Origin: Gemmatimonadota bacterium
Lineage (GTDB): Bacteria > Gemmatimonadota > Gemmatimonadetes > Gemmatimonadales > GWC2-71-9
DNA: 64,000 nt
Assembly: GCA_025357945.1 (NCBI GenBank)
Contig: JANYLJ010000054.1
Coordinates: 1 to 64,000 of the forward strand
Reading direction: 5' to 3'
Numbering within the stretch: the stretch's first letter is position 1; each line of letters begins with the position of its first letter. The position numbers were made by a program, and so were the translations under genes. Under the pieces are notes generated by a model. That model had not been told where the DNA came from. It worked only from the letters and a program-made list of their open reading frames with translations, and searched no databases. Positions 1 to 64,000 of this stretch are shown piece by piece.

Positions 1-360
1 GTCCCGCACCGTCTCGCCCTCGATGAACGGCATGACGTAGTACAGGAAGCTGATGGCGTGCGCATCGCCCATCGATGCTCGCTCATCGATGATCGAGGGC
101 GCCATCGCCTGCCCCGAATCGAAGAGCGGCAGGATGTGCGGATGCTGCAGATTCGCGGTGGTCTTGATCTCCTTGAGGAACCGCTCCGCACCGATCACCG
201 CCGCGAGTTCCGGACGCAGCACCTTGATCGCCACCTGGCGCTCGTGCTTGAGGTCGTGCGCGAGATAGACCGTGGCCATTCCGCCCGCGCCGAGTTCACG
301 CTCGATCCGGTAGCGGTCGGCCAGGGCCGTAGCGAGGCGGCTTGCGGCGTCAATGGTCAA
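1..360 (-). CDS. Ser/Thr protein kinase, N-terminal part (cut by window edge)
   Basis: This is the first ~120 codons of a Hanks-type (eukaryotic-like) Ser/Thr kinase that continues past the left edge. Read from the minus strand it shows the glycine loop GAGGMATVY, the ATP-binding lysine in VAIKVL, and the start of the catalytic lobe (YYVMPFIEGE). The best start is TTG at 360-358, because the neighbouring full-length kinase begins with TTG at the same place relative to its kinase domain. No ATG lies in frame there, which explains why the ORF track lacks it. An insertion rich in acidic and Met residues (AMAPSIIDERASMGDA) sits between PLFDSG and FLYYVMPF and is absent from the neighbour. The substrate is unknown. 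It is a paralogue of the kinase at 890-2809, probably a tandem duplicate. Confidence 0.85.
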   Translation of the reverse strand, partial: MTIDAASRLATALADRYRIERELGAGGMATVYLAHDLKHERQVAIKVLRPELAAVIGAERFLKEIKTTANLQHPHILPLFDSGQAMAPSIIDERASMGDAHAISFLYYVMPFIEGETVRD

Positions 361-889
361 TCGTTGCCCCGCGGGTCAGGCGTTGTGGCGCATGGGACGA
401 GAGTGCTTCGGGGGGATGGCAAGGCGTAAATATGCCGCTGAAGTGGTGGGTGGGTAAGGGAAACCGCCTGCCATCCAGGCACCTCCTCCGCTTACGACGC
501 AGCCACGCCCGCGATTTCCGCTGCCTCGGACGGCGCCGGGTGCCCCCCGGGCGGTCAGGGGGGTCGGTCCGTGCGAGCCCACAGACCGCACCCGACCCGA
601 GATCGGCTACAATCGCCAAACCGTAGCGCCAAGTAGTGCAAAAAGTAGTGCAACACCCACGAGTACTGGCGAGCGCCCACGGGGCAGGTTCCCAAGCTGA
701 GCGTCGCGGGCGGAGCTGCGCCCGCTGCGCGGGCTCGCTCGCCTGCGGCTCGAGCCCCGTCGCCCGCTTCAGGTAGACGAGCCCCCCGCAACGATCATTG
801 TCGCTGCGGCGTTGCTCGCGTCACCATATCAATTCAGACTGGTCGTGCAAATTGGGGGCAGTGGCCTTGCCGCCGATCGATCCCCGGGC
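361..889. other. Intergenic region, no supported gene
   Basis: About 530 bases between two tandem kinase genes. The ORFs here (350-619, 376-591, 555-791 on the minus strand; 342-626 on plus) are short, low-complexity and without recognisable domains. The stretch holds an 11-base direct repeat (AAGTAGTGCAA at 631-641 and 643-653) and, around 700-770, a GC-rich stretch of self-complementary CGCCCGCTGCGCGGGC type. The first kinase's promoter should lie near 370-450, but no convincing -35/-10 pair was found. Confidence 0.4.
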
Positions 890-2809
<1,920 letters not shown>

Positions 2810-2846
2810 TCAAGGCCCCCGGTCGAGCGTGGCGGAGCGTTCGGCG

Positions 2847-3467
2847 ATGGCTGAGAGGAAGCGGAATGACCATTCGAATATGCTGCCGATGCCGTGGAGG
2901 GGTAGGGGCAACCGTCGCGCGGCGGCGCTTGTCGGCGCAATGGTATCGCTGGGTCTTCTGACGGGCACGGCGGCCGCGCAGTGCGTCGGAACCGCTTGCA
3001 CGGTGACGATCAGCCTCCCCGTGAGCGATGTCATCCGACTGGACTTGAGTACTTCGACCACGGCGCTCGGCAGCCCCGGCCAAGCGGATTTCATCGCCGG
3101 TTGGCTGGTCGCGCCGGGAGATGGACCGACGGCGGCGGTCAAGGCAAACGGGCCGTATACGCTGTCGGTGACGGGGAATGCACCCAGCTTCTCGTACGCT
3201 GGATCGTTTACGAATCCGAACAAGCCGAGCTCCGCCCTGACCTGGGCACCCGGAACCGGCGCCGCGCCGGGCACGTGCACCGGTCTCGCGACATTCGGCA
3301 ACAGCATGGGGACGGCTGCGACGTTGCTGTCCGGAAGCAGCGGGGGCCCGGCAATTGGCGTGTCGGCTCCATCGAAAAAAATCTGTTACCGCACGTTGTG
3401 GTCGTTCACGTCCTCACCGCCAGGCACGTATCGTCTGGTCGTGAATTTCACGTTGTCAGGCCCATAA
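2847..3467 (+). CDS. Secreted protein of unknown function
   Basis: About 206 residues with an N-terminal signal peptide: Arg-rich n-region (RGRGNRR), hydrophobic core (AAALVGAMVSLGLLTG) and a probable signal peptidase I site after TAAA. The mature part is Thr/Ser/Gly-rich and probably all beta, with four cysteines (QCVGTACT near the N-terminus, GTCTG and KICYR later) that could form disulfides. The open frame runs back to a GTG at 2829. ATG 2847 is preferred because GGAG lies about 9 bases upstream, and ATG 2880 is also possible. No family was recognised; a fimbrial or coat-like beta sandwich is one guess. It is divergent from the kinase upstream and converges with the metallophosphoesterase. 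Confidence 0.75.
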   Translation: MAERKRNDHSNMLPMPWRGRGNRRAAALVGAMVSLGLLTGTAAAQCVGTACTVTISLPVSDVIRLDLSTSTTALGSPGQADFIAGWLVAPGDGPTAAVKANGPYTLSVTGNAPSFSYAGSFTNPNKPSSALTWAPGTGAAPGTCTGLATFGNSMGTAATLLSGSSGGPAIGVSAPSKKICYRTLWSFTSSPPGTYRLVVNFTLSGP

Positions 3468-3543
3468 CCACTGGCTGGCTTCGACACTTACCCGGAATTG
3501 GGGGTCGGTTCCGGCGTGCCGGGTCCGCCGACACCGAGGTTCA

Positions 3544-3575
3544 GCGGCTCGCATGGGCCTGAAACGGCGAGCCGC
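3544..3575. terminator. Hairpin between convergent genes
   Basis: A perfect 9-bp inverted repeat (GCGGCTCGC and GCGAGCCGC) separated by 14 bases lies between the stop of the secreted-protein gene and the stop of the metallophosphoesterase gene. It is GC-rich and has no clear U tract on either side, so it is a candidate bidirectional terminator rather than a textbook one. Confidence 0.5.
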
Positions 3576-3579
3576 CTCG

Positions 3580-4857
3580 TTACATCACGATCACCGTCCC
3601 TGTCATCGTCGGGTGGATGGAACAGTAGTAGTTGTAGGTCCCGGGCTGCTCGAAGGTATGGGAATAGCGCTCACCCGTATCGAGCACCTTCGACGGCAGA
3701 AATTTCAACTGTGTGTTCACAACGACGTGCGGTACATCGTCCGCGTTGATCCACGTCACCTGCGTTCCGCGCTTGACCGTCAGCACCTTGGGCGTAAAGG
3801 AGAAGTTGTCGATTCCCACCTGGTTGGCGGCGAGCACCAGCGTCGCCTTCGCTTTCCCGGTTGACACCTCGTCGTGGCCCATCGCGAAATCGCCGATCGG
3901 TTCGCCCGAAAGCGTCGAGTCCACCGTGGCCAGGGTGCTCCGCCCCTCGATGTATGTCGCGTGCGATATGCCCAGAAAACTGCGGAGCCGTTTGGCAGCC
4001 ACGGTCATCGGGCCGGGTGATGGCGCCGAACCGGGGGCCGGCTGCGGGAATGCCGTCGAAAGCGCAGTGTGAAAGGTGATGTGCCCTTCGACTTTCTGCA
4101 TCACTTGATGAATGTGGCCATTCAGCACCGTCACGCTCCCGAATCGCCGGAGCAGCACGAGCGCCTGTTCACTGTCGTCGGTCCCCCACCCCCATTGCGG
4201 GTAGACTGCCCAGAGCGGGATGTGCGCGAACACGACGATCGGCGTACTGTTGGACAGCCGGCTCACGTCGCGCTTGAGCCACGCGAGCTGCGCCGGGCCC
4301 AACGCACCAAGTCCGCCGGCCTTCAAGTTCAGGACGTTGACGAGCCCGATGAAGTGCACGCCGCTGTGATCGAAGCTGCGCCACCCGTCGCCAGTCGTGC
4401 CCTTGCCGTACCGCCGCAAGTAGGACGCACCGTTGTCGCTCAGGACATCGTGCTCGCCCGGGACAAAGAAGATCTTCTCCGACTTGAGCGACCGCAGCAC
4501 CTGGTCCGCCGTGTCGAATTCCTCGGCTTTCGACAGCTGGCTGATATCACCCGTGTGCAGGATGAAGGCGGGGGTTTGCGGCAGCGCATTGAGCTTGTCG
4601 ACCGCCGCCTGCAACGTCGCCGTCACGTCGGTGTTGGCTGCTTTGCTGAAGCCGATGTGACTGTCGCTGATCTGCGCGAAGAACAGACTCTTGCGTTGCG
4701 AGTCTGTCAGCGCATCGAGCGCGCCCAGGGCATACGACTTGGGTACCCCATCGGTGAGCGTCCAGAGCACGCCGGTTCCGGTCCAGGCCATGCACTTGAG
4801 GAAGCCGCGGCGGTCAACGCCGTCGTTGCTGGTGTTGTGGTCGATAAGCTTGGACAT
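3580..4857 (-). CDS. Tat-exported metallophosphoesterase with C-terminal cupredoxin domain
   Basis: About 425 residues. The start is placed at ATG 4857 because it opens directly into a twin-arginine signal (DRRGFLKCM followed by a hydrophobic stretch). The longer ORF upstream only reads antisense to an anti-sigma remnant. Calcineurin-like phosphoesterase motifs appear in order: SDSHIG, HTGDIS, PGEHD (the usual GNHD/E position), AHIPL and GHIHQ, giving a two-metal site. A C-terminal domain of about 85 residues has the type I copper pattern: VPHVVV for the first His, then CSIHPTM for Cys, His and Met, preceded by FSFTPKVLTVKRGTQVTW. The protein would therefore act folded in the periplasm, combining hydrolase and copper sites. 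Substrate and electron partner are unknown. Confidence 0.9.
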   Translation of the reverse strand: MSKLIDHNTSNDGVDRRGFLKCMAWTGTGVLWTLTDGVPKSYALGALDALTDSQRKSLFFAQISDSHIGFSKAANTDVTATLQAAVDKLNALPQTPAFILHTGDISQLSKAEEFDTADQVLRSLKSEKIFFVPGEHDVLSDNGASYLRRYGKGTTGDGWRSFDHSGVHFIGLVNVLNLKAGGLGALGPAQLAWLKRDVSRLSNSTPIVVFAHIPLWAVYPQWGWGTDDSEQALVLLRRFGSVTVLNGHIHQVMQKVEGHITFHTALSTAFPQPAPGSAPSPGPMTVAAKRLRSFLGISHATYIEGRSTLATVDSTLSGEPIGDFAMGHDEVSTGKAKATLVLAANQVGIDNFSFTPKVLTVKRGTQVTWINADDVPHVVVNTQLKFLPSKVLDTGERYSHTFEQPGTYNYYCSIHPTMTGTVIVM

Positions 4858-4858
4858 C

Positions 4859-5245
4859 GTGTCCACCGACGAACACAGTGTGAAGCCCTGGTTTGACGGC
4901 AGAGTGCCGTTCGCACCCGACGTGGCTCGTCTTGAGGACGTTGGCTTCCCGCTCGCCGGTGGACGGGTGGACACGGTCGGCCACGAACCAACTGCGGCGC
5001 TCGTGTATCGCCGTCGCAAACACGTGATCAACGTCTTTACCTGGCCGGCGCATCCCGGGGCTCGTGCCAGCGACGACATCCTCAGCGACACGGAGCACGG
5101 ATATCACGTCTTGCGCTGGACGCGAGGCGACATGCAGTTCGCGGCCGTTTCGGACCTCGCCACGATCGAGCTGCGCGAGTTCGTCGATGCGTTCCGGCGA
5201 AGCCGTTCCACCGCGCCGATCGAGGCCGAACAGCCGAAGCGATAG
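4859..5245 (+). pseudogene. C-terminal remnant of a transmembrane anti-sigma factor
   Basis: The + frame here reads STDEHSVKPWF, then GFPLAGGRVD, AALVYRRRKHVINVF and WTRGDMQFAAVSDL, ending at a TAG at 5243-5245. This matches the periplasmic C-terminal half of proteobacterial-style anti-sigma factors (RsiW/ChrR-type, with VKPWF and VYRRxxHxINxFxW). The zinc-binding N-terminal domain and the membrane helix are missing. Recognisable similarity begins right at the divergent ATG of the metallophosphoesterase. A GTG at 4859 could start a 128-residue product, but no such stand-alone protein is known to me. It is most likely a decayed gene whose front half was replaced by the neighbouring gene. No sigma factor gene is adjacent. 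Confidence 0.65.
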
Positions 5246-5446
5246 AGCCCGGCAGACAGGCGGATCTTCGCTCAGACATGCACGCCGCACGTCACGCCGG
5301 GAATTCCCGTCGCCTGGCCGGTGCGCTTCCCACCCACCCAGCACCCGCCCGGTCTCCCATCGACGTCTGGCGCACGGCGTGGGGCCGTCGCATATTCGCC
5401 TGGCCGCGATCGACATTCCAAGCCACTACCCACTATCTGGTCACCT

Positions 5447-6295
5447 ATGGCAACTCGAGAACAGGCTCGGCGGGGGCTCGCGATCTACTTCACGGTAGTG
5501 GTCGTCGTGTCGGCCGCCCTCGAGTGGTGGATCATCACTCACGGGGGGTTGACCGGACCGGCGGGCGGGCTGGTTCTCCCCCTGATGTATACGCCGGCGT
5601 TGGCGTCGGTGGTGGCGCGGATCGCGGGGCACGAGGGGATGCGCGACATCTCCTTCCGATGGGGAGGCGTGGTCGGCACTCGCGCATCGATTTCCGCGTG
5701 GCTGCTGCCGGTGGCCGTCGGTCTCGCAGCGTACGGTGTGGGCTGGGCCACCGGGCTGGTTGGCTTCGCCGCGCCGGTTCAGGGCGGGTTGAAAAGCATC
5801 GCGAATCCAGCCGTTCGGCTGCTGGCAACGATTCCGCTCGCCCTCACGATCGGGACGCTGGTGAGCTGTGTGTCGGCCTTCGGCGAGGAACTCGGCTGGC
5901 GCGGGTACATGGTACCGAGGCTCGTCGAAGCGGAGGTTCGCGCGCCGGATGTGGTGAGCGGCTTGATCTGGTGCGCGTGGCACGTGCCGCTCATCCTGTG
6001 GGGTGGCTATGCTGTGGGCAAGTTTCCCGCGTTGTCAGTCCTGCTATTCGTCCTCACCATACTGCCGGTGGCGTTGCTGTACTTCCGGTGGCGCATGGCG
6101 AGCGGAAGCATCTGGCCGACGGTGATTGCCCATGGCACGTGGAACGTGGTGATTCAGGCCGTGTTCGACACGTACGCACATGGGGAAGGGGCGGCCATCT
6201 GGGTGGGCGAGTCGGGTGTGCTGACGGCGGCGGCGATGTGGGGTGCGTTCGTGCTGATGCGACGGGCGCGGTGGGCGGGGACAGTGGCGCCGTAA
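5447..6295 (+). CDS. CPBP family intramembrane metalloprotease
   Basis: About 282 residues with roughly eight membrane segments. It carries the three CPBP (Abi/CAAX prenyl protease-like) motifs: EELGWRGYMVPRL (the EExxxR motif), WCAWHVPLIL (second motif with catalytic His) and IAHGTWN (third motif with His and Asn). The ATG at 5447 fits the start of the first hydrophobic segment; the longer ORF from 5321 adds Arg/Pro-rich sequence with no family resemblance. Relatives cleave prenylated or hydrophobic peptides, or protect against bacteriocins. The substrate is not predictable. Bases 5246-5446 upstream contain no gene. Confidence 0.9.
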   Translation: MATREQARRGLAIYFTVVVVVSAALEWWIITHGGLTGPAGGLVLPLMYTPALASVVARIAGHEGMRDISFRWGGVVGTRASISAWLLPVAVGLAAYGVGWATGLVGFAAPVQGGLKSIANPAVRLLATIPLALTIGTLVSCVSAFGEELGWRGYMVPRLVEAEVRAPDVVSGLIWCAWHVPLILWGGYAVGKFPALSVLLFVLTILPVALLYFRWRMASGSIWPTVIAHGTWNVVIQAVFDTYAHGEGAAIWVGESGVLTAAAMWGAFVLMRRARWAGTVAP

Positions 6296-6526
6296 GGTCG
6301 TCGCTCGGACATCCGTGGCGCGCGGACTGTGCGCGGATCTCTTTCGATACCGCTCGCCGAACACGACGTGATGACAGCTGAAGCCAACCGGGTGGAACTT
6401 CGGCGTGTGTTGGCCGAGCAATTCCCGGCCTCGAATCACCAGCTCGCGCCGGTGGAGACCTTGGGCGTGCGCTGGCGCCCGGCTTCAAGACGCATGCGTT
6501 CAACGTGCTGTTCGACTGAGGGACCG

Positions 6527-7576
6527 ATGGCCAAAATGGTGCTCACACCAGATCTGCTTCACTCGCCCACTCGCCTCGCCACGCGAATGATCGCCCGCTC
6601 GCGTCTGCTGGCGGTACTCGAGGAAGCCGCGCACCTCGAAGTGGGCGCCGCAGGTTCTGGCGCGCACCACGCCGCCGCCGAGCGCAGCGAGGCTGAGCAG
6701 GTCAAGGCTGTGCATGATTTCCGGGTGGCGCTCCGGCGCCTCCGCAGCTGGCTGCGAGCCTACCGTCCGTTTCTCGATGACACAGTCACCCGCCGGACCG
6801 AACGGCGACTGGGTCGACTCTCACAGCTCGCCGGCGAGGTCCGCGATCTGCAAGTCGAGGATGCCGCGCTCCGCGCCATCGGGTCGAATCCGCGCGCCTC
6901 CGGTGGCGGTGGGGCGCGGTGGCTCGCCGATCATCTGCGCATCGGCGTGCCGCGTGCCCGACGCAATCTCATCGCCGCCCTCGCCGGCCAGCTTCCCGGC
7001 GCCGCGGCGACGCTGTCACGCCAGCTCCAGCGCTACGTCATCGCCGTCGATCTCGACGCCATGGACGATCAGGACGACACCATGGCGGCGACGACCGCGA
7101 GCCTGATGCAGCGTCACGCCGACGCCTTGCAGGGGAAGCTGCGCGACTGGCGCCGGCGTCCCAACAGCACGGCCGCTGCCCACGCGACGCGGATCGCGGC
7201 GAAGCGGCTCCGCTACCTCCTGGAGGCCTTCGGCGAATCGTCTCGACTCGCCGCCACCGCCGCCCGCCATCTTGGCAACTTGCAGGATGCGCTTGGGCGC
7301 GCGCATGACGCCCAGGTCGTGGTGACTTCCCTGGCCGAAGCCACCGCCGGCGCCGGCAAGTCGCTTCCCCCGCGAAGGACGGTCGCCGCACTTCGCCGGA
7401 CACTGCGTGCGCAGACGCGTTCAGCATTGCAGGAAGCCCACCGGAAGGCGGGGCCGCGCGGGCTTGGCATGGCGCTCACGGCCACCACGCGACTGCAGCA
7501 ACGGCTTCGTCACGATCATCGCGCGCCCCGTGACGGCGTTACCCTGGGCGCGCCCACGCGTGGTACGGGTGGCTGA
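6527..7576 (+). CDS. CHAD domain protein
   Basis: About 349 residues of a mostly helical CHAD (conserved histidine alpha-helical) domain. The first signature is VHDFRVALRRLRSWLRAY, with the conserved His and the Arg-rich face. A second repeat is AAHATRIAAKRLRYLLEAF. CHAD domains bind inorganic polyphosphate through these basic surfaces. The start is ATG 6527 with GAGGGA a few bases upstream; codons before that have no family resemblance. Its 3' end overlaps by 38 bases the convergent gene for a CYTH domain protein. CYTH and CHAD are often fused in one polypeptide, so the pair probably acts on polyphosphate together, though here they are transcribed towards one another. Confidence 0.9.
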   Translation: MAKMVLTPDLLHSPTRLATRMIARSRLLAVLEEAAHLEVGAAGSGAHHAAAERSEAEQVKAVHDFRVALRRLRSWLRAYRPFLDDTVTRRTERRLGRLSQLAGEVRDLQVEDAALRAIGSNPRASGGGGARWLADHLRIGVPRARRNLIAALAGQLPGAAATLSRQLQRYVIAVDLDAMDDQDDTMAATTASLMQRHADALQGKLRDWRRRPNSTAAAHATRIAAKRLRYLLEAFGESSRLAATAARHLGNLQDALGRAHDAQVVVTSLAEATAGAGKSLPPRRTVAALRRTLRAQTRSALQEAHRKAGPRGLGMALTATTRLQQRLRHDHRAPRDGVTLGAPTRGTGG

Positions 7577-8018
7577 CGAGGTTAACGTTGAAATAGCGCG
7601 GATCGTCCGACACCTCACGCCCGGCCCATGGCGGCACCGCGACCCGGGCGTCGGGTGCAGGCAATTCGACCTCGGCGAGAAGCAGACCCTCGTTCTCGCC
7701 TTCGAATTCGTCGACCTCCCAGATGCGGCCACCGAACGGGACACGAAATCGCCACTTCTCGATCAACGGCGAGATACAGAGCCGTTCGAGCATGAACTCC
7801 GCATCCGCCGGCGGGACCGGATATTCAAACTCGGTGCGCGCAATCCCGGCCGGGGGTCCCTTGATGGTCAGGAAGGCATCGGCTCCCGCGAGGCGTACTC
7901 TGACCGCACGTGCCGGATCAATCGACAAGTATCCCTGTCGGTAGCGAACGCCGGGCGCTGCATCGCGGCGCCATAGCTCGCCGCGTACCAGAAACTTGCG
8001 TTCGATTTCAGTCGCCAC
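7539..8018 (-). CDS. CYTH domain protein (triphosphate tunnel metalloenzyme)
   Basis: A 159-residue single-domain CYTH/TTM protein. It opens with the hallmark EIERKFLV (ExExK) and continues with [30 protein letters not shown] and the acidic strand WEVDEFEGENEGLLLAEVEL. These charged strands line the tunnel that binds triphosphate and Mg or Mn. Family members of this size are tripolyphosphatases or related hydrolases; adenylate cyclase activity is possible but less likely. The product length is typical. The gene converges with the CHAD gene and overlaps its last 38 bases, which supports a joint role in polyphosphate metabolism. Confidence 0.9.
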   Translation of the reverse strand: MATEIERKFLVRGELWRRDAAPGVRYRQGYLSIDPARAVRVRLAGADAFLTIKGPPAGIARTEFEYPVPPADAEFMLERLCISPLIEKWRFRVPFGGRIWEVDEFEGENEGLLLAEVELPAPDARVAVPPWAGREVSDDPRYFNVNLVSHPYHAWARPG

Positions 8019-8320
8019 TGCAAGCCGCGTTGTTCATTCTTTGCCGTCTGCTCGCTTGTCGCCGCTGCCCGGTGGCGTCCGGCATCAACCGGAGGGCAGT
8101 CCCGGCTACGTCGGGCCGGAGTTCGTGGGGGCCGTCGTTGGAGGTATTCGCCACGTTGAGGAAGCTAGGCGCCCGGGCCCGATCACGGCTTTTCGCCGTT
8201 CCAGACCGGTCCGGACAGCCCGGCCGATCTTTCCCATGCGAACTCGCTTGAAGTGGACACGCCTAACCCTTGTCCCCAGCGATACATAGGCGCATATTTG
8301 CGCATGGAATTGCGACCGGG
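8019..8320. other. Divergent intergenic region
   Basis: About 300 bases between the divergent CYTH gene and the DUF512/der operon. It must hold promoters for both directions. No convincing -35/-10 pair, operator or RNA structure was recognised, and the overlapping ORFs in the track have no domain resemblance. Confidence 0.4.
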
Positions 8321-9610
8321 ATGGCGGCTGTGATCAAGGTGACGGAGGTGGCGGTCGGCTCGATCGGCGAAGCAATCGGCTTGGTCCCCGACACCGACCT
8401 GATCTCGGTTGACGGGCAGGAACTCGACGACTTTCTCGACTGGGAGTTCCTGACCGCCGAGGAAGACTTTTCGCTGGTTTACCGTACGCCCGGCGCAACG
8501 GAAGAGTTCGAGGTCCAGGTCGAGCGACCGATCGACGAGCCCCTCGGCGTCGCGGTCGAGCCGCCGCGAATCAAGCGGTGCGCCAACCGGTGTGACTTCT
8601 GCTTCGTCGAGGGCAACCCCGACGGCGTGCGTCAGGTCCTCTACATTCGCGACGACGACTACCGTCTCTCCTTCCGCTACGGCAATTTCGCGACGCTGAC
8701 CAACCTCAAGCAGCACGACATCGACCGGATCATTCGCTACCGCCTGTCGCCGCTCTACGTGTCCGTGCATGCGACCGATCCGCAGGTCCGCCGCTGGGTG
8801 CTGCGGAATCCCCAGGCTCCCGAAGTGCTGCCCCAACTGCGGCACTTTGCCGATCACGGCATCGAGTTCCACACCCAGATCGTGATGGCGCCCGGCGTCA
8901 ACGACGGTGCCGTGCTCCGCCAGACGCTCGACGACCTGTGGCAGTTCGGCCCGGCGGTCCTTTCCGTATCGGTCGTCCCGGTCGGATTGACCGAGTTCAG
9001 CAAACATCACCTGGTGCGTGAACCCGACGCCGCCGAATGCCGTGCCGCGGTCGTCGAGGTCGAACGGGTGGCGGCGCGGGCGCTCGCCGAACGCGGCGAA
9101 CCATGGGCGCAGGGGGCTGACGAACTGTATATCCGGGCGGGCATGGAACTGCCGCCGGCGGCGGCATACGGCAGCTTCGACCAGGTCGAGAACGGCGTCG
9201 GGTCGGTGCGCTGGTTGCAGGAGCAGGTGCGCGCGGGCAGTGCCGCGTTGGGCGGCTGGTCTGGCCGGCGCATCGCCGTGCTGACCGGAACGTCGATGGG
9301 ACAGCTACTCCCGATGGTCATTGCGCCACTCGCTGCAGCGACCGGCGCGACATTCGAACTCGTTCCGGTGGCGAACGACATTTTCGGGCCGCGGGTGACG
9401 ACCGCCGGACTGCTCTCGGGCGCCGGCCTGGGCACCGCGCTGCACCAGTTGACAGGCATCGACCTCGCGCTCCTCCCAGGTGAGGCGGTGAACGATGACG
9501 GACTCTTCATCGATTCAATCAGCGTGGCCGCCGTGGCCGCCGGCGCACCGATGCCGATCCGCATCTCGAAGACCTTCGTCGACGCCCTCACCGAACCCCT
9601 TGCGACATGA
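8321..9610 (+). CDS. DUF512 family putative radical SAM protein with PDZ-like N-terminus
   Basis: About 429 residues. The N-terminus (IKVTEVAVGSIGEAIGLVPDTDLISVDGQ) resembles a PDZ domain. A radical SAM-like core follows, with the cluster motif CANRCDFCF (CX3CX2C) and then NPDGVRQVLYIRDDDYRLSF. The C-terminal half is the DUF512 region. This matches the conserved family TIGR03279, widespread in bacteria and of unknown reaction. ATG 8321 is chosen because it starts the PDZ-like strand; a TTG at 8270 would add 17 residues. The stop overlaps the der start by four bases (ATGA), so the genes are co-transcribed. Next to der this gene is often seen in other phyla, hinting at a link to ribosome biogenesis. 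Confidence 0.9.
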   Translation: MAAVIKVTEVAVGSIGEAIGLVPDTDLISVDGQELDDFLDWEFLTAEEDFSLVYRTPGATEEFEVQVERPIDEPLGVAVEPPRIKRCANRCDFCFVEGNPDGVRQVLYIRDDDYRLSFRYGNFATLTNLKQHDIDRIIRYRLSPLYVSVHATDPQVRRWVLRNPQAPEVLPQLRHFADHGIEFHTQIVMAPGVNDGAVLRQTLDDLWQFGPAVLSVSVVPVGLTEFSKHHLVREPDAAECRAAVVEVERVAARALAERGEPWAQGADELYIRAGMELPPAAAYGSFDQVENGVGSVRWLQEQVRAGSAALGGWSGRRIAVLTGTSMGQLLPMVIAPLAAATGATFELVPVANDIFGPRVTTAGLLSGAGLGTALHQLTGIDLALLPGEAVNDDGLFIDSISVAAVAAGAPMPIRISKTFVDALTEPLAT

Positions 9611-10929
9611 ACAAGCCGACCGTGGCGATCGTTGGGCGACCGAATGTCGGCAAGTCCACACTCTTCAATCGGCTGGTCGGCGGCCGCGAGGCGATCGTGT
9701 CGGACCGCGCCGGTACGACGCGCGACCGCCACTTCGGCGACGCCACCTGGAACGGTCGCGATTTCTGGGTCGTCGACACCGGCGGTCTCGTGCCCGATTC
9801 CCAGGAAACGATGGACCGGGCGATCCGCACCCAGGTCGAACACGCGGTGAACGAGGCCGACGTGGTGCTCCTGCTGGTCGATGGCGCCGAGGGAATCAAT
9901 CCGGTGGACGAGGACATCGCGCGGCGCCTGCGGAGCTCGGGTCGCACCGTGATGCTCGCCGTCAACAAGCTCGATGATCTCAGCCGTCACGATGCGCGCT
10001 TTCCGTTCTATGCCCTCGGGCTCGGCGAGCCGTGGCCAGTGTCGGCAAGCGTCGGCCAGGGAAGCGGCGACCTGCTGGACGCCCTCGTCGCCGCGCTGCC
10101 GGCGGCGGCGAACGACGAAGACGTGGAGCTCGTGCGGGTGGCCATCGTTGGCCGCCCGAACGTCGGCAAGTCCTCGATCGCCAACAAGCTGCTCGGCGAA
10201 GAACGCCACGTGGTCACGCCGATCGCCGGCACCACACGCGACGCGATCGATTCCACGCTCGTGTATCATGGCAAGTCGATCCGGTTCATCGATACTGCCG
10301 GGCTACGGCGCAAGGCCAAGGTGCAGGACGATGTCGAGTTCTACTCGAACATCCGCACCGAGCGTGCCCTCGGACGGGCCGACGTCTGCCTCCTGGTCGT
10401 CGACGCGGCCCTCGGCCTCCAGAACCAGGACCTGCGAATCGCGAACAGTGCGTGGGAACGCGGCTGCGGGTTGATCGTCGTGGTCAACAAATGGGACCTG
10501 GTCGAGGCGAAGGAGACCAATACGGCCGAACGCGGACAAGCACTCCTGATCGAAAAGGCGCCGTTCCTCGAAAACGTGCCGTTCATTTATGTGTCGGCAT
10601 TGACCGGGCAGCGAGTGCGAAAACTTTTCGACCTGATCCTCGAGGTCGCCCAGGCGCGCACGCAGCGGATCGCGACCGCCGACGTCAATCGCGTCCTGCA
10701 GGACTTGCTGGCCCGGGCCGCGCCACCGCAGAAGGAGGGCCAGGAGGTCAAGCTGCTGTACGCCACGCAGATCGGCACCAGTCCGCCGGCCTTCGTCATC
10801 ATCGGCAACCGCCCCGATGCCGTGCCGGAATCGTATCAGCGCTACCTGCTGCGCGGGTTCCGAACGGCGTGGGGATTCCTCGGCGCGCCGGTACGACTCA
10901 AGATCAACCGACGCGGAGGCAAGGAGTGA
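9607..10929 (+). CDS. der: Ribosome biogenesis GTPase Der
   Basis: A 440-residue protein with two consecutive Era-like GTPase domains and a C-terminal KH-like domain, the layout unique to Der (EngA). Domain 1 has GRPNVGKSTLFN, DTGG and NKLD. Domain 2 has GRPNVGKSSIANKLL, DTAGLRRKAK and NKWD. The C-terminus (about residues 350-440) holds the KH-like fold, ending in INRRGGKE. Der binds the 50S subunit late in assembly and is essential in most bacteria. It overlaps the upstream DUF512 gene (ATGA) and the downstream plsY start, forming a translationally coupled housekeeping operon. Confidence 0.98.
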   Translation: MNKPTVAIVGRPNVGKSTLFNRLVGGREAIVSDRAGTTRDRHFGDATWNGRDFWVVDTGGLVPDSQETMDRAIRTQVEHAVNEADVVLLLVDGAEGINPVDEDIARRLRSSGRTVMLAVNKLDDLSRHDARFPFYALGLGEPWPVSASVGQGSGDLLDALVAALPAAANDEDVELVRVAIVGRPNVGKSSIANKLLGEERHVVTPIAGTTRDAIDSTLVYHGKSIRFIDTAGLRRKAKVQDDVEFYSNIRTERALGRADVCLLVVDAALGLQNQDLRIANSAWERGCGLIVVVNKWDLVEAKETNTAERGQALLIEKAPFLENVPFIYVSALTGQRVRKLFDLILEVAQARTQRIATADVNRVLQDLLARAAPPQKEGQEVKLLYATQIGTSPPAFVIIGNRPDAVPESYQRYLLRGFRTAWGFLGAPVRLKINRRGGKE

Positions 10930-11552
10930 CCGCGCGCATGGCTCTCGCCATCGTCGCCGCGTACTTGCTGGGCGCGATCCCGACGTCCTATCTCGTCGCG
11001 AAGTGGGTCAAGGGTATCGACCTCCGAACCGTTGGCAGCGGCAGCCTCGGCGCCACCAATCTCTACCGCGTCCTCGGCTGGCGATTCGCGATTCCGGTCG
11101 GCATGTTCGACGCGCTCAAGGGAGCGACGCCGGTGGCGGTGTTCGGCCCGTGGGCCGGAACGACCACGACGGGCGCCTTGCTGCTCGGCGGCACGGCAGT
11201 GCTCGGTCACGTGTTCTCCGTCTTCATCAACTTCAACGGCGGTAAGGGTGTGGCGACCAGCGCCGGCATCGTGCTCGGCCTGGCGCCCGGTGCCTTCGGT
11301 GTCACGCTCGCCGTCTGGGGCATCATTCTGTCGATCTCCGGGTACGTCTCGCTGGCGAGCATCACCGCGGCGCTCGTCCTCCCGGCCGCGATCTGGCTGG
11401 TACAGCCGTCGCGTCGCAACATGGTGCTCTGGTTCGCCGGGCTCGCGGTCGTCGTCGTGTGGTTCCACCGCGCCAATATCAAGCGCCTCCTGAATGGCAC
11501 CGAGCATCGCTTCCGCGCCGGCGCCGCGATCCCGCCCGCGGGCCGCGGGTGA
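10926..11552 (+). CDS. plsY: Glycerol-3-phosphate acyltransferase PlsY
   Basis: A membrane acyltransferase of about 208 residues that moves the acyl group from acyl-phosphate to glycerol-3-phosphate, the first step of phospholipid synthesis. Family motifs are present: VGSGSLGATNLYR (the GSxxxGATN loop), GHVFSVFINFNGGKGVAT (phosphate-binding glycine-rich loop) and a late membrane segment ending in HRANIKRLLNGTEHR. The start is taken as GTG 10926, six bases after GGAGG and overlapping the der stop; ATG 10938 is an alternative four codons later. It is followed by gpsA with overlap, pairing acceptor synthesis with acylation. Confidence 0.95.
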   Translation: MTARMALAIVAAYLLGAIPTSYLVAKWVKGIDLRTVGSGSLGATNLYRVLGWRFAIPVGMFDALKGATPVAVFGPWAGTTTTGALLLGGTAVLGHVFSVFINFNGGKGVATSAGIVLGLAPGAFGVTLAVWGIILSISGYVSLASITAALVLPAAIWLVQPSRRNMVLWFAGLAVVVVWFHRANIKRLLNGTEHRFRAGAAIPPAGRG

Positions 11553-12544
11553 GCACCAGCGTCGCCGTGCTCGGCGCCGGCAGTTGGGGCACCGTTCTGG
11601 CCGACCTGCTGGCACGGAAGGGACACAACGTCCATCTCTGGGCATATGAATCCGATGTCGCGCGCTCGATCACGCTCGGCCATGAGAACACAGCCTTCCT
11701 GCCGGGCGTGGCACTCGCGCCAACCCTCCGCGCCACCGATGACCTCACCGCCGTGGTCCGTGGCGCATCCGTCATCTGTTCCGTCGTGCCGAGTCACGTG
11801 TCGCGCAGCACGTGGATGACCATCGCCCCGCAGGTCGCCCAGGGTACTCGCCTGGTGTGCGCCAGCAAGGGAATCGAGACGGACTCGCTCTGCCTCATGG
11901 GCGAGGTCGCCGCGCAATCCTTGCCGCACGCCGTGTTCATCGCGCTGTCCGGCCCGAGCTTCGCCGAAGAGGTACACGCGGGACACCCGACCGCGATTGT
12001 CGCTGCGTCGCGCGACGCGGCGGCCGCCGCCGAAACGCAGCAGCTGTTCTCGACACCCACGTTCCGCGTGTACTCGAGCGATGATGTCGTTGGGGTCACC
12101 CTCGGTGGTTCGCTCAAGAACACGATCGCAATTGCCGCGGGGATTCTTGACGGCCTCGGCCTTGGCAACAATCCGCGCGCTGCGCTGCTTACGCGCGGAC
12201 TCGCCGAGATTGCCCGCCTCGGCGCCGCGCTGGGCGCCAATGCGGCAACGTTTGCCGGACTCGCGGGGATGGGTGACCTGATCCTCACATGTACCGGGGC
12301 GCTGTCGCGGAACCGCCAACTCGGTGTCGCGCTCGCCGGCGGAGCCACGCTCACCGAGTATCAGGCAACGCACCGTACGGCCATCGAAGGCGTGAACACC
12401 ACGCTCGCGGCATCACGCCTCGCGGAGCGCCATGGCGTCGAGATGCCGATTACCCGTCAGGTCGCGGCGGTACTGTTCGAACACGCGTCGCCGCGCGAGG
12501 CAATTCAGGCGTTGATGGAACGGACCCTCAAGGCGGAGCGGTGA
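11549..12544 (+). CDS. gpsA: NAD(P)-dependent glycerol-3-phosphate dehydrogenase GpsA
   Basis: A 331-residue enzyme reducing dihydroxyacetone phosphate to sn-glycerol-3-phosphate for phospholipid synthesis. Motifs: N-terminal dinucleotide-binding GAGSWGTVLADLLA, KGIE, SGPSFAEE, the catalytic lysine in GGSLKN, and AGMGDLILTCTGALSRNR. The start is GTG 11549, which overlaps the plsY stop (GTGA); the longer ORF in the track extends antisense-like sequence upstream. The neighbour plsY uses the product directly, so the two genes form a functional pair. Confidence 0.97.
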   Translation: MSTSVAVLGAGSWGTVLADLLARKGHNVHLWAYESDVARSITLGHENTAFLPGVALAPTLRATDDLTAVVRGASVICSVVPSHVSRSTWMTIAPQVAQGTRLVCASKGIETDSLCLMGEVAAQSLPHAVFIALSGPSFAEEVHAGHPTAIVAASRDAAAAAETQQLFSTPTFRVYSSDDVVGVTLGGSLKNTIAIAAGILDGLGLGNNPRAALLTRGLAEIARLGAALGANAATFAGLAGMGDLILTCTGALSRNRQLGVALAGGATLTEYQATHRTAIEGVNTTLAASRLAERHGVEMPITRQVAAVLFEHASPREAIQALMERTLKAER

Positions 12545-12546
12545 GC

Positions 12547-13035
12547 ATGACGTTACCGCAACCGATGCAACAGTTCTTCTCAATCGGTGAGGTCTGCGCA
12601 CTCACGGACCTCAAGCCCCACGTCCTGCGGTATTGGGAGAGCCAGTTCCGGTTTCTCAGCCCGGCGAAGAACCGCTCCGGCAACCGGGTGTACAAGGCGC
12701 GCGAAGTCGAGCTGATCATGCTCGTCAAGCACCTCCTCTACACCGAGAAGTTCACGATCGAGGGCGCCCGTTTGCGCCTCGATCAGTATCGCCGCACCGG
12801 CGACCTCAAGACAGCCGGTAGGCAGGCGATGCGATACGAGACCGTCCGCGAAGTGCGGCGCGGCCTCGATGACGTGCTTGCGGTGCTCGACGGCCGCGAG
12901 CCGGCCGTCCGGCCGATGCGCGCCGAAGCGGTCCTAGCGCCGGCGGCACCGGCTGTCACTACCGCGAAAGCCGGTCCCACGCTGGTGCGCGACCAGGCGT
13001 CCACCGGCAGCGAAGAGCAGCTCAGCCTGGCGTGA
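12547..13035 (+). CDS. MerR family transcriptional regulator
   Basis: About 162 residues. An N-terminal winged helix-turn-helix of MerR type is clear: FFSIGEVCALTDLKPHVLRYWESQF, then RVYKAREVELIMLVKHLLY. A short helix follows, and an Ala/Pro-rich tail with no metal- or drug-binding cysteines, so it is a small HTH-only MerR-like protein. ATG 12547 is preferred over GTG 12541 because GGAG sits nine bases upstream. It is the last gene of the der-plsY-gpsA operon, overlapping or abutting gpsA. Similar short MerR proteins accompany lipid and cell-envelope genes in many phyla. Targets are unknown. Confidence 0.9.
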   Translation: MTLPQPMQQFFSIGEVCALTDLKPHVLRYWESQFRFLSPAKNRSGNRVYKAREVELIMLVKHLLYTEKFTIEGARLRLDQYRRTGDLKTAGRQAMRYETVREVRRGLDDVLAVLDGREPAVRPMRAEAVLAPAAPAVTTAKAGPTLVRDQASTGSEEQLSLA

Positions 13036-13041
13036 CCGGCG

Positions 13042-14034
13042 TCAGGTTTCAGCGGTGGACTTCTTGGCGTCTCCCATAAGCAGCAGCGCCATCAGCCCGA
13101 TCGCCATCCACGCCAACTCGCGCACCCGGCTCAGCAACGCCGCCGACGTCCCCATCTTCGGGTCGAGGCCGAGCCAGGCGAACACCAGGTACGCGCCCCC
13201 TTCCTTCGAACCCATCTCGAACGGCATGAAGAAGAGCAGGTTCGTGATGAGGGACGACATATTCGCCACCACGTACGCTCGCGGGAAATCGAGGCCGAGG
13301 CCGAGGCCGTAGAAGATGATCGTGTACTCGAACGTGCACAGGATGCGGCCAGCCACCTCGGTCGCCAGTGCCCACTTGAACTGGCCTGGCGCCGCATGGA
13401 TCGCCGTGAGCTCGCGATCGAGTTCCTGCAGACGCCCGCGATTCTGCTCGAGACGCGTCGCCAGCCGGCGTAACGGCCCCAGCCTCCCGAGTAGCGCCAC
13501 GCCTCGCTCAAAAATGCCGTCACGATGCTGCGACAGCAGAAAGAAGGCCGCCCCGGTGAAGGCAAGCGTCGCCGCGCCGAGCATCGCGAAGATCGCCGGC
13601 GTGTGCGGGAGCAGGATCGCGGCCGGGATCACCGCCGTGAGAAAAACGATGATATGCGATGTGGCGTGCAGGAAGCGGAAGCCGACCACTGAGCCGACTG
13701 CGCACCGGGTGCCGAGCAATGGGGTCGCCCCGGCCACCTTGAGCGGTTCGCCGCCCAGCGAGAACACCGGAGTGGCGTAGTTCATCGCGAACGAGCTGAT
13801 GGAGAGGAGGTAGGCCCGCCAGAAGGTAAATTCGGGCGGTCGATTCGGAATCAGGAGCTGCCAGGCTCGGGCGTTGCAGGCGTAGACCAATCCCCACAGC
13901 GCAATCAACGGACCGACCACCCAGGCGGAGTCGCGGAGACTGTGCCAGAGCAGCTCCGGCCCGCTGTGGATGATGACGACCGCCAGCACGACGGCACCGA
14001 GAACAAACGCGCCGATGCGGACGAACTTGTTCAT
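13042..14034 (-). CDS. UPF0104 / lysylphosphatidylglycerol synthase TM-like membrane protein
   Basis: A 330-residue polytopic protein with about eight hydrophobic segments, starting NKFVRIGAFVLGAVVLAVVII. It belongs to the YbhN/LPG_synthase_TM superfamily, as judged from the N-terminal helices, NYATPVFSLGGEPLKV and the late LLFFMPFEMGSKEGGAY segment. These proteins are flippase-like lipid or lipid-linked substrate translocators; the aminoacyl-transferase domain of MprF is absent. Its ATG overlaps the stop of the Gfo/Idh gene (ATGA), making it the last gene of a seven-gene operon. The likely role is moving that pathway's lipid or polyol product across the inner membrane, which is inference. 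It converges with the merR gene with only six bases between stops. Confidence 0.88.
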   Translation of the reverse strand: MNKFVRIGAFVLGAVVLAVVIIHSGPELLWHSLRDSAWVVGPLIALWGLVYACNARAWQLLIPNRPPEFTFWRAYLLSISSFAMNYATPVFSLGGEPLKVAGATPLLGTRCAVGSVVGFRFLHATSHIIVFLTAVIPAAILLPHTPAIFAMLGAATLAFTGAAFFLLSQHRDGIFERGVALLGRLGPLRRLATRLEQNRGRLQELDRELTAIHAAPGQFKWALATEVAGRILCTFEYTIIFYGLGLGLDFPRAYVVANMSSLITNLLFFMPFEMGSKEGGAYLVFAWLGLDPKMGTSAALLSRVRELAWMAIGLMALLLMGDAKKSTAET

Positions 14035-15038
14035 CCGAACGTGACCCGACGCCCCTCGGCGGACGATCGAGACGCGGCGTCCAGCAGCGTGGCGACCCGT
14101 TCGATCTCCATCAGGCTCGCCTCGCTCTCGCCCCGATCGATCGCGTCGGCAAAGTCGCCGAGAATCCGGCTCATCCAGCCGGCGTATTCACGCTTTTCCA
14201 ACTGGGTGCTGAAGTCGGTCGTCTCGGTACGGCCGTCGCGCCGAACGAGACGCAGCAGTCCGCCCACCCACTCTACCATCCCTTCATCGCCAATGAAGCG
14301 GATCCGATTCTCCCGCTCCTGGCCCGCCCACGTCAACGTCAGTGTGGCGGTGCGCTGCCCGTAGTCGATCAGCAGGTGCGCCGTGTCTTCCACATCGTAA
14401 CTGCTGTGGCCCAAAGAGGTAAGGTGAGCCAGCATGGCATCCGGCATCCCGGCGACGTCGAGCAGCAGGTACAACAGGTGCGTGCCATGATCGAGCAGCA
14501 CACCACCGAGGCTGTTCTCTTTGCGCCCCCGCCAGGGCACACCGCCAGCGATCGCGCCGCGATCCGCCTCGGCGCGGTAGACGTGAAACTCCGCCAGGTG
14601 CCAGCGTCCGATGGCGCCAGCATCAAGCAACCCGCGCAGCGCAATCCAGGCCGGGTTCTGGCGGTACTGATGACAGGGGAAGAGGACGCGGTTCGCGGCC
14701 CGCGCGGCAGCAGCGAGTTCCCGCGCTTCGGGTGCATTCACGGCGACCGGTTTCTCGCAGAACACGTGCAGCCCGCGCGCGAGCGCATCGAGCACCAGAG
14801 CCCGGTGCGTGGCGGTTGGCGTGCAGATATCCACGAAGTCGATCGGACCAGTCGCCGCCGCCGCACTCAGTGACGCGTAGACCGGAAGACCACCGAGCTC
14901 GGGTGCCGGTTGGCGCGAATCCACCGCGCCAACGACCCGGAGCCGCGACGCGATCTGTGCGTCGTGGGTGTAGGCGGGGACGTGTGCCAGTCGCGCGACG
15001 CCACCGGCGCCGACGATTACTCCCTGCCGCAGCGTCAC
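14031..15038 (-). CDS. Gfo/Idh/MocA family oxidoreductase
   Basis: About 335 residues. The N-terminal Rossmann fold (VIVGAGGVARLAHVPAY), the EKPVAVN motif that positions the nicotinamide and catalytic Lys, and a C-terminal alpha/beta dimerisation domain (GGVLLDHGTHLLYLLLDV) identify the family of sugar, inositol and scyllo-inosose dehydrogenases. The true start is GTG 15038, overlapping the TAG stop of the CDP-alcohol transferase by one base. The track's longer ORF only adds antisense sequence. The substrate is likely a polyol or sugar derivative used by this operon; myo-inositol dehydrogenase-like chemistry is possible but not shown. Confidence 0.9.
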   Translation of the reverse strand: MTLRQGVIVGAGGVARLAHVPAYTHDAQIASRLRVVGAVDSRQPAPELGGLPVYASLSAAAATGPIDFVDICTPTATHRALVLDALARGLHVFCEKPVAVNAPEARELAAAARAANRVLFPCHQYRQNPAWIALRGLLDAGAIGRWHLAEFHVYRAEADRGAIAGGVPWRGRKENSLGGVLLDHGTHLLYLLLDVAGMPDAMLAHLTSLGHSSYDVEDTAHLLIDYGQRTATLTLTWAGQERENRIRFIGDEGMVEWVGGLLRLVRRDGRTETTDFSTQLEKREYAGWMSRILGDFADAIDRGESEASLMEIERVATLLDAASRSSAEGRRVTFG

Positions 15039-15928
15039 TATGCCGCCTGGGCCAGCCGTTGCGCATCCGGGTGGAGGACCATCGCGGCGTGTCGTTCGTG
15101 GACGACGAGGATCGCGACGAGCACGCCGGACATTGGCACCAGCGTCACCCAGAGGAAGGCCGCAGGATGGCCGGGAACGACCGTCACCGCCAGCAGCAGG
15201 AACCGGATGTTCTGGCCGATCCAGGCGCATTGACGAACGACCGGCCGCTGCAGTTCAGCCCACCGGTCGGCCAAATCGGGGACGCGCAGGCCCGAGCGCA
15301 GGCGACGCACCAGCTCGAGCGATCGCGGTACCATCCTACCGGTGCGCTCCAGGTAGTTGTGATAGAAGCGGAGCTGCGCCGCCGCGACCGCGGTGTGCGC
15401 CGGGATGGCCGCCATGTCGTCGGCCAGGTTCAACTCGCCGCGGCCGCCCTCGGCAAGGTAGAGGTACAACTGCCGGATGTAGTCGACGGCGCCGCTCTGG
15501 CGGGCGTGGGCGAGTCCGGCCGCCACGCCCAGCGGTACGACCAGCCACCACGCCGCACCGGCGACGATCAGCCGGGCAATGAGGTGGCAGTACATGTTCG
15601 TGAAGCGCGCTCCGTCGGAGATGCCGTCAAGGATCTTTCCGAATCGGGTCGCGGTGCCGCGCATGCGGGCGAGCTGGCCATCGGCGCTGTCGAAGATATC
15701 GGATACGACAAACAGCGCGACACCGAGCGCGTTGAGCGCGACGCTGTTGTAGAAAAGCAGATGCCCAGCGGCCAGGCCAACGAGCAACGCCACCAGCGTC
15801 ACCTGGTCGGGGGAAACCGCCGTCGGCAGGCACGCCCGCGCGATCCGCAACCCGATTGGCCGGAAGAAGACTGTGTCAGTCCACTCCTCGATGGCCGGAC
15901 CCTTATCGAACGAGGCGTTCACTGGCAT
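15038..15928 (-). CDS. CDP-alcohol phosphatidyltransferase family protein
   Basis: About 296 residues with multiple membrane helices. It contains the complete CDP-alcohol phosphotransferase signature: DG(x2)AR(x8)G(x3)D(x3)D, read here as DGQLARMRGTATRFGKILDGISD. These aspartates bind the metal and CDP-alcohol. The start is ATG 15928, with AAGGAG nine bases upstream. It overlaps the end of the aminotransferase gene by 26 bases. The enzyme should join a CDP-activated alcohol to a hydroxyl acceptor, either a lipid or a small polyol. With a nucleotidyltransferase, ATP-grasp enzyme and oxidoreductase in the same operon, the product may be an unusual head group or di-polyol phosphate (inference). 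Confidence 0.92.
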   Translation of the reverse strand: MPVNASFDKGPAIEEWTDTVFFRPIGLRIARACLPTAVSPDQVTLVALLVGLAAGHLLFYNSVALNALGVALFVVSDIFDSADGQLARMRGTATRFGKILDGISDGARFTNMYCHLIARLIVAGAAWWLVVPLGVAAGLAHARQSGAVDYIRQLYLYLAEGGRGELNLADDMAAIPAHTAVAAAQLRFYHNYLERTGRMVPRSLELVRRLRSGLRVPDLADRWAELQRPVVRQCAWIGQNIRFLLLAVTVVPGHPAAFLWVTLVPMSGVLVAILVVHERHAAMVLHPDAQRLAQAA

Positions 15929-17243
15929 CGCGGAGGACTCCTTCCATGATGGCGAGCGCCTCGAGCGCATCGCTCTCTTCAATGACGAGCGGCGGATTGA
16001 TGCGGACTTCCGGACTGTACAGCATCGAGAGCACACCGCGGGCGAGCAGCGCGTCGAAGATCTCCCGGGTGATCGTGCGGTCGAGCAGCTTGCCGGTCGC
16101 CGGATGCACCAGGTCCATGCCGATCATCAGCCCGCGTCCGCGCACGTCCCGCACGATCGGGATGTCACCTTCCCACGCCCGCATCACTGCGAGCATCTTC
16201 TCGCCGATGCGGTGGGCGCGGGACGGCAGGTCTTCCTCGAGCGTGATACTGATCGCGGCGAGGGCGGCCGCGGCCGCCAGCGGATTGCCACCGTAGCTCG
16301 ACGAGCTGCCGCTCGGATTGGCCCACGGCATCGAGAACGCGACCTTCTCGGTGGCAATGACACCGCTCATCGGGAAGCCGCCGCCGAACGCTTTTCCCAC
16401 GGTCATGATGTCGGGCACGATGCCATCGTGCTCGACGCCGAACAGCTTGCCGGTCCGCCCAAAGCCGGTGATCATCTCGTCGGCGATCAGCACGGCGCCG
16501 AGTTCGTCGGCGAGCTTGCGCAGTTCGCGGAGGAACCCCGGGGCCGGCACAATGTTGCCGGCGGTGCCCTGGATCGGCTCGACGATGATCGCGGCGACGT
16601 TGTTGGTGGTTTCCAACTGGATCTTGCGCCGCAGGAAGTGGATCGCGCGCTGGAGGCATTCCTGCGGCGACGCCGAGTTGAACTCATCGCGGGACGGGCT
16701 GGCATACGGCGAGAGATAGCAACCGGGCATCAGCGGCCCGAGGTCGTGCTTGAACGGGCCACCGAGCAACGGAAGCACACCACCGGTCTTGCCGTGATAG
16801 CCGCCCCAGAACGCGATCACCTCGGTCTTCTTGGTGTGCGACTTGGCCAGCCGGAGTGCGGCTTCCACGGCCTCGGCGCCGCTGGAGTAGAACTGGGTCC
16901 GGTTGCAGTCGCCGGGCGTGATGCTGGCAATCAACTTCACCAGTTCCGCGCGGTGCGCGGTGGCGAAGCTGCCCACATGCAACCGGGCCACCTGCTTTTG
17001 CAGCGCGGCGACATACTTCGGGTGACCATAGCCGAGACTTGCGACGCAAATACCGGCCATCAGGTCGATGTAGCGGTTGCCATCACGGTCCCACAGGATG
17101 GCTCCTTCGCCGCGATCGAACGCCAGCCGGCTGAAGAGCGCGACGCCCTGGGTGCCGGGTGCCGCGAACTCTGATTCTGCGGCAAATGTTGCCAGGGACT
17201 GCGGACCGGGCACGGTCGCGATCGGCGCCGTCGAAGTGGTCAT
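15903..17243 (-). CDS. Class III PLP-dependent aminotransferase
   Basis: About 446 residues of a fold-type I, class III aminotransferase. Visible motifs include NRYIDLMAGICVASLGYGHP, YSSGAEAVEAALRLAKSHT, FWGGYHGKT, EPIQGTAG, IADEMITGFGRTGK and the PLP lysine in TVGKAFGGGFP. ATG 17243 is chosen; upstream sequence lacks family resemblance. It overlaps the upstream ATP-grasp gene by four bases (ATGA). Relatives transaminate omega-amino acids, ornithine, glutamate semialdehyde or amino sugars. In this operon it probably places an amino group on a polyol or keto sugar intermediate, which is inference from context. Confidence 0.92.
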   Translation of the reverse strand: MTTSTAPIATVPGPQSLATFAAESEFAAPGTQGVALFSRLAFDRGEGAILWDRDGNRYIDLMAGICVASLGYGHPKYVAALQKQVARLHVGSFATAHRAELVKLIASITPGDCNRTQFYSSGAEAVEAALRLAKSHTKKTEVIAFWGGYHGKTGGVLPLLGGPFKHDLGPLMPGCYLSPYASPSRDEFNSASPQECLQRAIHFLRRKIQLETTNNVAAIIVEPIQGTAGNIVPAPGFLRELRKLADELGAVLIADEMITGFGRTGKLFGVEHDGIVPDIMTVGKAFGGGFPMSGVIATEKVAFSMPWANPSGSSSSYGGNPLAAAAALAAISITLEEDLPSRAHRIGEKMLAVMRAWEGDIPIVRDVRGRGLMIGMDLVHPATGKLLDRTITREIFDALLARGVLSMLYSPEVRINPPLVIEESDALEALAIMEGVLRDASERLVR

Positions 17244-18070
17244 CGAATGCTCCGTTGCATGGCGGAAGCCTCGGCGAGTTGTGCGATCGCGGCGGCGGCC
17301 TCCTGGCGCACCGGCGCGAAACTCGGCCAATCGTTGAGATCGACCAGCGTCGGGTGAGTCGGTGAGGGCACGACGGCGTCGCCGCCGAACACGTTCAAGC
17401 CGACCACCCGCGCCGCCGCAAAGGCGAGGCGGCGCAGGACGTTCAGATCCACCGTGTCGCTGTCCACCGGACGCCCATCCTCGCGAAAGGCGTGGAACAG
17501 CGAGCCATCACCCACGCCATAGAATTTGAGTACCGGACCGGGCACGTGCGCCTGCACCGCCACTTGCTTCACGCCACGGGCTCCGAAGCCCGCCAGAACC
17601 GACGCCAGTTCGTCGCGGCTGGTACGGACCACGTCGGTCGCTTGTTGCGCATGCACGTCGCCACGCTTGACCCAGAACTCGCCATCCGGCAACTCGGTTT
17701 CGAACATCGGCGCGTCGGTCGTCGGCAGCATCACGGTCAGCGGGAAGGGAAGGCCCGACGCGTCGAGCGTCCGCACCAACCGGTGACGGTGACATCCGAG
17801 GACAGTCGACGGCCGGTTGAGGATGCATGCGCCGCGTTCCTCGAGGTCGAGGAGATGCATCGAGGCGGCGCTCCCCTGGCACATGTTGAGGTAGAGATCC
17901 GCATCGGGAATGATGCCGGCTTCGACGTCGCGCTCGCCCAGCCGCTCGACCGCCCAGCCATTCTCGGCCAGTCGCGCCGTCGTCGCGTCCATGATCGCGG
18001 CGTCATTGTTCCGATGCCGGCCCGGTGAATACGTCGCGCTTCGGTAAATCGCCAACACCCGCATGGTCAT
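17240..18070 (-). CDS. ATP-grasp-like protein, resembling inositol phosphate kinases
   Basis: A 276-residue protein that looks like an ATP-grasp enzyme. The central lobe has FWVKRGDVHAQ (nucleotide-binding lysine), then VQAHVPGPVLKFYGVGDG, and the C-terminal metal-binding strand LVDLNDWPSF. This order, particularly 'VQ.HvpGpvlKfYgVG' and 'DlNdwPsF', resembles the inositol 1,3,4-trisphosphate 5/6-kinase branch (QxFxxHxGxxxKVYVVG and DxNxFP) as well as RimK-type ligases. The start ATG 18070 overlaps the nucleotidyltransferase stop. The reaction may be phosphorylation of a polyol or an amide ligation. Sequence alone does not decide. Confidence 0.75.
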   Translation of the reverse strand: MTMRVLAIYRSATYSPGRHRNNDAAIMDATTARLAENGWAVERLGERDVEAGIIPDADLYLNMCQGSAASMHLLDLEERGACILNRPSTVLGCHRHRLVRTLDASGLPFPLTVMLPTTDAPMFETELPDGEFWVKRGDVHAQQATDVVRTSRDELASVLAGFGARGVKQVAVQAHVPGPVLKFYGVGDGSLFHAFREDGRPVDSDTVDLNVLRRLAFAAARVVGLNVFGGDAVVPSPTHPTLVDLNDWPSFAPVRQEAAAAIAQLAEASAMQRSIR

Positions 18071-18762
18071 GCCAGTTCTCTCCCGATCAGAGCGAGCGCG
18101 GCGTCCAGATCCGCGTTGGTATCGACGTCCACGATCTTGCGCACTTCGATCGCGCGGACACGATGCTTCCCTGCAATCAAACCGGCGAGAAATCCCCGCA
18201 GTCGTAATACGCCGGAGTCCACCGCACTGGATGCGGCCACCCGCGCAGCAGGCCCGAACCAGTAGACCCCGCCGGTCACCAGCGCCCGGGTCCCCCGCTG
18301 GCCGAATGCCCGCACGGTGCCATCGCGCGACACATCAGCCCAGAGCGGCGATTCATCCGCGACGAATGGCGTCACGGCGACGACCGCGTCTGCGTTACCC
18401 AACGCGACCAGCGCATCGCGATGCGCCGCGTCCCAATCCGCCGCCGGCATCACCGTGTCGACCAGCGTACAGAGGACGTCGCCGGTACCGATGGCCCGCA
18501 ACCCCGCAACCAGCGTGTGCAGGGACGTTGGCGTGCGAACCGCCACCACCTGCACCCGCGAGTCCGCAATCGCCGCGGCGACGGCGACGGCGAGATCTTC
18601 GCGCACCGCACACGTCACCGTCTCGCAGCCGACCCGGCGACATGCCGCAACCATCCGTGCCACCTGCGCCCGTCCGCCAATCGGCACCAGCGCCTTGGGC
18701 ACCGTCACACCGGTCGCCGCCAGGCGCGAACCTTCCCCGCCCGCCAGGATCAGCCCGTGCAT
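18067..18762 (-). CDS. Nucleotidyltransferase (NDP-sugar / NDP-polyol pyrophosphorylase-like)
   Basis: A 231-residue GT-A fold nucleotidyltransferase. The first strand and signature loop LILAGGEGSRLA...PKALVPIGG bind the NTP. Later, LCTLVDTVMP is a divergent metal site, GGVYWF a base/sugar loop, and IVDVDTNADL a C-terminal acidic strand. Enzymes of this class form CDP-, UDP- or GDP-activated sugars or polyols; because a CDP-alcohol transferase follows, CTP is the most plausible substrate (inference). It overlaps the HAD gene by one base (TGATG) and the ATP-grasp gene by four. Confidence 0.88.
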   Translation of the reverse strand: MHGLILAGGEGSRLAATGVTVPKALVPIGGRAQVARMVAACRRVGCETVTCAVREDLAVAVAAAIADSRVQVVAVRTPTSLHTLVAGLRAIGTGDVLCTLVDTVMPAADWDAAHRDALVALGNADAVVAVTPFVADESPLWADVSRDGTVRAFGQRGTRALVTGGVYWFGPAARVAASSAVDSGVLRLRGFLAGLIAGKHRVRAIEVRKIVDVDTNADLDAALALIGRELA

Positions 18763-19439
18763 CAGGCCGCCAGGACCATCGGGACCTGGTCGAAGCGCGC
18801 CACCCGCGCTGTCGGCGCAATCCCTACCGGCGATCGCCCGACCGGAGCCACCCAGCAGGTTCGCATGCCGAGCGTTGCCGCAGCGGCAATGTCGTTCGAC
18901 GGACTATCGCCGATCATCCAGCAACTCGCCACGTCGCGGTCGAGCGCGGCCAGCGTGACGTCAAAGATCCGGCGATCCGGCTTTCGGGCGCCCACCACTT
19001 CGGAGTCCGATACCACGTCAAACAGGTCGCCAAGTTCCAGTTCGTCGAGACACGGCTGCAGGTTCCCCTGATAGTTCGACACCACCGCGAGCCCGAAGTC
19101 GTCGGCCAGCTCCGCCAGAATCAGGCGGTTCCGTCCCGCGACCGCGACCGCGTCGGCGACGAACCGGGAGCGGACGGCGGCAGCGTCCAGACACCCGCCG
19201 TCGGGCAGTAACGCCGCAAGTAGATCCGCCTGGGCCGCGACGGTCGCGGAGTAGTCGAAACGCGCCACGCCAGGGAGCCGTGCCAGCTGTTCATCCGACT
19301 CGGCGAACGCCGTCCGGAACCGATGCCGGTCCGCTACGCCACCGGCGCGGACGTACAACCGGAAAAACCGGTCGACCCAGGGCTCGCCATCCGCGTCGAG
19401 CGTCCCGCCAAAGTCGATCAGCAGCGCGTTCGGGCCCAC
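18762..19439 (-). CDS. HAD-superfamily phosphatase
   Basis: A 225-residue HAD hydrolase. Motif I is DFGGTLD (DxGGTxD form), motif II VVSNYQG, motif III lysine in GARKPD, motif IV GDSPSND. A helical cap lies between motifs I and II. It should dephosphorylate a small metabolite. As the first gene of the seven-gene overlapping operon it probably acts on a phosphorylated intermediate of that route. The start is GTG 19439; surE begins 47 bases away in the opposite direction, so this short gap contains both promoters. No clear promoter was seen. Confidence 0.88.
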   Translation of the reverse strand: MGPNALLIDFGGTLDADGEPWVDRFFRLYVRAGGVADRHRFRTAFAESDEQLARLPGVARFDYSATVAAQADLLAALLPDGGCLDAAAVRSRFVADAVAVAGRNRLILAELADDFGLAVVSNYQGNLQPCLDELELGDLFDVVSDSEVVGARKPDRRIFDVTLAALDRDVASCWMIGDSPSNDIAAAATLGMRTCWVAPVGRSPVGIAPTARVARFDQVPMVLAA

Positions 19440-19485
19440 AGTTCTCCGTCGCGTAGGTCAACAGCCCCACCGCTATCTTGGGGCG

Positions 19486-20241
19486 ATGCATATCCTAGTT
19501 GCAAATGATGACGGGATTCTGTCACCGGGCCTCCAGGTGCTGGCTGAGGCCTGCCAGACGGTTGGCCACGTCACGGTGGTGGCCCCGGACCGGGAGCAGA
19601 GCGCCCAATCGCACGCGCTGACAATGACCCGGCCCCTGCGGCCGATCGTCCGGCCCGATGGCAGCTGGCAGGTCGACGGGACGCCCACCGATTGTGTGCT
19701 CCTGGCCCTCGAAGCGCTGATGCCCCAACGGCCGGCCTTTGTGTTCAGCGGGGTCAATCACGGGCCGAACATGGGCGAGGACGTCCTCTACTCCGGCACG
19801 GTTTCGGCGGCAATGGAGGCCGTGGTCCTGGGGATTCCCGGGGTGGCCATTTCGTTCGCCGGGCACCGCGACGACCTGCTGGCGGGATACCGCGAGCGGC
19901 TTGCCGGCTTGGTGGGCCGGATCTGCTCGCTCACCGATTTCCCGAGGAACACGCTGCTGAACATCAACATCCCCCCGATCCCCGCCGACGAAGTGCGCGG
20001 CGTGCGGGTGGCGCGGCTCGGGTCACGGTTCTTCTCGGAGTCGGTTGCCCGGCAGAAAGACCCGTGGGGCAGGGAAGTGTTATGGATCGGCGGCGGCAAG
20101 ATCACCTGGACCGGCGACGAGGATACCGACCACGCAGCGGTAGCCGCCGGTTTTATCAGCATCACGCCGCTCCAACTCGACCTGACCAATCACCAGCTGC
20201 TCCAAACCGTTCGCGACTGGCGGCTTGAGGGTCCCGCGTGA
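19486..20241 (+). CDS. surE: 5'/3'-nucleotidase SurE
   Basis: A 251-residue SurE enzyme that removes phosphate from nucleoside monophosphates. Signature residues: ANDDGI at the N-terminus (metal-binding aspartates), APDREQSAQSH, GTPTDCV, and SGVNHGPNMGEDVLYSGTVSAAMEA (Asn metal ligand). The length is normal. It overlaps pcm by four bases (GTGA); surE-pcm pairing is conserved in many Gram-negatives, linked to survival in stationary phase and repair of damaged proteins. Confidence 0.97.
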   Translation: MHILVANDDGILSPGLQVLAEACQTVGHVTVVAPDREQSAQSHALTMTRPLRPIVRPDGSWQVDGTPTDCVLLALEALMPQRPAFVFSGVNHGPNMGEDVLYSGTVSAAMEAVVLGIPGVAISFAGHRDDLLAGYRERLAGLVGRICSLTDFPRNTLLNINIPPIPADEVRGVRVARLGSRFFSESVARQKDPWGREVLWIGGGKITWTGDEDTDHAAVAAGFISITPLQLDLTNHQLLQTVRDWRLEGPA

Positions 20242-20894
20242 CCGACGGGTTCGTCGGGTACCGCTCGCAGTTGGTCGAAACGCTGCAGGGGAAGGGTGTT
20301 CGCGACATGGCGGTGTTGCGGGCCGTCGCCACGATTCCCCGGCATCTCTTCGTCCCCGATCCGTTGCGACATCAGGCATACGACGACGTTGCACTGCCCA
20401 TCGGCAACGGGCAGACGATCTCGCAACCGTATGTCCAGGCGCGGTCGTGCGAACTGATGCGGCTGACCGGCCGCGAGCGGGTGCTCGAGATCGGCACCGG
20501 ATCGGGCTACCAGACCGCGCTGCTCTCGATGCTCGCAGAGAGCGTGTTCTCAATCGAGCGGATCGCCGATCTTGCGCGCCATGCGCATGAGGTGATTCGC
20601 GCCCTCGGACTCGACAACATCACCATCATGCACGGCGACGGCTCCCTCGGTTGGCGGCCGAATTCACCGTATGATGCGATCGTGGTCGCGGCGGCAAGCC
20701 CGGCGATTCCACAACCGCTCGTCGAACAGCTGGCGCCGGGTGGCCGTCTGGTCATTCCCGTCGGACCCCGGGATGCGCAGGTGCTCACCCTGGTAACGCG
20801 CCATCGGGAGGACACCGGCTATGAGTCAACGCCGGTCCACGACGTCCGTTTCGTTCCGCTTCTCGGCCAGTTCGGCTTCGCCGGGACCGGTTGA
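20238..20894 (+). CDS. pcm: Protein-L-isoaspartate O-methyltransferase
   Basis: A 218-residue SAM-dependent methyltransferase that starts repair of isoaspartyl residues. Motifs include VPRHLF-like 'IPRHLFVPDPLRHQAYDD', LPIGNGQTISQPYV (the conserved GQTISQP stretch), the SAM-binding LEIGTGSGYQTALL and later ISPAIPQPLVEQL-like AASPAIPQPL with GGRLVIPVG. The start is GTG 20238, overlapping the surE stop. It is typical in length and context. Confidence 0.97.
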   Translation: MTDGFVGYRSQLVETLQGKGVRDMAVLRAVATIPRHLFVPDPLRHQAYDDVALPIGNGQTISQPYVQARSCELMRLTGRERVLEIGTGSGYQTALLSMLAESVFSIERIADLARHAHEVIRALGLDNITIMHGDGSLGWRPNSPYDAIVVAAASPAIPQPLVEQLAPGGRLVIPVGPRDAQVLTLVTRHREDTGYESTPVHDVRFVPLLGQFGFAGTG

Positions 20895-21557
20895 ATGAGC
20901 GCGATTCACGCCTTTGTGGATTTCGTCCTGCACCTGGACCGGCACCTCGACGGGATCCTGCGGGACTACGGCGGGTGGACCTACGGCATCCTCTTCCTGA
21001 TCGTCTTCTGCGAGACCGGGCTGGTCGTCCTGCCGCTCTTGCCTGGGGACTCGCTCCTGTTCGCTGCCGGCAGCTTCGCCGCCCGCGGTTCACTGGATCC
21101 CTGGGTGCTCTTTGGCGGGCTCGCCCTCGCCGCGGTGGTGGGAGATAATCTCAATTACTGGATCGGCCGCCATATCGGACCCCGGGCGTTTTCGGGCAAG
21201 GTTCGCTTCTTCAAGCTCGAATATCTGGACCGCACCCGGAGGTTCTTCGCCAAACACGGCGCCCGGACGATCGTGCTGGCACGGTTCGTCCCGATCATCC
21301 GGACGTTCACGCCGTTCGTGGCCGGGGTAGGAGCGATGCCGTATGGCCGCTTCCTGGCCTACGACGTCGGCGGCGGGATCCTCTGGGTGGGGCTCTTCGT
21401 GTGGGCGGGATACTTCTTCGGAAACCTGCCGGTGGTACACCGAAACTTCTCGATCGTGATCATGGCGATCATCGTGATCTCGGCGTTGCCAATGACGATT
21501 GAGCTATTGCGAAACCGCCGGCGAACGACCGTTGAGCGCGACGAGAAAGTGGTTTAG
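20895..21557 (+). CDS. DedA family membrane protein (VTT domain)
   Basis: A 220-residue polytopic inner-membrane protein. Family motifs: FCETGLVVLPLLPGDSLLF near the N-terminus and FVPIIRTFTPFVAGVGAM, with the conserved Arg. It ends in an Arg-rich cytoplasmic tail. DedA proteins are half-transporters that recycle undecaprenyl phosphate or flip phospholipids in a proton-dependent way. The ATG follows the pcm stop directly, so it is likely the third gene of the surE operon. Confidence 0.93.
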   Translation: MSAIHAFVDFVLHLDRHLDGILRDYGGWTYGILFLIVFCETGLVVLPLLPGDSLLFAAGSFAARGSLDPWVLFGGLALAAVVGDNLNYWIGRHIGPRAFSGKVRFFKLEYLDRTRRFFAKHGARTIVLARFVPIIRTFTPFVAGVGAMPYGRFLAYDVGGGILWVGLFVWAGYFFGNLPVVHRNFSIVIMAIIVISALPMTIELLRNRRRTTVERDEKVV

Positions 21558-21566
21558 GTCGTTCTC

Positions 21567-21620
21567 ATGTAATGTAAATTGATATGTTACAATATCTTGC
21601 TGGTTTTACATCTAGTAAAA
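21567..21620. promoter_or_regulatory. AT-rich patch with two inverted repeats upstream of tRNA-Arg
   Basis: A short AT-rich island in an otherwise GC-rich window. It contains TGTAA (21568-21572) paired with TTACA (21587-21591), and a perfect inverted repeat TTTTAC-ATCTA-GTAAAA at 21604-21620. It lies between the dedA-like gene and the tRNA and could hold an operator or part of a promoter; the function is not known. A weak TTGTTC/TTATTT pair nearer the tRNA (-10 at 21729-21734) is the more likely tRNA promoter. Confidence 0.4.
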
Positions 21621-21751
21621 GATGACGTGTTGTCCAGCGCGATCCTGGGCCGTTCTCATCGGCAGCCAGCCGTTCGGTCCGCCGATCGCGGCATTTGGGC
21701 CGCTTGTTCTTCGACGGGGCGCCGGGCGTTATTTCCGGCGCGTCGCTGACC

Positions 21752-21825
21752 GCCCCCGTAGCTCAATTGGATAGAGCAGTGGCATCCTAAGCCGAAGGTT
21801 ACAGGTTCAAGTCCTGTCGGGGGCA
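21752..21825 (+). tRNA. tRNA-Arg (anticodon CCT)
   Basis: A complete cloverleaf can be folded. The acceptor stem is GCCCCCG with CGGGGGC and A73, the D arm GCTC...GAGC, the anticodon loop ATCCTAA gives anticodon CCT (reads AGG), and the T arm is ACAGG-TTCAAGT-CCTGT. The anticodon stem GTGGC/GCCGA has a terminal G-A mismatch and a G-T pair. CCA is not encoded. The antisense strand gives the common artefact ORF 'PTGLEPVTFGLG'. No integrase gene or repeat of the tRNA 3' end was noticed nearby. Confidence 0.95.
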
Positions 21826-21865
21826 CTACGCGCTGGGTCCTAGGGGCCGGGCGCTGATTAACAAC

Positions 21866-21894
21866 GAGCCGGCCATCCACTCGGATGCCGGCTC
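21866..21894 (-). terminator. Hairpin downstream of the lipoprotein gene
   Basis: A perfect 8-bp inverted repeat GAGCCGGC/GCCGGCTC with a 13-base loop, between the tRNA and the 3' end of the minus-strand lipoprotein gene. On the minus strand it is followed by GTTGTTAATC, a weak U-rich run, so it is a plausible intrinsic terminator for the lipoprotein gene; it may also stop transcription from the tRNA side. Confidence 0.55.
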
Positions 21895-21945
21895 CAACAT
21901 GATCAGCATCCAGCTCCCAGACCCATCGCTCCCCGACGCCAGCCC

Positions 21946-23256
21946 TCAGTTCGGCGAGTGAACGCCCTGCGCCGGGAGTTCGATGACAATCCTGCCCAAC
22001 TTGTAGGCGCTCGCGACCAAGCCGCTGGTGGTACCCCGGAACACCTGACGGACGCTGCCCGCGAACGGCGTGATGCGGGCGTTGCCGCCGAACGGGTCGG
22101 TGTACCAGACCATCGAGGCCGAACCGGGCAGCACCAGCCGGTTGATCGCCACCCGCCGCGTCGCCCCGTTGAACGGCGACCGGGTGTCGTCCCATTTGAT
22201 CCCGAGAATCGTCCCGCGAGCGGTGGCGGCACGGCAAGCGACGCCGCCGGCGGAAGCCGCGGCGATCGTTCCCGCGTTGCAGGCGTCCATCGGACGGAGC
22301 ACCAGTCCCGCGATCGACGGATCGTAGCCGCGGGACGGCAAGGCGACGTTGAAGTACGGATTGAAATGCGCCAGGAGCGCACCGCGGGGCGTCCGCGCTG
22401 CCGGTGCGACACGGATGCTGGACGACGTATTCCACTCCTCGTCCACCTTGCCCTTTTGGATGCAGTCGGCGTCCGGAATCCTCCGCTTGCCATTCCCGTT
22501 CGGGGAATTGGCCGGCGTTGCAGGCCCGACGATTTCGACCACGTCCGCGTCGCGCACGCAGGCCTTGATGAACTGGCCGGGATCGCCGATGGCGGTAAGG
22601 AACGTCGCGTAGGCGAACACACCGTCGCTGCACTTCGCCGCATACACCAGTTCGTGCAGGTTATTGGTGAACGCATCCTTGGAATGCGTCCCCTGATGCA
22701 GCTTGACCAGCACATCGCAGGTGATCGACGTCGAGTGGCCGAAGGTGTCCACGACGGGGACCACATCGGCCCATGCCACCTTGTGGCCCACGTGGTCCTC
22801 GTGCCGCGGCGACCCCGGCGACCAGGTGTCGAGCGCTTCGTTTGCCACGCCGAACGGCAGCGGACCGAGCAACTGGTACAACGCCGATCCGGTCGGATTC
22901 ATGCCGTGCTCGTGTCCGAATGAACACCCGCTGATCGGATCGGTCGCCGGATGCCAGGTCGGGTACCACTTGCCGTCCGGACCAAGCGCCCGGTAGGCGT
23001 CATGAACCGCCGGACTGCAGGTATCCAGCCGACCCGGGGTCCAAATGCCCATTGCGGCGGAATTGAGGCCGTTCGATGCGGCGATCGGGAAGGGGAGCGG
23101 GAGCGGACCGGTCGCGATGATCGGCGCTGACCCACCGCCCGCGTCCAGTGGGTCGCCGGGCGAGACGGTTCCGATCGGCGCTCGATCGGGGCTGCAGGCC
23201 GCCAGCGCCAGTGCGATCGCGACCGGGCCGAAAACGAGGTGGTGGGCGAACGGCAT
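21946..23256 (-). CDS. Lipoprotein of unknown function
   Basis: A 436-residue exported protein. The N-terminal signal ends in a lipobox-like ALAAC, so the cysteine near residue 21 is probably lipidated. The mature part has several paired cysteines (DTCSPAVH, SGCSFGHEHG, ITCDVL, AKCSD, KACVR, DADCIQ, DACNAG, VACRA) and a His-rich segment CSFGHEHGMNP that could bind metal. The C-terminal 100 residues are beta-rich. No family was recognised. The start is ATG 23256 with GGAG upstream. It stands alone between the tRNA and the divergent TPR gene. Confidence 0.78.
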   Translation of the reverse strand: MPFAHHLVFGPVAIALALAACSPDRAPIGTVSPGDPLDAGGGSAPIIATGPLPLPFPIAASNGLNSAAMGIWTPGRLDTCSPAVHDAYRALGPDGKWYPTWHPATDPISGCSFGHEHGMNPTGSALYQLLGPLPFGVANEALDTWSPGSPRHEDHVGHKVAWADVVPVVDTFGHSTSITCDVLVKLHQGTHSKDAFTNNLHELVYAAKCSDGVFAYATFLTAIGDPGQFIKACVRDADVVEIVGPATPANSPNGNGKRRIPDADCIQKGKVDEEWNTSSSIRVAPAARTPRGALLAHFNPYFNVALPSRGYDPSIAGLVLRPMDACNAGTIAAASAGGVACRAATARGTILGIKWDDTRSPFNGATRRVAINRLVLPGSASMVWYTDPFGGNARITPFAGSVRQVFRGTTSGLVASAYKLGRIVIELPAQGVHSPN

Positions 23257-23441
23257 GGGACAACTCCGGCAAGCATGGGGTCGGCGTCCAGTCAGGATCG
23301 GTACGAGGGGCTCAGTTGCAAGACGCTACTTCACCCGGGACGTTAGGTTGCTGGCCAACTGGCGCACTCCTCTAGCGCCCACCACCCGATTCTGCCATTT
23401 TTGCGGGCTGGCCCAGAAGATCACTCTTTCGAGCGAACAGA

Positions 23442-24113
23442 ATGGCAAAGACTGCTACGAGCGCAACACCAACGCCCATCGCCCCGGCCGACCTCGCCGA
23501 GGGTCAGCCATTCCTCACGCCGCAACGGATCCGGATCCTCGGCATCGGTGGCGCGGTGGTCCTGGTGGTCGCGTTGGCGGTGTGGTTCACCATTACGGCC
23601 GGGCGCCGCAAGCAGGCCTATGCGTCGACGGCGCTCGACCAGTGTCGGGATGCCGCCGCCCAGGCCAACTTCGGCGTGGCGGTCCAGTGCTACACGCGGG
23701 TGGCGGCTTCGTACAGCGGCACACCGGCGGCCTATGAGGCGACACTGGGCGTCGCACAGACGCACCTTATCGCGGGTCAGAATGAGCTCGCCATCACCGG
23801 GCTGATCGATTTCCTTCGCACGAATCCGCCGCCGGAGGCCGCCGCGCCCGCGAACAGCCTGCTCGGCACCGCGTACGAGAATGTCGGGAAGTTCTCGGAA
23901 GCCGAGGGCGCCTACCGCAAGGCCTCGGATCTGGCAGGGGTGGAATACCTGAAGGCGAGCGCGCTGCTCGATGCGGCGCGCGCGGCACTCCTGGGTAACA
24001 AGGTCGCCGAGGCGAAGGCGATCTACAACGAGATCATCACCAAGTACTCCACGTCCGGCGCGATGACCGAAGCACAGGTCCGGCTTGCCGAGATCACGGC
24101 CCGATCCACGTAA
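23442..24113 (+). CDS. Membrane-anchored TPR protein (YfgM-like)
   Basis: A 223-residue protein with a short cytoplasmic N-terminus, one membrane helix near residues 33-53 (LGIGGAVVLVVALAVWFTI) and a periplasmic region of tetratricopeptide-type helices (AAYEATLGVAQTHLIAGQNELA, SLLGTAYENVGKFSEAEGAYRKA, DAARAALLGNKVAEAKAIYNEII). The layout resembles YfgM/TPR_21 proteins that assist the secretion chaperone network or Bam-associated BamD-like factors; the exact role is unknown. It converges with the TonB receptor gene with 22 bases between them. Confidence 0.85.
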   Translation: MAKTATSATPTPIAPADLAEGQPFLTPQRIRILGIGGAVVLVVALAVWFTITAGRRKQAYASTALDQCRDAAAQANFGVAVQCYTRVAASYSGTPAAYEATLGVAQTHLIAGQNELAITGLIDFLRTNPPPEAAAPANSLLGTAYENVGKFSEAEGAYRKASDLAGVEYLKASALLDAARAALLGNKVAEAKAIYNEIITKYSTSGAMTEAQVRLAEITARST

Positions 24114-24135
24114 CAGCCGCTGGTTCGCCCGCGCC

Positions 24136-26427
24136 TCAATAGATGATCTGGTAGTTCAGCCGGAATCCGCGCCCGGGCTGGGGAAGGAAGTCCTTGACCA
24201 CCGATAGATTGTCGCGATACACCGTGTTGAACGCGTTGTCGACGTGGAAGCTCAGGTTGTGCACGACACGCGACTGGAGCAGGCGGACGCCAAGACCGAG
24301 ATTCATGATCGCGTATCCGCGCGTCGGCGTGTCGCCGTCGCCGAGTCGCGTCTGGCTCGCCGCAAACCGCGCTTCGACCGTCGCGGTGTACCGGTTGTCC
24401 TGATAGGTGGCGCGCACCAAGCCGCGGAGTGGGGGGATGAACGGGAGCGGGACGTTCCGCTTGGTGTCTTCGGCGTTCACGTAGTCCGAACTCGCCCGAA
24501 TGGCGACGTGCTTCGCCGCCTGAACCGTCACGACCGCCTCGAAGCCGGCGAGCCGGGCGTCGGTTGCCGCAAACTGGCGCACCGGAAAATCCTGGATCGT
24601 ATCGCCGCGCAAGAACCCGAAGATCTCGTGGCGGATATAGTTGACGTACGGCGAAAACTCGAACGCCACCGTGTTGAAACTTCCCTTGAGAGAAACGTCC
24701 ACGCCGACGCCGTGTTCGGGTTCGAGTGTTGCCGTGCCGATCGAGTAGGTCCCGCTCGCGGCGTCGAGACCGTTTGCGAACAGCTCCTGCACGGTGGGGG
24801 CGCGGAAGGAGCGCGCGACCGAGAACGAAGCCGTGACCTCGGACGTGATCCGGTGAACGGCGCCGACCGACGCGGTGACCGCGTTCGACAGCCGCGATGC
24901 CTGCAAGGTCTGGAATACCGGGTCGGTGGACGCCGGGAACGGATTAGTACGGATCCGGTTGTAGTCGTACCGGACGCCGGCCTGCAGGCGGGTGGTCGGC
25001 GAGGCGAGGTATTCCTCATACGCATAGCCGGCCAGGCCAGTGGTCACGGAGTTCGGCCCCAATGGCTGATCGCCTGCGATCGTCAGGTTTTCGATGTCGG
25101 TCCACAGCCCAAGGGTGCCCTGCAATTTCCCGAACTGATGGTGTTGCAATTGCAGCACGACGTTGAAGGTCTGCTTGTGGAAGTGGTTCGCTTGCGGGTC
25201 CGACACGCCGGTGGAGTCTTGCGCGGTAGGGAATTCAGAATGGTTGTAGTCATTGAAGCTCGCGTTCAGTTTGACCTGCTTCACCAGCGAGCCGCGGACA
25301 TTGAGCAGGGTGCGCAGTTCGATCAGGTTGCGCGTCTGGGCGATGCGCGAAGTGGTCGGCGGGATAGTGAGCCAATCCGGGTTCGGCGGGTCGCCCGGCA
25401 CACCGTAGTTCATTTCGAAATGCTTGGCACCGATGCCGATCATACCGAAGTCCGCGTGGTATGAGTAGCCGGCGCCCGCCTCGGCACTGCGGTCGAATGT
25501 CTGCGGCATCCGCGCGAGGTTGAAGACGCCACCGCTGCCGGGGTCGGTGTACGTGCCCGAAGGGATGCGGATGTCACCGCTGTGCCGCCCGCCCGCCGAC
25601 ACGCGCAACGCCTGGTGTCCGCCACTGAAGACGGTGTTGAAGAAGCCGGCGTACTGATCGCTGACGCTATTGCCCTCCATCGACGCCGTGCCGGAGACCG
25701 GGTGGTCCGAGAGCGCCGGGACGATGTCGGTGATCACGTTCACCAGCCCGCCAATCGTGTTGGGCCCGTACAGAATGGTCGACGGTCCGCGGACCACGTC
25801 GATCTGGGACACACCGATCGCCTCGATCGGCGTCGCGTGGGCCGGATCGTACGTGGCGATGTCGCCGACCCGCAGGCCGTTCTCGAGCACCAGCACTTCG
25901 TTGTCGCTGAGACCGCGAAGGATCGGCCGACTTGGGGCAGAGCCGTTGCCACGGACGGTTACACCGGGGAGGTCGGCGATCTTTTCGGCGAAACTCGCCC
26001 CGGGACTGTTTTGGAAGTCGATAAGGGACTTCGAAGAAACCGATTGATACTGGTCGTCGTCGGTCCGGGCGACCGGGGACGCCGACACGACAATTTCCCT
26101 GAGCGCCGTCGCCGAAGCGGTCAGCTCGAAGCCGGTCATGGCGGTCCCATTGGCGACGTCGATACTGTTGGTCGACACCGCGTAACCGGCGGCTTGAACG
26201 AACAGGTGGTAGGTCCCCCGGGCCAGATTGGGGAAGGAGAACTCTCCCTTCGAGCCGGTGCGCACGGAGCGGTCAAGCTCCAGAAGTCGCACCGTCGCGC
26301 CAACGATCGGGTACGAACCGCTCCGGACGGTGCCGGCGATGGCTTGTGCCCGTGCCGCCGGCGCCAACAACAGCATCGCAACGCAGGCGAACGCCGCCGC
26401 CGTACCATGCGAGCGAGTCAGCTGCAT
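24136..26427 (-). CDS. TonB-dependent outer-membrane receptor
   Basis: A 763-residue receptor. A signal peptide (ending PAARAQ) is followed by a carboxypeptidase-like regulatory domain (IAGTVRSGSYPIVGATVRLLEL to GFELTAS, about residues 28-105). A TonB box-like stretch (REIVVSASPV) follows, then a plug domain (DLPGVTVRGNGSAPSRPILRGLSDNEVLVLENGLR) and a 22-strand type barrel ending in aromatic LNYQIIY. The extracellular loops are rich in His (for example NHFHKQTF and QHHQFGK), and the motif GGRHSGDIRIP resembles zinc or metal receptors of the ZnuD type, so metal uptake is a guess. It has a long leader with an AT-rich promoter area and a hairpin. Confidence 0.93.
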   Translation of the reverse strand: MQLTRSHGTAAAFACVAMLLLAPAARAQAIAGTVRSGSYPIVGATVRLLELDRSVRTGSKGEFSFPNLARGTYHLFVQAAGYAVSTNSIDVANGTAMTGFELTASATALREIVVSASPVARTDDDQYQSVSSKSLIDFQNSPGASFAEKIADLPGVTVRGNGSAPSRPILRGLSDNEVLVLENGLRVGDIATYDPAHATPIEAIGVSQIDVVRGPSTILYGPNTIGGLVNVITDIVPALSDHPVSGTASMEGNSVSDQYAGFFNTVFSGGHQALRVSAGGRHSGDIRIPSGTYTDPGSGGVFNLARMPQTFDRSAEAGAGYSYHADFGMIGIGAKHFEMNYGVPGDPPNPDWLTIPPTTSRIAQTRNLIELRTLLNVRGSLVKQVKLNASFNDYNHSEFPTAQDSTGVSDPQANHFHKQTFNVVLQLQHHQFGKLQGTLGLWTDIENLTIAGDQPLGPNSVTTGLAGYAYEEYLASPTTRLQAGVRYDYNRIRTNPFPASTDPVFQTLQASRLSNAVTASVGAVHRITSEVTASFSVARSFRAPTVQELFANGLDAASGTYSIGTATLEPEHGVGVDVSLKGSFNTVAFEFSPYVNYIRHEIFGFLRGDTIQDFPVRQFAATDARLAGFEAVVTVQAAKHVAIRASSDYVNAEDTKRNVPLPFIPPLRGLVRATYQDNRYTATVEARFAASQTRLGDGDTPTRGYAIMNLGLGVRLLQSRVVHNLSFHVDNAFNTVYRDNLSVVKDFLPQPGRGFRLNYQIIY

Positions 26428-26477
26428 TCCGTCGATCCTCGGTACAGGTTGGGATCCCGCCGACCGGGAAAGGCCGT

Positions 26478-26511
26478 GCCCAGCTGGCCCGCAGCGGTGC
26501 CAGTTCTGGGC
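26478..26511 (-). promoter_or_regulatory. Structured element in the leader of the TonB receptor mRNA
   Basis: On the minus strand the leader reads GCCCAG-AA-CTGGC, a 10-base loop, then GCCAG-CTGGGC, giving an 11-bp stem with a two-base bulge about 50 bases before the receptor ATG. It lacks the B12 box and other hallmarks of cobalamin, TPP or similar riboswitches I know. It may be a cis-regulatory RNA or simply a stable leader hairpin. Confidence 0.35.
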
Positions 26512-26588
26512 GTGCCCACCGGGGTCAGGGCCTAAGTTACGCCGGGGCTACAGGTTGCGGAAGCCGGCAAGACGATCACTGTCGCCGG

Positions 26589-26640
26589 TTATGTTGTCGA
26601 TTACTTGTGATGTATAATGTATATTATGTTAAGTAAGCCC
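26589..26640 (-). promoter_or_regulatory. AT-rich promoter/operator patch upstream of the TonB receptor
   Basis: Within GC-rich surroundings, about 170-210 bases upstream of the receptor start, the sequence around TGTATAATGTATATTATGTTAAG is strongly AT-rich. It contains the inverted repeat ATAAT-GTAT-ATTAT. The symmetry and composition are like Fur/Zur family operators. A promoter for the receptor probably lies here, but no single -35/-10 pair stands out. Confidence 0.4.
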
Positions 26641-26725
26641 GTGGATAACTGTGGGAAACTCCTGCACTCCACCCACCCAATGCCAACCCACGCCAAAAGC
26701 TGGCCCAGCCGACAGCACCAACCCG

Positions 26726-27607
26726 TCAGCGGTCCAACCACACCCCTCGAGCCACCACGCGTCCCTCGCCGCAGAGCCAGACGTCGCGCCCTGTGCTGCC
26801 GTCTAGCCGAGCGCTGACCGACAGCACCTTCCCGCTCGCGGACAGTACCGGGAGCGGCAGCTCGGCCAGCCCCATGTCCGCGAGCGCCAGCGCACCCGCC
26901 ACGGTCCCGGTACCGCAGGCGAGCGTCTCCGCCTCGATTCCACGTTCGTAGGTTCGGATCGCCCAGGCCGGCGCGAGTGGATCGGTTGAGGTTCCAGTGG
27001 AACGTGAGGTCCGACTCAGGAAGTTGACGTTGGCCCCGCCAGGGCCACACTCCGGATGGAACCGGAGCGTCCGCCCCCGCCGATCTACATCCACCGCGGC
27101 GACGTCGTCGACGAGGACGATCACGTGGGGGACGCCCACGGTGCCGAGACGGATCCAGTGCTCCCCCGCCTCGAGATTGACGTTGATGACGACGGGAACC
27201 GCTGCGTCGGGCAGGTGGAGCTCGGCCAAGTCTCCCGGCCCCACGCACCGCGTCGAGAAGGTCGCCGCATCGGTGACCAGCGTCATCCCGGCCGGATCGG
27301 CCATCTCCAGCCGGCACGCGAGGCGGGTCGAACAGAGCGCCGCGTTGCCGCACATTGGCGCCGGCGACCCGTCGCTGTTGTAGTAGGTCATCCGCACCGT
27401 GTCCTGCCCGGCCGGCGTGACGAAAACCAGGCCGTCGCCGCCGACGCCGTTGCGACGATCGCAGATCCGGGCGATTGTCTCGCGGGGCCAGTCGGCCGGG
27501 CTTGAGGTGCGCCCGTCAATCATGACGAAGTCGTTCCCCGACCCGGTCATCTTGTGGAAGACGATGGTCAGCCGAGCCGCCCGAGCAGCGCCTGCAGGCG
27601 GAGCCAC
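26726..27607 (-). CDS. dapF: Diaminopimelate epimerase (DapF) with altered active-site loop
   Basis: A protein of up to 293 residues converting LL- to meso-diaminopimelate for lysine and peptidoglycan synthesis. Motifs: FHKMTGSGNDFVMIDGR, RRNGVGGDGL, the first catalytic Cys in MCGNAALC and the second in LACGTGTVA. The usual first motif is CGNGxR, but here Gly and Arg are replaced (CGNAALC), so activity should be tested. Start: GTG 27607 is used, overlapping the upstream glycosyltransferase by 40 bases. A start closer to the conserved LTIVFHKM is possible but only CTG is available there. It is the last gene of the long kdsB operon. Confidence 0.88.
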   Translation of the reverse strand: MAPPAGAARAARLTIVFHKMTGSGNDFVMIDGRTSSPADWPRETIARICDRRNGVGGDGLVFVTPAGQDTVRMTYYNSDGSPAPMCGNAALCSTRLACRLEMADPAGMTLVTDAATFSTRCVGPGDLAELHLPDAAVPVVINVNLEAGEHWIRLGTVGVPHVIVLVDDVAAVDVDRRGRTLRFHPECGPGGANVNFLSRTSRSTGTSTDPLAPAWAIRTYERGIEAETLACGTGTVAGALALADMGLAELPLPVLSASGKVLSVSARLDGSTGRDVWLCGEGRVVARGVWLDR

Positions 27608-28290
27608 CAGACCATCCAGATTGCCTCACGCACAATGCGGCCGTTCATCTTGCTGCGACCCTCCATCCGGTCAGTGAAGATGATCGGCAGTTCCTTGATC
27701 CGGAATCCCTTCCTCCACGCCCGAAAACTCATCTCGATCTGGAAGGCGTAGCCGTTGGACCTCACCTTGTCGAATGGCATCGCCGCGAGCACTTCACTGC
27801 GGAAACACTTGAAGCCGCCGGTGGCGTCGGTGAGCGGCAGCCCGGTGATCCAGCGCGCGTACTTGTTCGCGAACCACGACAACAGGAGCCGGCTCATCGG
27901 CCAGTTGATGACGTTCACGCCGCTGGCGTAACGCGACCCGACAATGAGGTCTGCATCCGTTGCCGCTTCGATGAAGCGCGTCAGGTTCTTCGGGTCGTGC
28001 GAGAAATCGGCGTCCATCTCGAACACGTACGCGTAGTTGCGCTGCAGCGCCCAGGCAAAACCGGCCAGGTAGGCCCGGCCGAGCCCCTCCTTGTTGGCGC
28101 GATGCAGCACGTGCACGCGGGGGTCTTGCGCGGCGAACACGTCGGCGATGGTACCGGTGCCGTCCGGTGACCCGTCGTCCACCACGAGAATCTCGACCCG
28201 TGGATCCTGGGCCAGGATCGCCGGCACAATCTGCGGCAGGTTCTCGCATTCGTTGTACGTCGGTATGACGACCAGTGCCAGCTCAGGCAT
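27568..28290 (-). CDS. Polyprenol-phosphate glycosyltransferase (DPM1-like, GT2)
   Basis: A 240-residue GT2 family enzyme without membrane helices. It shows VVIPTYNECENLPQIV, VVDDGSPDGT, the metal motif DADFSHDP and the C-terminal RMEGRSKMNGRI. These match bacterial dolichol/polyprenol-phosphate mannose synthases, which make polyprenyl-P-sugar from a nucleotide sugar on the cytoplasmic face of the membrane. It overlaps yfhO-like upstream by eight bases and dapF downstream by 40. The product presumably feeds the GT-C-like YfhO protein next to it (inference). Confidence 0.92.
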   Translation of the reverse strand: MPELALVVIPTYNECENLPQIVPAILAQDPRVEILVVDDGSPDGTGTIADVFAAQDPRVHVLHRANKEGLGRAYLAGFAWALQRNYAYVFEMDADFSHDPKNLTRFIEAATDADLIVGSRYASGVNVINWPMSRLLLSWFANKYARWITGLPLTDATGGFKCFRSEVLAAMPFDKVRSNGYAFQIEMSFRAWRKGFRIKELPIIFTDRMEGRSKMNGRIVREAIWMVWWLRLQALLGRLG

Positions 28291-30700
28291 CGACGGTCCG
28301 GGGTCGCAGGCGATCCGAGAACAGCAACCCCGCCGTCAGTACCAGCGCGACGAGCGTGATCCATTTCCCCTGGTGATAGGTCGCGACATCAAAGGTGAGT
28401 ACCACCTCTCTGGCACCTGGCGGGAGTTCCACGCTCAGCAGTGCACCATCGGCGCGGTGCGCCGGCGCCGGCTTGCCGTCGATCGTGGCGTGCCAATCGG
28501 GGTACCAGTTCTCAGCGACGAGCAGGTAGGTGATGCGGGTATCGCTGCCATCGAGCTTGACGGTCATCGCGCCGGGCGTCCACGATGTCAGCGAAGCAGT
28601 CACCGGCGTCGGCTCCGGTGTGACCATCCCCTTGGTTGGCGCGACCGCCTTGGTGCTGGTCGAGTCCGGGAAGAGTACGTACGTGTTTACCGGGAAGCCA
28701 TTGGCCGCGACAGTGGGCGGAATCTGTTCTTCCGGCACTTTGACCGCACCCGGTACTACCCGCACCCAACGCGGCGTGGAATCACGCTCCATGACAACCG
28801 CCGCGAGCTCGCGCTGTCCCGGTGGCGCTGCGAGCCCAGTGAGGTCGTCCAGTTGCGCCGGCCCGAGCACCTTGTGATAGCCGGGTGTGCCGACCGGTTC
28901 CTGCGTCTCGATCAGGTACTTGACCGCGTACAGGTCCCAGAGGTTGGGTGCCAGCTGATACTGCCAGATGTTCTTGCCGCCGAGCAGCGCGTCGAAGAAC
29001 CGGCTTTCCATGCCGTGATAGCCGAGCAGCGTTGGCACGCCGCGGGCCATCAGCGCCGATGCGTAATACACGGTCAAGGCGTTGATCTGGGAGCCCCCGG
29101 CGTCTGGGGCACTCGGGCTGTAGGTCCGAAATGGCAGCGGTGTCTTCTTCATCGCCGTGGTGAGCACATCATCCGCGAAGGTAACCGACGCCGGTGGCAG
29201 CCAGGTCGGGAACTCGCGCAGGATCGACCAGTTGTCGGCACCGACGGCAATCAGCAACGCGGCCGCTGCTCCGATGCCCCGCAAGAAACGGCGCTGCACC
29301 AGGAGCAACACCCCGCCTCCGGCCAACACGGCGACCAGCAGGCGAACACCACCGGTCTGCAGCTCGAGGGCATTCCCTTGGGCGCGCGGCAGGAATTGCG
29401 GCAGCACCAGCGCCTCGGTGACGCCCTGGAGGAGTCCGCCGGCCGCGAGGAGCGCGATGCCGCCGAGGACACCGAGCACGGTGAAGAGTGTCCGGCGCTT
29501 GATCTCGCCGTCGAGCAGGCGATCCACGCCGAAGCCCGCGAACACGCAGGTGACGAGCGCCACCATGAAGAAGGCGAGTCCTGGCGCCCGGAACTGGCTC
29601 ATCTTTGGCAACAGGTACCAGAGCCGGTAGAACGGCGAATCGTGGCCCCATGCCACCATGAGGAACAACACCGCCAGCCCACCGAGTGGCAGGAGCAGGC
29701 CGCGCTTGCGCGCGGCCGGAATGCCCAGGAGCATCAACGTGACGACGATCGCGCCAAGGTACTCGGTGTGATCCTTGAACGAATTTGCACCCCAGTAATT
29801 GTGCAGGATGCCGTTGAACTGTGGCAGGATCGCCGTCATGATCTCCATCGGCGGCATCCCCCAACTACTTGCGTACTGATACCCGCCACTGTCGCCACCC
29901 GCCGCGCGCGGTGTGAAGGCCACCATGTGCTGCACCGGCAGGAGTTCAATCGCCGCGATGCCGAGACCGATCGCGACCGCCACCGCCGTCATCACCAGCG
30001 GGACGACTGGCGAACGGTCGCGCACTCGCTCCGGATCGAGAAAGACGAGCCAGAGCGTGAACAATGCGCTCGCGACCAGCATGTAGTACGCGGCCAGATA
30101 GTGCGGCGTGAGCATCACCAGCCCGACCACCAGCGCGAACCAGCCAAAGTTGGCGGTACGCCCGTGGCGAATCGCCCGCAGGAGTGCGACGAAGGCGAAG
30201 GGCACCAGTGCCGCTGCGAAGAGCTTGCCGTCGTGGCCGGGGCTCAACTGGGAGGCGAGGATGCCGGAGAGTTCGTACGCCAGCCCGCCGACGACCGACG
30301 CCGTCCAGCTGGCGCGCAGCGTCCGCAGCAGCGCATACATCGCGATGCCGGCCACGACGAGATGAATGAAGAACGCGAGCGTGAGCACCCGGTCGCCCGC
30401 CATGAACCAGCGCAACCACGCCGTCGGGTAGAACACGTCGAAGTGTCCGGGGATGGCCCACAACGGCATCCCACCGAAGATGAACGGATTCCACTGGGGA
30501 ATGTGCCCGGTGCGCTGCATGCTCTCGGCGGCAAAGTTGCGCAAGGCGTAGCCGACGTTGATCTGGTCTGATCCGCCGATGATCTGGCCCGAGAACATCG
30601 GGTACATGAGCGACAGCGCGGCGAGGATGAAGACCGCGGCGGCAATCACCAGTGGGAAACGCGGCTGGAAGCGGGACGGGACCTGGTCAGGTGATGTCAC
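28283..30700 (-). CDS. YfhO family membrane protein (GT-C-like glycosyltransferase)
   Basis: An 805-residue polytopic protein with about 12 hydrophobic segments and a C-terminal periplasmic beta-rich part. The N-terminal half has WNPFIFGGMPLW, GHFDVFYPTAW and the SPGHDGKL loop. This is the YfhO family, related to polyprenyl-P-sugar-dependent glycosyltransferases (in Firmicutes YfhO glycosylates lipoteichoic acid). The GTG 30700 start overlaps the UPF0104 gene by 14 bases. The most plausible task here is adding a sugar from the neighbouring polyprenyl-P-sugar donor to a surface glycan or lipid A/Kdo moiety, which is inferred from the operon. Confidence 0.9.
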   Translation of the reverse strand: MTSPDQVPSRFQPRFPLVIAAAVFILAALSLMYPMFSGQIIGGSDQINVGYALRNFAAESMQRTGHIPQWNPFIFGGMPLWAIPGHFDVFYPTAWLRWFMAGDRVLTLAFFIHLVVAGIAMYALLRTLRASWTASVVGGLAYELSGILASQLSPGHDGKLFAAALVPFAFVALLRAIRHGRTANFGWFALVVGLVMLTPHYLAAYYMLVASALFTLWLVFLDPERVRDRSPVVPLVMTAVAVAIGLGIAAIELLPVQHMVAFTPRAAGGDSGGYQYASSWGMPPMEIMTAILPQFNGILHNYWGANSFKDHTEYLGAIVVTLMLLGIPAARKRGLLLPLGGLAVLFLMVAWGHDSPFYRLWYLLPKMSQFRAPGLAFFMVALVTCVFAGFGVDRLLDGEIKRRTLFTVLGVLGGIALLAAGGLLQGVTEALVLPQFLPRAQGNALELQTGGVRLLVAVLAGGGVLLLVQRRFLRGIGAAAALLIAVGADNWSILREFPTWLPPASVTFADDVLTTAMKKTPLPFRTYSPSAPDAGGSQINALTVYYASALMARGVPTLLGYHGMESRFFDALLGGKNIWQYQLAPNLWDLYAVKYLIETQEPVGTPGYHKVLGPAQLDDLTGLAAPPGQRELAAVVMERDSTPRWVRVVPGAVKVPEEQIPPTVAANGFPVNTYVLFPDSTSTKAVAPTKGMVTPEPTPVTASLTSWTPGAMTVKLDGSDTRITYLLVAENWYPDWHATIDGKPAPAHRADGALLSVELPPGAREVVLTFDVATYHQGKWITLVALVLTAGLLFSDRLRPRTVDA

Positions 30701-31613
30701 GCGGCTGGCTCCGGAAGAGCAGGAACGGCAGCGCCGCTCCGACTTGGTTGACTGTCAATACGACCCGGGACGCGGCGGCGAGCGCGGCAGCCGGGCCAAC
30801 GCCGATCGACGGCGTCAGGATCGTGATCATGACCGCTTCCCGCACGCCGAAGCCGGCGGGAAGGAGCACAAACACGTATCCGATGACGTACGAGGCAGCG
30901 AACGCCCCGGTTGCAGTGGACCACGACAGCTCGACACCGTGCAGGGTGCCGAGCCCAAGGAGTTGCAGCGCGATCCCGTAGCCGGCCCAGGCGACCAGGT
31001 TGGCGACGAGCGCCCCGGCCAGCGCGCCTGGTTCCACGGGTCGAACGGCATCGGGGCGGCGCAGGAGGAAGCCGATCCGGCGCGTCAACGACGGCGACGT
31101 CAGCGCCACCGCGCCAATCAGCGTGACCGCGGCGAGGATCATCGCGGCGATCGATCCCCATCCGCCAAGGACGCGGTCGAGAAGCGGTGTACCGACGAGG
31201 ACGAGCGCGATCATCGCACCGGTGGCGATCGATATGAGCTGCATGATCACCGCCGAACCGGTGGCCGCGGTGCCCGACACGCCTCGCTGCTGTGCCATCA
31301 ACGCCATGCCGGCGATCGACCAGACCTTGCCGGGGATGTAGCCGCCAAGGCTCGAGATCGTCCAGATTCTCGCCGCGTCGATGATACGGAGCGATTCGCG
31401 CCAGCCCTCGAGCACCGTGCGCCAGCCCCAGATCAGCACGCCGTACATCGCCCAGGTGACGATGAGCGAGGCGGCGATGAACTCCCAGTGGAGGTCCCAC
31501 TGAATCGGTTGGTCCTGGACCTTGTGCCAGTTCTCGAGAAACTTGCGCACCAGGAAGAACAGGATGATGGCACCAACGACCGCCTGCGCAATCCGCCAGC
31601 TTGTCTTACGCAT
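30687..31613 (-). CDS. UPF0104 / LPG synthase TM-like membrane protein
   Basis: A 308-residue polytopic protein, the second member of this family in the window. The start at ATG 31613 is set by the first helix (RIAQAVVGAIILFFLV) and overlaps the GT4 stop by eight bases. Family features include ISSLGGYIPGKVWSI, AGMALMAQQRGVS and LLPAGFGVREAVMI. It is a candidate flippase for the lipid-linked product of the surrounding glycosyltransferases. The ORF in the track extends antisense upstream and is not used. Confidence 0.88.
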   Translation of the reverse strand: MRKTSWRIAQAVVGAIILFFLVRKFLENWHKVQDQPIQWDLHWEFIAASLIVTWAMYGVLIWGWRTVLEGWRESLRIIDAARIWTISSLGGYIPGKVWSIAGMALMAQQRGVSGTAATGSAVIMQLISIATGAMIALVLVGTPLLDRVLGGWGSIAAMILAAVTLIGAVALTSPSLTRRIGFLLRRPDAVRPVEPGALAGALVANLVAWAGYGIALQLLGLGTLHGVELSWSTATGAFAASYVIGYVFVLLPAGFGVREAVMITILTPSIGVGPAAALAAASRVVLTVNQVGAALPFLLFRSQPRDIT

Positions 31614-32754
31614 TGAGTGCTCGCTGGTACCAGCTGAGACAGCGTTGAGCAACGAAGTCCGGGGCGAGACGTTCGCGCCACTGAATCCCCTCGGCGCGCG
31701 CGGCATCGCGCGCACCGGCATCGCCGAGCAGGTCGATGACCGCCGAAGCGATCGCGGCGGCGGCGGGCCGGACCAGACGACCGGCGCCGGTTGACGGTAC
31801 CAGGTCGCAAAGGCCCCCGCCGTCGAGGCACGCCACCACGGGCACACCCTGCATCAGCGCCTCCGCCGCCGCGAGTCCGAACCCTTCACCCCTGGCCGGC
31901 ATGATGCAGCATACCGCCGTCGCGAACACCACGGGTATGTCGGCCGGTGCCACCGCCCCGACAAAGCGGACGGCATCAGCGACACCCAGCGCGATCGCCC
32001 GCTGCTCGAGCGCGAGCATGGCTGGGCCGTCGCCCACGATCACCAGTCGCCACGGGGTACCGCGCCGCATCGCGACCGCCGTCGCTTCGATCGCCAGATG
32101 CACGCGCTTTTGTCTGGTCAGCCGCCCAACGACCACCACGTCACCCGACCCGTCACTCCACCGTCGTTCACCCGGGGTCACGGGCATCGGTTGCACGCCG
32201 TCATCGGCGACCGCGACGCCGGTCTGACGCCGCACGATCGCGGCGAGCGTACGCGACACGGTCGTCACGACGCGGGCCCGACGAAAGGTCGGCCGCGCCA
32301 GCCAGCCTGCGAACGGGATCCGCTCGAGGAGGCGAACGTCGGTGCCATGACACGTCAACACTAGTGGTACGCCCATCGGCGCCGCGAGCCCGCTCGGCAC
32401 CCACCAGTGCGCGTGCACCAGCGCATCGCCGGACGCTCCATTCAACTCCTGCTCTGCACCCGCCCGCAAGGCGGCGCGGAGGCGGTTGAACGCGAACGCG
32501 GCACGCGGCGAGCGCAGCGCGTCCGTCATGGACCCCCGGTAGGCCAGGCGCTCATCCGCAGCGGTGCCGTATCGCACACGGCGAATCGGCACGCCATCCA
32601 GTTCGTCCTCTCCCCCCTGCCCCGCATCGCTGGGCGCCACGACACGGACGTCGACGCCGTGCTGACGCAGCGCCACCGCGAGCGGGTGAAGGAACCCGCC
32701 AGCAACGTCGCCCGGGTGCCGCGGGTAGTTGTGGGTCAGCCAGACCACGCGCAT
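31606..32754 (-). CDS. Glycosyltransferase family 4
   Basis: About 382 residues. GT-B fold: N-terminal acceptor domain (VVWLTHNYPRHPGDVAGGF, HAHWWVPSG, CHGTDVR) and C-terminal donor domain (VVVGRLTRQKRV, VIVGDGPAM, PARGEGFGLAAAEALMQGVPVVA, the usual EX7E-like loop). The start at ATG 32754 is chosen by the N-terminal strand. It is four bases after the GT2 stop and overlaps the UPF0104 gene. It should transfer a sugar to a lipid carrier or LPS core; the donor is unknown. Confidence 0.93.
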   Translation of the reverse strand: MRVVWLTHNYPRHPGDVAGGFLHPLAVALRQHGVDVRVVAPSDAGQGGEDELDGVPIRRVRYGTAADERLAYRGSMTDALRSPRAAFAFNRLRAALRAGAEQELNGASGDALVHAHWWVPSGLAAPMGVPLVLTCHGTDVRLLERIPFAGWLARPTFRRARVVTTVSRTLAAIVRRQTGVAVADDGVQPMPVTPGERRWSDGSGDVVVVGRLTRQKRVHLAIEATAVAMRRGTPWRLVIVGDGPAMLALEQRAIALGVADAVRFVGAVAPADIPVVFATAVCCIMPARGEGFGLAAAEALMQGVPVVACLDGGGLCDLVPSTGAGRLVRPAAAAIASAVIDLLGDAGARDAARAEGIQWRERLAPDFVAQRCLSWYQRALNA

Positions 32755-32758
32755 CAGG

Positions 32759-33712
32759 TCAATCGCGCCGGCTGGACTGGAAGCGCCGCAGCAGCTCCCG
32801 CTGGTCCTCGCGCACACCGGCCAGCATCTCCCCGATAAAGCCGAACCCGAATAGCACGAATCCGCTCACGACCATCATCTCGACGAGGGTAAGCAACGGC
32901 CGGAAGCCAGTTTTCAAGTCGGCGAACCCCAGCAGGTAGCCGTACCGAAGCACCAAGGCGATCATCCCAGCAACGAATCCGATGAGGAAGAGGACGGCGC
33001 CGGCGATCCCGAAGAAGAGCATCGGCTTGCGGCCGAAGCGGAGCTGGAACCACACCGACAACAGGTCGAGGACGCCCACCGGAATCCGGCGCCAGGTGAA
33101 CTTCGACGTGCCGGCATTACGCGGATACAGCGGCACCGGTGTCGACGTCAACCGGAAGCCTTCCGCCGCCGCAATGACCACCATGTAGCGGTGGAAGTCG
33201 GGCCGCAGCGGTTGCACCAGCATGACATCGCGACGGAACGCCTTGACGGAGTTCAGGTCGGTGACCCTGATCCCGAACAACCAGCGGCACAGCGCGTTGT
33301 ACACCGACGAGACGAACGCTCTCTCATACTTGCCCTGCTTCGTGCCGGTGACGATGTCGGCGTCGTTCGCCAGGATCGGCGCGACCAGGCGTCCGACGTC
33401 TTCCGGGCGATACTGCAGGTCGGCCGGATAAAACACCAGCACGTCACCGGTCGCGGTATCCGCGGCGCTGCGGAGCGCGTCGGCGATGCCGCGCTGGCGC
33501 AGGTGGGTCACCACGTGGAGGAATGGATACCGCGCCTGCAGATCGTGCAGCACGGTGGCGGTCGCGTCGCGAGATCCGTCGTCAACCACGACGACCTCGA
33601 ACGGCACGCCGATCCCCGGCAGCGCCTCGGCACACTGCCGCACGAACTCCGGCAGGTTCTCCGCTTCGTCTTTGGCGGGAACCAGCAACGAGACCCGGAC
33701 GAGGCCCGTCAT
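32759..33712 (-). CDS. Glycosyltransferase family 2 with C-terminal membrane segments
   Basis: A 317-residue ArnC/GtrB-like GT2 enzyme: VSLLVPAKDEAENLPEFV, VVDDGSRDAT, the DxD-like YPADLQYRPED, then two C-terminal hydrophobic segments (about residues 236-266 and 283-303). Such proteins make undecaprenyl-phosphate sugars or modify lipid-linked intermediates at the membrane. The start ATG 33712 overlaps the rpoN stop by four bases, tying rpoN to the glycan genes. Confidence 0.92.
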   Translation of the reverse strand: MTGLVRVSLLVPAKDEAENLPEFVRQCAEALPGIGVPFEVVVVDDGSRDATATVLHDLQARYPFLHVVTHLRQRGIADALRSAADTATGDVLVFYPADLQYRPEDVGRLVAPILANDADIVTGTKQGKYERAFVSSVYNALCRWLFGIRVTDLNSVKAFRRDVMLVQPLRPDFHRYMVVIAAAEGFRLTSTPVPLYPRNAGTSKFTWRRIPVGVLDLLSVWFQLRFGRKPMLFFGIAGAVLFLIGFVAGMIALVLRYGYLLGFADLKTGFRPLLTLVEMMVVSGFVLFGFGFIGEMLAGVREDQRELLRRFQSSRRD

Positions 33713-35244
33713 ACGCGCTTGCGCATCCGTGCCGGGAGGATGCCGAGCTGGTCGCGGTACTTGGCGACCGTGCGGCGGGCGATCTGGATGCCCTGTTCCT
33801 CGAACAGATGCACGATCTGCTGGTCGGTCAGCGGTTTCGCGGGCTTCTCCTCCGCCACCATTTTCTCAAGCTTTGCCCGGATCGAGCGCGCTGAGGCGTC
33901 TTCGCCCGAGGTCGTGGACAGGGCGCTCGAGAAGAAAAACTTGAGTGGGAGCACGCCACGGGGTGTCTGCACGTACTTTTCGTTGGTCACTCGGCTCACC
34001 GTCGACTCATGCATCGAGATCACTTCGGCGACTTCCCGCAGGGTGAGCGGCCGCAGGAATTCGATGCCCTTCTCGAAAAAGTCACGCTGCCGGTCGACGA
34101 TGAAGTTCATCACCTTGAGCATGGTCTGGCGGCGCTGTTCGATCGCCTGGATCATCCACGTCGCGCTGTTCATCCGGGACGCGATGAAGTCGCGATTCTC
34201 CGCCGTCATCTTGGCCCGATCCCGGGCGATCTCCTGATAGGCGCGCGAGAGGCGCAGCCGGGGCACGCCGGTGTCGTTGAGGAACACGTGGTACCGCCCG
34301 TCGATCTTGTCGACGATCAGGTCCGGCGTGATGTACGCGTCACCCTGATCCGAATACTTGAGCCCGGGCTTGGGGTCGAAGCGCGAGAGCGCGTCGGCTG
34401 CCGTCTGCGCCGCCTTCGGCTCGACGCCAAACTTGCGGGCCAGGTCGTTCCAGCGGTGGGCAATGAGGTCGGCAAACGCCTCGTTCACAAACCGGTAGGT
34501 GAGGGATGCGGCGTCCCCGGCGTCCTTGAGCTGCAGCAGCAGGCATTCGCGCAGATCGCGCGCGCCCACACCGGCCGGATCGAGCGCCTGCACGACGGTC
34601 AGCGCGGCCTCGAACTCCGGCACCGTAAACAACAGCACGCCCGGCGGGAGGGCTGACCCATTGCCGTTTCCGTTGGTGCCGGGCGTGTCAACGGCCGCAT
34701 CGTCGTCGCTGTCGAGCGGATCATCCTGGTCCGGCTGGTTCGCGCCCGGATTGTTGGAGAGCAGCCACTGATTGACGGATTCGAGGATTTGCTCGGTTGT
34801 CGCCGTGACATACCCGTCCTCGCCGATGTTCCCGATGATCTCCTCGCAGAGAAGCCGCTGACGCGGCGGGACCTCGAGCATCTGTAGCTGATCACGAAGA
34901 TGGTCGGCAAGGTCACGCGTCTCCACCGAGACTGGCTCGACGTATTGCAGGGACTCGAACTGCTCGCGTTGCCCGCCGACATCGAACCCGTTGATCAGGA
35001 TTTCCTCCCAATCCACCTCGTCATCCTTCTTGGCGGACTCCTGCTCCTGCTCGGTGGTCTTCTCGGGGACCGCCTCCTCCTCCGGCTCCTCCAATTCGAG
35101 GAACGGATTGTTGAGCAGTTCCTGTTGCAGGTGCTGCTGCAGGTCGAGCATCGGCATGTACAGCATGTCCATCGCCTGATACAGGCGAGGGTTGATTCGC
35201 AGTTCCTGACGGAGTCCCGTCTGCTGATGCAGGCCGGTCTTCAC
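33709..35244 (-). CDS. rpoN: RNA polymerase sigma-54 factor
   Basis: A 511-residue sigma-54. Region I is present (QTGLRQELRINPRLYQAMDMLYMP), followed by an acidic region II (EEPEEEAVPEKTTEQEQ, and a second Asp-rich stretch about residues 175-200). The core-binding domain follows (ALDPAGVGARDLRECLLLQL), then the HTH and the C-terminal RpoN box, here ARRTVAKYRDQLGI (ARRTVAKYRE is canonical). The start is GTG 35244, overlapping lptB (GTGA). The lptB-rpoN neighbourhood is conserved across Gram-negatives. An rpoN with no activator in view; activators must be elsewhere. Confidence 0.98.
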   Translation of the reverse strand: MKTGLHQQTGLRQELRINPRLYQAMDMLYMPMLDLQQHLQQELLNNPFLELEEPEEEAVPEKTTEQEQESAKKDDEVDWEEILINGFDVGGQREQFESLQYVEPVSVETRDLADHLRDQLQMLEVPPRQRLLCEEIIGNIGEDGYVTATTEQILESVNQWLLSNNPGANQPDQDDPLDSDDDAAVDTPGTNGNGNGSALPPGVLLFTVPEFEAALTVVQALDPAGVGARDLRECLLLQLKDAGDAASLTYRFVNEAFADLIAHRWNDLARKFGVEPKAAQTAADALSRFDPKPGLKYSDQGDAYITPDLIVDKIDGRYHVFLNDTGVPRLRLSRAYQEIARDRAKMTAENRDFIASRMNSATWMIQAIEQRRQTMLKVMNFIVDRQRDFFEKGIEFLRPLTLREVAEVISMHESTVSRVTNEKYVQTPRGVLPLKFFFSSALSTTSGEDASARSIRAKLEKMVAEEKPAKPLTDQQIVHLFEEQGIQIARRTVAKYRDQLGILPARMRKRV

Positions 35245-35993
35245 GCGGGTTGCTCCATCCGTCCGCGGAGGCGCGCCGTGAGCGTCGGGCCGAGATACAG
35301 GTCGGCCACGCGATCGTTCCAGACCAGGTGTTCAACGGAGCCGGCGGCCTGCACGGTGCCTTCATGCATGATGTAGGCGCGGTCCACGATCTCCAGGGTC
35401 TGCTCCACGTTATGGTCGGTGATGAGCACGCCGATGCCCCGGTCGCGCAACGACGCCACGATGGTCTGAATATCGTGCACGGCGATCGGGTCCACTCCGG
35501 CAAATGGCTCGTCGAGCAGCATGAACTTCGGATTCGTCGCCAGCGCGCGCGTGATCTCGAGGCGGCGGCGTTCGCCGCCGCTGAGCGTATAGGCCTGCGC
35601 GTGACGCAAGGGCGTGAGGCCGAGTTCGGCCAGCATGGTTTCGAGTCGCTGCAGGCGCGCGGCCTTGGTCAGATCGAGCACTTCAAGGATCGCCAGGACA
35701 TTCTGCTCCACCGTCATCCGCCGGAAGATCGACGGCTCCTGCGGCAGGTATCCCAGCCCGCGGCGCACCCGCTTGTACATCGGCAACCCGGTAATGTCGG
35801 CATCGTCGAGGTGAATGGTGCCGCGGTCGGGCCGAATCAGGCCAGTGATCAAGTAGAACGTCGTGGTTTTCCCGGCGCCGTTTGGCCCGAGGAGACCGAC
35901 AATCTCACCCTGCGCCAACTCGAGGGCGACGTCGTTCACGACCGCGCGCCGTTTGTAGGTCTTGCGAAGGCCGTCGGCACGAAGCACGCTCAT
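35241..35993 (-). CDS. lptB: LPS export ABC transporter ATP-binding protein LptB
   Basis: A 250-residue ABC ATPase. Walker A GPNGAGKTT, Q-loop YLPQEPSIF, signature LSGGERRRLEI, Walker B LLDEPFAGVDP, switch His in TDHNVEQTLE. LptB powers LptFG to extract LPS from the inner membrane and push it along LptC, LptA and LptD. The start is ATG 35993, overlapping the LptA/OstA-like gene. LptFG are not in this window. Confidence 0.97.
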   Translation of the reverse strand: MSVLRADGLRKTYKRRAVVNDVALELAQGEIVGLLGPNGAGKTTTFYLITGLIRPDRGTIHLDDADITGLPMYKRVRRGLGYLPQEPSIFRRMTVEQNVLAILEVLDLTKAARLQRLETMLAELGLTPLRHAQAYTLSGGERRRLEITRALATNPKFMLLDEPFAGVDPIAVHDIQTIVASLRDRGIGVLITDHNVEQTLEIVDRAYIMHEGTVQAAGSVEHLVWNDRVADLYLGPTLTARLRGRMEQPA

Positions 35994-37396
35994 GGGCGAT
36001 CCTTGGGGAGTGCCACCTTGGCGCTATCCGCTTTCGGTTTGAGGAGCGATGCGGTCTCCAATTGCAGCCCGCTCACGTGACCGTACGCCTGAACCGAGGC
36101 GACCCCGGTGGAATCACCGCTGTTCATCCGCACCAGTATCGTATCGGCAAAGGTGTAGTTGATCGACGGCGAACGCCGCCCATCCCGGGCGACCTCTGTC
36201 CGTGCGAAGAGCGATCGCGCCTGATTGGGCTGTTTGCCGAACGCCTGCAGTCCGCGCAGACGGGTGGCGAGCGTACCGGCCGAGTCAACCTGGTCGAAGC
36301 GGGCGATGATCCGGTCGCCCCACAGGGTATTACGCGTGCTGTCCAGTGCGGTGGTGTCGCCGGCCACGCGTGGAACCCCCGCCCCAACCGTGTCGCGCGG
36401 ATTCTGGATCATCCCGCGCCGGAACACCCGGATCTCGTGCAACAGCTCGCCGGGGGACTCCACGGCCAGCGAATCCCCAACCACGTCGTAGCCGGCGCTG
36501 TGCAGCGTGGCGCCGTCCTTGTGATTCCAGGCCAGTGTCAGCGCGAGCTTCTCGCTCACGAACGACAGGTGCAGCGTGTCGCCCGTGATGTCCGTCCTTC
36601 CGCGCGTGACCCTCGCCGTGAGAAAGGCGCGGAGGTCGCGAATCGTATCGTTCTCCGACCGGAGGCGGATCTCCTTGCCGAACACGGCGAACGAATCGGC
36701 CCCACGGCGGCGCAACTTGGCCGGCACGCCAATCAGCTGCGCCACGCTGGTCTTGCCACGGTCGAAGGCCAGGGAGTCTCCCTCTCCGTGCAGGGAGTCG
36801 CGGTCGATTGTCACGGTTCCGCTCCCCGACAGGCGGGATTGACCGAATCCCTTCAGCTTGTCGCCGACCAGGATGTAGGGCGTCCGGTTCGCCGTGTCGC
36901 GGACCGAACCGCTGTTGAAGTACCGCACGGTGGGTCGCAGCAGCGCCTCCACCCGGGCACTATCGTTGACGCCCTTGACCGCGCGCCAGTAGTCGACCCA
37001 CGGCCCGGTCAGTGTCGAGCCGGCGGCCTTGTCGAGAACAGTCACGTTCGCGCGCGCTTCGAGCTTCTCGGTGTGAATAATGTAGATCATCGTGTCGGCG
37101 ACAAATTGATACGCCGAATCACGGTACACGACATGTCCGTACAGCCGAACGTAATCGCCGCTCAGCGCGCTGATCGAGTCGCTGTTGAGGAATACCTGTT
37201 GCTTCTGGCAACGCAGCCGCACATGCCCGGCCGCATCGTACTGAACGTTGCTGCCATTGTTGAAGAGGTCGTTCTGCGTGGACTTCCGGTCCACGTTGAG
37301 CACCTCCATCAGGCAGCGGGGCGCCGGCGCCCGGCCAGGGGCCACACCGGCGGTCCCGATCAGTCCTGCGGCGAGGACGGCGACAAAGGACTTCAT
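35990..37396 (-). CDS. OstA/LptA-like LPS transport protein, long form
   Basis: A 468-residue exported protein with a signal peptide (SFVAVLAAGLIGTAG) and repeated beta-jellyroll segments of the OstA family (RLRCQKQQVFLNSDSISALSGDYVRLYGHV, then GDKLKGFGQSRLSGSGTVTIDRDSLHGEGDSLAF). It is much longer than E. coli LptA (about 185 residues) and looks like several OstA units in a row, which would form an extended slide for LPS in the periplasm. Position between lptC and lptB, with four-base overlaps on both sides, supports the LptA role. The LptD barrel is not seen. Confidence 0.85.
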   Translation of the reverse strand: MKSFVAVLAAGLIGTAGVAPGRAPAPRCLMEVLNVDRKSTQNDLFNNGSNVQYDAAGHVRLRCQKQQVFLNSDSISALSGDYVRLYGHVVYRDSAYQFVADTMIYIIHTEKLEARANVTVLDKAAGSTLTGPWVDYWRAVKGVNDSARVEALLRPTVRYFNSGSVRDTANRTPYILVGDKLKGFGQSRLSGSGTVTIDRDSLHGEGDSLAFDRGKTSVAQLIGVPAKLRRRGADSFAVFGKEIRLRSENDTIRDLRAFLTARVTRGRTDITGDTLHLSFVSEKLALTLAWNHKDGATLHSAGYDVVGDSLAVESPGELLHEIRVFRRGMIQNPRDTVGAGVPRVAGDTTALDSTRNTLWGDRIIARFDQVDSAGTLATRLRGLQAFGKQPNQARSLFARTEVARDGRRSPSINYTFADTILVRMNSGDSTGVASVQAYGHVSGLQLETASLLKPKADSAKVALPKDRP

Positions 37397-37947
37397 GGCT
37401 TGCCTGCCCCGGACTGGCCGGGCAGCAATATCCCCTTGCCCTTCTGCAGCCCCTTCATGCGGTCGACGATCACATGCTTGAACCCTGGGTCGGACACGAA
37501 CGAGGCTCCGGAAGCGTTGCCCTGGGGCGACGTCACCTTGAACGCCGAGTCGGCGCTGATCTCGTTCCTGTTCTTGTCATAGATCAGGTGCTCCGTCTTG
37601 AGCACCTTGCCGCCCGACGAGGTGGCGACCACGTGCCCGCGGGCGTCCAGGCTCTGTTCCCGCATGTGGTAGATCCCTTTGTCGGCCACGATCGTCGAGA
37701 TCTTCGCCCCACTCGAATCGAACATCGTCACCGTCATGCCCTTGAGGTCGAACAGCTGGCGGGCCTGATACATCCACGCCGAGTCGGCGTACACGTTTGA
37801 CTGTCGCACGCCGTCGCGCTCGATCGTCGTGGTCATCCCCGAATAGATCTGGTCCGCGCTGTCCGCGCCGGCCGTGCGCCGCGGTTGGACCCCGTGATCC
37901 GTACTGCACGCGGCGACCAGTACGAGCAGCGTCACGGCATGCCTCAC
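37393..37947 (-). CDS. lptC: LPS export protein LptC (lipoprotein form)
   Basis: A 184-residue protein with an N-terminal lipobox (LVLVAAC) rather than the single TM anchor of E. coli LptC, so it is probably lipid-anchored. The beta-jellyroll pattern (SNVYADSAWMYQARQLFDLKGMTVTMFDSSG, VVADKGIYHMREQSLDARGHVVATSS, TEHLIYDKNRNEISADSAF) fits LptC. The start is GTG 37947 (overlap GTGA with kdsD). It connects LptFG to LptA in the LPS bridge. Confidence 0.88.
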   Translation of the reverse strand: MRHAVTLLVLVAACSTDHGVQPRRTAGADSADQIYSGMTTTIERDGVRQSNVYADSAWMYQARQLFDLKGMTVTMFDSSGAKISTIVADKGIYHMREQSLDARGHVVATSSGGKVLKTEHLIYDKNRNEISADSAFKVTSPQGNASGASFVSDPGFKHVIVDRMKGLQKGKGILLPGQSGAGKP

Positions 37948-38894
37948 CCGGCACCGGACCGGAGCAAGTCGTGCAGGTGCACGATGCCGACCACGCGCTC
38001 GGCCTCATCAAGCACGGGGGCCGCCATGATGCTGTGCCGCTCGAACTCACCGAGCGCATACGCTGCAAGATCGCCGGCATGCACCACTCGCGGCGCCGAC
38101 GTCATGGCGGACTCCGCTCGCACGCCAAGATATTCCGCCGTTCGCTCGATGATGCGAGTGAGGTCACCGGCCGTGATGACACCGACCAGGGTGTCGCCGT
38201 TGATGATCGCCACAATTCCGCGGCCGTGCGCGAGCCCGACCACCACCTGCTGCATGGTCGCGGTGGGCGGCAGCGTACGCTCCGCGGGCACCATGACATC
38301 CTGTACCCGAAGCAAGAGCTTCCGACCGAGTCGCCCGGCCGGGTGCAACGCAGCGAAATCGTCGCGTCCGAACCCCTTCCGCTCGAGCAGGGCCATCGCC
38401 ACGCCATCGCCGAGCGCAAGCGCCACCGCGGTACTTGTGGTGGGGGCCAGGTCGTGTGGGCAGGCTTCCTCACGGACACTGGCATCGAGCACGAAGCGCG
38501 CGGCGCGACCCAGCGTGGAGTCCCTCGCGCCCGTGATGGCGATCACCGGGACACCGAGCCGCACCAGCGCACCGAGCAACCCGAAGAGCTCTTCGGTCTC
38601 GCCACTCTTGCTGAGCAGGATGGCGACGGAATGGCGGTCGACCAGGCCGAGATCGCCGTGAAGCGATTCAACCGGGTGCACGTAGCTCGCGGCGGTGCCG
38701 GTCGAGGTCAGCGTCGCGGCGATCTTCTGCGCGATGACGCCCGACTTGCCGATGCCGCTCACGATCACGCGGCCGCCGGAGGCGAGCAGGTCCACTGCCC
38801 CGGCCAGGGCGTCATCGATGCGTTCGCTCGCGGCGAGAATCGCCTCGCCCTCCATGCGCACGGTGCGCCGGGCGGTGGCAACGGCATCTGTCAC
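37944..38894 (-). CDS. kdsD: Arabinose-5-phosphate isomerase (KpsF/GutQ family)
   Basis: A 316-residue enzyme with an N-terminal SIS isomerase domain (SGIGKSGVIAQKIAATLTSTG, HPVESLHGDLG) and two C-terminal CBS domains (about residues 190-316). It converts ribulose-5-phosphate to arabinose-5-phosphate, the first committed step of Kdo synthesis. The neighbour kdsC, kdsA and kdsB genes confirm that role over gut or kps functions. GTG 38894 overlaps the kdsC stop. Confidence 0.96.
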   Translation of the reverse strand: MTDAVATARRTVRMEGEAILAASERIDDALAGAVDLLASGGRVIVSGIGKSGVIAQKIAATLTSTGTAASYVHPVESLHGDLGLVDRHSVAILLSKSGETEELFGLLGALVRLGVPVIAITGARDSTLGRAARFVLDASVREEACPHDLAPTTSTAVALALGDGVAMALLERKGFGRDDFAALHPAGRLGRKLLLRVQDVMVPAERTLPPTATMQQVVVGLAHGRGIVAIINGDTLVGVITAGDLTRIIERTAEYLGVRAESAMTSAPRVVHAGDLAAYALGEFERHSIMAAPVLDEAERVVGIVHLHDLLRSGAG

Positions 38895-39434
38895 GACGGC
38901 GCATCCCCACCAGCAAAGAAGTCGGCCACCGCCGCGTCGAACTCGCCGCGCGACTTGAGCAGTCGATCGATCACCTCGCGCACTGCGCCATGGCCGCCGC
39001 GCGCGTCGGTCACGTAGCGGCAGATGGCCTTCACCTCGTCGCGGGCGTTCGCCACCGCAATTGGCAGGGCGACGCGCCGCAGCACCGGCATGTCCGGGAT
39101 ATCATCGCCCACGAACGCCACCTCATCCCAGCCGATCTTCTTCTCGGCCAGGACGGCGGCGAACGCCGGCACCTTGTTGAAGGCCTCGACGGTGACGACG
39201 GTCGTGACCTTCAGCTCCGCGGCACGCATCAGCGTGGACGGCGACTTCCGCCCCGTCACCCAGGCGACTTCGATCGGGCCACCGCGCAGCAGACGAATGC
39301 CGAAGCCGTCCTGGATGTCGAAGCGCTTGAACTCGACACGTTTGTCGTCGATCTCGCCGATCCAGGCGTCGTTCTCGGTGAGGACACCGTCGACGTCAAA
39401 GCCGACCAAACGAATCCGCTTGGCGATGGTCGCG

Positions 39435-39448
<14 letters not shown>
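38891..39448 (-). CDS. kdsC: 3-deoxy-D-manno-octulosonate 8-phosphate phosphatase KdsC
   Basis: A 185-residue capless HAD phosphatase. Motif I is FDVDGVLTEN, and the conserved FDIQDGFGIRLL, WVTGRKS (motif II) and VGDDIPDMPVL (motif IV) are all present. It hydrolyses Kdo-8-phosphate to Kdo. The start is GTG 39448, overlapping kdsA by 14 bases. The order kdsA-kdsC-kdsD completes the route to free Kdo. Confidence 0.96.
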
Positions 39449-42669
<3,221 letters not shown>

Positions 42670-42674
42670 CCCAC

Positions 42675-42703
42675 AAACTATCTGGTGTGCGGCCCGGTGT
42701 CAA
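42675..42703 (-). promoter_or_regulatory. Candidate sigma-70 promoter of the kdsB operon
   Basis: On the minus strand, TTGACA (42703-42698) and TAGTTT (42680-42675) are separated by 17 bases. The -35 is perfect, the -10 is only half-matching. A start about seven bases beyond the -10 would fall on or next to the GTG start codon of kdsB, implying a leaderless or very short leader transcript. Confidence 0.4.
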
Positions 42704-42754
42704 AATGCGTGCCGGAGATCGGCAGCGCTGCCTAACCTCTTGACAAACAATCGA

Positions 42755-43348
42755 TTAGCACCCAACCCCGGCGAGCCCGAGAAAGTTGGTCAACAACCGT
42801 TTGCCGGCCGACGTCCCGACCGACTCGGGGTGGAACTGTACTCCCCAGACCGGATACTCCGCGTGCCGAAGCGCCATGATCTCCGCGCCCTCGGTACGGT
42901 CGCCGGACCAGGCGAGAACCCTCAGCTCGGCGGGCAGCGTCTCTCGCGCGACGATCAGGGAGTGGTACCGCATGACTGGGACGGGCGACGCGATGCCGGC
43001 AAAGAGCGGATCGCCGGTGTGCACCACGTCGGTCATCTTGCCGTGCATCTGCCGATCGGCCCGGACGACTTCCCCCCCGAACGCCTCGCCGATGGCCTGA
43101 TGGCCGAGGCAAACGCCAAGGAGCGGGATCCCGGCGAGCGCCGCGGCCCGCGTCAGCTCCACCGAGATTCCCGCCTCGGCGGGGGTCTTGGGGCCCGGCG
43201 AGATGACAATCGCGCTCGGGCGCTTGGCGATCGCCGCGGCCACGGTGATCCGGTCGTTCCGGTGTACCTCCGGGTCGGCGCCGAGTTCGCCCAGGTACTG
43301 AACGAGGTTGAAGGTGAACGAGTCGTAGTTGTCGAGGACCAGCAGCAT
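42755..43348 (-). CDS. Glutamine amidotransferase of anthranilate / aminodeoxychorismate synthase
   Basis: About 197 residues, a class I amidotransferase. It opens LLVLDNYDSFTFNLVQYLGELG, with the nucleophile Cys in LLGVCLGHQAIGEAFGG and the catalytic GVQFHPESVGT. This is the TrpG/PabA family; which of the two cannot be decided because the synthase partner (trpE or pabB) is not in the window. ATG 43348 is five bases after the xerD stop; the track's longer ORF is antisense upstream. Confidence 0.95.
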   Translation of the reverse strand: MLLVLDNYDSFTFNLVQYLGELGADPEVHRNDRITVAAAIAKRPSAIVISPGPKTPAEAGISVELTRAAALAGIPLLGVCLGHQAIGEAFGGEVVRADRQMHGKMTDVVHTGDPLFAGIASPVPVMRYHSLIVARETLPAELRVLAWSGDRTEGAEIMALRHAEYPVWGVQFHPESVGTSAGKRLLTNFLGLAGVGC

Positions 43349-43353
43349 CGCGT

Positions 43354-44262
43354 TCAACCCCGGGGATGGAATCGGTGGTGCACTGTTCGAAGGTAGTCGC
43401 GATCGACGTGGGTGTAGATCTGCGTCGTGGTGAGGTCGGCGTGGCCGAGCATCTCCTGCACGGCACGCAGGTCCGCGCCGCCCTCGAGAAGGTGGGTGGC
43501 GAAAGAGTGGCGCAGCGTGTGCGGCGTCACCCGCTTGGTGATCCCCGCCTGTTCGGTGCGCTTCTTCACAATCCCCCACGCGCCCACCCGCGATAGCGGC
43601 TCGCCGCGGGCGTTGAGGATGAGCCGTCCCTTGGACGCGCCCTGGTCGAGCAGCGGTCGAATGGTGTGCAAGTAGACCGACACCGCCGACACGACGGCGC
43701 GGCCGATCGGCACCAGGCGTTCCTTCTTCCCCTTGCCATAGGCCCGCACGAGGCCGTCGCCGATCAGCAGATCGGTGAGCACGAGATTGCACAACTCCGA
43801 CACCCGCAGGCCGGCGCCGTAGGCGAGCTCCAGCAAAACCCGATCTCGCCACGCCAACGGCTCTTCGACGCGCGGGGCTTCGAGCAGGCGGACCATCTCG
43901 TCAACCGAGAGCACATCCGGGAGGGTGCGCCAGCGCTTGGGCGTTTCCAGCCGATCGCTCGGATCACGATCGACGAGGCCTTCGGCGGCGAGAAAACCGA
44001 ACCAGGTCCGGACCGCCGAGATGTTGCGGCGAATAGTGGCGCCGCTCAGCCCAAGGTCCTTGAGGAGAAAAACGAATTCACGCAACACCGGCGTGGTGAG
44101 TTGGCGCGGATCGCGGACACCCTTGCTGACCGCGAACTCCGCCAGCCGCAGCAGGTCGCGCTGGTAGGCCTCGATGGTGTTCTTGCTGTGCCCAGCCTCC
44201 AGCGACAGATAATCCCGGAACGCCGACAGGTGAAACGCGGCGACGTCGTCGCTGGAGATCAC
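43354..44262 (-). CDS. xerD: Tyrosine recombinase XerD-like
   Basis: About 302 residues, the usual Xer length. N-terminal SAM-like DNA-binding domain (FRDYLSLEAGHSKNTIEAYQRDL) and C-terminal catalytic domain with Arg in AYGAGLRVSELCNL, HTLRHSFATHLLEGGADLRAVQEMLGHADLTTTQIYTHV (His, Arg, His, Tyr nucleophile). It resolves chromosome dimers at dif with XerC. The start is taken at GTG 44262; the ORF in the track reads far into ispF and is not real. It sits in the same operon as ispF and mqn genes and no mobile element surrounds it, so it is a chromosomal Xer, not an integrase. Confidence 0.93.
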   Translation of the reverse strand: MISSDDVAAFHLSAFRDYLSLEAGHSKNTIEAYQRDLLRLAEFAVSKGVRDPRQLTTPVLREFVFLLKDLGLSGATIRRNISAVRTWFGFLAAEGLVDRDPSDRLETPKRWRTLPDVLSVDEMVRLLEAPRVEEPLAWRDRVLLELAYGAGLRVSELCNLVLTDLLIGDGLVRAYGKGKKERLVPIGRAVVSAVSVYLHTIRPLLDQGASKGRLILNARGEPLSRVGAWGIVKKRTEQAGITKRVTPHTLRHSFATHLLEGGADLRAVQEMLGHADLTTTQIYTHVDRDYLRTVHHRFHPRG

Positions 44263-44293
44263 CGCAGGTGCAGGCGGCGTGTCACCTGCTCGT

Positions 44294-44773
44294 TCATCGC
44301 GCCGGCACCAGCGTCGCGACCGCGAAGACGGCGATGCCTTCGCCGCGACCGATGAAACCCATCCCTTCGTTGGTCTTCGCCTTGATCGAGACGGCCGACC
44401 CCTCGGCGCCAAGCACTTGCGCCAGACGCGTCTGCATGGCCGCCGCGTGCGGTGCGAGCTTGGGTACCTCAGCCACCACCGTGATGTCGGCTTGCTGCAG
44501 CGCCCACCCGCTCGCCCGCACCCGGCGCGCCACCTCGGCGAGCAAGAGCATCGAGTCGGCGTCCTTGTGAGCGGGGTCGCTATCCGGAAAGAGCCGGCCG
44601 ATGTCTCCCAGGCCGAGTGCGCCGAGCATCGCGTCGGCCAAGGCATGGGCGACGGCATCGGCGTCGGAATGGCCGGTGAGTCCTTGCGAATGGGGGATCG
44701 TGACGCCGCCGAGGACCAGGGGACGGCCGCTCGCGAACCGGTGCGAGTCGTAGCCGATCCCCACGCGCGTCAT
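44294..44773 (-). CDS. ispF: 2-C-methyl-D-erythritol 2,4-cyclodiphosphate synthase
   Basis: A 159-residue enzyme of the MEP isoprenoid pathway. Motifs: GIGYDSHRFASGRPLVLGG (metal-binding Asp and His), LTGHSDADAVAHALADAMLGALGLGDIGRLFPDSD and the C-terminal NEGMGFIGRGEG. The start overlaps mqnC by four bases. Isoprenoids are needed for menaquinone, made by the neighbouring mqn genes. Confidence 0.97.
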   Translation of the reverse strand: MTRVGIGYDSHRFASGRPLVLGGVTIPHSQGLTGHSDADAVAHALADAMLGALGLGDIGRLFPDSDPAHKDADSMLLLAEVARRVRASGWALQQADITVVAEVPKLAPHAAAMQTRLAQVLGAEGSAVSIKAKTNEGMGFIGRGEGIAVFAVATLVPAR

Positions 44774-45834
44774 GCGACGGCCGCCAGCCGCTCTTGCAGA
44801 ATCGAATAGTCCTGGCGACGCCGGAGCGGTGTGTACCCGGCATCGCGGATCGCGCGCTCCATCTCCGCGATGGTGGCGCGGTGGGTCGTTCCGGCCGCAG
44901 AGACGACGTTCTCTTCCATCATCAGCGAGCCGAAATCATTGGCGCCGAAGCGCAGCGCCACCTGCCCCACCTTGAGGCCCATGGTCACCCAGCTCGACTG
45001 CAGGTTCGGCACGTTGTCGCAGATGATCCGGGCCATGGCCAAGGTGCGCAGGTAGGTGACCGAATCGGTCTTGACGCGATCGCTCATCCCCGGCGTGCCC
45101 TCGGGCTGGAGCGGCCAGCAGATGAACGCCGTGAAGCCGCCAGTGCGGCCCTGCAACTCGCGCACGCGGAACAAGTGTTCGATCCGATCGGCGTTGCTCT
45201 CGCCAAGCCCGTACATCATTGTCACCGACGTCTTCATTCCCTGTCGATGTGCCTCTTCTTGCACGCCTAGCCATTCCTCCGTCTGCGCCTTCTTCTTCGC
45301 CACGCGCGCGCGAACCGCATCGACCAGGATCTCGCCGCCGCCGCCCGGGATCGAGTCCAGCCCGGCGTCGCGCAGCTCACGAACCACCTCGGACACCGTC
45401 AATCCAAAGCGTTCCGAGAAGAAGACCACCTCGGACGGCGAGAAGCCATGGATGTGGATCGGATGATGCTGCTTGATGTAGCGCATCAACTCGAGGTACC
45501 AATCGAACGGGATGTACGGGTTGTGCCCACCCTGCATCAGGATCTGCACGCCGCCGAGGGCCTTGCACTCGTCAATCTTGGCGCCGATCTGCTCGAACGA
45601 GAGCACGTACCCCGACCCGTCCTTCGGTCGGCGAGCGAAGGCACAGAACGCGCAATCGGCGACACAGACGTTGGTGTAGTTGATATTACGATCGATGATG
45701 TACGTCACGACATCGTCGGGATGCAGTCGGTACCGCTCGCGCTCGGCGAGTGCGCCGAGTTCGAGCAACGGGGCGTTCTCGTACACGTCGAGGTAGTCGC
45801 GAAACTCGGCGCTGTCGCGATTGACCGTGTCCAT
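44770..45834 (-). CDS. mqnC: Cyclic dehypoxanthinyl futalosine synthase MqnC
   Basis: About 354 residues. Radical SAM enzyme with canonical cluster CVADCAFC (CX3CX2C). Further motifs: LMQGGHNPYIPFDWYLEL, HIHGFSPSEVVFFSERFG, GLDSIPGGGGEILVD. It cyclises dehypoxanthine futalosine in the menaquinone route. The start ATG 45834 overlaps the mqnA stop by one base; the ORF of 516 codons in the track extends through mqnA in a wrong frame. Confidence 0.96.
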   Translation of the reverse strand: MDTVNRDSAEFRDYLDVYENAPLLELGALAERERYRLHPDDVVTYIIDRNINYTNVCVADCAFCAFARRPKDGSGYVLSFEQIGAKIDECKALGGVQILMQGGHNPYIPFDWYLELMRYIKQHHPIHIHGFSPSEVVFFSERFGLTVSEVVRELRDAGLDSIPGGGGEILVDAVRARVAKKKAQTEEWLGVQEEAHRQGMKTSVTMMYGLGESNADRIEHLFRVRELQGRTGGFTAFICWPLQPEGTPGMSDRVKTDSVTYLRTLAMARIICDNVPNLQSSWVTMGLKVGQVALRFGANDFGSLMMEENVVSAAGTTHRATIAEMERAIRDAGYTPLRRRQDYSILQERLAAVA

Positions 45835-46655
45835 CAGGCCGCCGTGAGAAATGTGAGTGAGCCGTCGGGCACGAGGCCGTCCTTGGCAAGTCGTCCGAAG
45901 AATTCGGTCAGTCCGGCCAGGTGCCGATAGGACAACTGGTAATCCAGGTCGCCCAGGTACGCCCGGCACGTGATGCGCGGAATGCCGGTGCGGGCCGACG
46001 CTTCGTCGGCGATCAGGTCGAGGTGCTGAACGCCCCATGCGCGGGATTCCAGCAGTCGCTGATGGACCTGCAACGCGCCGGTGCGGTCGGCGTCGCGGCG
46101 TGCCGCCCAGACAGCAAAGACGAACGGCAGCCCCGTCCACTCTTTCCACGCGGCGCCGAGGTCCGCGAACACGGGGTAGATGCCGCTGGCGCGCAGGTGC
46201 AACGCCGCGTCGCCAATGACCAGTACGGCGTCGTGCGGCAGGCTCTCGAGTGCGGTCAGGTCGTTCGCCTCCGCGCGCGCGGTGACGAAGTTGGGCGCGA
46301 CCTGCCAGACGTGGCGACAAAGCAGCGCGAGGAGGAGGTGCGAGGTGCGGGACGACGCGGTGCGCAGCACGGTGCCCCCGTTCAGCTCCGATACCGGGCG
46401 CTTGCTGAAAAGGGCGACGCTGTGGACGGGACCGTCACACGAGATCGCCAGACCAGGCAGGAGATGGTAGGCGGCTGCATCGCGCGCGTATTCCACCGCC
46501 GACACGACGCTCAGGTCCAACTCCCCGGCGGCGAGCAGATCGTTGAGCTCGGCGGCGGTCGCCGACACGATGGTCGCTGGCGCGGGGACGAGACCGCGGT
46601 CCATCGCGGCGTACACAGGCGCCGCATTGATCCATGGGATCCGGCCGAGTCTCAT
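45834..46655 (-). CDS. mqnA: Chorismate dehydratase MqnA
   Basis: A 273-residue periplasmic-binding-protein-like enzyme that dehydrates chorismate to 3-enolpyruvyl benzoate, the first step of the futalosine pathway. It begins RLGRIPWINAAPVYAAMDRG, with GELDLSVVSAVEYARD and LHLRASGIYPVFADLGAAWKEWTGLPFVFAVWAARRD as family landmarks. It overlaps mqnE (ATGA) and mqnC. Confidence 0.95.
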   Translation of the reverse strand: MRLGRIPWINAAPVYAAMDRGLVPAPATIVSATAAELNDLLAAGELDLSVVSAVEYARDAAAYHLLPGLAISCDGPVHSVALFSKRPVSELNGGTVLRTASSRTSHLLLALLCRHVWQVAPNFVTARAEANDLTALESLPHDAVLVIGDAALHLRASGIYPVFADLGAAWKEWTGLPFVFAVWAARRDADRTGALQVHQRLLESRAWGVQHLDLIADEASARTGIPRITCRAYLGDLDYQLSYRHLAGLTEFFGRLAKDGLVPDGSLTFLTAA

Positions 46656-47872
46656 GCCGCGTGCACCACCGGCAGGGCAGCCCGGCGATCACCGCCCCGG
46701 GCTTGTCCCAGGCCGCTGAAGTCGCTGCGCACCGACTCGTAGAGCGAGTTCCGTTCGACCGGCGTTTTGCCGGCGTCACGGATCAGCGCAACGAGGCCCT
46801 CGTACGCCATGCCCATGTCGGTATGCGCGCCGGCTTCGTGATAGATCCGTTCGAACACAACGGTGCCTTCGACGTCATCGCACCCGAACGCAAGCGCGAT
46901 TTGCGAAATAAAGGGCGTCACCATCGGCCAGTGCGTCTTGACGTGGGGAATCGAATCGAGGAACAAGCGGCCGATGGCGATGTTCTTGAGGTCCTCGTAA
47001 CCGGTCGTCGCCGTGCCGACCCGGCCAAGCTGCTCGCCGAGCTCGTTGTGTTCGGTGTGGTACGCGAGGGGAATGTAGGTGAGGAAGCCCCCGGTCTCAT
47101 CCTGCAGGTCGCGCAGCATGGTGAGGTGTTCGATGCGATCATCCGCCGTCTCGACATGCCCGTAGAGCATGGTGCAGTTGGTCGGGATGCCGAGCGCGTG
47201 CGCTTCGCGGTGCACGGCAATCCACTCGGTGCCGGTGAGCTTCCGCTCGGCGATTGTGGCGCGCACCGCGGTCGAGAACACTTCCGCTCCGCCGCCGGGG
47301 AGCGAGGTCAGACCGGCCTCCTTGAGCGCGACGAGGGCGTCGCGAACTGAGACCTTCTCGATCCGCGCGAGGTGCGCGATCTCGACGGCCGTGAGCGCCT
47401 TGATGTGCACACCGGGATGCCGTTCCTTGAGGCCGCGAATCATGTCGGTGTAGTAACTGAGCCGCAGCTTCGGATGGAGGCCGCCGACGATATGGAACTC
47501 GCGGGTCGGTGATCCGACCGCTTGCGCCGCTTCGTGGTAGACCTCTTCGAGCGACCGGGTGTAATGCCCGTCTTCTTTCGGCATCCGGGCGAACGAGCAG
47601 AAGGTGCAGGTATTGCGGAGAATGCAGACGTTGGTCGGGTTGATGTGCTGATTGGCGGAGAAAAAGACCCGGTCGCCGTTCCGACGGGCGTTGGCGAACT
47701 CGGCGAGGGTGCCCAGGCCGATCAGGTCGCTGGTTGCGTAGAGGACGCGAGCGTCCGCCGCGTCGAGACGGCGGCCCTCCCCCACCCGGTTGGCAATCGG
47801 GCGGAGGGCCGGGTCGCGGATCCGGTCGAAAGCGAGCGTTGGGGCGGGTGCGCTGGGGCTGCCAGGTGCCAT
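46652..47872 (-). CDS. mqnE: Aminofutalosine synthase MqnE with unusual cysteine spacing
   Basis: About 406 residues. Radical SAM enzyme joining 3-enolpyruvyl benzoate with SAM-derived adenosyl. Family landmarks: FSANQHINPTNVC, REFHIVGGLHPKL, AGLTSLPGGGAEVF, and a C-terminal VERNSLYE. The cluster region reads CILRNTCTFC, i.e. CX5CX2C, not the usual CX3CX2C. First gene of the mqnE-mqnA-mqnC-ispF-xerD-trpG run. The start is ATG 47872; divergent FHA gene starts at 48009. Confidence 0.95.
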   Translation of the reverse strand: MAPGSPSAPAPTLAFDRIRDPALRPIANRVGEGRRLDAADARVLYATSDLIGLGTLAEFANARRNGDRVFFSANQHINPTNVCILRNTCTFCSFARMPKEDGHYTRSLEEVYHEAAQAVGSPTREFHIVGGLHPKLRLSYYTDMIRGLKERHPGVHIKALTAVEIAHLARIEKVSVRDALVALKEAGLTSLPGGGAEVFSTAVRATIAERKLTGTEWIAVHREAHALGIPTNCTMLYGHVETADDRIEHLTMLRDLQDETGGFLTYIPLAYHTEHNELGEQLGRVGTATTGYEDLKNIAIGRLFLDSIPHVKTHWPMVTPFISQIALAFGCDDVEGTVVFERIYHEAGAHTDMGMAYEGLVALIRDAGKTPVERNSLYESVRSDFSGLGQARGGDRRAALPVVHAA

Positions 47873-48008
47873 GCTGGAATTTACCGGAAGCCCGACTCCG
47901 GTGGTACCGGCGGACCTCAACCAGGCGTCAGCCGGCTCGCCCGCGGAACGGCTCCCCGCCCTTCGGGGGCGTACCACCAATCGTATGGTGCCGCCATCTT
48001 TTGCACCG

Positions 48009-49769
48009 ATGCCCACCCCGTCCCTGATGCCACTGCCGCCCGCGCCCGGGGCCGTGCTTCCTCTCTCGGGCGCCACGACCGTCACGATCGGCTCGGTGGA
48101 CAGTTCGACGTTGCACCTCGAAGTGCCCGGCGTGGCCCCGCACCACGCGGCCATCGAGTCACGCGACGGCGCCTGGTGGATCCGGCCGATCGGCGGAACG
48201 GTAGAGCTCAACGGCGTGCCGCTGACAGGGGCGGCACGACTGAGCGACCGGGATCAGCTCCGGATCGCCGCCAATCTGTACTACGAATTCGCCACCGGCG
48301 AGCGGCGCACCCGGCGGATGGAATCGGCGGCGGACATGATCGCGCGGCCTCGCAAGCGGAGCTCCGGTAGGCTGCCGGGCGCCCGACGCAACGTGTCGCT
48401 CGCCGCTATCGCCACGGTGGTGATCGCGGTACTCCTGGTCGTCGGGGCCGCCGGCGTGGCGTGGTACGGCATCTTCCGCGCAACCAAGTCGATCGTCGTC
48501 CTCGACGATCGCCAGGCGGCAGAACTCGACACCCTGCTCGTGATCGCCTACGACCATGTGGAACGGGGCGGCACGCTGCTCGAACTGGGGCTCGGTGACG
48601 GAGCCAGCGACGAATTCGCCAAGGCCGTGACCACCCTCGAGCTGAGCGACCTGCGGAATCATCCGCTCGTGAAGCCGAGAATTCAGGCGCTCGCTGCGTC
48701 GGTCGCCGCCATCTATCGCGAGCGAAGCCTCGCGGTGCCGAGCAATTACGCCAACGCGACCTCGCCCCTCACCGCCGAGCAGCTCAAGACCGCGTCACTC
48801 TCGGCCGACCAGTTCGCCGGCAACTTCGCGCTGATGGCCGCCGGGTTCGCGGCGAAGTTCGGTCACCAGATCGTCATCTCCGGACGCGACCACGCCGAGC
48901 ACGTGATTCTGTACGGCAAGGGAGGAGCAATGGACCTGAGCATCAAGGATATGAACCCGGCCGAGGTGCGTTTCATTATCGAGCAGTCGCACGGCCGACA
49001 CATCCGTGTGAAGGACTTCTCGCAGGACTCGGTACTGCGTCGCCAGGTGGCGAATGCGATCAGGGCTGGCCTGCTTTTCGAGGCGGGAACCGGCCTGCAC
49101 CTGCACATCGATCGCTTCGCCAACCGGCGGGATCGGTGGACCACGCTGCGGACTACGCCATCACGGGAGCGACCGGCGGAGTTCTTCGAGCGAAGGGCGC
49201 CGGGAGGCGGACTAGCGACTGCGTCTGCGGCGGGCGGCACCGACGCCGGAGAGCGCCAGAAGTCCGGTTGCGAAGAGCGTCATGGTCGCGGGCTCCGGCG
49301 TCACTGCCACCGCGGGAGTCCCGAAGAACTGAAAATCCGAAGCGCCGTTGTTCGCAGCACCGATGGTATAGGCGCTCACCTGCCACTTGACGTACCGAGC
49401 GGTGAACGGGGTAAGCACCGAAGCGGTGCTAATGGATACACCACCATTGGAGTAGCCGGTCGATCCGGTCAGGCTGCTGAAGTCGGTTTGGTTGCTGAAG
49501 CGCAGATTGAAGCCGGTCACGTCGCCGCTGCAGTTCGTGCCGGTGTAGCCGATCGAAGAAAAAGCGATCGCCGCGCCGAAATCGAAGGCAATGAAGGTAT
49601 TCGTCCCGCCCGATTCGGTGCAGTAGACCGTCGCGGCCCCGAGGGCGTCGATGGCGTTCGAGAGCTGATAGAAGGCGTTCGAGTTGTCGTTCGGAAAGCC
49701 AGGCGTACCGCCGAAAATGGCGACGCTGGCGTTATTGATGAGCTGGGCGCTGAGCGTCGTGGGAATTGA
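48009..49769 (+). CDS. FHA-like / TM / M15-like peptidase protein, 3' end disrupted
   Basis: Paralogue of the gene at 55075-56334. ATG 48009 is chosen because MPTPSLMPLPPAPG aligns with MPQPALTPVLPTPG of the copy. Order: degenerate FHA-like domain (about residues 20-90, VTIGS, PHHAAIESRDGAWWI, ELNGVPL), basic linker, membrane helix (residues 130-154), and a periplasmic region with an M15-like metallopeptidase pattern (SGRDHAEH, LYGKGGAMDL, TGLHLHIDRF, about residues 270-372). The frame then runs through an 87-bp direct repeat (from residue 370) and on into about 190 codons antisense to a PEP-CTERM gene. The original C-terminus is probably the one now encoded at 50162-50286. The topology resembles YscD-type ring proteins; a secretion-system role is inferred. 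Confidence 0.75.
   Translation: MPTPSLMPLPPAPGAVLPLSGATTVTIGSVDSSTLHLEVPGVAPHHAAIESRDGAWWIRPIGGTVELNGVPLTGAARLSDRDQLRIAANLYYEFATGERRTRRMESAADMIARPRKRSSGRLPGARRNVSLAAIATVVIAVLLVVGAAGVAWYGIFRATKSIVVLDDRQAAELDTLLVIAYDHVERGGTLLELGLGDGASDEFAKAVTTLELSDLRNHPLVKPRIQALAASVAAIYRERSLAVPSNYANATSPLTAEQLKTASLSADQFAGNFALMAAGFAAKFGHQIVISGRDHAEHVILYGKGGAMDLSIKDMNPAEVRFIIEQSHGRHIRVKDFSQDSVLRRQVANAIRAGLLFEAGTGLHLHIDRFANRRDRWTTLRTTPSRERPAEFFERRAPGGGLATASAAGGTDAGERQKSGCEERHGRGLRRHCHRGSPEELKIRSAVVRSTDGIGAHLPLDVPSGERGKHRSGANGYTTIGVAGRSGQAAEVGLVAEAQIEAGHVAAAVRAGVADRRKSDRRAEIEGNEGIRPARFGAVDRRGPEGVDGVRELIEGVRVVVRKARRTAENGDAGVIDELGAERRGN
49117..49203. repeat. 87-bp direct repeat, copy 1
   Basis: Bases 49117-49203 match bases 50162-50248 at 84 of 87 positions without gaps (differences A/G, A/G and G/C). 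It encodes the C-terminal end of the FHA/M15 protein (ANRRDRWTTLR...) and on the other strand the 3' end of the kinase gene. The two copies flank a 958-base segment containing the PEP-CTERM gene. Confidence 0.92.
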
Positions 49770-49814
49770 CAGCCCACCGGCCAAGCCTGCGAGAAGCATG
49801 AGGTGGCGTTTCAT
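49212..49814 (-). CDS. PEP-CTERM sorted secreted protein
   Basis: About 200 residues. Signal peptide (KRHLMLLAGLAGGLSIPTTLSAQ), a beta-rich domain with one Cys pair (VYCTES, TNCSGD) resembling a discoidin-like carbohydrate-binding fold (FIAFDFGAAIAFSSIGYTG, TARYVKWQVS), and a PEP-CTERM tail: VTPEPATM, hydrophobic stretch (TLFATGLLALSGVGA), then RRRR. PEP-CTERM proteins are cut and anchored or released by exosortase and go with exopolysaccharide. ATG 49814 has GGAGGG nine bases upstream. The whole gene lies in the segment between the 87-bp repeats and is antisense to the read-through 3' end of the FHA/M15 gene. Confidence 0.92.
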   Translation of the reverse strand: MKRHLMLLAGLAGGLSIPTTLSAQLINNASVAIFGGTPGFPNDNSNAFYQLSNAIDALGAATVYCTESGGTNTFIAFDFGAAIAFSSIGYTGTNCSGDVTGFNLRFSNQTDFSSLTGSTGYSNGGVSISTASVLTPFTARYVKWQVSAYTIGAANNGASDFQFFGTPAVAVTPEPATMTLFATGLLALSGVGAARRRRSR

Positions 49815-50161
49815 GGACCAAGTCCCTCCAGATGCAATCGGTTGGGTCACCGGAACAAGCGGGACAGAGGCAAGATTCATGCGGCGCCGAGCGTTGCGAT
49901 CAGCAATGGCGGCCGGGAGCACCGCGATTCCAGGAAAAGGTTCAATCCATGCAGGCTGGCGCAGTCTTAAGTCCAATCGTTCCGAACTTCCGAACCGGAG
50001 AAATGTACTCTCGAAGCGGCGTCAGGGTGTGGTGCCAGGGCAACGATTCTGATGCGAGCGATCCGCAGTTATTCCCCGTGCCTTGGCGTTCGTTCATGCC
50101 ACCAGCCGCACGATAGCTGATCGGCGAACGACAACCGCTGGGGACAAGCTATTGCATCGCG
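49815..50161. other. Inserted non-coding segment upstream of the PEP-CTERM gene
   Basis: About 350 bases with no supported gene. It should hold the promoter of the minus-strand PEP-CTERM gene; no sigma-54 (TGGCAC-N5-TTGC) site and no clear sigma-70 pair were found. It is slightly less GC-rich than its surroundings and ends at copy 2 of the 87-bp repeat. Confidence 0.4.
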
Positions 50162-50248
50162 TCGCCAACCGGCGGGATCGGTGGACCACGCTGCGGGCTA
50201 CGCCGTCACGGGAGCGACCGGCCGAGTTCTTCGAGCGAAGGGCGCCGG
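50162..50248. repeat. 87-bp direct repeat, copy 2
   Basis: Second copy, overlapping the 3' end of the kinase gene (minus strand). On the plus strand its frame reads ANRRDRWTTLRATPSRERP and continues to a stop at 50286, probably the original C-terminus of the FHA/M15 gene at 48009. The repeat marks where a roughly 1-kb segment was inserted or a duplication occurred. Confidence 0.92.
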
Positions 50249-50859
50249 CGGGGATCGTCGCTCCGGGCCGCAATGATGGCGTCTGAAGCGGCATCACCGA
50301 GCAGCGCAGCGAGTGTCATCGCCACACCGTAGACATCGACCGCCGGCGACACAACGCCCGTTGCGTTCTTCCGCAACTCTGGCGCTGACCACGGTGGCGT
50401 GCCGACTTCATCCTCTTGCCAGCCATCCGGCAGCGCGCGTGGCGGGTCACCCCAGGCGGCGATCCCGAAGTCCGCCAAGCGGAGTGCGTCACCCACAAAA
50501 AGCAGATTGGACGGCTTGATGTCCCGGTGTGTGACACCCCGTGCGTGGCACGCCGCGACGACGGCGAGCAGCTCGCTCGCGATGCGCTTGCGGTTGCCCA
50601 GGGACAGCCCGCCGCGCAGTCGGTCGTGAAGCGAGCCTCCGTCGGCAAACTCGAGCAGGAGCGTGAGCGGCGCCTGCCGTACCTCGAGCAGCCGGATCAC
50701 CCCGGGCGTCCCGGCGAGGTGCAAGAGTACGTCCGCTTCGTTCTGCAGCCGCAGGGCGAAGTCCTCGCGCATGGCGTCTTCGGGGCGGAGCTGCTTGAAG
50801 GCACAAGGATTTCCCCGCGCATCCATCCCGCGAGTGATCAGCGACGTCGCCTGCGTCAT
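50206..50859 (-). CDS. Small Ser/Thr protein kinase lacking the glycine loop
   Basis: A 217-residue kinase with no membrane helix. Seen: lysine in CAFKQL, Glu in LQNEADVL, catalytic loop HRDIKPSNLLF, ADFGIAAWG, the APE-like GTPPWSAPELRK and the late DDPRRRPSLEEL. The N-terminus (TSLITRGMDARGNPC) begins where the glycine loop should be, so GxGxxG is missing; no start further upstream exists. It overlaps the FHA gene by one base (TGATG) and is the natural partner of the FHA domains around it, as PpkA is for Fha1 in type VI systems. Its 3' end lies inside the 87-bp repeat. Confidence 0.88.
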   Translation of the reverse strand: MTQATSLITRGMDARGNPCAFKQLRPEDAMREDFALRLQNEADVLLHLAGTPGVIRLLEVRQAPLTLLLEFADGGSLHDRLRGGLSLGNRKRIASELLAVVAACHARGVTHRDIKPSNLLFVGDALRLADFGIAAWGDPPRALPDGWQEDEVGTPPWSAPELRKNATGVVSPAVDVYGVAMTLAALLGDAASDAIIAARSDDPRRRPSLEELGRSLP

Positions 50860-51773
50860 CAGATGATCAGGAACTTGAACCGCGCCATCCCCGCGAGCGA
50901 AAACTCATCACCGTCTTCGAGCGTGCGGTGTTCGCCGCGATCGAGCAATTCCTCGTCCATGTAGGTGCCGTTCAGCGATGAGTCGATCAGGAAGTACTTG
51001 TCGTTCTTGCGGACGATAGTGCAGTGATAGCGTGAGATGAACGCATCGGCATCGCTGAGAATGAGGTCGTTCCTTTCCTCCGGCCGATCCGATACCGCCG
51101 AGCCAATGCGAAACACCGGCCGATCGATCGTGTACATCTTGCCGCGCCCGATGCCATCGATGATTTCCAGCATCGCCTTCTGTTGCGACGCATCAGCCCG
51201 CCGCCGGGCCAGCTGCCGCTGGTGACGGGCGGCCAGAAGTCTGGCACCGACGGCCACGATGAGCGCGAGGAGCAGAATCGAGCCCGCGATCGTGAACAAG
51301 GTCGTCCGCAACTGGCGCGCTCGGGCGAGGGCGACGATGCGATCGCGAAACGCCAGCGCGCGCTGGTTGTCGGGTTGCGCGGCAAGGATGCCATCGACCG
51401 TATGGCGCGCGCCAGCAAGATCCCGCGACTGAATCGCACGCTGCACTGCGGCGAGCCGCTGATCGATGGCGTTGCCCGCCTGGCGCACCGAATCGGACTT
51501 CACCGCCGCGTCGTAGTCAGCCACCGCCGCCCGATAGCCGGCGTCCACCGTCGAATCGCCCATCCCCTGCAATTGCATCCGCTTCCAGCAGTCGGTCCGG
51601 TCACGGATACTCTGCATCGTGTGGTCGGCCGATTGGTCCATCTGCTGGCAGAAGTGGCGCAGCGTAGTCTTTTCCTGCTCGCGTTGTCCACTCGTGCCGG
51701 ATGGGCTGACTCGCCCCTGGGCCATCAGTACCGCTGGGAGGAAGGACAATACCGCGAGGACCCGACTCAGCAT
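50859..51773 (-). CDS. Signal-peptide / TM / cytoplasmic FHA protein A
   Basis: About 304 residues, paralogue of 56212-57132. Signal peptide (RVLAVLSFLPAVLMAQ), then a periplasmic helical region with two conserved Cys (RHFCQQMDQ and RTDCWKRMQ) and a repeated-helix stretch (AVQRAIQSRDLAGA), a membrane helix near residues 165-188 (TLFTIAGSILLLALIVAV), then a canonical C-terminal FHA domain: FRIGSA, ISRYHCTI and SLNGTY, all residues needed for phosphothreonine binding. The start is ATG 51773. It would sense something in the periplasm and recruit phosphorylated proteins inside. Confidence 0.85.
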   Translation of the reverse strand: MLSRVLAVLSFLPAVLMAQGRVSPSGTSGQREQEKTTLRHFCQQMDQSADHTMQSIRDRTDCWKRMQLQGMGDSTVDAGYRAAVADYDAAVKSDSVRQAGNAIDQRLAAVQRAIQSRDLAGARHTVDGILAAQPDNQRALAFRDRIVALARARQLRTTLFTIAGSILLLALIVAVGARLLAARHQRQLARRRADASQQKAMLEIIDGIGRGKMYTIDRPVFRIGSAVSDRPEERNDLILSDADAFISRYHCTIVRKNDKYFLIDSSLNGTYMDEELLDRGEHRTLEDGDEFSLAGMARFKFLII

Positions 51774-51813
51774 GGCGGGAAAGGTGGTGCGAACGGTTGC
51801 CCGGGTCCAGCCG

Positions 51814-53112
51814 TCACCGGCGGAGCGCGGTTCGGCGCGCCGTCTGATGAGTGATGTCTTCCGGCTGCCGGGGTGGTCCTTCTTCGGTCGTGACACCGGC
51901 GGCCCCGGTCCGCGTGGTGGTCGAGCGTTCGCGTGCGGTGGGCGCCGCGACCGTCGATTGACGCCACCCGACGCGCAGGGCCAGCACCCAGATTCCGGCC
52001 ACCAGGACTGCCATCAGCAACGCGACAACTGGGCGGTTGCTGCCGGCACCAACACCAAGAAGCAGCGCCTCTCGAAGTGCCGGGCTCAGTGCCGATGGCT
52101 CCGCGACCGCCTGAAACGCCGGCATCGCGATGAGCGGCGGCCGCCACGCCAACGCTGCGACCGCAGCCCGCGTCGCGCCGACGCTCAGTGCCGCCGACCC
52201 GATTGCGGCTGTCCGACCCAGTGCCGCGGTCCCGAGTGCGCCAACACCGAACGTCAATTCGCGCGCGCCGATAAACTCCCGGGCAATGGCCGCGAGGCGG
52301 AGCGCGATAGCGTTCGGATCGAGCGCTACGGAGTAGGCCGAGCCGGCGGGACCAGCCAGCGCATGAAGTTCGGCCATGGGCGCATTCACGCTGAGCGCCA
52401 GAATCCAGATGCGCGGCCCGGCGGAGCCCACTCCAGCCGCGGCCTGGCTCAACCCGGCAGGCCCGGCAAGCAGGTCCGCCGCATCCTTCCCCCGCCCCAG
52501 GTCGTTGCGACCCATGCTGATCACCAGCAGACCGGCATTGCCGCCGAACGCGCCGTCACTCGCCGCCGCAACGCGCTGCGCACCGCGCAGGATCGCGCTG
52601 TACAGCGGCGATCGTCCCTTGGACGCCGGCGCCCGCAGGGTGTCAACCGATGCGATCGCCGACCCAGGCGAGTGGAACGTGGCGTCGGCAATTTGCCGCG
52701 GCAGATCTCGCCCGTCGAATCCCACCACGGCGACCTTGATGGCGGAGGTATCAAGAGTGGCAAGCCAGGACTTCAGCGCAATCCGGGTGAACGCAATCCC
52801 TTCTCCCGACATCGCGGCGCCGCGATCGATCAGGATCAACAGCCGCGTTGGCAGCACCTCGGCCGGTGCCGCGCCGAGCCCTGGGCCGACCAGCGGGTGA
52901 CCAACAATTTCGCCGCTCCACGCTGCGTTTTGCCAAACGGAATCCAGCGCCCCCACCGCGGCGCGCGCGGACGCATCAAGCGTTACGCGGGCTCGCAGGC
53001 AGGGGGCATCACTGCCGGCTGTGCAGCGCACCAGTTCGAGGCGCGCGGGGACCTGCGCCATCCCCACGCGCGCCACGGTGATGCCGAGGACCGCGAGCAG
53101 TGCTCGTCGCAT
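51814..53112 (-). CDS. VWA domain membrane protein
   Basis: About 432 residues. Signal peptide (RRALLAVLGITVARVGMAQ), a von Willebrand A domain (about residues 90-260) starting LLILIDRGAAMSG, and a C-terminal membrane helix (RPVVALLMAVLVAGIWVLAL) with a basic cytoplasmic tail. The MIDAS motif is DRGAA where DxSxS is expected, so metal binding may be weak. Later Cys in VRCTAGSDAPCLR could pair. ATG 53112 overlaps the next gene's stop (TGATG). Probably a periplasmic adhesion or assembly module of the adjacent secretion system; the partner is unknown. Confidence 0.8.
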   Translation of the reverse strand: MRRALLAVLGITVARVGMAQVPARLELVRCTAGSDAPCLRARVTLDASARAAVGALDSVWQNAAWSGEIVGHPLVGPGLGAAPAEVLPTRLLILIDRGAAMSGEGIAFTRIALKSWLATLDTSAIKVAVVGFDGRDLPRQIADATFHSPGSAIASVDTLRAPASKGRSPLYSAILRGAQRVAAASDGAFGGNAGLLVISMGRNDLGRGKDAADLLAGPAGLSQAAAGVGSAGPRIWILALSVNAPMAELHALAGPAGSAYSVALDPNAIALRLAAIAREFIGARELTFGVGALGTAALGRTAAIGSAALSVGATRAAVAALAWRPPLIAMPAFQAVAEPSALSPALREALLLGVGAGSNRPVVALLMAVLVAGIWVLALRVGWRQSTVAAPTARERSTTTRTGAAGVTTEEGPPRQPEDITHQTARRTALRR

Positions 53113-53948
53113 CACGGCGCCCGGAGCACTCGAAGGTGGTACCGGGTCCGACCGACCGCGATCGTCCCGGACGCCGCAATGAACGTCGGGTGCCGAACGT
53201 TGTGGCCGGACGCGACGACACCGCCCGCCGGCGGATAGAGCGCGATGCGCCCGCTCACGCAGGCGACCTGCGCCTCGCCGAGCGCGAGCACCTTCCCGTC
53301 GTGGAGTGGCCATTCCCGGAGCGTCAGCAGGCTCGGCTCCTCACCGCGGGCCGGCAGCAGTTCGATCGTCGCGGTCGCGTGCCAAAGCTCCGGGCCTGAA
53401 ACCGCGAAGCCGACTGTACCACCGAACCAGAGCGATGCGACCGCCTGCCACACGTCCGTAGCGCCAGGAAGGGTGAAGATCACGCCGGCGATTGCGCCAC
53501 CGCCGCAGGCGATCAACGCACTTTCCGCGATCCGTCGCGACGGGCGGCCGTGGATGAATGCCGCCAGGAAGGTCGTTGTTCCACCGGCGGAGAACGCCCA
53601 GGCGGCGACACGCTCGATCAGGAAGATTCGCGCCGACGCCGACGTGTGGATGAAGGCGAGCAACGACGCGCCGCAGAGCGCGCCGACGCCGCCGAACAGC
53701 GCGCCGGCGACGGCGTTGAAGACCACATCCTGACGCTGTCGGAATGCGCGGGCCGCGATCACGGCGCCCCCCACCACTCCGCCGACGACCAGCGCCGCAA
53801 TTTGGTCGAGCCGGGTGTAATCGACGGTCACCACCGGGCCGAGCCCGTTGAGCAGCCAGCCGCAGGCTGCGGCGGCGATACCGATCACGGTGGAGGCGAG
53901 CACGCCGTGCGGCAGGCGCGACGCGCCAGCACCGGTCGCCGCGTTCAT
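53112..53948 (-). CDS. Polytopic membrane protein with possible FHA-like C-terminus
   Basis: About 278 residues with about six hydrophobic segments (for example VLASTVIGIAAAACGWLLNGLG, VVFNAVAGALFGGVGALCGASLLAFI). The last 75 residues (TLREWPLHDGKVLALGEAQVACVSGRIALYP, HNVRHPTFIAASGTIAVG) look like a beta-sandwich that could be a degenerate FHA domain; this is a guess from the strand pattern. ATG 53948 overlaps the Sel1 gene (ATGA). No family recognised for the membrane part. Confidence 0.65.
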   Translation of the reverse strand: MNAATGAGASRLPHGVLASTVIGIAAAACGWLLNGLGPVVTVDYTRLDQIAALVVGGVVGGAVIAARAFRQRQDVVFNAVAGALFGGVGALCGASLLAFIHTSASARIFLIERVAAWAFSAGGTTTFLAAFIHGRPSRRIAESALIACGGGAIAGVIFTLPGATDVWQAVASLWFGGTVGFAVSGPELWHATATIELLPARGEEPSLLTLREWPLHDGKVLALGEAQVACVSGRIALYPPAGGVVASGHNVRHPTFIAASGTIAVGRTRYHLRVLRAP

Positions 53949-55012
53949 CGGGCGAGGTCGCGAATCTTGTTGGCGGCGTCCTTGTTGCCCTGTGCTGCGG
54001 CCTTGCGATACCACTCCAGCGCCTTCGCTTTGTCCTTCGCGACGCCGAAGCGTCCCTTTTCGTACGCCTCACCGACCGCGAACGCCGCCTCGGCGTGCCC
54101 CGCGTTACCGGCGCGCGAGTACCAGTCGAAAGCCGCCGCTTGGTCCTTCTTCAATCCACGGCCGCGGTCGTACGCGACGGCGAGCTGGAACATCGCCTCG
54201 CGATCGCCGTTGCGCGCCGCCTGCACGAACCAGCGCGCGGCACTGTCATCACTCTGATTGACGCCATTGCCGCGTTGGAACAGCAGGGCCACGCTGCGCT
54301 GTGCCACGGCGCTGCCAGCCTGCGCCGCATGGGTGCACGAACCGTACGCATCGCGCCACGACGCACTCGCCATGTTCTGCCGGCAGGCGGCATCGTCCGC
54401 CCCACCGCGCTTGAGCGTGGGCGCGGGAGCCGGAGCGGCTGGCACCTTGGACGGGCGGGCCGGCACGAGCTTGGGCGACCAGGCGAAGTGTTGTCCGGCG
54501 GTGACCTGCACCGTGTCGGTCCGGGGGAGATAACCGGGCTGCGATACGTCGAGGACGTGGCGACCGACGGTTACAGCGAGGCGGCGTCGCGAGGTCCGCT
54601 TTCCGTCGACCTTCATCACCGCGTTCCTGGGGAGTGCGGTCGCGATGATCGCCGCCGCCGCCGGTGGCGGAGGTGGCGGAGGTGGTGGAGGTGGCGGGGG
54701 TGGCGGGGGTGGCGGCGTAGCCTTCGGCGACGCAGCAGCCTGCACAGGTGCGGTCACCGGCGTGGGTGGTGGCACGGCGGCAGCGACGGGCGGCGTCGCG
54801 ACCACGGCTGCCGCTGGTGAGTGCGGCGCGCCAGCCGGCGGGGCGGCGGGGCGCGGCTCTTTTCCCGTCGGCAACGTGAGAAGTACCACGGCGAGCGCGA
54901 TCAGGCCGAGTGCCGTGGCGACGGTGACAACCCGATTGCGTCCGGCGAGGCCTGGGCTGGCGACGGGTGACGGCGGCAGTGGCACTTGCTCGGCGGGCGC
55001 CGTTTCAGGCAA
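53945..55012 (-). CDS. PEGA and Sel1-repeat protein with polyproline linker
   Basis: A 355-residue protein: short cytoplasmic N-terminus, membrane helix (VVTVATALGLIALAVVLL), a Pro/Ala-rich linker including 18 consecutive prolines, a PEGA-type domain (AVMKVDGKRTSRRRLAVTVGRHVLDVSQPGY), then four or so Sel1-like repeats (AVAQRSVALLFQRGNGV, AMFQLAVAYDRGRGLKKDQAAAFDWYSRAG, AEAAFAVGEAYEKGRFGVAKDKAKALEWYRKAA). Sel1 repeats bind proteins. The start is TTG 55012 with GGGAGG upstream. The polyproline run should need EF-P to translate. Confidence 0.85.
   Translation of the reverse strand: MPETAPAEQVPLPPSPVASPGLAGRNRVVTVATALGLIALAVVLLTLPTGKEPRPAAPPAGAPHSPAAAVVATPPVAAAVPPPTPVTAPVQAAASPKATPPPPPPPPPPPPPPPPPPAAAAIIATALPRNAVMKVDGKRTSRRRLAVTVGRHVLDVSQPGYLPRTDTVQVTAGQHFAWSPKLVPARPSKVPAAPAPAPTLKRGGADDAACRQNMASASWRDAYGSCTHAAQAGSAVAQRSVALLFQRGNGVNQSDDSAARWFVQAARNGDREAMFQLAVAYDRGRGLKKDQAAAFDWYSRAGNAGHAEAAFAVGEAYEKGRFGVAKDKAKALEWYRKAAAQGNKDAANKIRDLAR
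54654..54712. repeat. Triplet-type low-complexity tract encoding polyproline
   Basis: A run of (GGT/GGC/GGA/GGG) triplets, close to a 9-base period GGTGGCGGA, encoding 18 prolines on the minus strand. Such tracts are prone to slippage in steps of three and can change linker length. Confidence 0.8.
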
Positions 55013-55074
55013 CGATCCTCCCGAAGTCAGTGGCTCGGTGGCGAGGCGCGAAGAATAAGCGCAGTATTAGGAGA

Positions 55075-56334
55075 ATGCCGCAACCCGCCCTGACCCCTGT
55101 TCTTCCGACGCCAGGTCGGGCCGTCGCGCTCGGAACGCGGTCGCCGGCCTGGATCGGGAGCAGTGCCGATAGCGTAATCCAGGTCTTTCTTCCGGGCGTG
55201 GCCGACCGTCACGTGGCACTGGTCGAACGGGAGGATGGTTGGTGGGTCAGCGAGGGCCACGGCAGGGCGACGATCAACGGCGTGCAGCTCCATGGCACGG
55301 TGCACCTCGGTGACGGCGACACCATCGAAGTCGCCCCCGGGTACCGCTACCAGTTCACCAGCGGCGCCGTTTCCGCCGTTGACGAACGGCCGGTCGTGGC
55401 CGCCCCGCGCAAGAAGCGAAAGCGGCGGCGACCGTCACAACCGCCGGGCGTAGGCCGACCTTGGGCCGTGATCGGAGTGTTCGCCCTGATCGTGCTGTTA
55501 GGGGTCGGAGCGGTTTTCGGTATCTGGCGCGCTTCACGCAACGAAACCGCGTCGGCCCAGCTGACCGACGCCCAAGCAGAGGAGTTCGACAGCCTCCTCG
55601 TTGTTGCCTATGACCACGTCGAGCGCGGCAGCACGTTGCTCGAGATGGGACTCCGGGACGTCGCCGCGCAGGAGTTCGCGCGGGGCGTCAATACACTGGC
55701 GCTGAGCGACTTGCGATCACGGCCGCAGGTGCGGCCGCGGACGGAGGCGCTCGAAGCATCCGTCGCGGCGATCTACCGTGAGCGCCGGTTGGCAGTGCCA
55801 CGGGCCTATGCGGGCGCGCGGAGCACCCTCTCGCCGGAGAAGCTTCGCGCAGCGTCGCTTTCGGTCGAACAATTCGCCCGCGCCTTCGCCCAGGTCGAAT
55901 CAGCGTTCCAGGCCAAGTTCGGCGAGTCGATCTTCGTAAGCGGACGCGACCATGCGGAACATCTTTCGCTCTACGGCAGCGGCGGCGCGCTGGATCTTCG
56001 TACCAAGAGCATGACGGCGCAACAGGTGCAATTCGTCGTTGCGTCATGCGCGGCGCGCGCGATCCGGGTGAAGGACTTCTCCCAGGATTCGATCCTGCAG
56101 CGGCAGGTCGCCGCGGCGCTCGCCGCGGGGTTGCTCGATCGTGCCGGAACCGGCCTGCACCTTCACATCGACCGGTTTGCCAATCATCGCGATCACTGGA
56201 CCGTGTCGTACTCACATCAGCAGGAACTTGAAGCGGGCCACGTCAGCCACCGTGAACTCGGCGCCATCATCCAGGCGTTGGTGCTCACCCCGTTCGAGCG
56301 GTCCGTCGTCAAGCATCGTACCATTGAGGCTTGA
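55075..56334 (+). CDS. FHA-like / TM / M15-like peptidase protein
   Basis: About 419 residues, intact paralogue of 48009-49769. ATG 55075 with AGGAGA directly before it. Degenerate FHA-like domain (WIGSSADSVIQVFLPGVADRHVALVEREDGWWV, ATINGVQLHG), a basic linker (RKKRKRRR), membrane helix (PWAVIGVFALIVLLGVGAVFGIW), helical periplasmic part, and an M15-like region: SGRDHAEHLSLYGSGGALDLR and TGLHLHIDRF, which could give His, Asp and His-x-His zinc ligands as in D,D-carboxypeptidases. The last 41 codons overlap the opposite-strand FHA gene by 123 bases. A peptidoglycan enzyme anchored to an internal FHA-like module is the inferred role. Confidence 0.8.
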   Translation: MPQPALTPVLPTPGRAVALGTRSPAWIGSSADSVIQVFLPGVADRHVALVEREDGWWVSEGHGRATINGVQLHGTVHLGDGDTIEVAPGYRYQFTSGAVSAVDERPVVAAPRKKRKRRRPSQPPGVGRPWAVIGVFALIVLLGVGAVFGIWRASRNETASAQLTDAQAEEFDSLLVVAYDHVERGSTLLEMGLRDVAAQEFARGVNTLALSDLRSRPQVRPRTEALEASVAAIYRERRLAVPRAYAGARSTLSPEKLRAASLSVEQFARAFAQVESAFQAKFGESIFVSGRDHAEHLSLYGSGGALDLRTKSMTAQQVQFVVASCAARAIRVKDFSQDSILQRQVAAALAAGLLDRAGTGLHLHIDRFANHRDHWTVSYSHQQELEAGHVSHRELGAIIQALVLTPFERSVVKHRTIEA

Positions 56335-57132
56335 ATCGATCAGGTAAAACGCGCCCTCGCGTCGGATGATCGAGCAATGATATCGCGAAACGGCCGCGGC
56401 GGAGTCACTGAGGATGAGATCGTTCTTCTCCTCAGGCTTCGCCGAACTTGCGGCGCCGATCCGGAAGACGTCGCCCTCAATCGTGTACTGCTTGCCGCGC
56501 CCGATGCCGTCGATAATCTTGAGGATCGCTTTTCGCTGGGCGGCGACGACCTTCTGCTCCAGCACCTTCGACTGGTGTCTGGCGCCAAGTTTCTTGGCAA
56601 GGACGCCGAGACCCGCGACAATGACCAGGACGGCAACCCCGACGGCAATGAGCGTGATCTTGAGCTGTCGGGCACGCTTCAGCGCCAGAATGCGATCGCG
56701 GAAGGCCAACGCGCGCTGGTTTTGCGGCTGGATCACCAGCAAATCGTTCACCGAACTTTCGGCATCGTCGAGATTTCGCGTCTGGATCCCGCGTTGGACG
56801 GCAAGCATCTTCTGGTTGACCGCGGTGGTGCTTGAATCGGACGACTTCCGGACTGAGTCAGCAGCGACTGTCCTATCGTAGTCCGCCACGGCCGCCTGGT
56901 ACTTGGCGTCGACGACCGCATCGCCCATCCCCTCGAGTTGCATCCGCTTCCAGCAATCGGTGCGGTCCTTCGCTCCCTGCACCGTCGCGGGCGCACCCAG
57001 ATCGGTCTGCTGACAAAACCGGAGCAACGACGCCTTTTCCGTTTCGCGGACGACGGGATCCTGGGCAGACAGCGCCGCACCGGATGTCGCCAGCAGGCTG
57101 ACCGCGAGTAGCGCCACCCGGCAACCGCTCAT
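56212..57132 (-). CDS. Signal-peptide / TM / cytoplasmic FHA protein B
   Basis: A 306-residue paralogue of the protein at 50859. Signal peptide ([19 protein letters not shown]), the same periplasmic pattern with two Cys (RFCQQTDLG and [22 protein letters not shown]), membrane helix near residues 168-190 ([20 protein letters not shown]), coiled basic segment, and FHA domain with [14 protein letters not shown] and SLNGTM. It overlaps clpV (ATGA), so it is co-transcribed with the T6SS genes, and it converges with the FHA/M15 gene with a 123-base overlap. Confidence 0.88.
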
Positions 57133-59804
57133 GCAGCGGTCACCGGCGGCGGCTCAGGCTTCGGCTTGGCAGCCGCCTGTTCGCGCAGCCGCACGACTTC
57201 CTCGCGAACCTCATCAGGCGTACCCACCAGGATGCTGATCTCCTCGCCCTCGGGTGTGAGCTGCACCAGGAAGCCCGGCTGTACCTCGCCGCTGATGATC
57301 AACCGGGACAGATCGGAGAGCACCATCCGGTCGATCGTCCGCTCGACCGGCCGGGCGCCATATGCCGGGTCGTACGCCAACTCCGCCAGCAACGCGACGG
57401 CAGGCTCATCCGCCTCGAGCACCGCCTGATGCTGCTCCGCCACCTGCGCCGCGATGCCACGAAGGTGGATTCGCACGATCTGCCGCAGCGTTTCGACATC
57501 GAGCGCGTTGAAGGGGATCACGCCACTGAGGCGATTGAACAGTTCGGGGCGCAGCGTGTTCTGCACGACCTGCAGGATGATGTCCTTGCGCTTGGCCAAG
57601 TCATCCGTCGCCGCCATCGCTTCCTTGACACCAAGGTTCGACGTCAACAGCACGATCGTGTTCGTGAAGTCGCAGAAACGTCCCTTCGCGTCGGTCAAGC
57701 GTCCTTCGTCGAGAACGCCGAGGAGGATGTCGATCACTTCCGGGTGCGCCTTCTCGATTTCGTCAAAAAGCACGATCGAATTCGGCGCGCGGCGCACCTG
57801 TTCGGTCAGGAAACCACCCTGCTCCGACCCGACGAGTCCCGGTCGCGAGCCGATCAGACCGGACACGGAACCGGAGTCCTTGTACTCCGCCATGTCGATG
57901 CGGATCAGCGCCGCATCGTCGTCGAACAGTGCGCCGGCGAGCGCCTTGGCAAGTTCCGTCTTGCCTACGCCGGTCGGCCCGACGAAGAGAAACGACGCCG
58001 GCTTCCGTTTCTTGCGCAGGTCCGCGCGCATCCGCCGCGCCGCCTCCGCAAGTGTGGTGACCGCGTCCGGCTGGCCGATGACACGTTCCGCCAGGCGCTC
58101 TTCGAGCTTGAGCAGGCGTTCCCGCTCGCTCTCCATCATTCGTGCGACGGGAATGCGGGCGCGCCGGGCGACAACGTCGGCGATGTCATCGGGACCGACC
58201 TCCTGCGGAATCAGGAGCCCGGCCCTCTTGAGCTCGTCCAGGCGTTCGACGAGCGCGGCTTCCTGGCGGTGCAGTCCCTCGATTTCCACGTGACGCAACC
58301 CGGCGACCTTGGCCACATCGCCGGCCGCCTCGGCGGCGGAAAGCTCTGTTTCCTTGCCAGCGAGAGCGGCCCGAGTCTGCTGCAACCCGCCGGACACCTC
58401 CTTCTCCGCGGTCCAGCGAACGAGCAAACCGTCGAGTTCGATCCGCTTGCTCGCGATCTCGTGGTCGACGGCGGCGATGTCGTCGGCCTTGCGGCCGGCG
58501 GTCTGGTACGCCTGCCGTCGCCCTTCCAGACGCACCAGTTCGCGCTCGAGCGTGTCGATGCGATCAGGCTTGGATTCGTGCTGCATGCGGAGTCGTGCGG
58601 CCGCCTCATCCAGCACATCGAACGCCTTGTCCGGGAAAAAGCGATCGCGCAAGTGCCGTCGCGCCAATTTGACCGTGGCCTGCAGCGCGTCCTCGGTGAT
58701 GTGGACACCGTGGTGCGCCTCGTATTTCGCCTTCACGCCGCGCAGCATGGCCAGCACGGTTTCATCATCCGGCTCGTCGACGACGACCTTCTCGAAGCGC
58801 CGGGCCAGCGCGCCGTCCTTCTCGATCGATTCGCGGTATTCCTCATGCGTCGTCGCGCCCACGCACCGCAGTTCGCCGCGGGCGAGCGGCGGCTTGAGAA
58901 TGTTTGCGGCGTCCATACCGCCCGCATTGCCACCAGCACCGACGAGCGTGTGCAGCTCGTCGAGAAAGAGGATGACATCCTCAGCCGCCCGGACCTCATC
59001 CACCACTGCCTTGATCCGCTCCTCGAATTCGCCGCGGTACTTCGCCCCGGCAACCAGCCCGGTCAGGTCGAGGGCGAGCACGCGGCAGTGCTTCAGCGAT
59101 TCCGGGACGTCGCCGGCCACAATGCGCTGGGCCAGGGCTTCGACGACCGCAGTCTTGCCGGTGCCAGGGTCGCCGACCAGGACGGGGTTGTTCTTCGAAC
59201 GGCGAAGCAACGTTTGCAGTACGCTGCGAAGTTCCGCGTCGCGCCCGATGACCGGCGAGAGCTTCCCCTCGCGCGCGGCTTGGGTGAGATCCTTGCAAAA
59301 GCGCTCGAGCTGGCTTCCCGATGCTGCCGCCGTGGCGGCGGCCGCGCCTTCCGCTGCCGGTTGATTCGCCTCGGGACTGTCGACGGCGCGACCGAGACGC
59401 TCGGGAGACCATCCCGCGTCGAGCAACGCGCGTCCCACGGCCAGCCCCGGGGACTCGGTGGCCGCGATCACCACGTCGAGCGGACCGACAATATGGGCAC
59501 CGCGCTTGTCCACGACCGCGATGGCGCGATCGAGCAGGTCGCGCAGGGCGCGACTGGCGATCGGCTGCTGGCCCGGTGCAACGCGGCCCTCGTTCTCGGC
59601 ATCGGTCACGCCGTCGATGTACCGCCGCGCCATTGCCGCATCGAGGCCTAACGTCGCGGCGATACGCGACAGTGCCCCGTCGGGGTCGAGCAGCGCGAGC
59701 AGCAGATGCCGCGGCCGGATGTATCCGGCACCCGCGCGGAGCGCGATGGTGCGAGCATGTTCGATCGCGGCGCTCAGGTCCATGGAGAGTCGGTTCAGGT
59801 CCAT
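57129..59804 (-). CDS. tssH: ClpV/TssH-type AAA+ ATPase
   Basis: About 891 residues with N-terminal Clp repeat domain ([30 protein letters not shown]), an Ala-rich linker, first AAA+ module ([27 protein letters not shown]), a middle coiled domain, second AAA+ module ([31 protein letters not shown]) and the C-terminal D2-small domain. The neighbours TssK, TssG and TssF identify it as the sheath-recycling ClpV rather than heat-shock ClpB. The start ATG 59804 lies 28 bases after the tssK stop; the 950-codon ORF reads into tssK. Confidence 0.93.
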
Positions 59805-59832
59805 GCGGACGTCTCCGGGTCGCGTGAAGTCA

Positions 59833-61446
59833 TCACGAAGGTTTGCGGACGGTAATCTTCGGGACAGCGGACGGTGCACCCTGAGGTGCCACTGGACCTC
59901 GCGGCGGCGGACTGCTTGGCGGCATGGCATCCGGCATCGCGCCCGCCACGAGACCAAGCCGCCGCTGAAACAGAATGGCACCCCGGACGCGATGCGCCGG
60001 CTGGACCTGCGCGCTCAGCCCAGCGATGGTCGCGACATCGGCTGGTGTCTCGAAGGTGATGCCGAAGTTGCGCTGCCCTGGAATCTCACAGGTGGCAACC
60101 CGGGAAATCGGGCGCCCGGGTGCGCCCTCCGCGTTGATACGCAAGTCGACCCGCAGCTCGTCGCCGACTTGCCAGCCAGACACTCCCTCGGGATCACCGA
60201 GTAGCACCAGGCGGTACTCATGCCGACCAGTAAGCGAAAGCTGATTGAAGACGAACGTGATCAGATCGCCGTCACGCTGCGGATGGCCGGGTGTCGCGAC
60301 CGCGACATAGAACTGGTCGCCCTGGCGATCCAGCAGAAACTTGACTGCATCGACGGAACGATTGATCCGGTAGTCGATGTACTTCCCTTCGAGCGCCTCG
60401 ACCACCCGACGGATGCGGCGCAGGGTGTCGTCGGCACGCGCGAGCGACTGGCGCAAATCCTCGCGGACAGCGAGCTCGCGCCGAGCTGCGAGCACGCCGC
60501 GCTCCTCCTCGAGCAGGTCGTTGTACGTCGCATCGGCACCGGACAGCGTCTGAAAGTATGACTGCGTCGAACTGCTCAGGTCGAGCGCCAGTGCCACCCG
60601 GCGTCCGGCCCGATCCACCTGATCGAAGAAGATTCGCGGAGGGATTGCCGGATCGCCAATTTCGGACGAACAGTAATCCAATGCGAGCACGGCCCGCTCG
60701 GTGAAGGACAGCACGTCCAGGTCGGGACGGCTATCGACGCCCCGGCGCCCGACCTGTTCCGCGTAGCGGCCCACTGCTCGCTGCAGTTCACCGAAGCTGC
60801 CCGTCAGTAGTCCGAGTTCGGCTTGCAGGCGCGTCCAGCCAGCGTACAACTCGCTGTGCGCCATCATTGTCGCGCAGGCCGGGATGAAGGGGCTGTCCCG
60901 TTCGAACGCGAGCGACTCGCTCGCGCGGCGAAGCCGCCCGACGACCAGGGTGTGCGGCAACAGGTCAGCAGGCAGGCCGAAATGCACATCGTAGCGCGGC
61001 CGACGAAACGCCGCCATGGTTGGATTGGCGGTATCGGTGCCAGCGGATGCCGGGTCTTCCACCTGATCACCGGTACGCACCACGTAGATGAACAACTCCT
61101 TGGCTCCTGCCAGCTCGGCCTTCGATGATTCGCCACGCGCAGGCGCCGCCGACACGATCTCCACCGGCTCGCCTGCGCTGGTGATGCCGCGCGCCTGCAG
61201 GATGGTGACGCTCACCGTTCGTCCGTCGTCGTAGACGTCGAATTTCGGATCGTGCGCGCTGAGCCCGCGCTCGCCGGCGTCCATCCGGACGCCGCCCCCC
61301 ACGAGACCGGTCGCCGGAACGCAGTGACGCAGCAGCCATCCGAACGTCTGGTCGACAAAGCGGTCCTGTGCGTTGAAATGCGACGGCGTGAGCAGCATCC
61401 CTGAAATCCAGTTGACGGACTTCAGGCCATCTTCGTCTTGCGTCAT
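59833..61446 (-). CDS. tssK: Type VI secretion baseplate protein TssK
   Basis: A 537-residue protein. The N-terminus [32 protein letters not shown] has the family's 'WxEGMxLxPxHFQxxDR' pattern. Later FAERA-like '[19 protein letters not shown]' and the C-terminal LYHEYRL-like '[18 protein letters not shown]' fit. TssK links the baseplate to the membrane complex. It is longer than usual (about 445 residues). The Gln/Pro-rich last 30 residues are extra. Overlaps tssG by four bases. Confidence 0.88.
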
Positions 61447-62363
61447 GCGGCCCTCCTGACTGGCGACGTCCCAAGATACGCATTGACGCCGAGCAGCGCG
61501 GGGCGCTCGGCGAGCCCGAGCACCGTGCCCGCGGCAGGATCACCGACCGACCAGCTTTCCGACACCGATGCGGACAAGTGGGCCGGCAGGATCAATGGAT
61601 ACAGCACTGTACGCTGCCGAGCGGACTCGGCATCCGCATTGCGTCGCCAGGCATCGAGCGTCAGCGGCCCGAACGTAATTGCAACATGCGCGTCGCCCAC
61701 GACACCACCGCCGAGGACGGCATCGAATCCCAGCCGCCCGTTGCGGGTCCCCAGTCGAACCACGCGCTCGGCGCCCACCGGTACCACGTCCTGCCTCACA
61801 TGCACTGTGGCGACCGGGAGACCGAAAATCGCGGCCATCGCGACACGCACCGCCGACTCCGTTCCACCCAGGGCGTGCAGCCGAGGGACCAGGCGGGCCA
61901 ACGCGTGCCAACGTTCCGCCGGCCACGGATCGACCGGGATCGCGAACAGGTCATCGAGCCACCGGCGGGCGGTGATCGGTTCGTCGGCCTGCAGCGCGAG
62001 ATATCCGCCACCATGCCGGAGAAAGAATGCGAGCTTGAGTGCGGGATTGTCGAAGATCGCGAAAAACCGATCGCCGCGCAGTTCGACTTCGCTTTCGTCG
62101 CGGAGCGGAAACGGCAGCAAGTCCATTGCGCCGCTGCCGCCGACGCGAAGCACAATTCGGGACACCTGGGTGAGTGTGGTGCCGGGCAACGGATCTTGCG
62201 AGATGACGGCCCCGCCGGGCTCGCCCGGTCCGGCGCACTCCAGAACGATATGGCCAAAGTCGATCCCGAGCCGGAGCAGCGTGAGCAGCGCGGAATCGAC
62301 GCGATGCCGGACGCTCCGCCTGATCCCGGCCAAGTCCGGCATGAGCACCAGTGGCTCAGCCAT
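61443..62363 (-). CDS. tssG: TssG-like baseplate protein with N-terminal PASTA-like domain
   Basis: A 306-residue protein. Residues about 6-73 read as a PASTA domain: LMPDLAGIRRSVRH, LLRLGIDFGHIVLE, then GGAVISQDPLPGTTLTQVSRIVLRVGG, matching 'vPdlvG...a...L...Gl...V....VisQ.PapGt.v..gs.v.lvvs'. The remainder has TssG-type features: GGTESAVRVAMAAIFGLPVATVHVRQ, VVRLGTRNGRLGFDAVLGGGVVGDAHVAITFGPL and LGLAERPALLGVNAYLG. PASTA domains normally bind muropeptides outside the cell, whereas TssG is a cytoplasmic baseplate wedge, so the combination is odd. Gene order (tssK-tssG-tssF) supports the TssG call. Confidence 0.75.
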   Translation of the reverse strand: MAEPLVLMPDLAGIRRSVRHRVDSALLTLLRLGIDFGHIVLECAGPGEPGGAVISQDPLPGTTLTQVSRIVLRVGGSGAMDLLPFPLRDESEVELRGDRFFAIFDNPALKLAFFLRHGGGYLALQADEPITARRWLDDLFAIPVDPWPAERWHALARLVPRLHALGGTESAVRVAMAAIFGLPVATVHVRQDVVPVGAERVVRLGTRNGRLGFDAVLGGGVVGDAHVAITFGPLTLDAWRRNADAESARQRTVLYPLILPAHLSASVSESWSVGDPAAGTVLGLAERPALLGVNAYLGTSPVRRAA

Positions 62364-64000
62364 CGGCCACCACCGTTACCACGACCTCGAACCCCAGCAC
62401 GGCCCGCTCCTGCAAGTGCCGCGTGAGCTGGGCTTCGAGACGCGGCAACTCCGCCTCTGCGTCGGCGAAGTCGGCCGGATCCACCGACGCCGTGACCGAC
62501 TGACCTTGACGCGAGCGCCCCGCGGCAACCGACGTGATCGGCACAACACGGACGCAACGGACTCGGGGCTCAAAGGCGCGGACCGCAATCTCGGCGTCCG
62601 CCGCGGTGACCACCCGTTCACGGGTACGGACCAACTCCGCGAACCGCATCTTCGCTGGTGCGTATTCCGGTGGCGCCGTGCCGCCGCGCGACGGGACAAG
62701 GTTGGTCACTTTCGCGCCAACGTTGGCGAGCGACGCACCGATCTGGTTGATGGCACCGGGGTCGATCCCGTTGGCGCCTGTCCCATCGCAGTAGACCAGC
62801 CGGACCATTGCATACGTATCAAAGCGACCAGTTGCGTTCTGGGCCGGGCGCATGTCCATGCGACGGTCGCGATAGCGCCACCGTCCGACTCCGACGGGAA
62901 CGTCGAGTGCGGCGTCGGGGGCATACGCCGCACCCTGCTCCCCCGTGATTCCGAGCACGCCCATCAGGAACCGCCCCTTCCGGCCCTCCGGCTCCAATGT
63001 CACGACACTGCCCATTCGATCGAAAGGCACCTGTTCCGCGACGATCTCCATGTTCGACACCGTAACCGCGTTCACCGCGATGCGCTGCACCGCGCTCGCA
63101 ACGCCGCCGAGACCCGGGGCCAGCGGCACGTGCAACCAAACAAGTTTCTGGCTCAGCCCCCTGACCTGTTCGGGTGGCAGCAACGCCGGCATGCTCGCCG
63201 CGATCGCATCGGGCACGCCAGTTCGCCAGCGACGATCGACCGGTACCGGCGGAAACACGAACACTTGTTCGCCATATGGCCCGCCGGCGAGATCGGCGAG
63301 GTTCGCGATCGACTCGCTGACGCCAGCGGGAGTGACCTCGTCGAGCCACTCCAGTCGGCGCACACCACCCCTGCCTCGGCGCGCGCGCAGTGTACCATGT
63401 TCGTTTGCCGCACCCCGCTCGTCGAGCAGATGCCACGGACTCTGTTCAAGGGCGCGCGCCAGCGGGCCGCCGAGCGGCAGGGTGTCGATCATCAGGCCGA
63501 GCCCGCCCAGATGCGACCCATCGGGATCGAATGCCAGGAAGAGCGCCGGCGGCGAATCTCCCAGGGACAGCGCTGCAGTCGACGGCAGCATCAGCGCACC
63601 ATCGCGCAAGGGACGCGCACCAGCGATGGTCGTCAACCGACCGGACTCGTACACGGCCGCGAATCGCAATTCTGTCGGCGCCAGCTCGATCGACTCGTCG
63701 GGAACGAAGTCGAAGCGTTCGCCCGAACGCGCAGTACCCACAAGTTCCGTTTCGAGCGGCAACCGTTCCCGCTGCACGATCCCGCTGAAGGCCACGACCG
63801 ACTGCGCCGGGTGGGCGAGCCGAGGCGGCATGCCGAGACCGGCGAGCAGGTCATCGAGCACGCCAAGCGGGAACGCCTGTTCGGCTTCCTGGTACAATCG
63901 CCCGATCTGGGTGGCAAAGGTGTGAAAGAGTGTGGCAAGTACTGGATCTGGCTGGGCCTGTGTGCCGTAGCGCTGCTGCAGCGCCACGTCGAACTCTCGC
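62356..64000 (-). CDS. tssF: Type VI secretion baseplate protein TssF (partial)
   Basis: C-terminal ~548 codons of a TssF protein; it runs off the right edge (the last bases read REFDVALQQRYGTQ). TssF landmarks: PDPVLATLFHTFATQIGRLYQEAEQAFPLGVLDDLLAGLGMPPRLAHPAQSVVAFS, and the mid-part PPEQVRGLSQKLVWLHVPL. The gene stop overlaps tssG by eight bases. The GTG at 63987 in the track is probably internal, because TssF proteins start about 30 residues earlier. The preceding contractile genes (tssE, tssB, tssC, hcp) would be beyond 64000. Confidence 0.85.
   Translation of the reverse strand, partial: REFDVALQQRYGTQAQPDPVLATLFHTFATQIGRLYQEAEQAFPLGVLDDLLAGLGMPPRLAHPAQSVVAFSGIVQRERLPLETELVGTARSGERFDFVPDESIELAPTELRFAAVYESGRLTTIAGARPLRDGALMLPSTAALSLGDSPPALFLAFDPDGSHLGGLGLMIDTLPLGGPLARALEQSPWHLLDERGAANEHGTLRARRGRGGVRRLEWLDEVTPAGVSESIANLADLAGGPYGEQVFVFPPVPVDRRWRTGVPDAIAASMPALLPPEQVRGLSQKLVWLHVPLAPGLGGVASAVQRIAVNAVTVSNMEIVAEQVPFDRMGSVVTLEPEGRKGRFLMGVLGITGEQGAAYAPDAALDVPVGVGRWRYRDRRMDMRPAQNATGRFDTYAMVRLVYCDGTGANGIDPGAINQIGASLANVGAKVTNLVPSRGGTAPPEYAPAKMRFAELVRTRERVVTAADAEIAVRAFEPRVRCVRVVPITSVAAGRSRQGQSVTASVDPADFADAEAELPRLEAQLTRHLQERAVLGFEVVVTVVADG

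Follow-up and report, generated by a model that had tools for sequence, protein, structure and literature searches.

The window analysed here, a stretch of 64,000 nucleotides from a contig of a Gemmatimonadota bacterium, holds at 17240-18070 an open reading frame that a sequence-only reading had ascribed to an ATP-grasp protein resembling eukaryotic inositol phosphate kinases, lying in an operon of polyol activation genes, with RimK-type peptide ligases as the competing possibility. This raises the question of what such a protein would do among the genes that surround it, and to which branch of the ATP-grasp enzymes it is closest.

The operon of the window

The region encodes the following features:

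13042..14034, minus strand: flippase-like membrane protein (LPG_synthase_TM/HpnL type; PF03706, E 1e-17)
14031..15038, minus strand: Gfo/Idh/MocA oxidoreductase, proposed cyclitol dehydrogenase (PF01408, E 1e-19; PF22725, E 3e-20)
15038..15928, minus strand: CDP-alcohol phosphatidyltransferase (PF01066, E 2e-12; motif DSADGQLAR(x8)GKILDGISD present)
15903..17243, minus strand: class-III aminotransferase, with a keto-cyclitol as proposed substrate (PF00202, E 1e-100)
17240..18070, minus strand: ATP-grasp protein of 276 aa, proposed cyclitol or cyclitol-phosphate kinase (ORF, family alignments, AlphaFold, Foldseek)
17318..17347, minus strand: motif LVDLNDWPSF, residues 242-251, with D244 and N246 as predicted metal ligands (ORF and alignments A1-A3)
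17504..17557, minus strand: motif VQAHVPGPVLKFYGVGDG, residues 172-189, with the invariant Q173 region, G178, K182, F183 and Y184 (ORF and alignment)
18067..18762, minus strand: MobA-like nucleotidyltransferase, proposed CTP:cyclitol-phosphate cytidylyltransferase (PF12804, E 4e-15; motif GGEGSRL...PKALVPIGG)
18762..19439, minus strand: HAD-family phosphatase, at the start of the operon (PF00702, E 6e-15)

Positions 13042-19439 form a single tight operon of seven genes, all on the minus strand, in which the HAD gene is followed by those for the nucleotidyltransferase, the ATP-grasp protein, the class-III aminotransferase, the CDP-alcohol phosphotransferase, the Gfo/Idh/MocA oxidoreductase and the flippase-like protein. 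The ATP-grasp ORF starts with ATG, carries in its translation both motifs quoted in the sequence-only reading and shares a 4-base ATGA overlap with the gene on each side, the aminotransferase ATG at 17243 overlapping its stop codon. The top NCBIfam model for the CDP-alcohol phosphatidyltransferase was archaetidylinositol phosphate synthase (53.9 bits, cut-off 180), and the oxidoreductase reached 60 bits with the inositol 2-dehydrogenase model, under its cut-off of 355. The operon of the window has no linked gene for myo-inositol-phosphate synthase (MIPS); in this genome it is found on another contig (C18, L112:7372-9333), where it directly follows another small, second CDP-alcohol phosphotransferase, the two probably belonging to an ordinary phosphatidylinositol-phosphate pathway. 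Inositol phosphate is thus available, and ordinary phosphatidylinositol is probably made separately.

Fold, family and active-site residues

The AlphaFold model of the ORF, built with 36 family sequences, had a pLDDT of 95.1 and a pTM of 0.91, and Foldseek aligned it with probability 1.00 to many ATP-grasp enzymes. Its PDB matches were D-Ala-D-Ala ligases, LysX/ArgX, RimK, PsnB and DcsG (E 3e-13 to 3e-11), and no ITPK was among the top 50 Foldseek PDB matches listed. ATP-grasp proteins also ranked first when the family profile was compared with the PDB, and besides the fold the protein has the lysine (K135) and the D231..D244-x-N246 ATP/Mg site of the superfamily. Judged from the model and its Foldseek matches, the product of 17240-18070 is, beyond reasonable doubt, an ATP-grasp enzyme, in agreement with what had been read from the sequence.

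On its own, the window protein had no Pfam match at E 10 and no NCBIfam match at E 1. It nevertheless belongs to a family with at least 314 relatives among the 84,980 species genomes scanned, and the best 80 relatives are found in Gemmatimonadota, Ignavibacteria, Bacteroidota, Verrucomicrobia, Desulfobacterota, Acidobacteria and others; family matches occurred in 37 of 298 Gemmatimonadota genomes (around 30 of them strong) and a relative in 40 of 295 Bacteroidales genomes, and none in the viral contigs searched. Three overlapping alignments were made, of 30 (A1), 36 (A2) and 40 (A3) sequences. K135, K182, F183, Y184, D231, D244, N246, P249, S250 and F251 are invariant in all of them, the two motifs listed above are the best conserved parts of the family and are kept in every aligned relative, and SPxxxxxND, M(C/A)QG, WxKRGDVHA, GxxxKFYG, FGGD/YGGD and D(L/I/F)NDWPSF are kept almost throughout.

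Two particularities were seen among the Bacteroidales relatives. Many of them (L121, L123-L146; A3 columns ~222-240) have an insert of 14-17 aa, HSKFGxExINGK, after the FFxWFYP strand; it is absent from the clusters of the aminotransferase type and, as a sequence feature, could mark a different substrate. One relative (L138; G423 contig C25:52574-53419) contains two in-frame TAA codons and may be a pseudogene or reflect a sequencing error.

When ITPK and RimK were compared as possible kin, sequence comparison was divided between kinase and ligase, while the residues were not. The top match in the PDB profile search was Arabidopsis ITPK4, with E values of 9e-4, 1.2e-5 and 7.8e-7 as the diversity of the alignment grew; the ligase PsnB came second (E 4.8e-6) and an Entamoeba ITPK third, with RimK at 0.008-0.03. 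Profile-profile comparison, done with small ITPK and RimK reference sets, gave RimK scores of 73-79 (PDB set) or 61-64 (phylum set) versus 52-53 for ITPK. With TIGR00768, many relatives showed weak matches (best E 2e-11; highest score 37.1 bits among the ten members listed, cut-off 143.4) and the window protein none, and no PF08443 match was obtained in its own genome at E 0.001. Two other leads were discarded: the beta-lactamase matches in the PDB profile searches were taken as noise (E >0.08), and kinship by profile with PPIP5K, whose DxN and VKVY agree with the family, was dropped with an hhalign probability of 1% and no useful score.

With respect to the residues, 30 RimK-family proteins from the same phylum (Gemmatimonadota) served as controls. 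ExN was present in 30/30 controls versus 0/30, 0/36 and 0/40 rows of A1, A2 and A3, and N..RGG in 27/30 controls versus no row of the three alignments; D-x-R was found in 28 of the 29 controls that could be read at that position. Every row of the alignments has D-x-N and K-F-Y instead, and KRGDVHA stands where RimK typically has a glycine-rich loop. Human ITPK1 (DIN, KVF), plant ITPKs (DIN, KVY), ITPK4 (DLN, KFY) and PPIP5K2 (DVN, KVY) have this D and this K as well; the sequences taken as references for RimK of E. coli and for human ITPK1 and PPIP5K2 were each verified against a near-identical PDB entry. K182 matches the ITPK1 lysine that touches the inositol phosphate. DxN is no proof of a kinase, since CDC123-type ATP-grasp proteins carry it too, and the general Q...K shape is also seen in PsnB and RimK, with R for K.

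The ITPK1 pattern claimed earlier for the two motifs holds in part: DxN and the lysine of VKFY are as in ITPK and PPIP5K, but the exact QxFxxHxGxxxKVYVVG is not there, the distance from Q to K being 9 residues versus 11 in human ITPK1, the histidine being absent and KFYGV replacing KVFVV. The insert that follows the KVFVVG strand in ITPK is also missing from the window protein. It would be very improbable, then, that we are dealing with a true bacterial ITPK (PF05770), whether derived from the eukaryotic enzymes or ancestral to them. ITPK4 heads the PDB matches and the family shares with ITPK the ATP-grasp fold, the DxN metal site, the lysine before FY/VF and even D-x-N-x-x-P-S-F (DLNYLPSF in ITPK4), but the window protein is shorter, lacks the motif histidine and the inserts and has no PF05770 match at E 10, its relatives reaching 0.0015 at best (9 of 36 members), RimK-type proteins score better in both profile-profile and fold comparisons, and as substrate we predict inositol in free form, an inosamine or inositol monophosphate. 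From these comparisons the protein is not a demonstrable ITPK, and the family membership suggested by the sequence-only reading was not sustained. The backbone is nearest to RimK/LysX/D-Ala ligases, without any of the peptide-ligase residues tested: the RimK/LysX/MptN alpha-glutamate ligases (TIGR00768, PF08443) are closest in overall profile and fold, whereas ExN, DxR, N..RGG and the glycine-rich loop all differ and the scores are far under the cut-offs. The best match to RimK that would have spoken for a peptide ligase was thus found in part, as profile-profile and fold put RimK/LysX/DDL nearest, but the conserved ligase residues expected along with it were not.

The replacement of the RimK loop by KRGDVHA could also be taken to mean that the protein is non-catalytic, or regulatory, within its pathway. 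Given that K135, D231, D244 and N246, the ligands of ATP and metal, do not vary in any row of A1-A3, we regard this as the least probable of the explanations considered.

Gene neighbourhood and inositol lipid clusters

The analysis covered the best 80 of the 314 relatives plus 20 Bacteroidales regions, and neighbours were tallied in 84 loci of more than 11 kb; the counts are not independent events. An isolate, Desulfoferrobacter suflitae (L099), also carries the gene set. A nucleotidyltransferase was present in 83 of these loci, a HAD protein in 82 and a CDP-alcohol phosphotransferase in 79, followed by aminotransferase (59), oxidoreductase (59), flippase-like protein (57) and MIPS (38). The aminotransferase and the oxidoreductase are gained and lost as a pair, both in 59 loci, neither in 25 and one alone in none (Fisher p 6e-22, uncorrected for shared ancestry). 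The cluster therefore consists of a fixed core, made up of nucleotidyltransferase, ATP-grasp, CDP-alcohol phosphotransferase and HAD, plus a two-gene module for oxidation and amination. MIPS, identified by PF07994 (E 1e-107) and PF01658, comes after HAD in almost every locus of Ignavibacteria and Bacteroidota, and the order nucleotidyltransferase, ATP-grasp, CDP-alcohol phosphotransferase, (flippase-like), HAD, MIPS is recurrent in Bacteroidales. The earlier view of an operon for polyol or cyclitol activation is thus borne out, with the addition of a direct link to inositol synthesis in related clusters. As MIPS is present in 274 of 298 Gemmatimonadota genomes, finding it together with the gene carries no information within this phylum.

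Some loci have additional elements. In some Ignavibacteria and relatives there are two tandem ATP-grasp copies in the same cluster (L076:8001-9636; L089:7165-8819; L094:7165-8783), which perhaps correspond to two phosphorylation steps. In others (L067:5443-7964; also L072, L073 and L083), nucleotidyltransferase and ATP-grasp are separated by the genes of a lipid ABC transporter of the Mla type (MlaE, ATPase, MlaD), which points to lipid trafficking. In one Bacteroidales locus (L103:2987-6495; L080 is similar) a second pair of CDP-alcohol phosphotransferase and nucleotidyltransferase is found just upstream of the cluster, accompanied by genes for a HisC-like aminotransferase and an exporter of the LysE type.

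PI-dihydroceramide has been reported in B. vulgatus and P. veroralis, which make it although they lack the genes of B. thetaiotaomicron, and an alternative cluster was proposed, with the NTP transferase BVU_RS13095, the phosphotransferase RS13105, the HAD protein RS13115 and MIPS, whose functions are unconfirmed in that description (Heaver et al., 2022; PMC9246714). The tag RS13100, between the NTP transferase and the phosphotransferase, goes undiscussed there, and the word ATP-grasp is absent (PMC9246714). Judging from gene order and tag spacing, the ATP-grasp gene would fit this slot. Core genes and order in the B. vulgatus/Prevotella cluster are those of the family loci (NTP transferase, [gene], phosphotransferase, [flippase/LPG synthase-like], HAD, MIPS), and the trio of NTP transferase, CDP-alcohol phosphotransferase and HAD is complete in the operon of the window, which differs in adding the aminotransferase and the oxidoreductase and in having no linked MIPS. 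None of 13 Bacteroidales loci showed the fusion of CDP-alcohol phosphotransferase and HAD that is reported for P. veroralis. The literature searched yielded no later work on an ATP-grasp protein in the alternative cluster.

These clusters bear on two further explanations. The protein might be a ligase that activates a carboxylate, e.g. that of an amino acid, and attaches it to the amino-cyclitol or inositol head group, thereby decorating the lipid, as could be proposed from an overall fold and profile nearest to RimK, LysX, DDL and PsnB, the latter second in the PDB profile search and itself an enzyme that forms ester links. We consider this rather unlikely: DxN replaces ExN in every row, the acyl-phosphate motif N..RGG and the RimK glycine-rich loop are absent, and the gene is kept in clusters devoid of the aminotransferase/oxidoreductase pair. 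Minimal clusters contain no amino-acid supply gene. Furthermore, the lipid reported in B. vulgatus and P. veroralis is plain PI-dihydroceramide, with no aminoacyl group described (PMC9246714). If the Bacteroidales clusters that carry the gene are the makers of this lipid, a ligase should be expected to leave an extra group and none is described, so that a kinase is favoured.

Alternatively, a bacterial phosphoinositide kinase could phosphorylate the phosphatidyl-cyclitol once the lipid has been assembled. The constant clustering of the gene with lipid-forming enzymes, often including a flippase-like protein, would agree with this, but a soluble ATP-grasp fold takes up the whole 276 aa and leaves no membrane segment, and the Bacteroidales order places ATP-grasp between cytidylyltransferase and phosphotransferase. 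To our knowledge, no phosphorylated phosphatidyl-cyclitol lipid has been described in these bacteria, and this explanation seems improbable.

A proposed CDP-cyclitol route to membrane lipids

Membership of the ATP-grasp gene in a cyclitol-lipid pathway is well supported, and kinase chemistry is favoured for its product; that the ORF product acts as the kinase in a route leading through a CDP-cyclitol to membrane lipids has, in our estimation, an even chance. The chemistry, exact substrate, order of steps and lipid product are what we infer, as follows. MIPS would make inositol phosphate, from which the HAD protein could take the phosphate off. In lineages with the pair, the Gfo/Idh/MocA oxidoreductase would oxidise a ring hydroxyl and the class-III aminotransferase turn the ketone into an amine. 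The ATP-grasp protein would phosphorylate the cyclitol, or add a second phosphate to inositol phosphate, the nucleotidyltransferase would then form the CDP-cyclitol (CDP-inositol, or CDP-aminoinositol in the lineage of the window), and the CDP-alcohol phosphotransferase would move the cyclitol onto a lipid alcohol, with the flippase-like protein helping to move the lipid. Two variants may be envisaged. In variant (a), HAD would free inositol from inositol 3-phosphate, the optional pair would yield amino-inositol and the ATP-grasp protein would re-phosphorylate it. In variant (b), the ATP-grasp protein would put a second phosphate on inositol 3-phosphate, that position would be cytidylylated and HAD would finally remove the other phosphate from the lipid.

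The kinase is called for because the cytidylyltransferase needs a phosphorylated substrate, while oxidation and amination act on a free ring hydroxyl; where the pair is absent it is not strictly required, since MIPS gives phosphorylated inositol directly. Counting against a kinase are RimK scoring above ITPK in profile-profile comparison, the absence of ITPK from the top 50 Foldseek matches, which are DDL, LysX/ArgX, RimK, PsnB and DcsG, the weak TIGR00768 matches and the second place of PsnB, and also the missing ITPK motif and insert and the unlinked MIPS of this genome.

Two known routes are comparable. With the oxidoreductase/aminotransferase pair, variant (a) would resemble streptidine biosynthesis, in which a phosphatase, a Gfo/Idh dehydrogenase, an aminotransferase and a kinase (StrO, StrI, StsC, StrN) lead to inosamine phosphate, StrI and StsC carrying out the comparable oxidation and amination in streptomycin synthesis; the same order is proposed for the operon of the window. 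StsC and StrN are not of the same enzyme families as their counterparts in the window, and the predicted end product of the operon differs in being a lipid. The di-myo-inositol phosphate route of hyperthermophiles (IPCT/DIPPS) shares the logic of MIPS, cytidylyltransferase and CDP-alcohol phosphotransferase, with weak NF041135 matches, but as far as we know it has no ATP-grasp enzyme, whereas the window has separate genes together with ATP-grasp, HAD and flippase-like proteins.

Taken as a whole, we tentatively propose, with somewhat less confidence than for the kinase itself, that a new family of ATP-grasp kinases, which combines an ITPK-like active site with a RimK-like frame, supplies an enzyme so far overlooked in the CDP-inositol lipid route of bacteria. 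In Gemmatimonadota, Ignavibacteria, Verrucomicrobia and others, this route would be joined to an oxidation/amination module and lead to inosamine phospholipids. Inositol lipids are of importance in gut Bacteroidetes, where the route commoner in Prevotella has been proposed but is uncharacterised, and the conserved gene at the centre of its cluster, undiscussed where the cluster was described (PMC9246714), is a direct target. If the protein is a kinase, inositol phosphorylation by ATP-grasp enzymes would gain a bacterial branch. The paired oxidoreductase and aminotransferase, in turn, predict amino-inositol lipids across several environmental phyla; inosamine phospholipids, of which no report was found in the literature searched, would then constitute a lipid class new to it.
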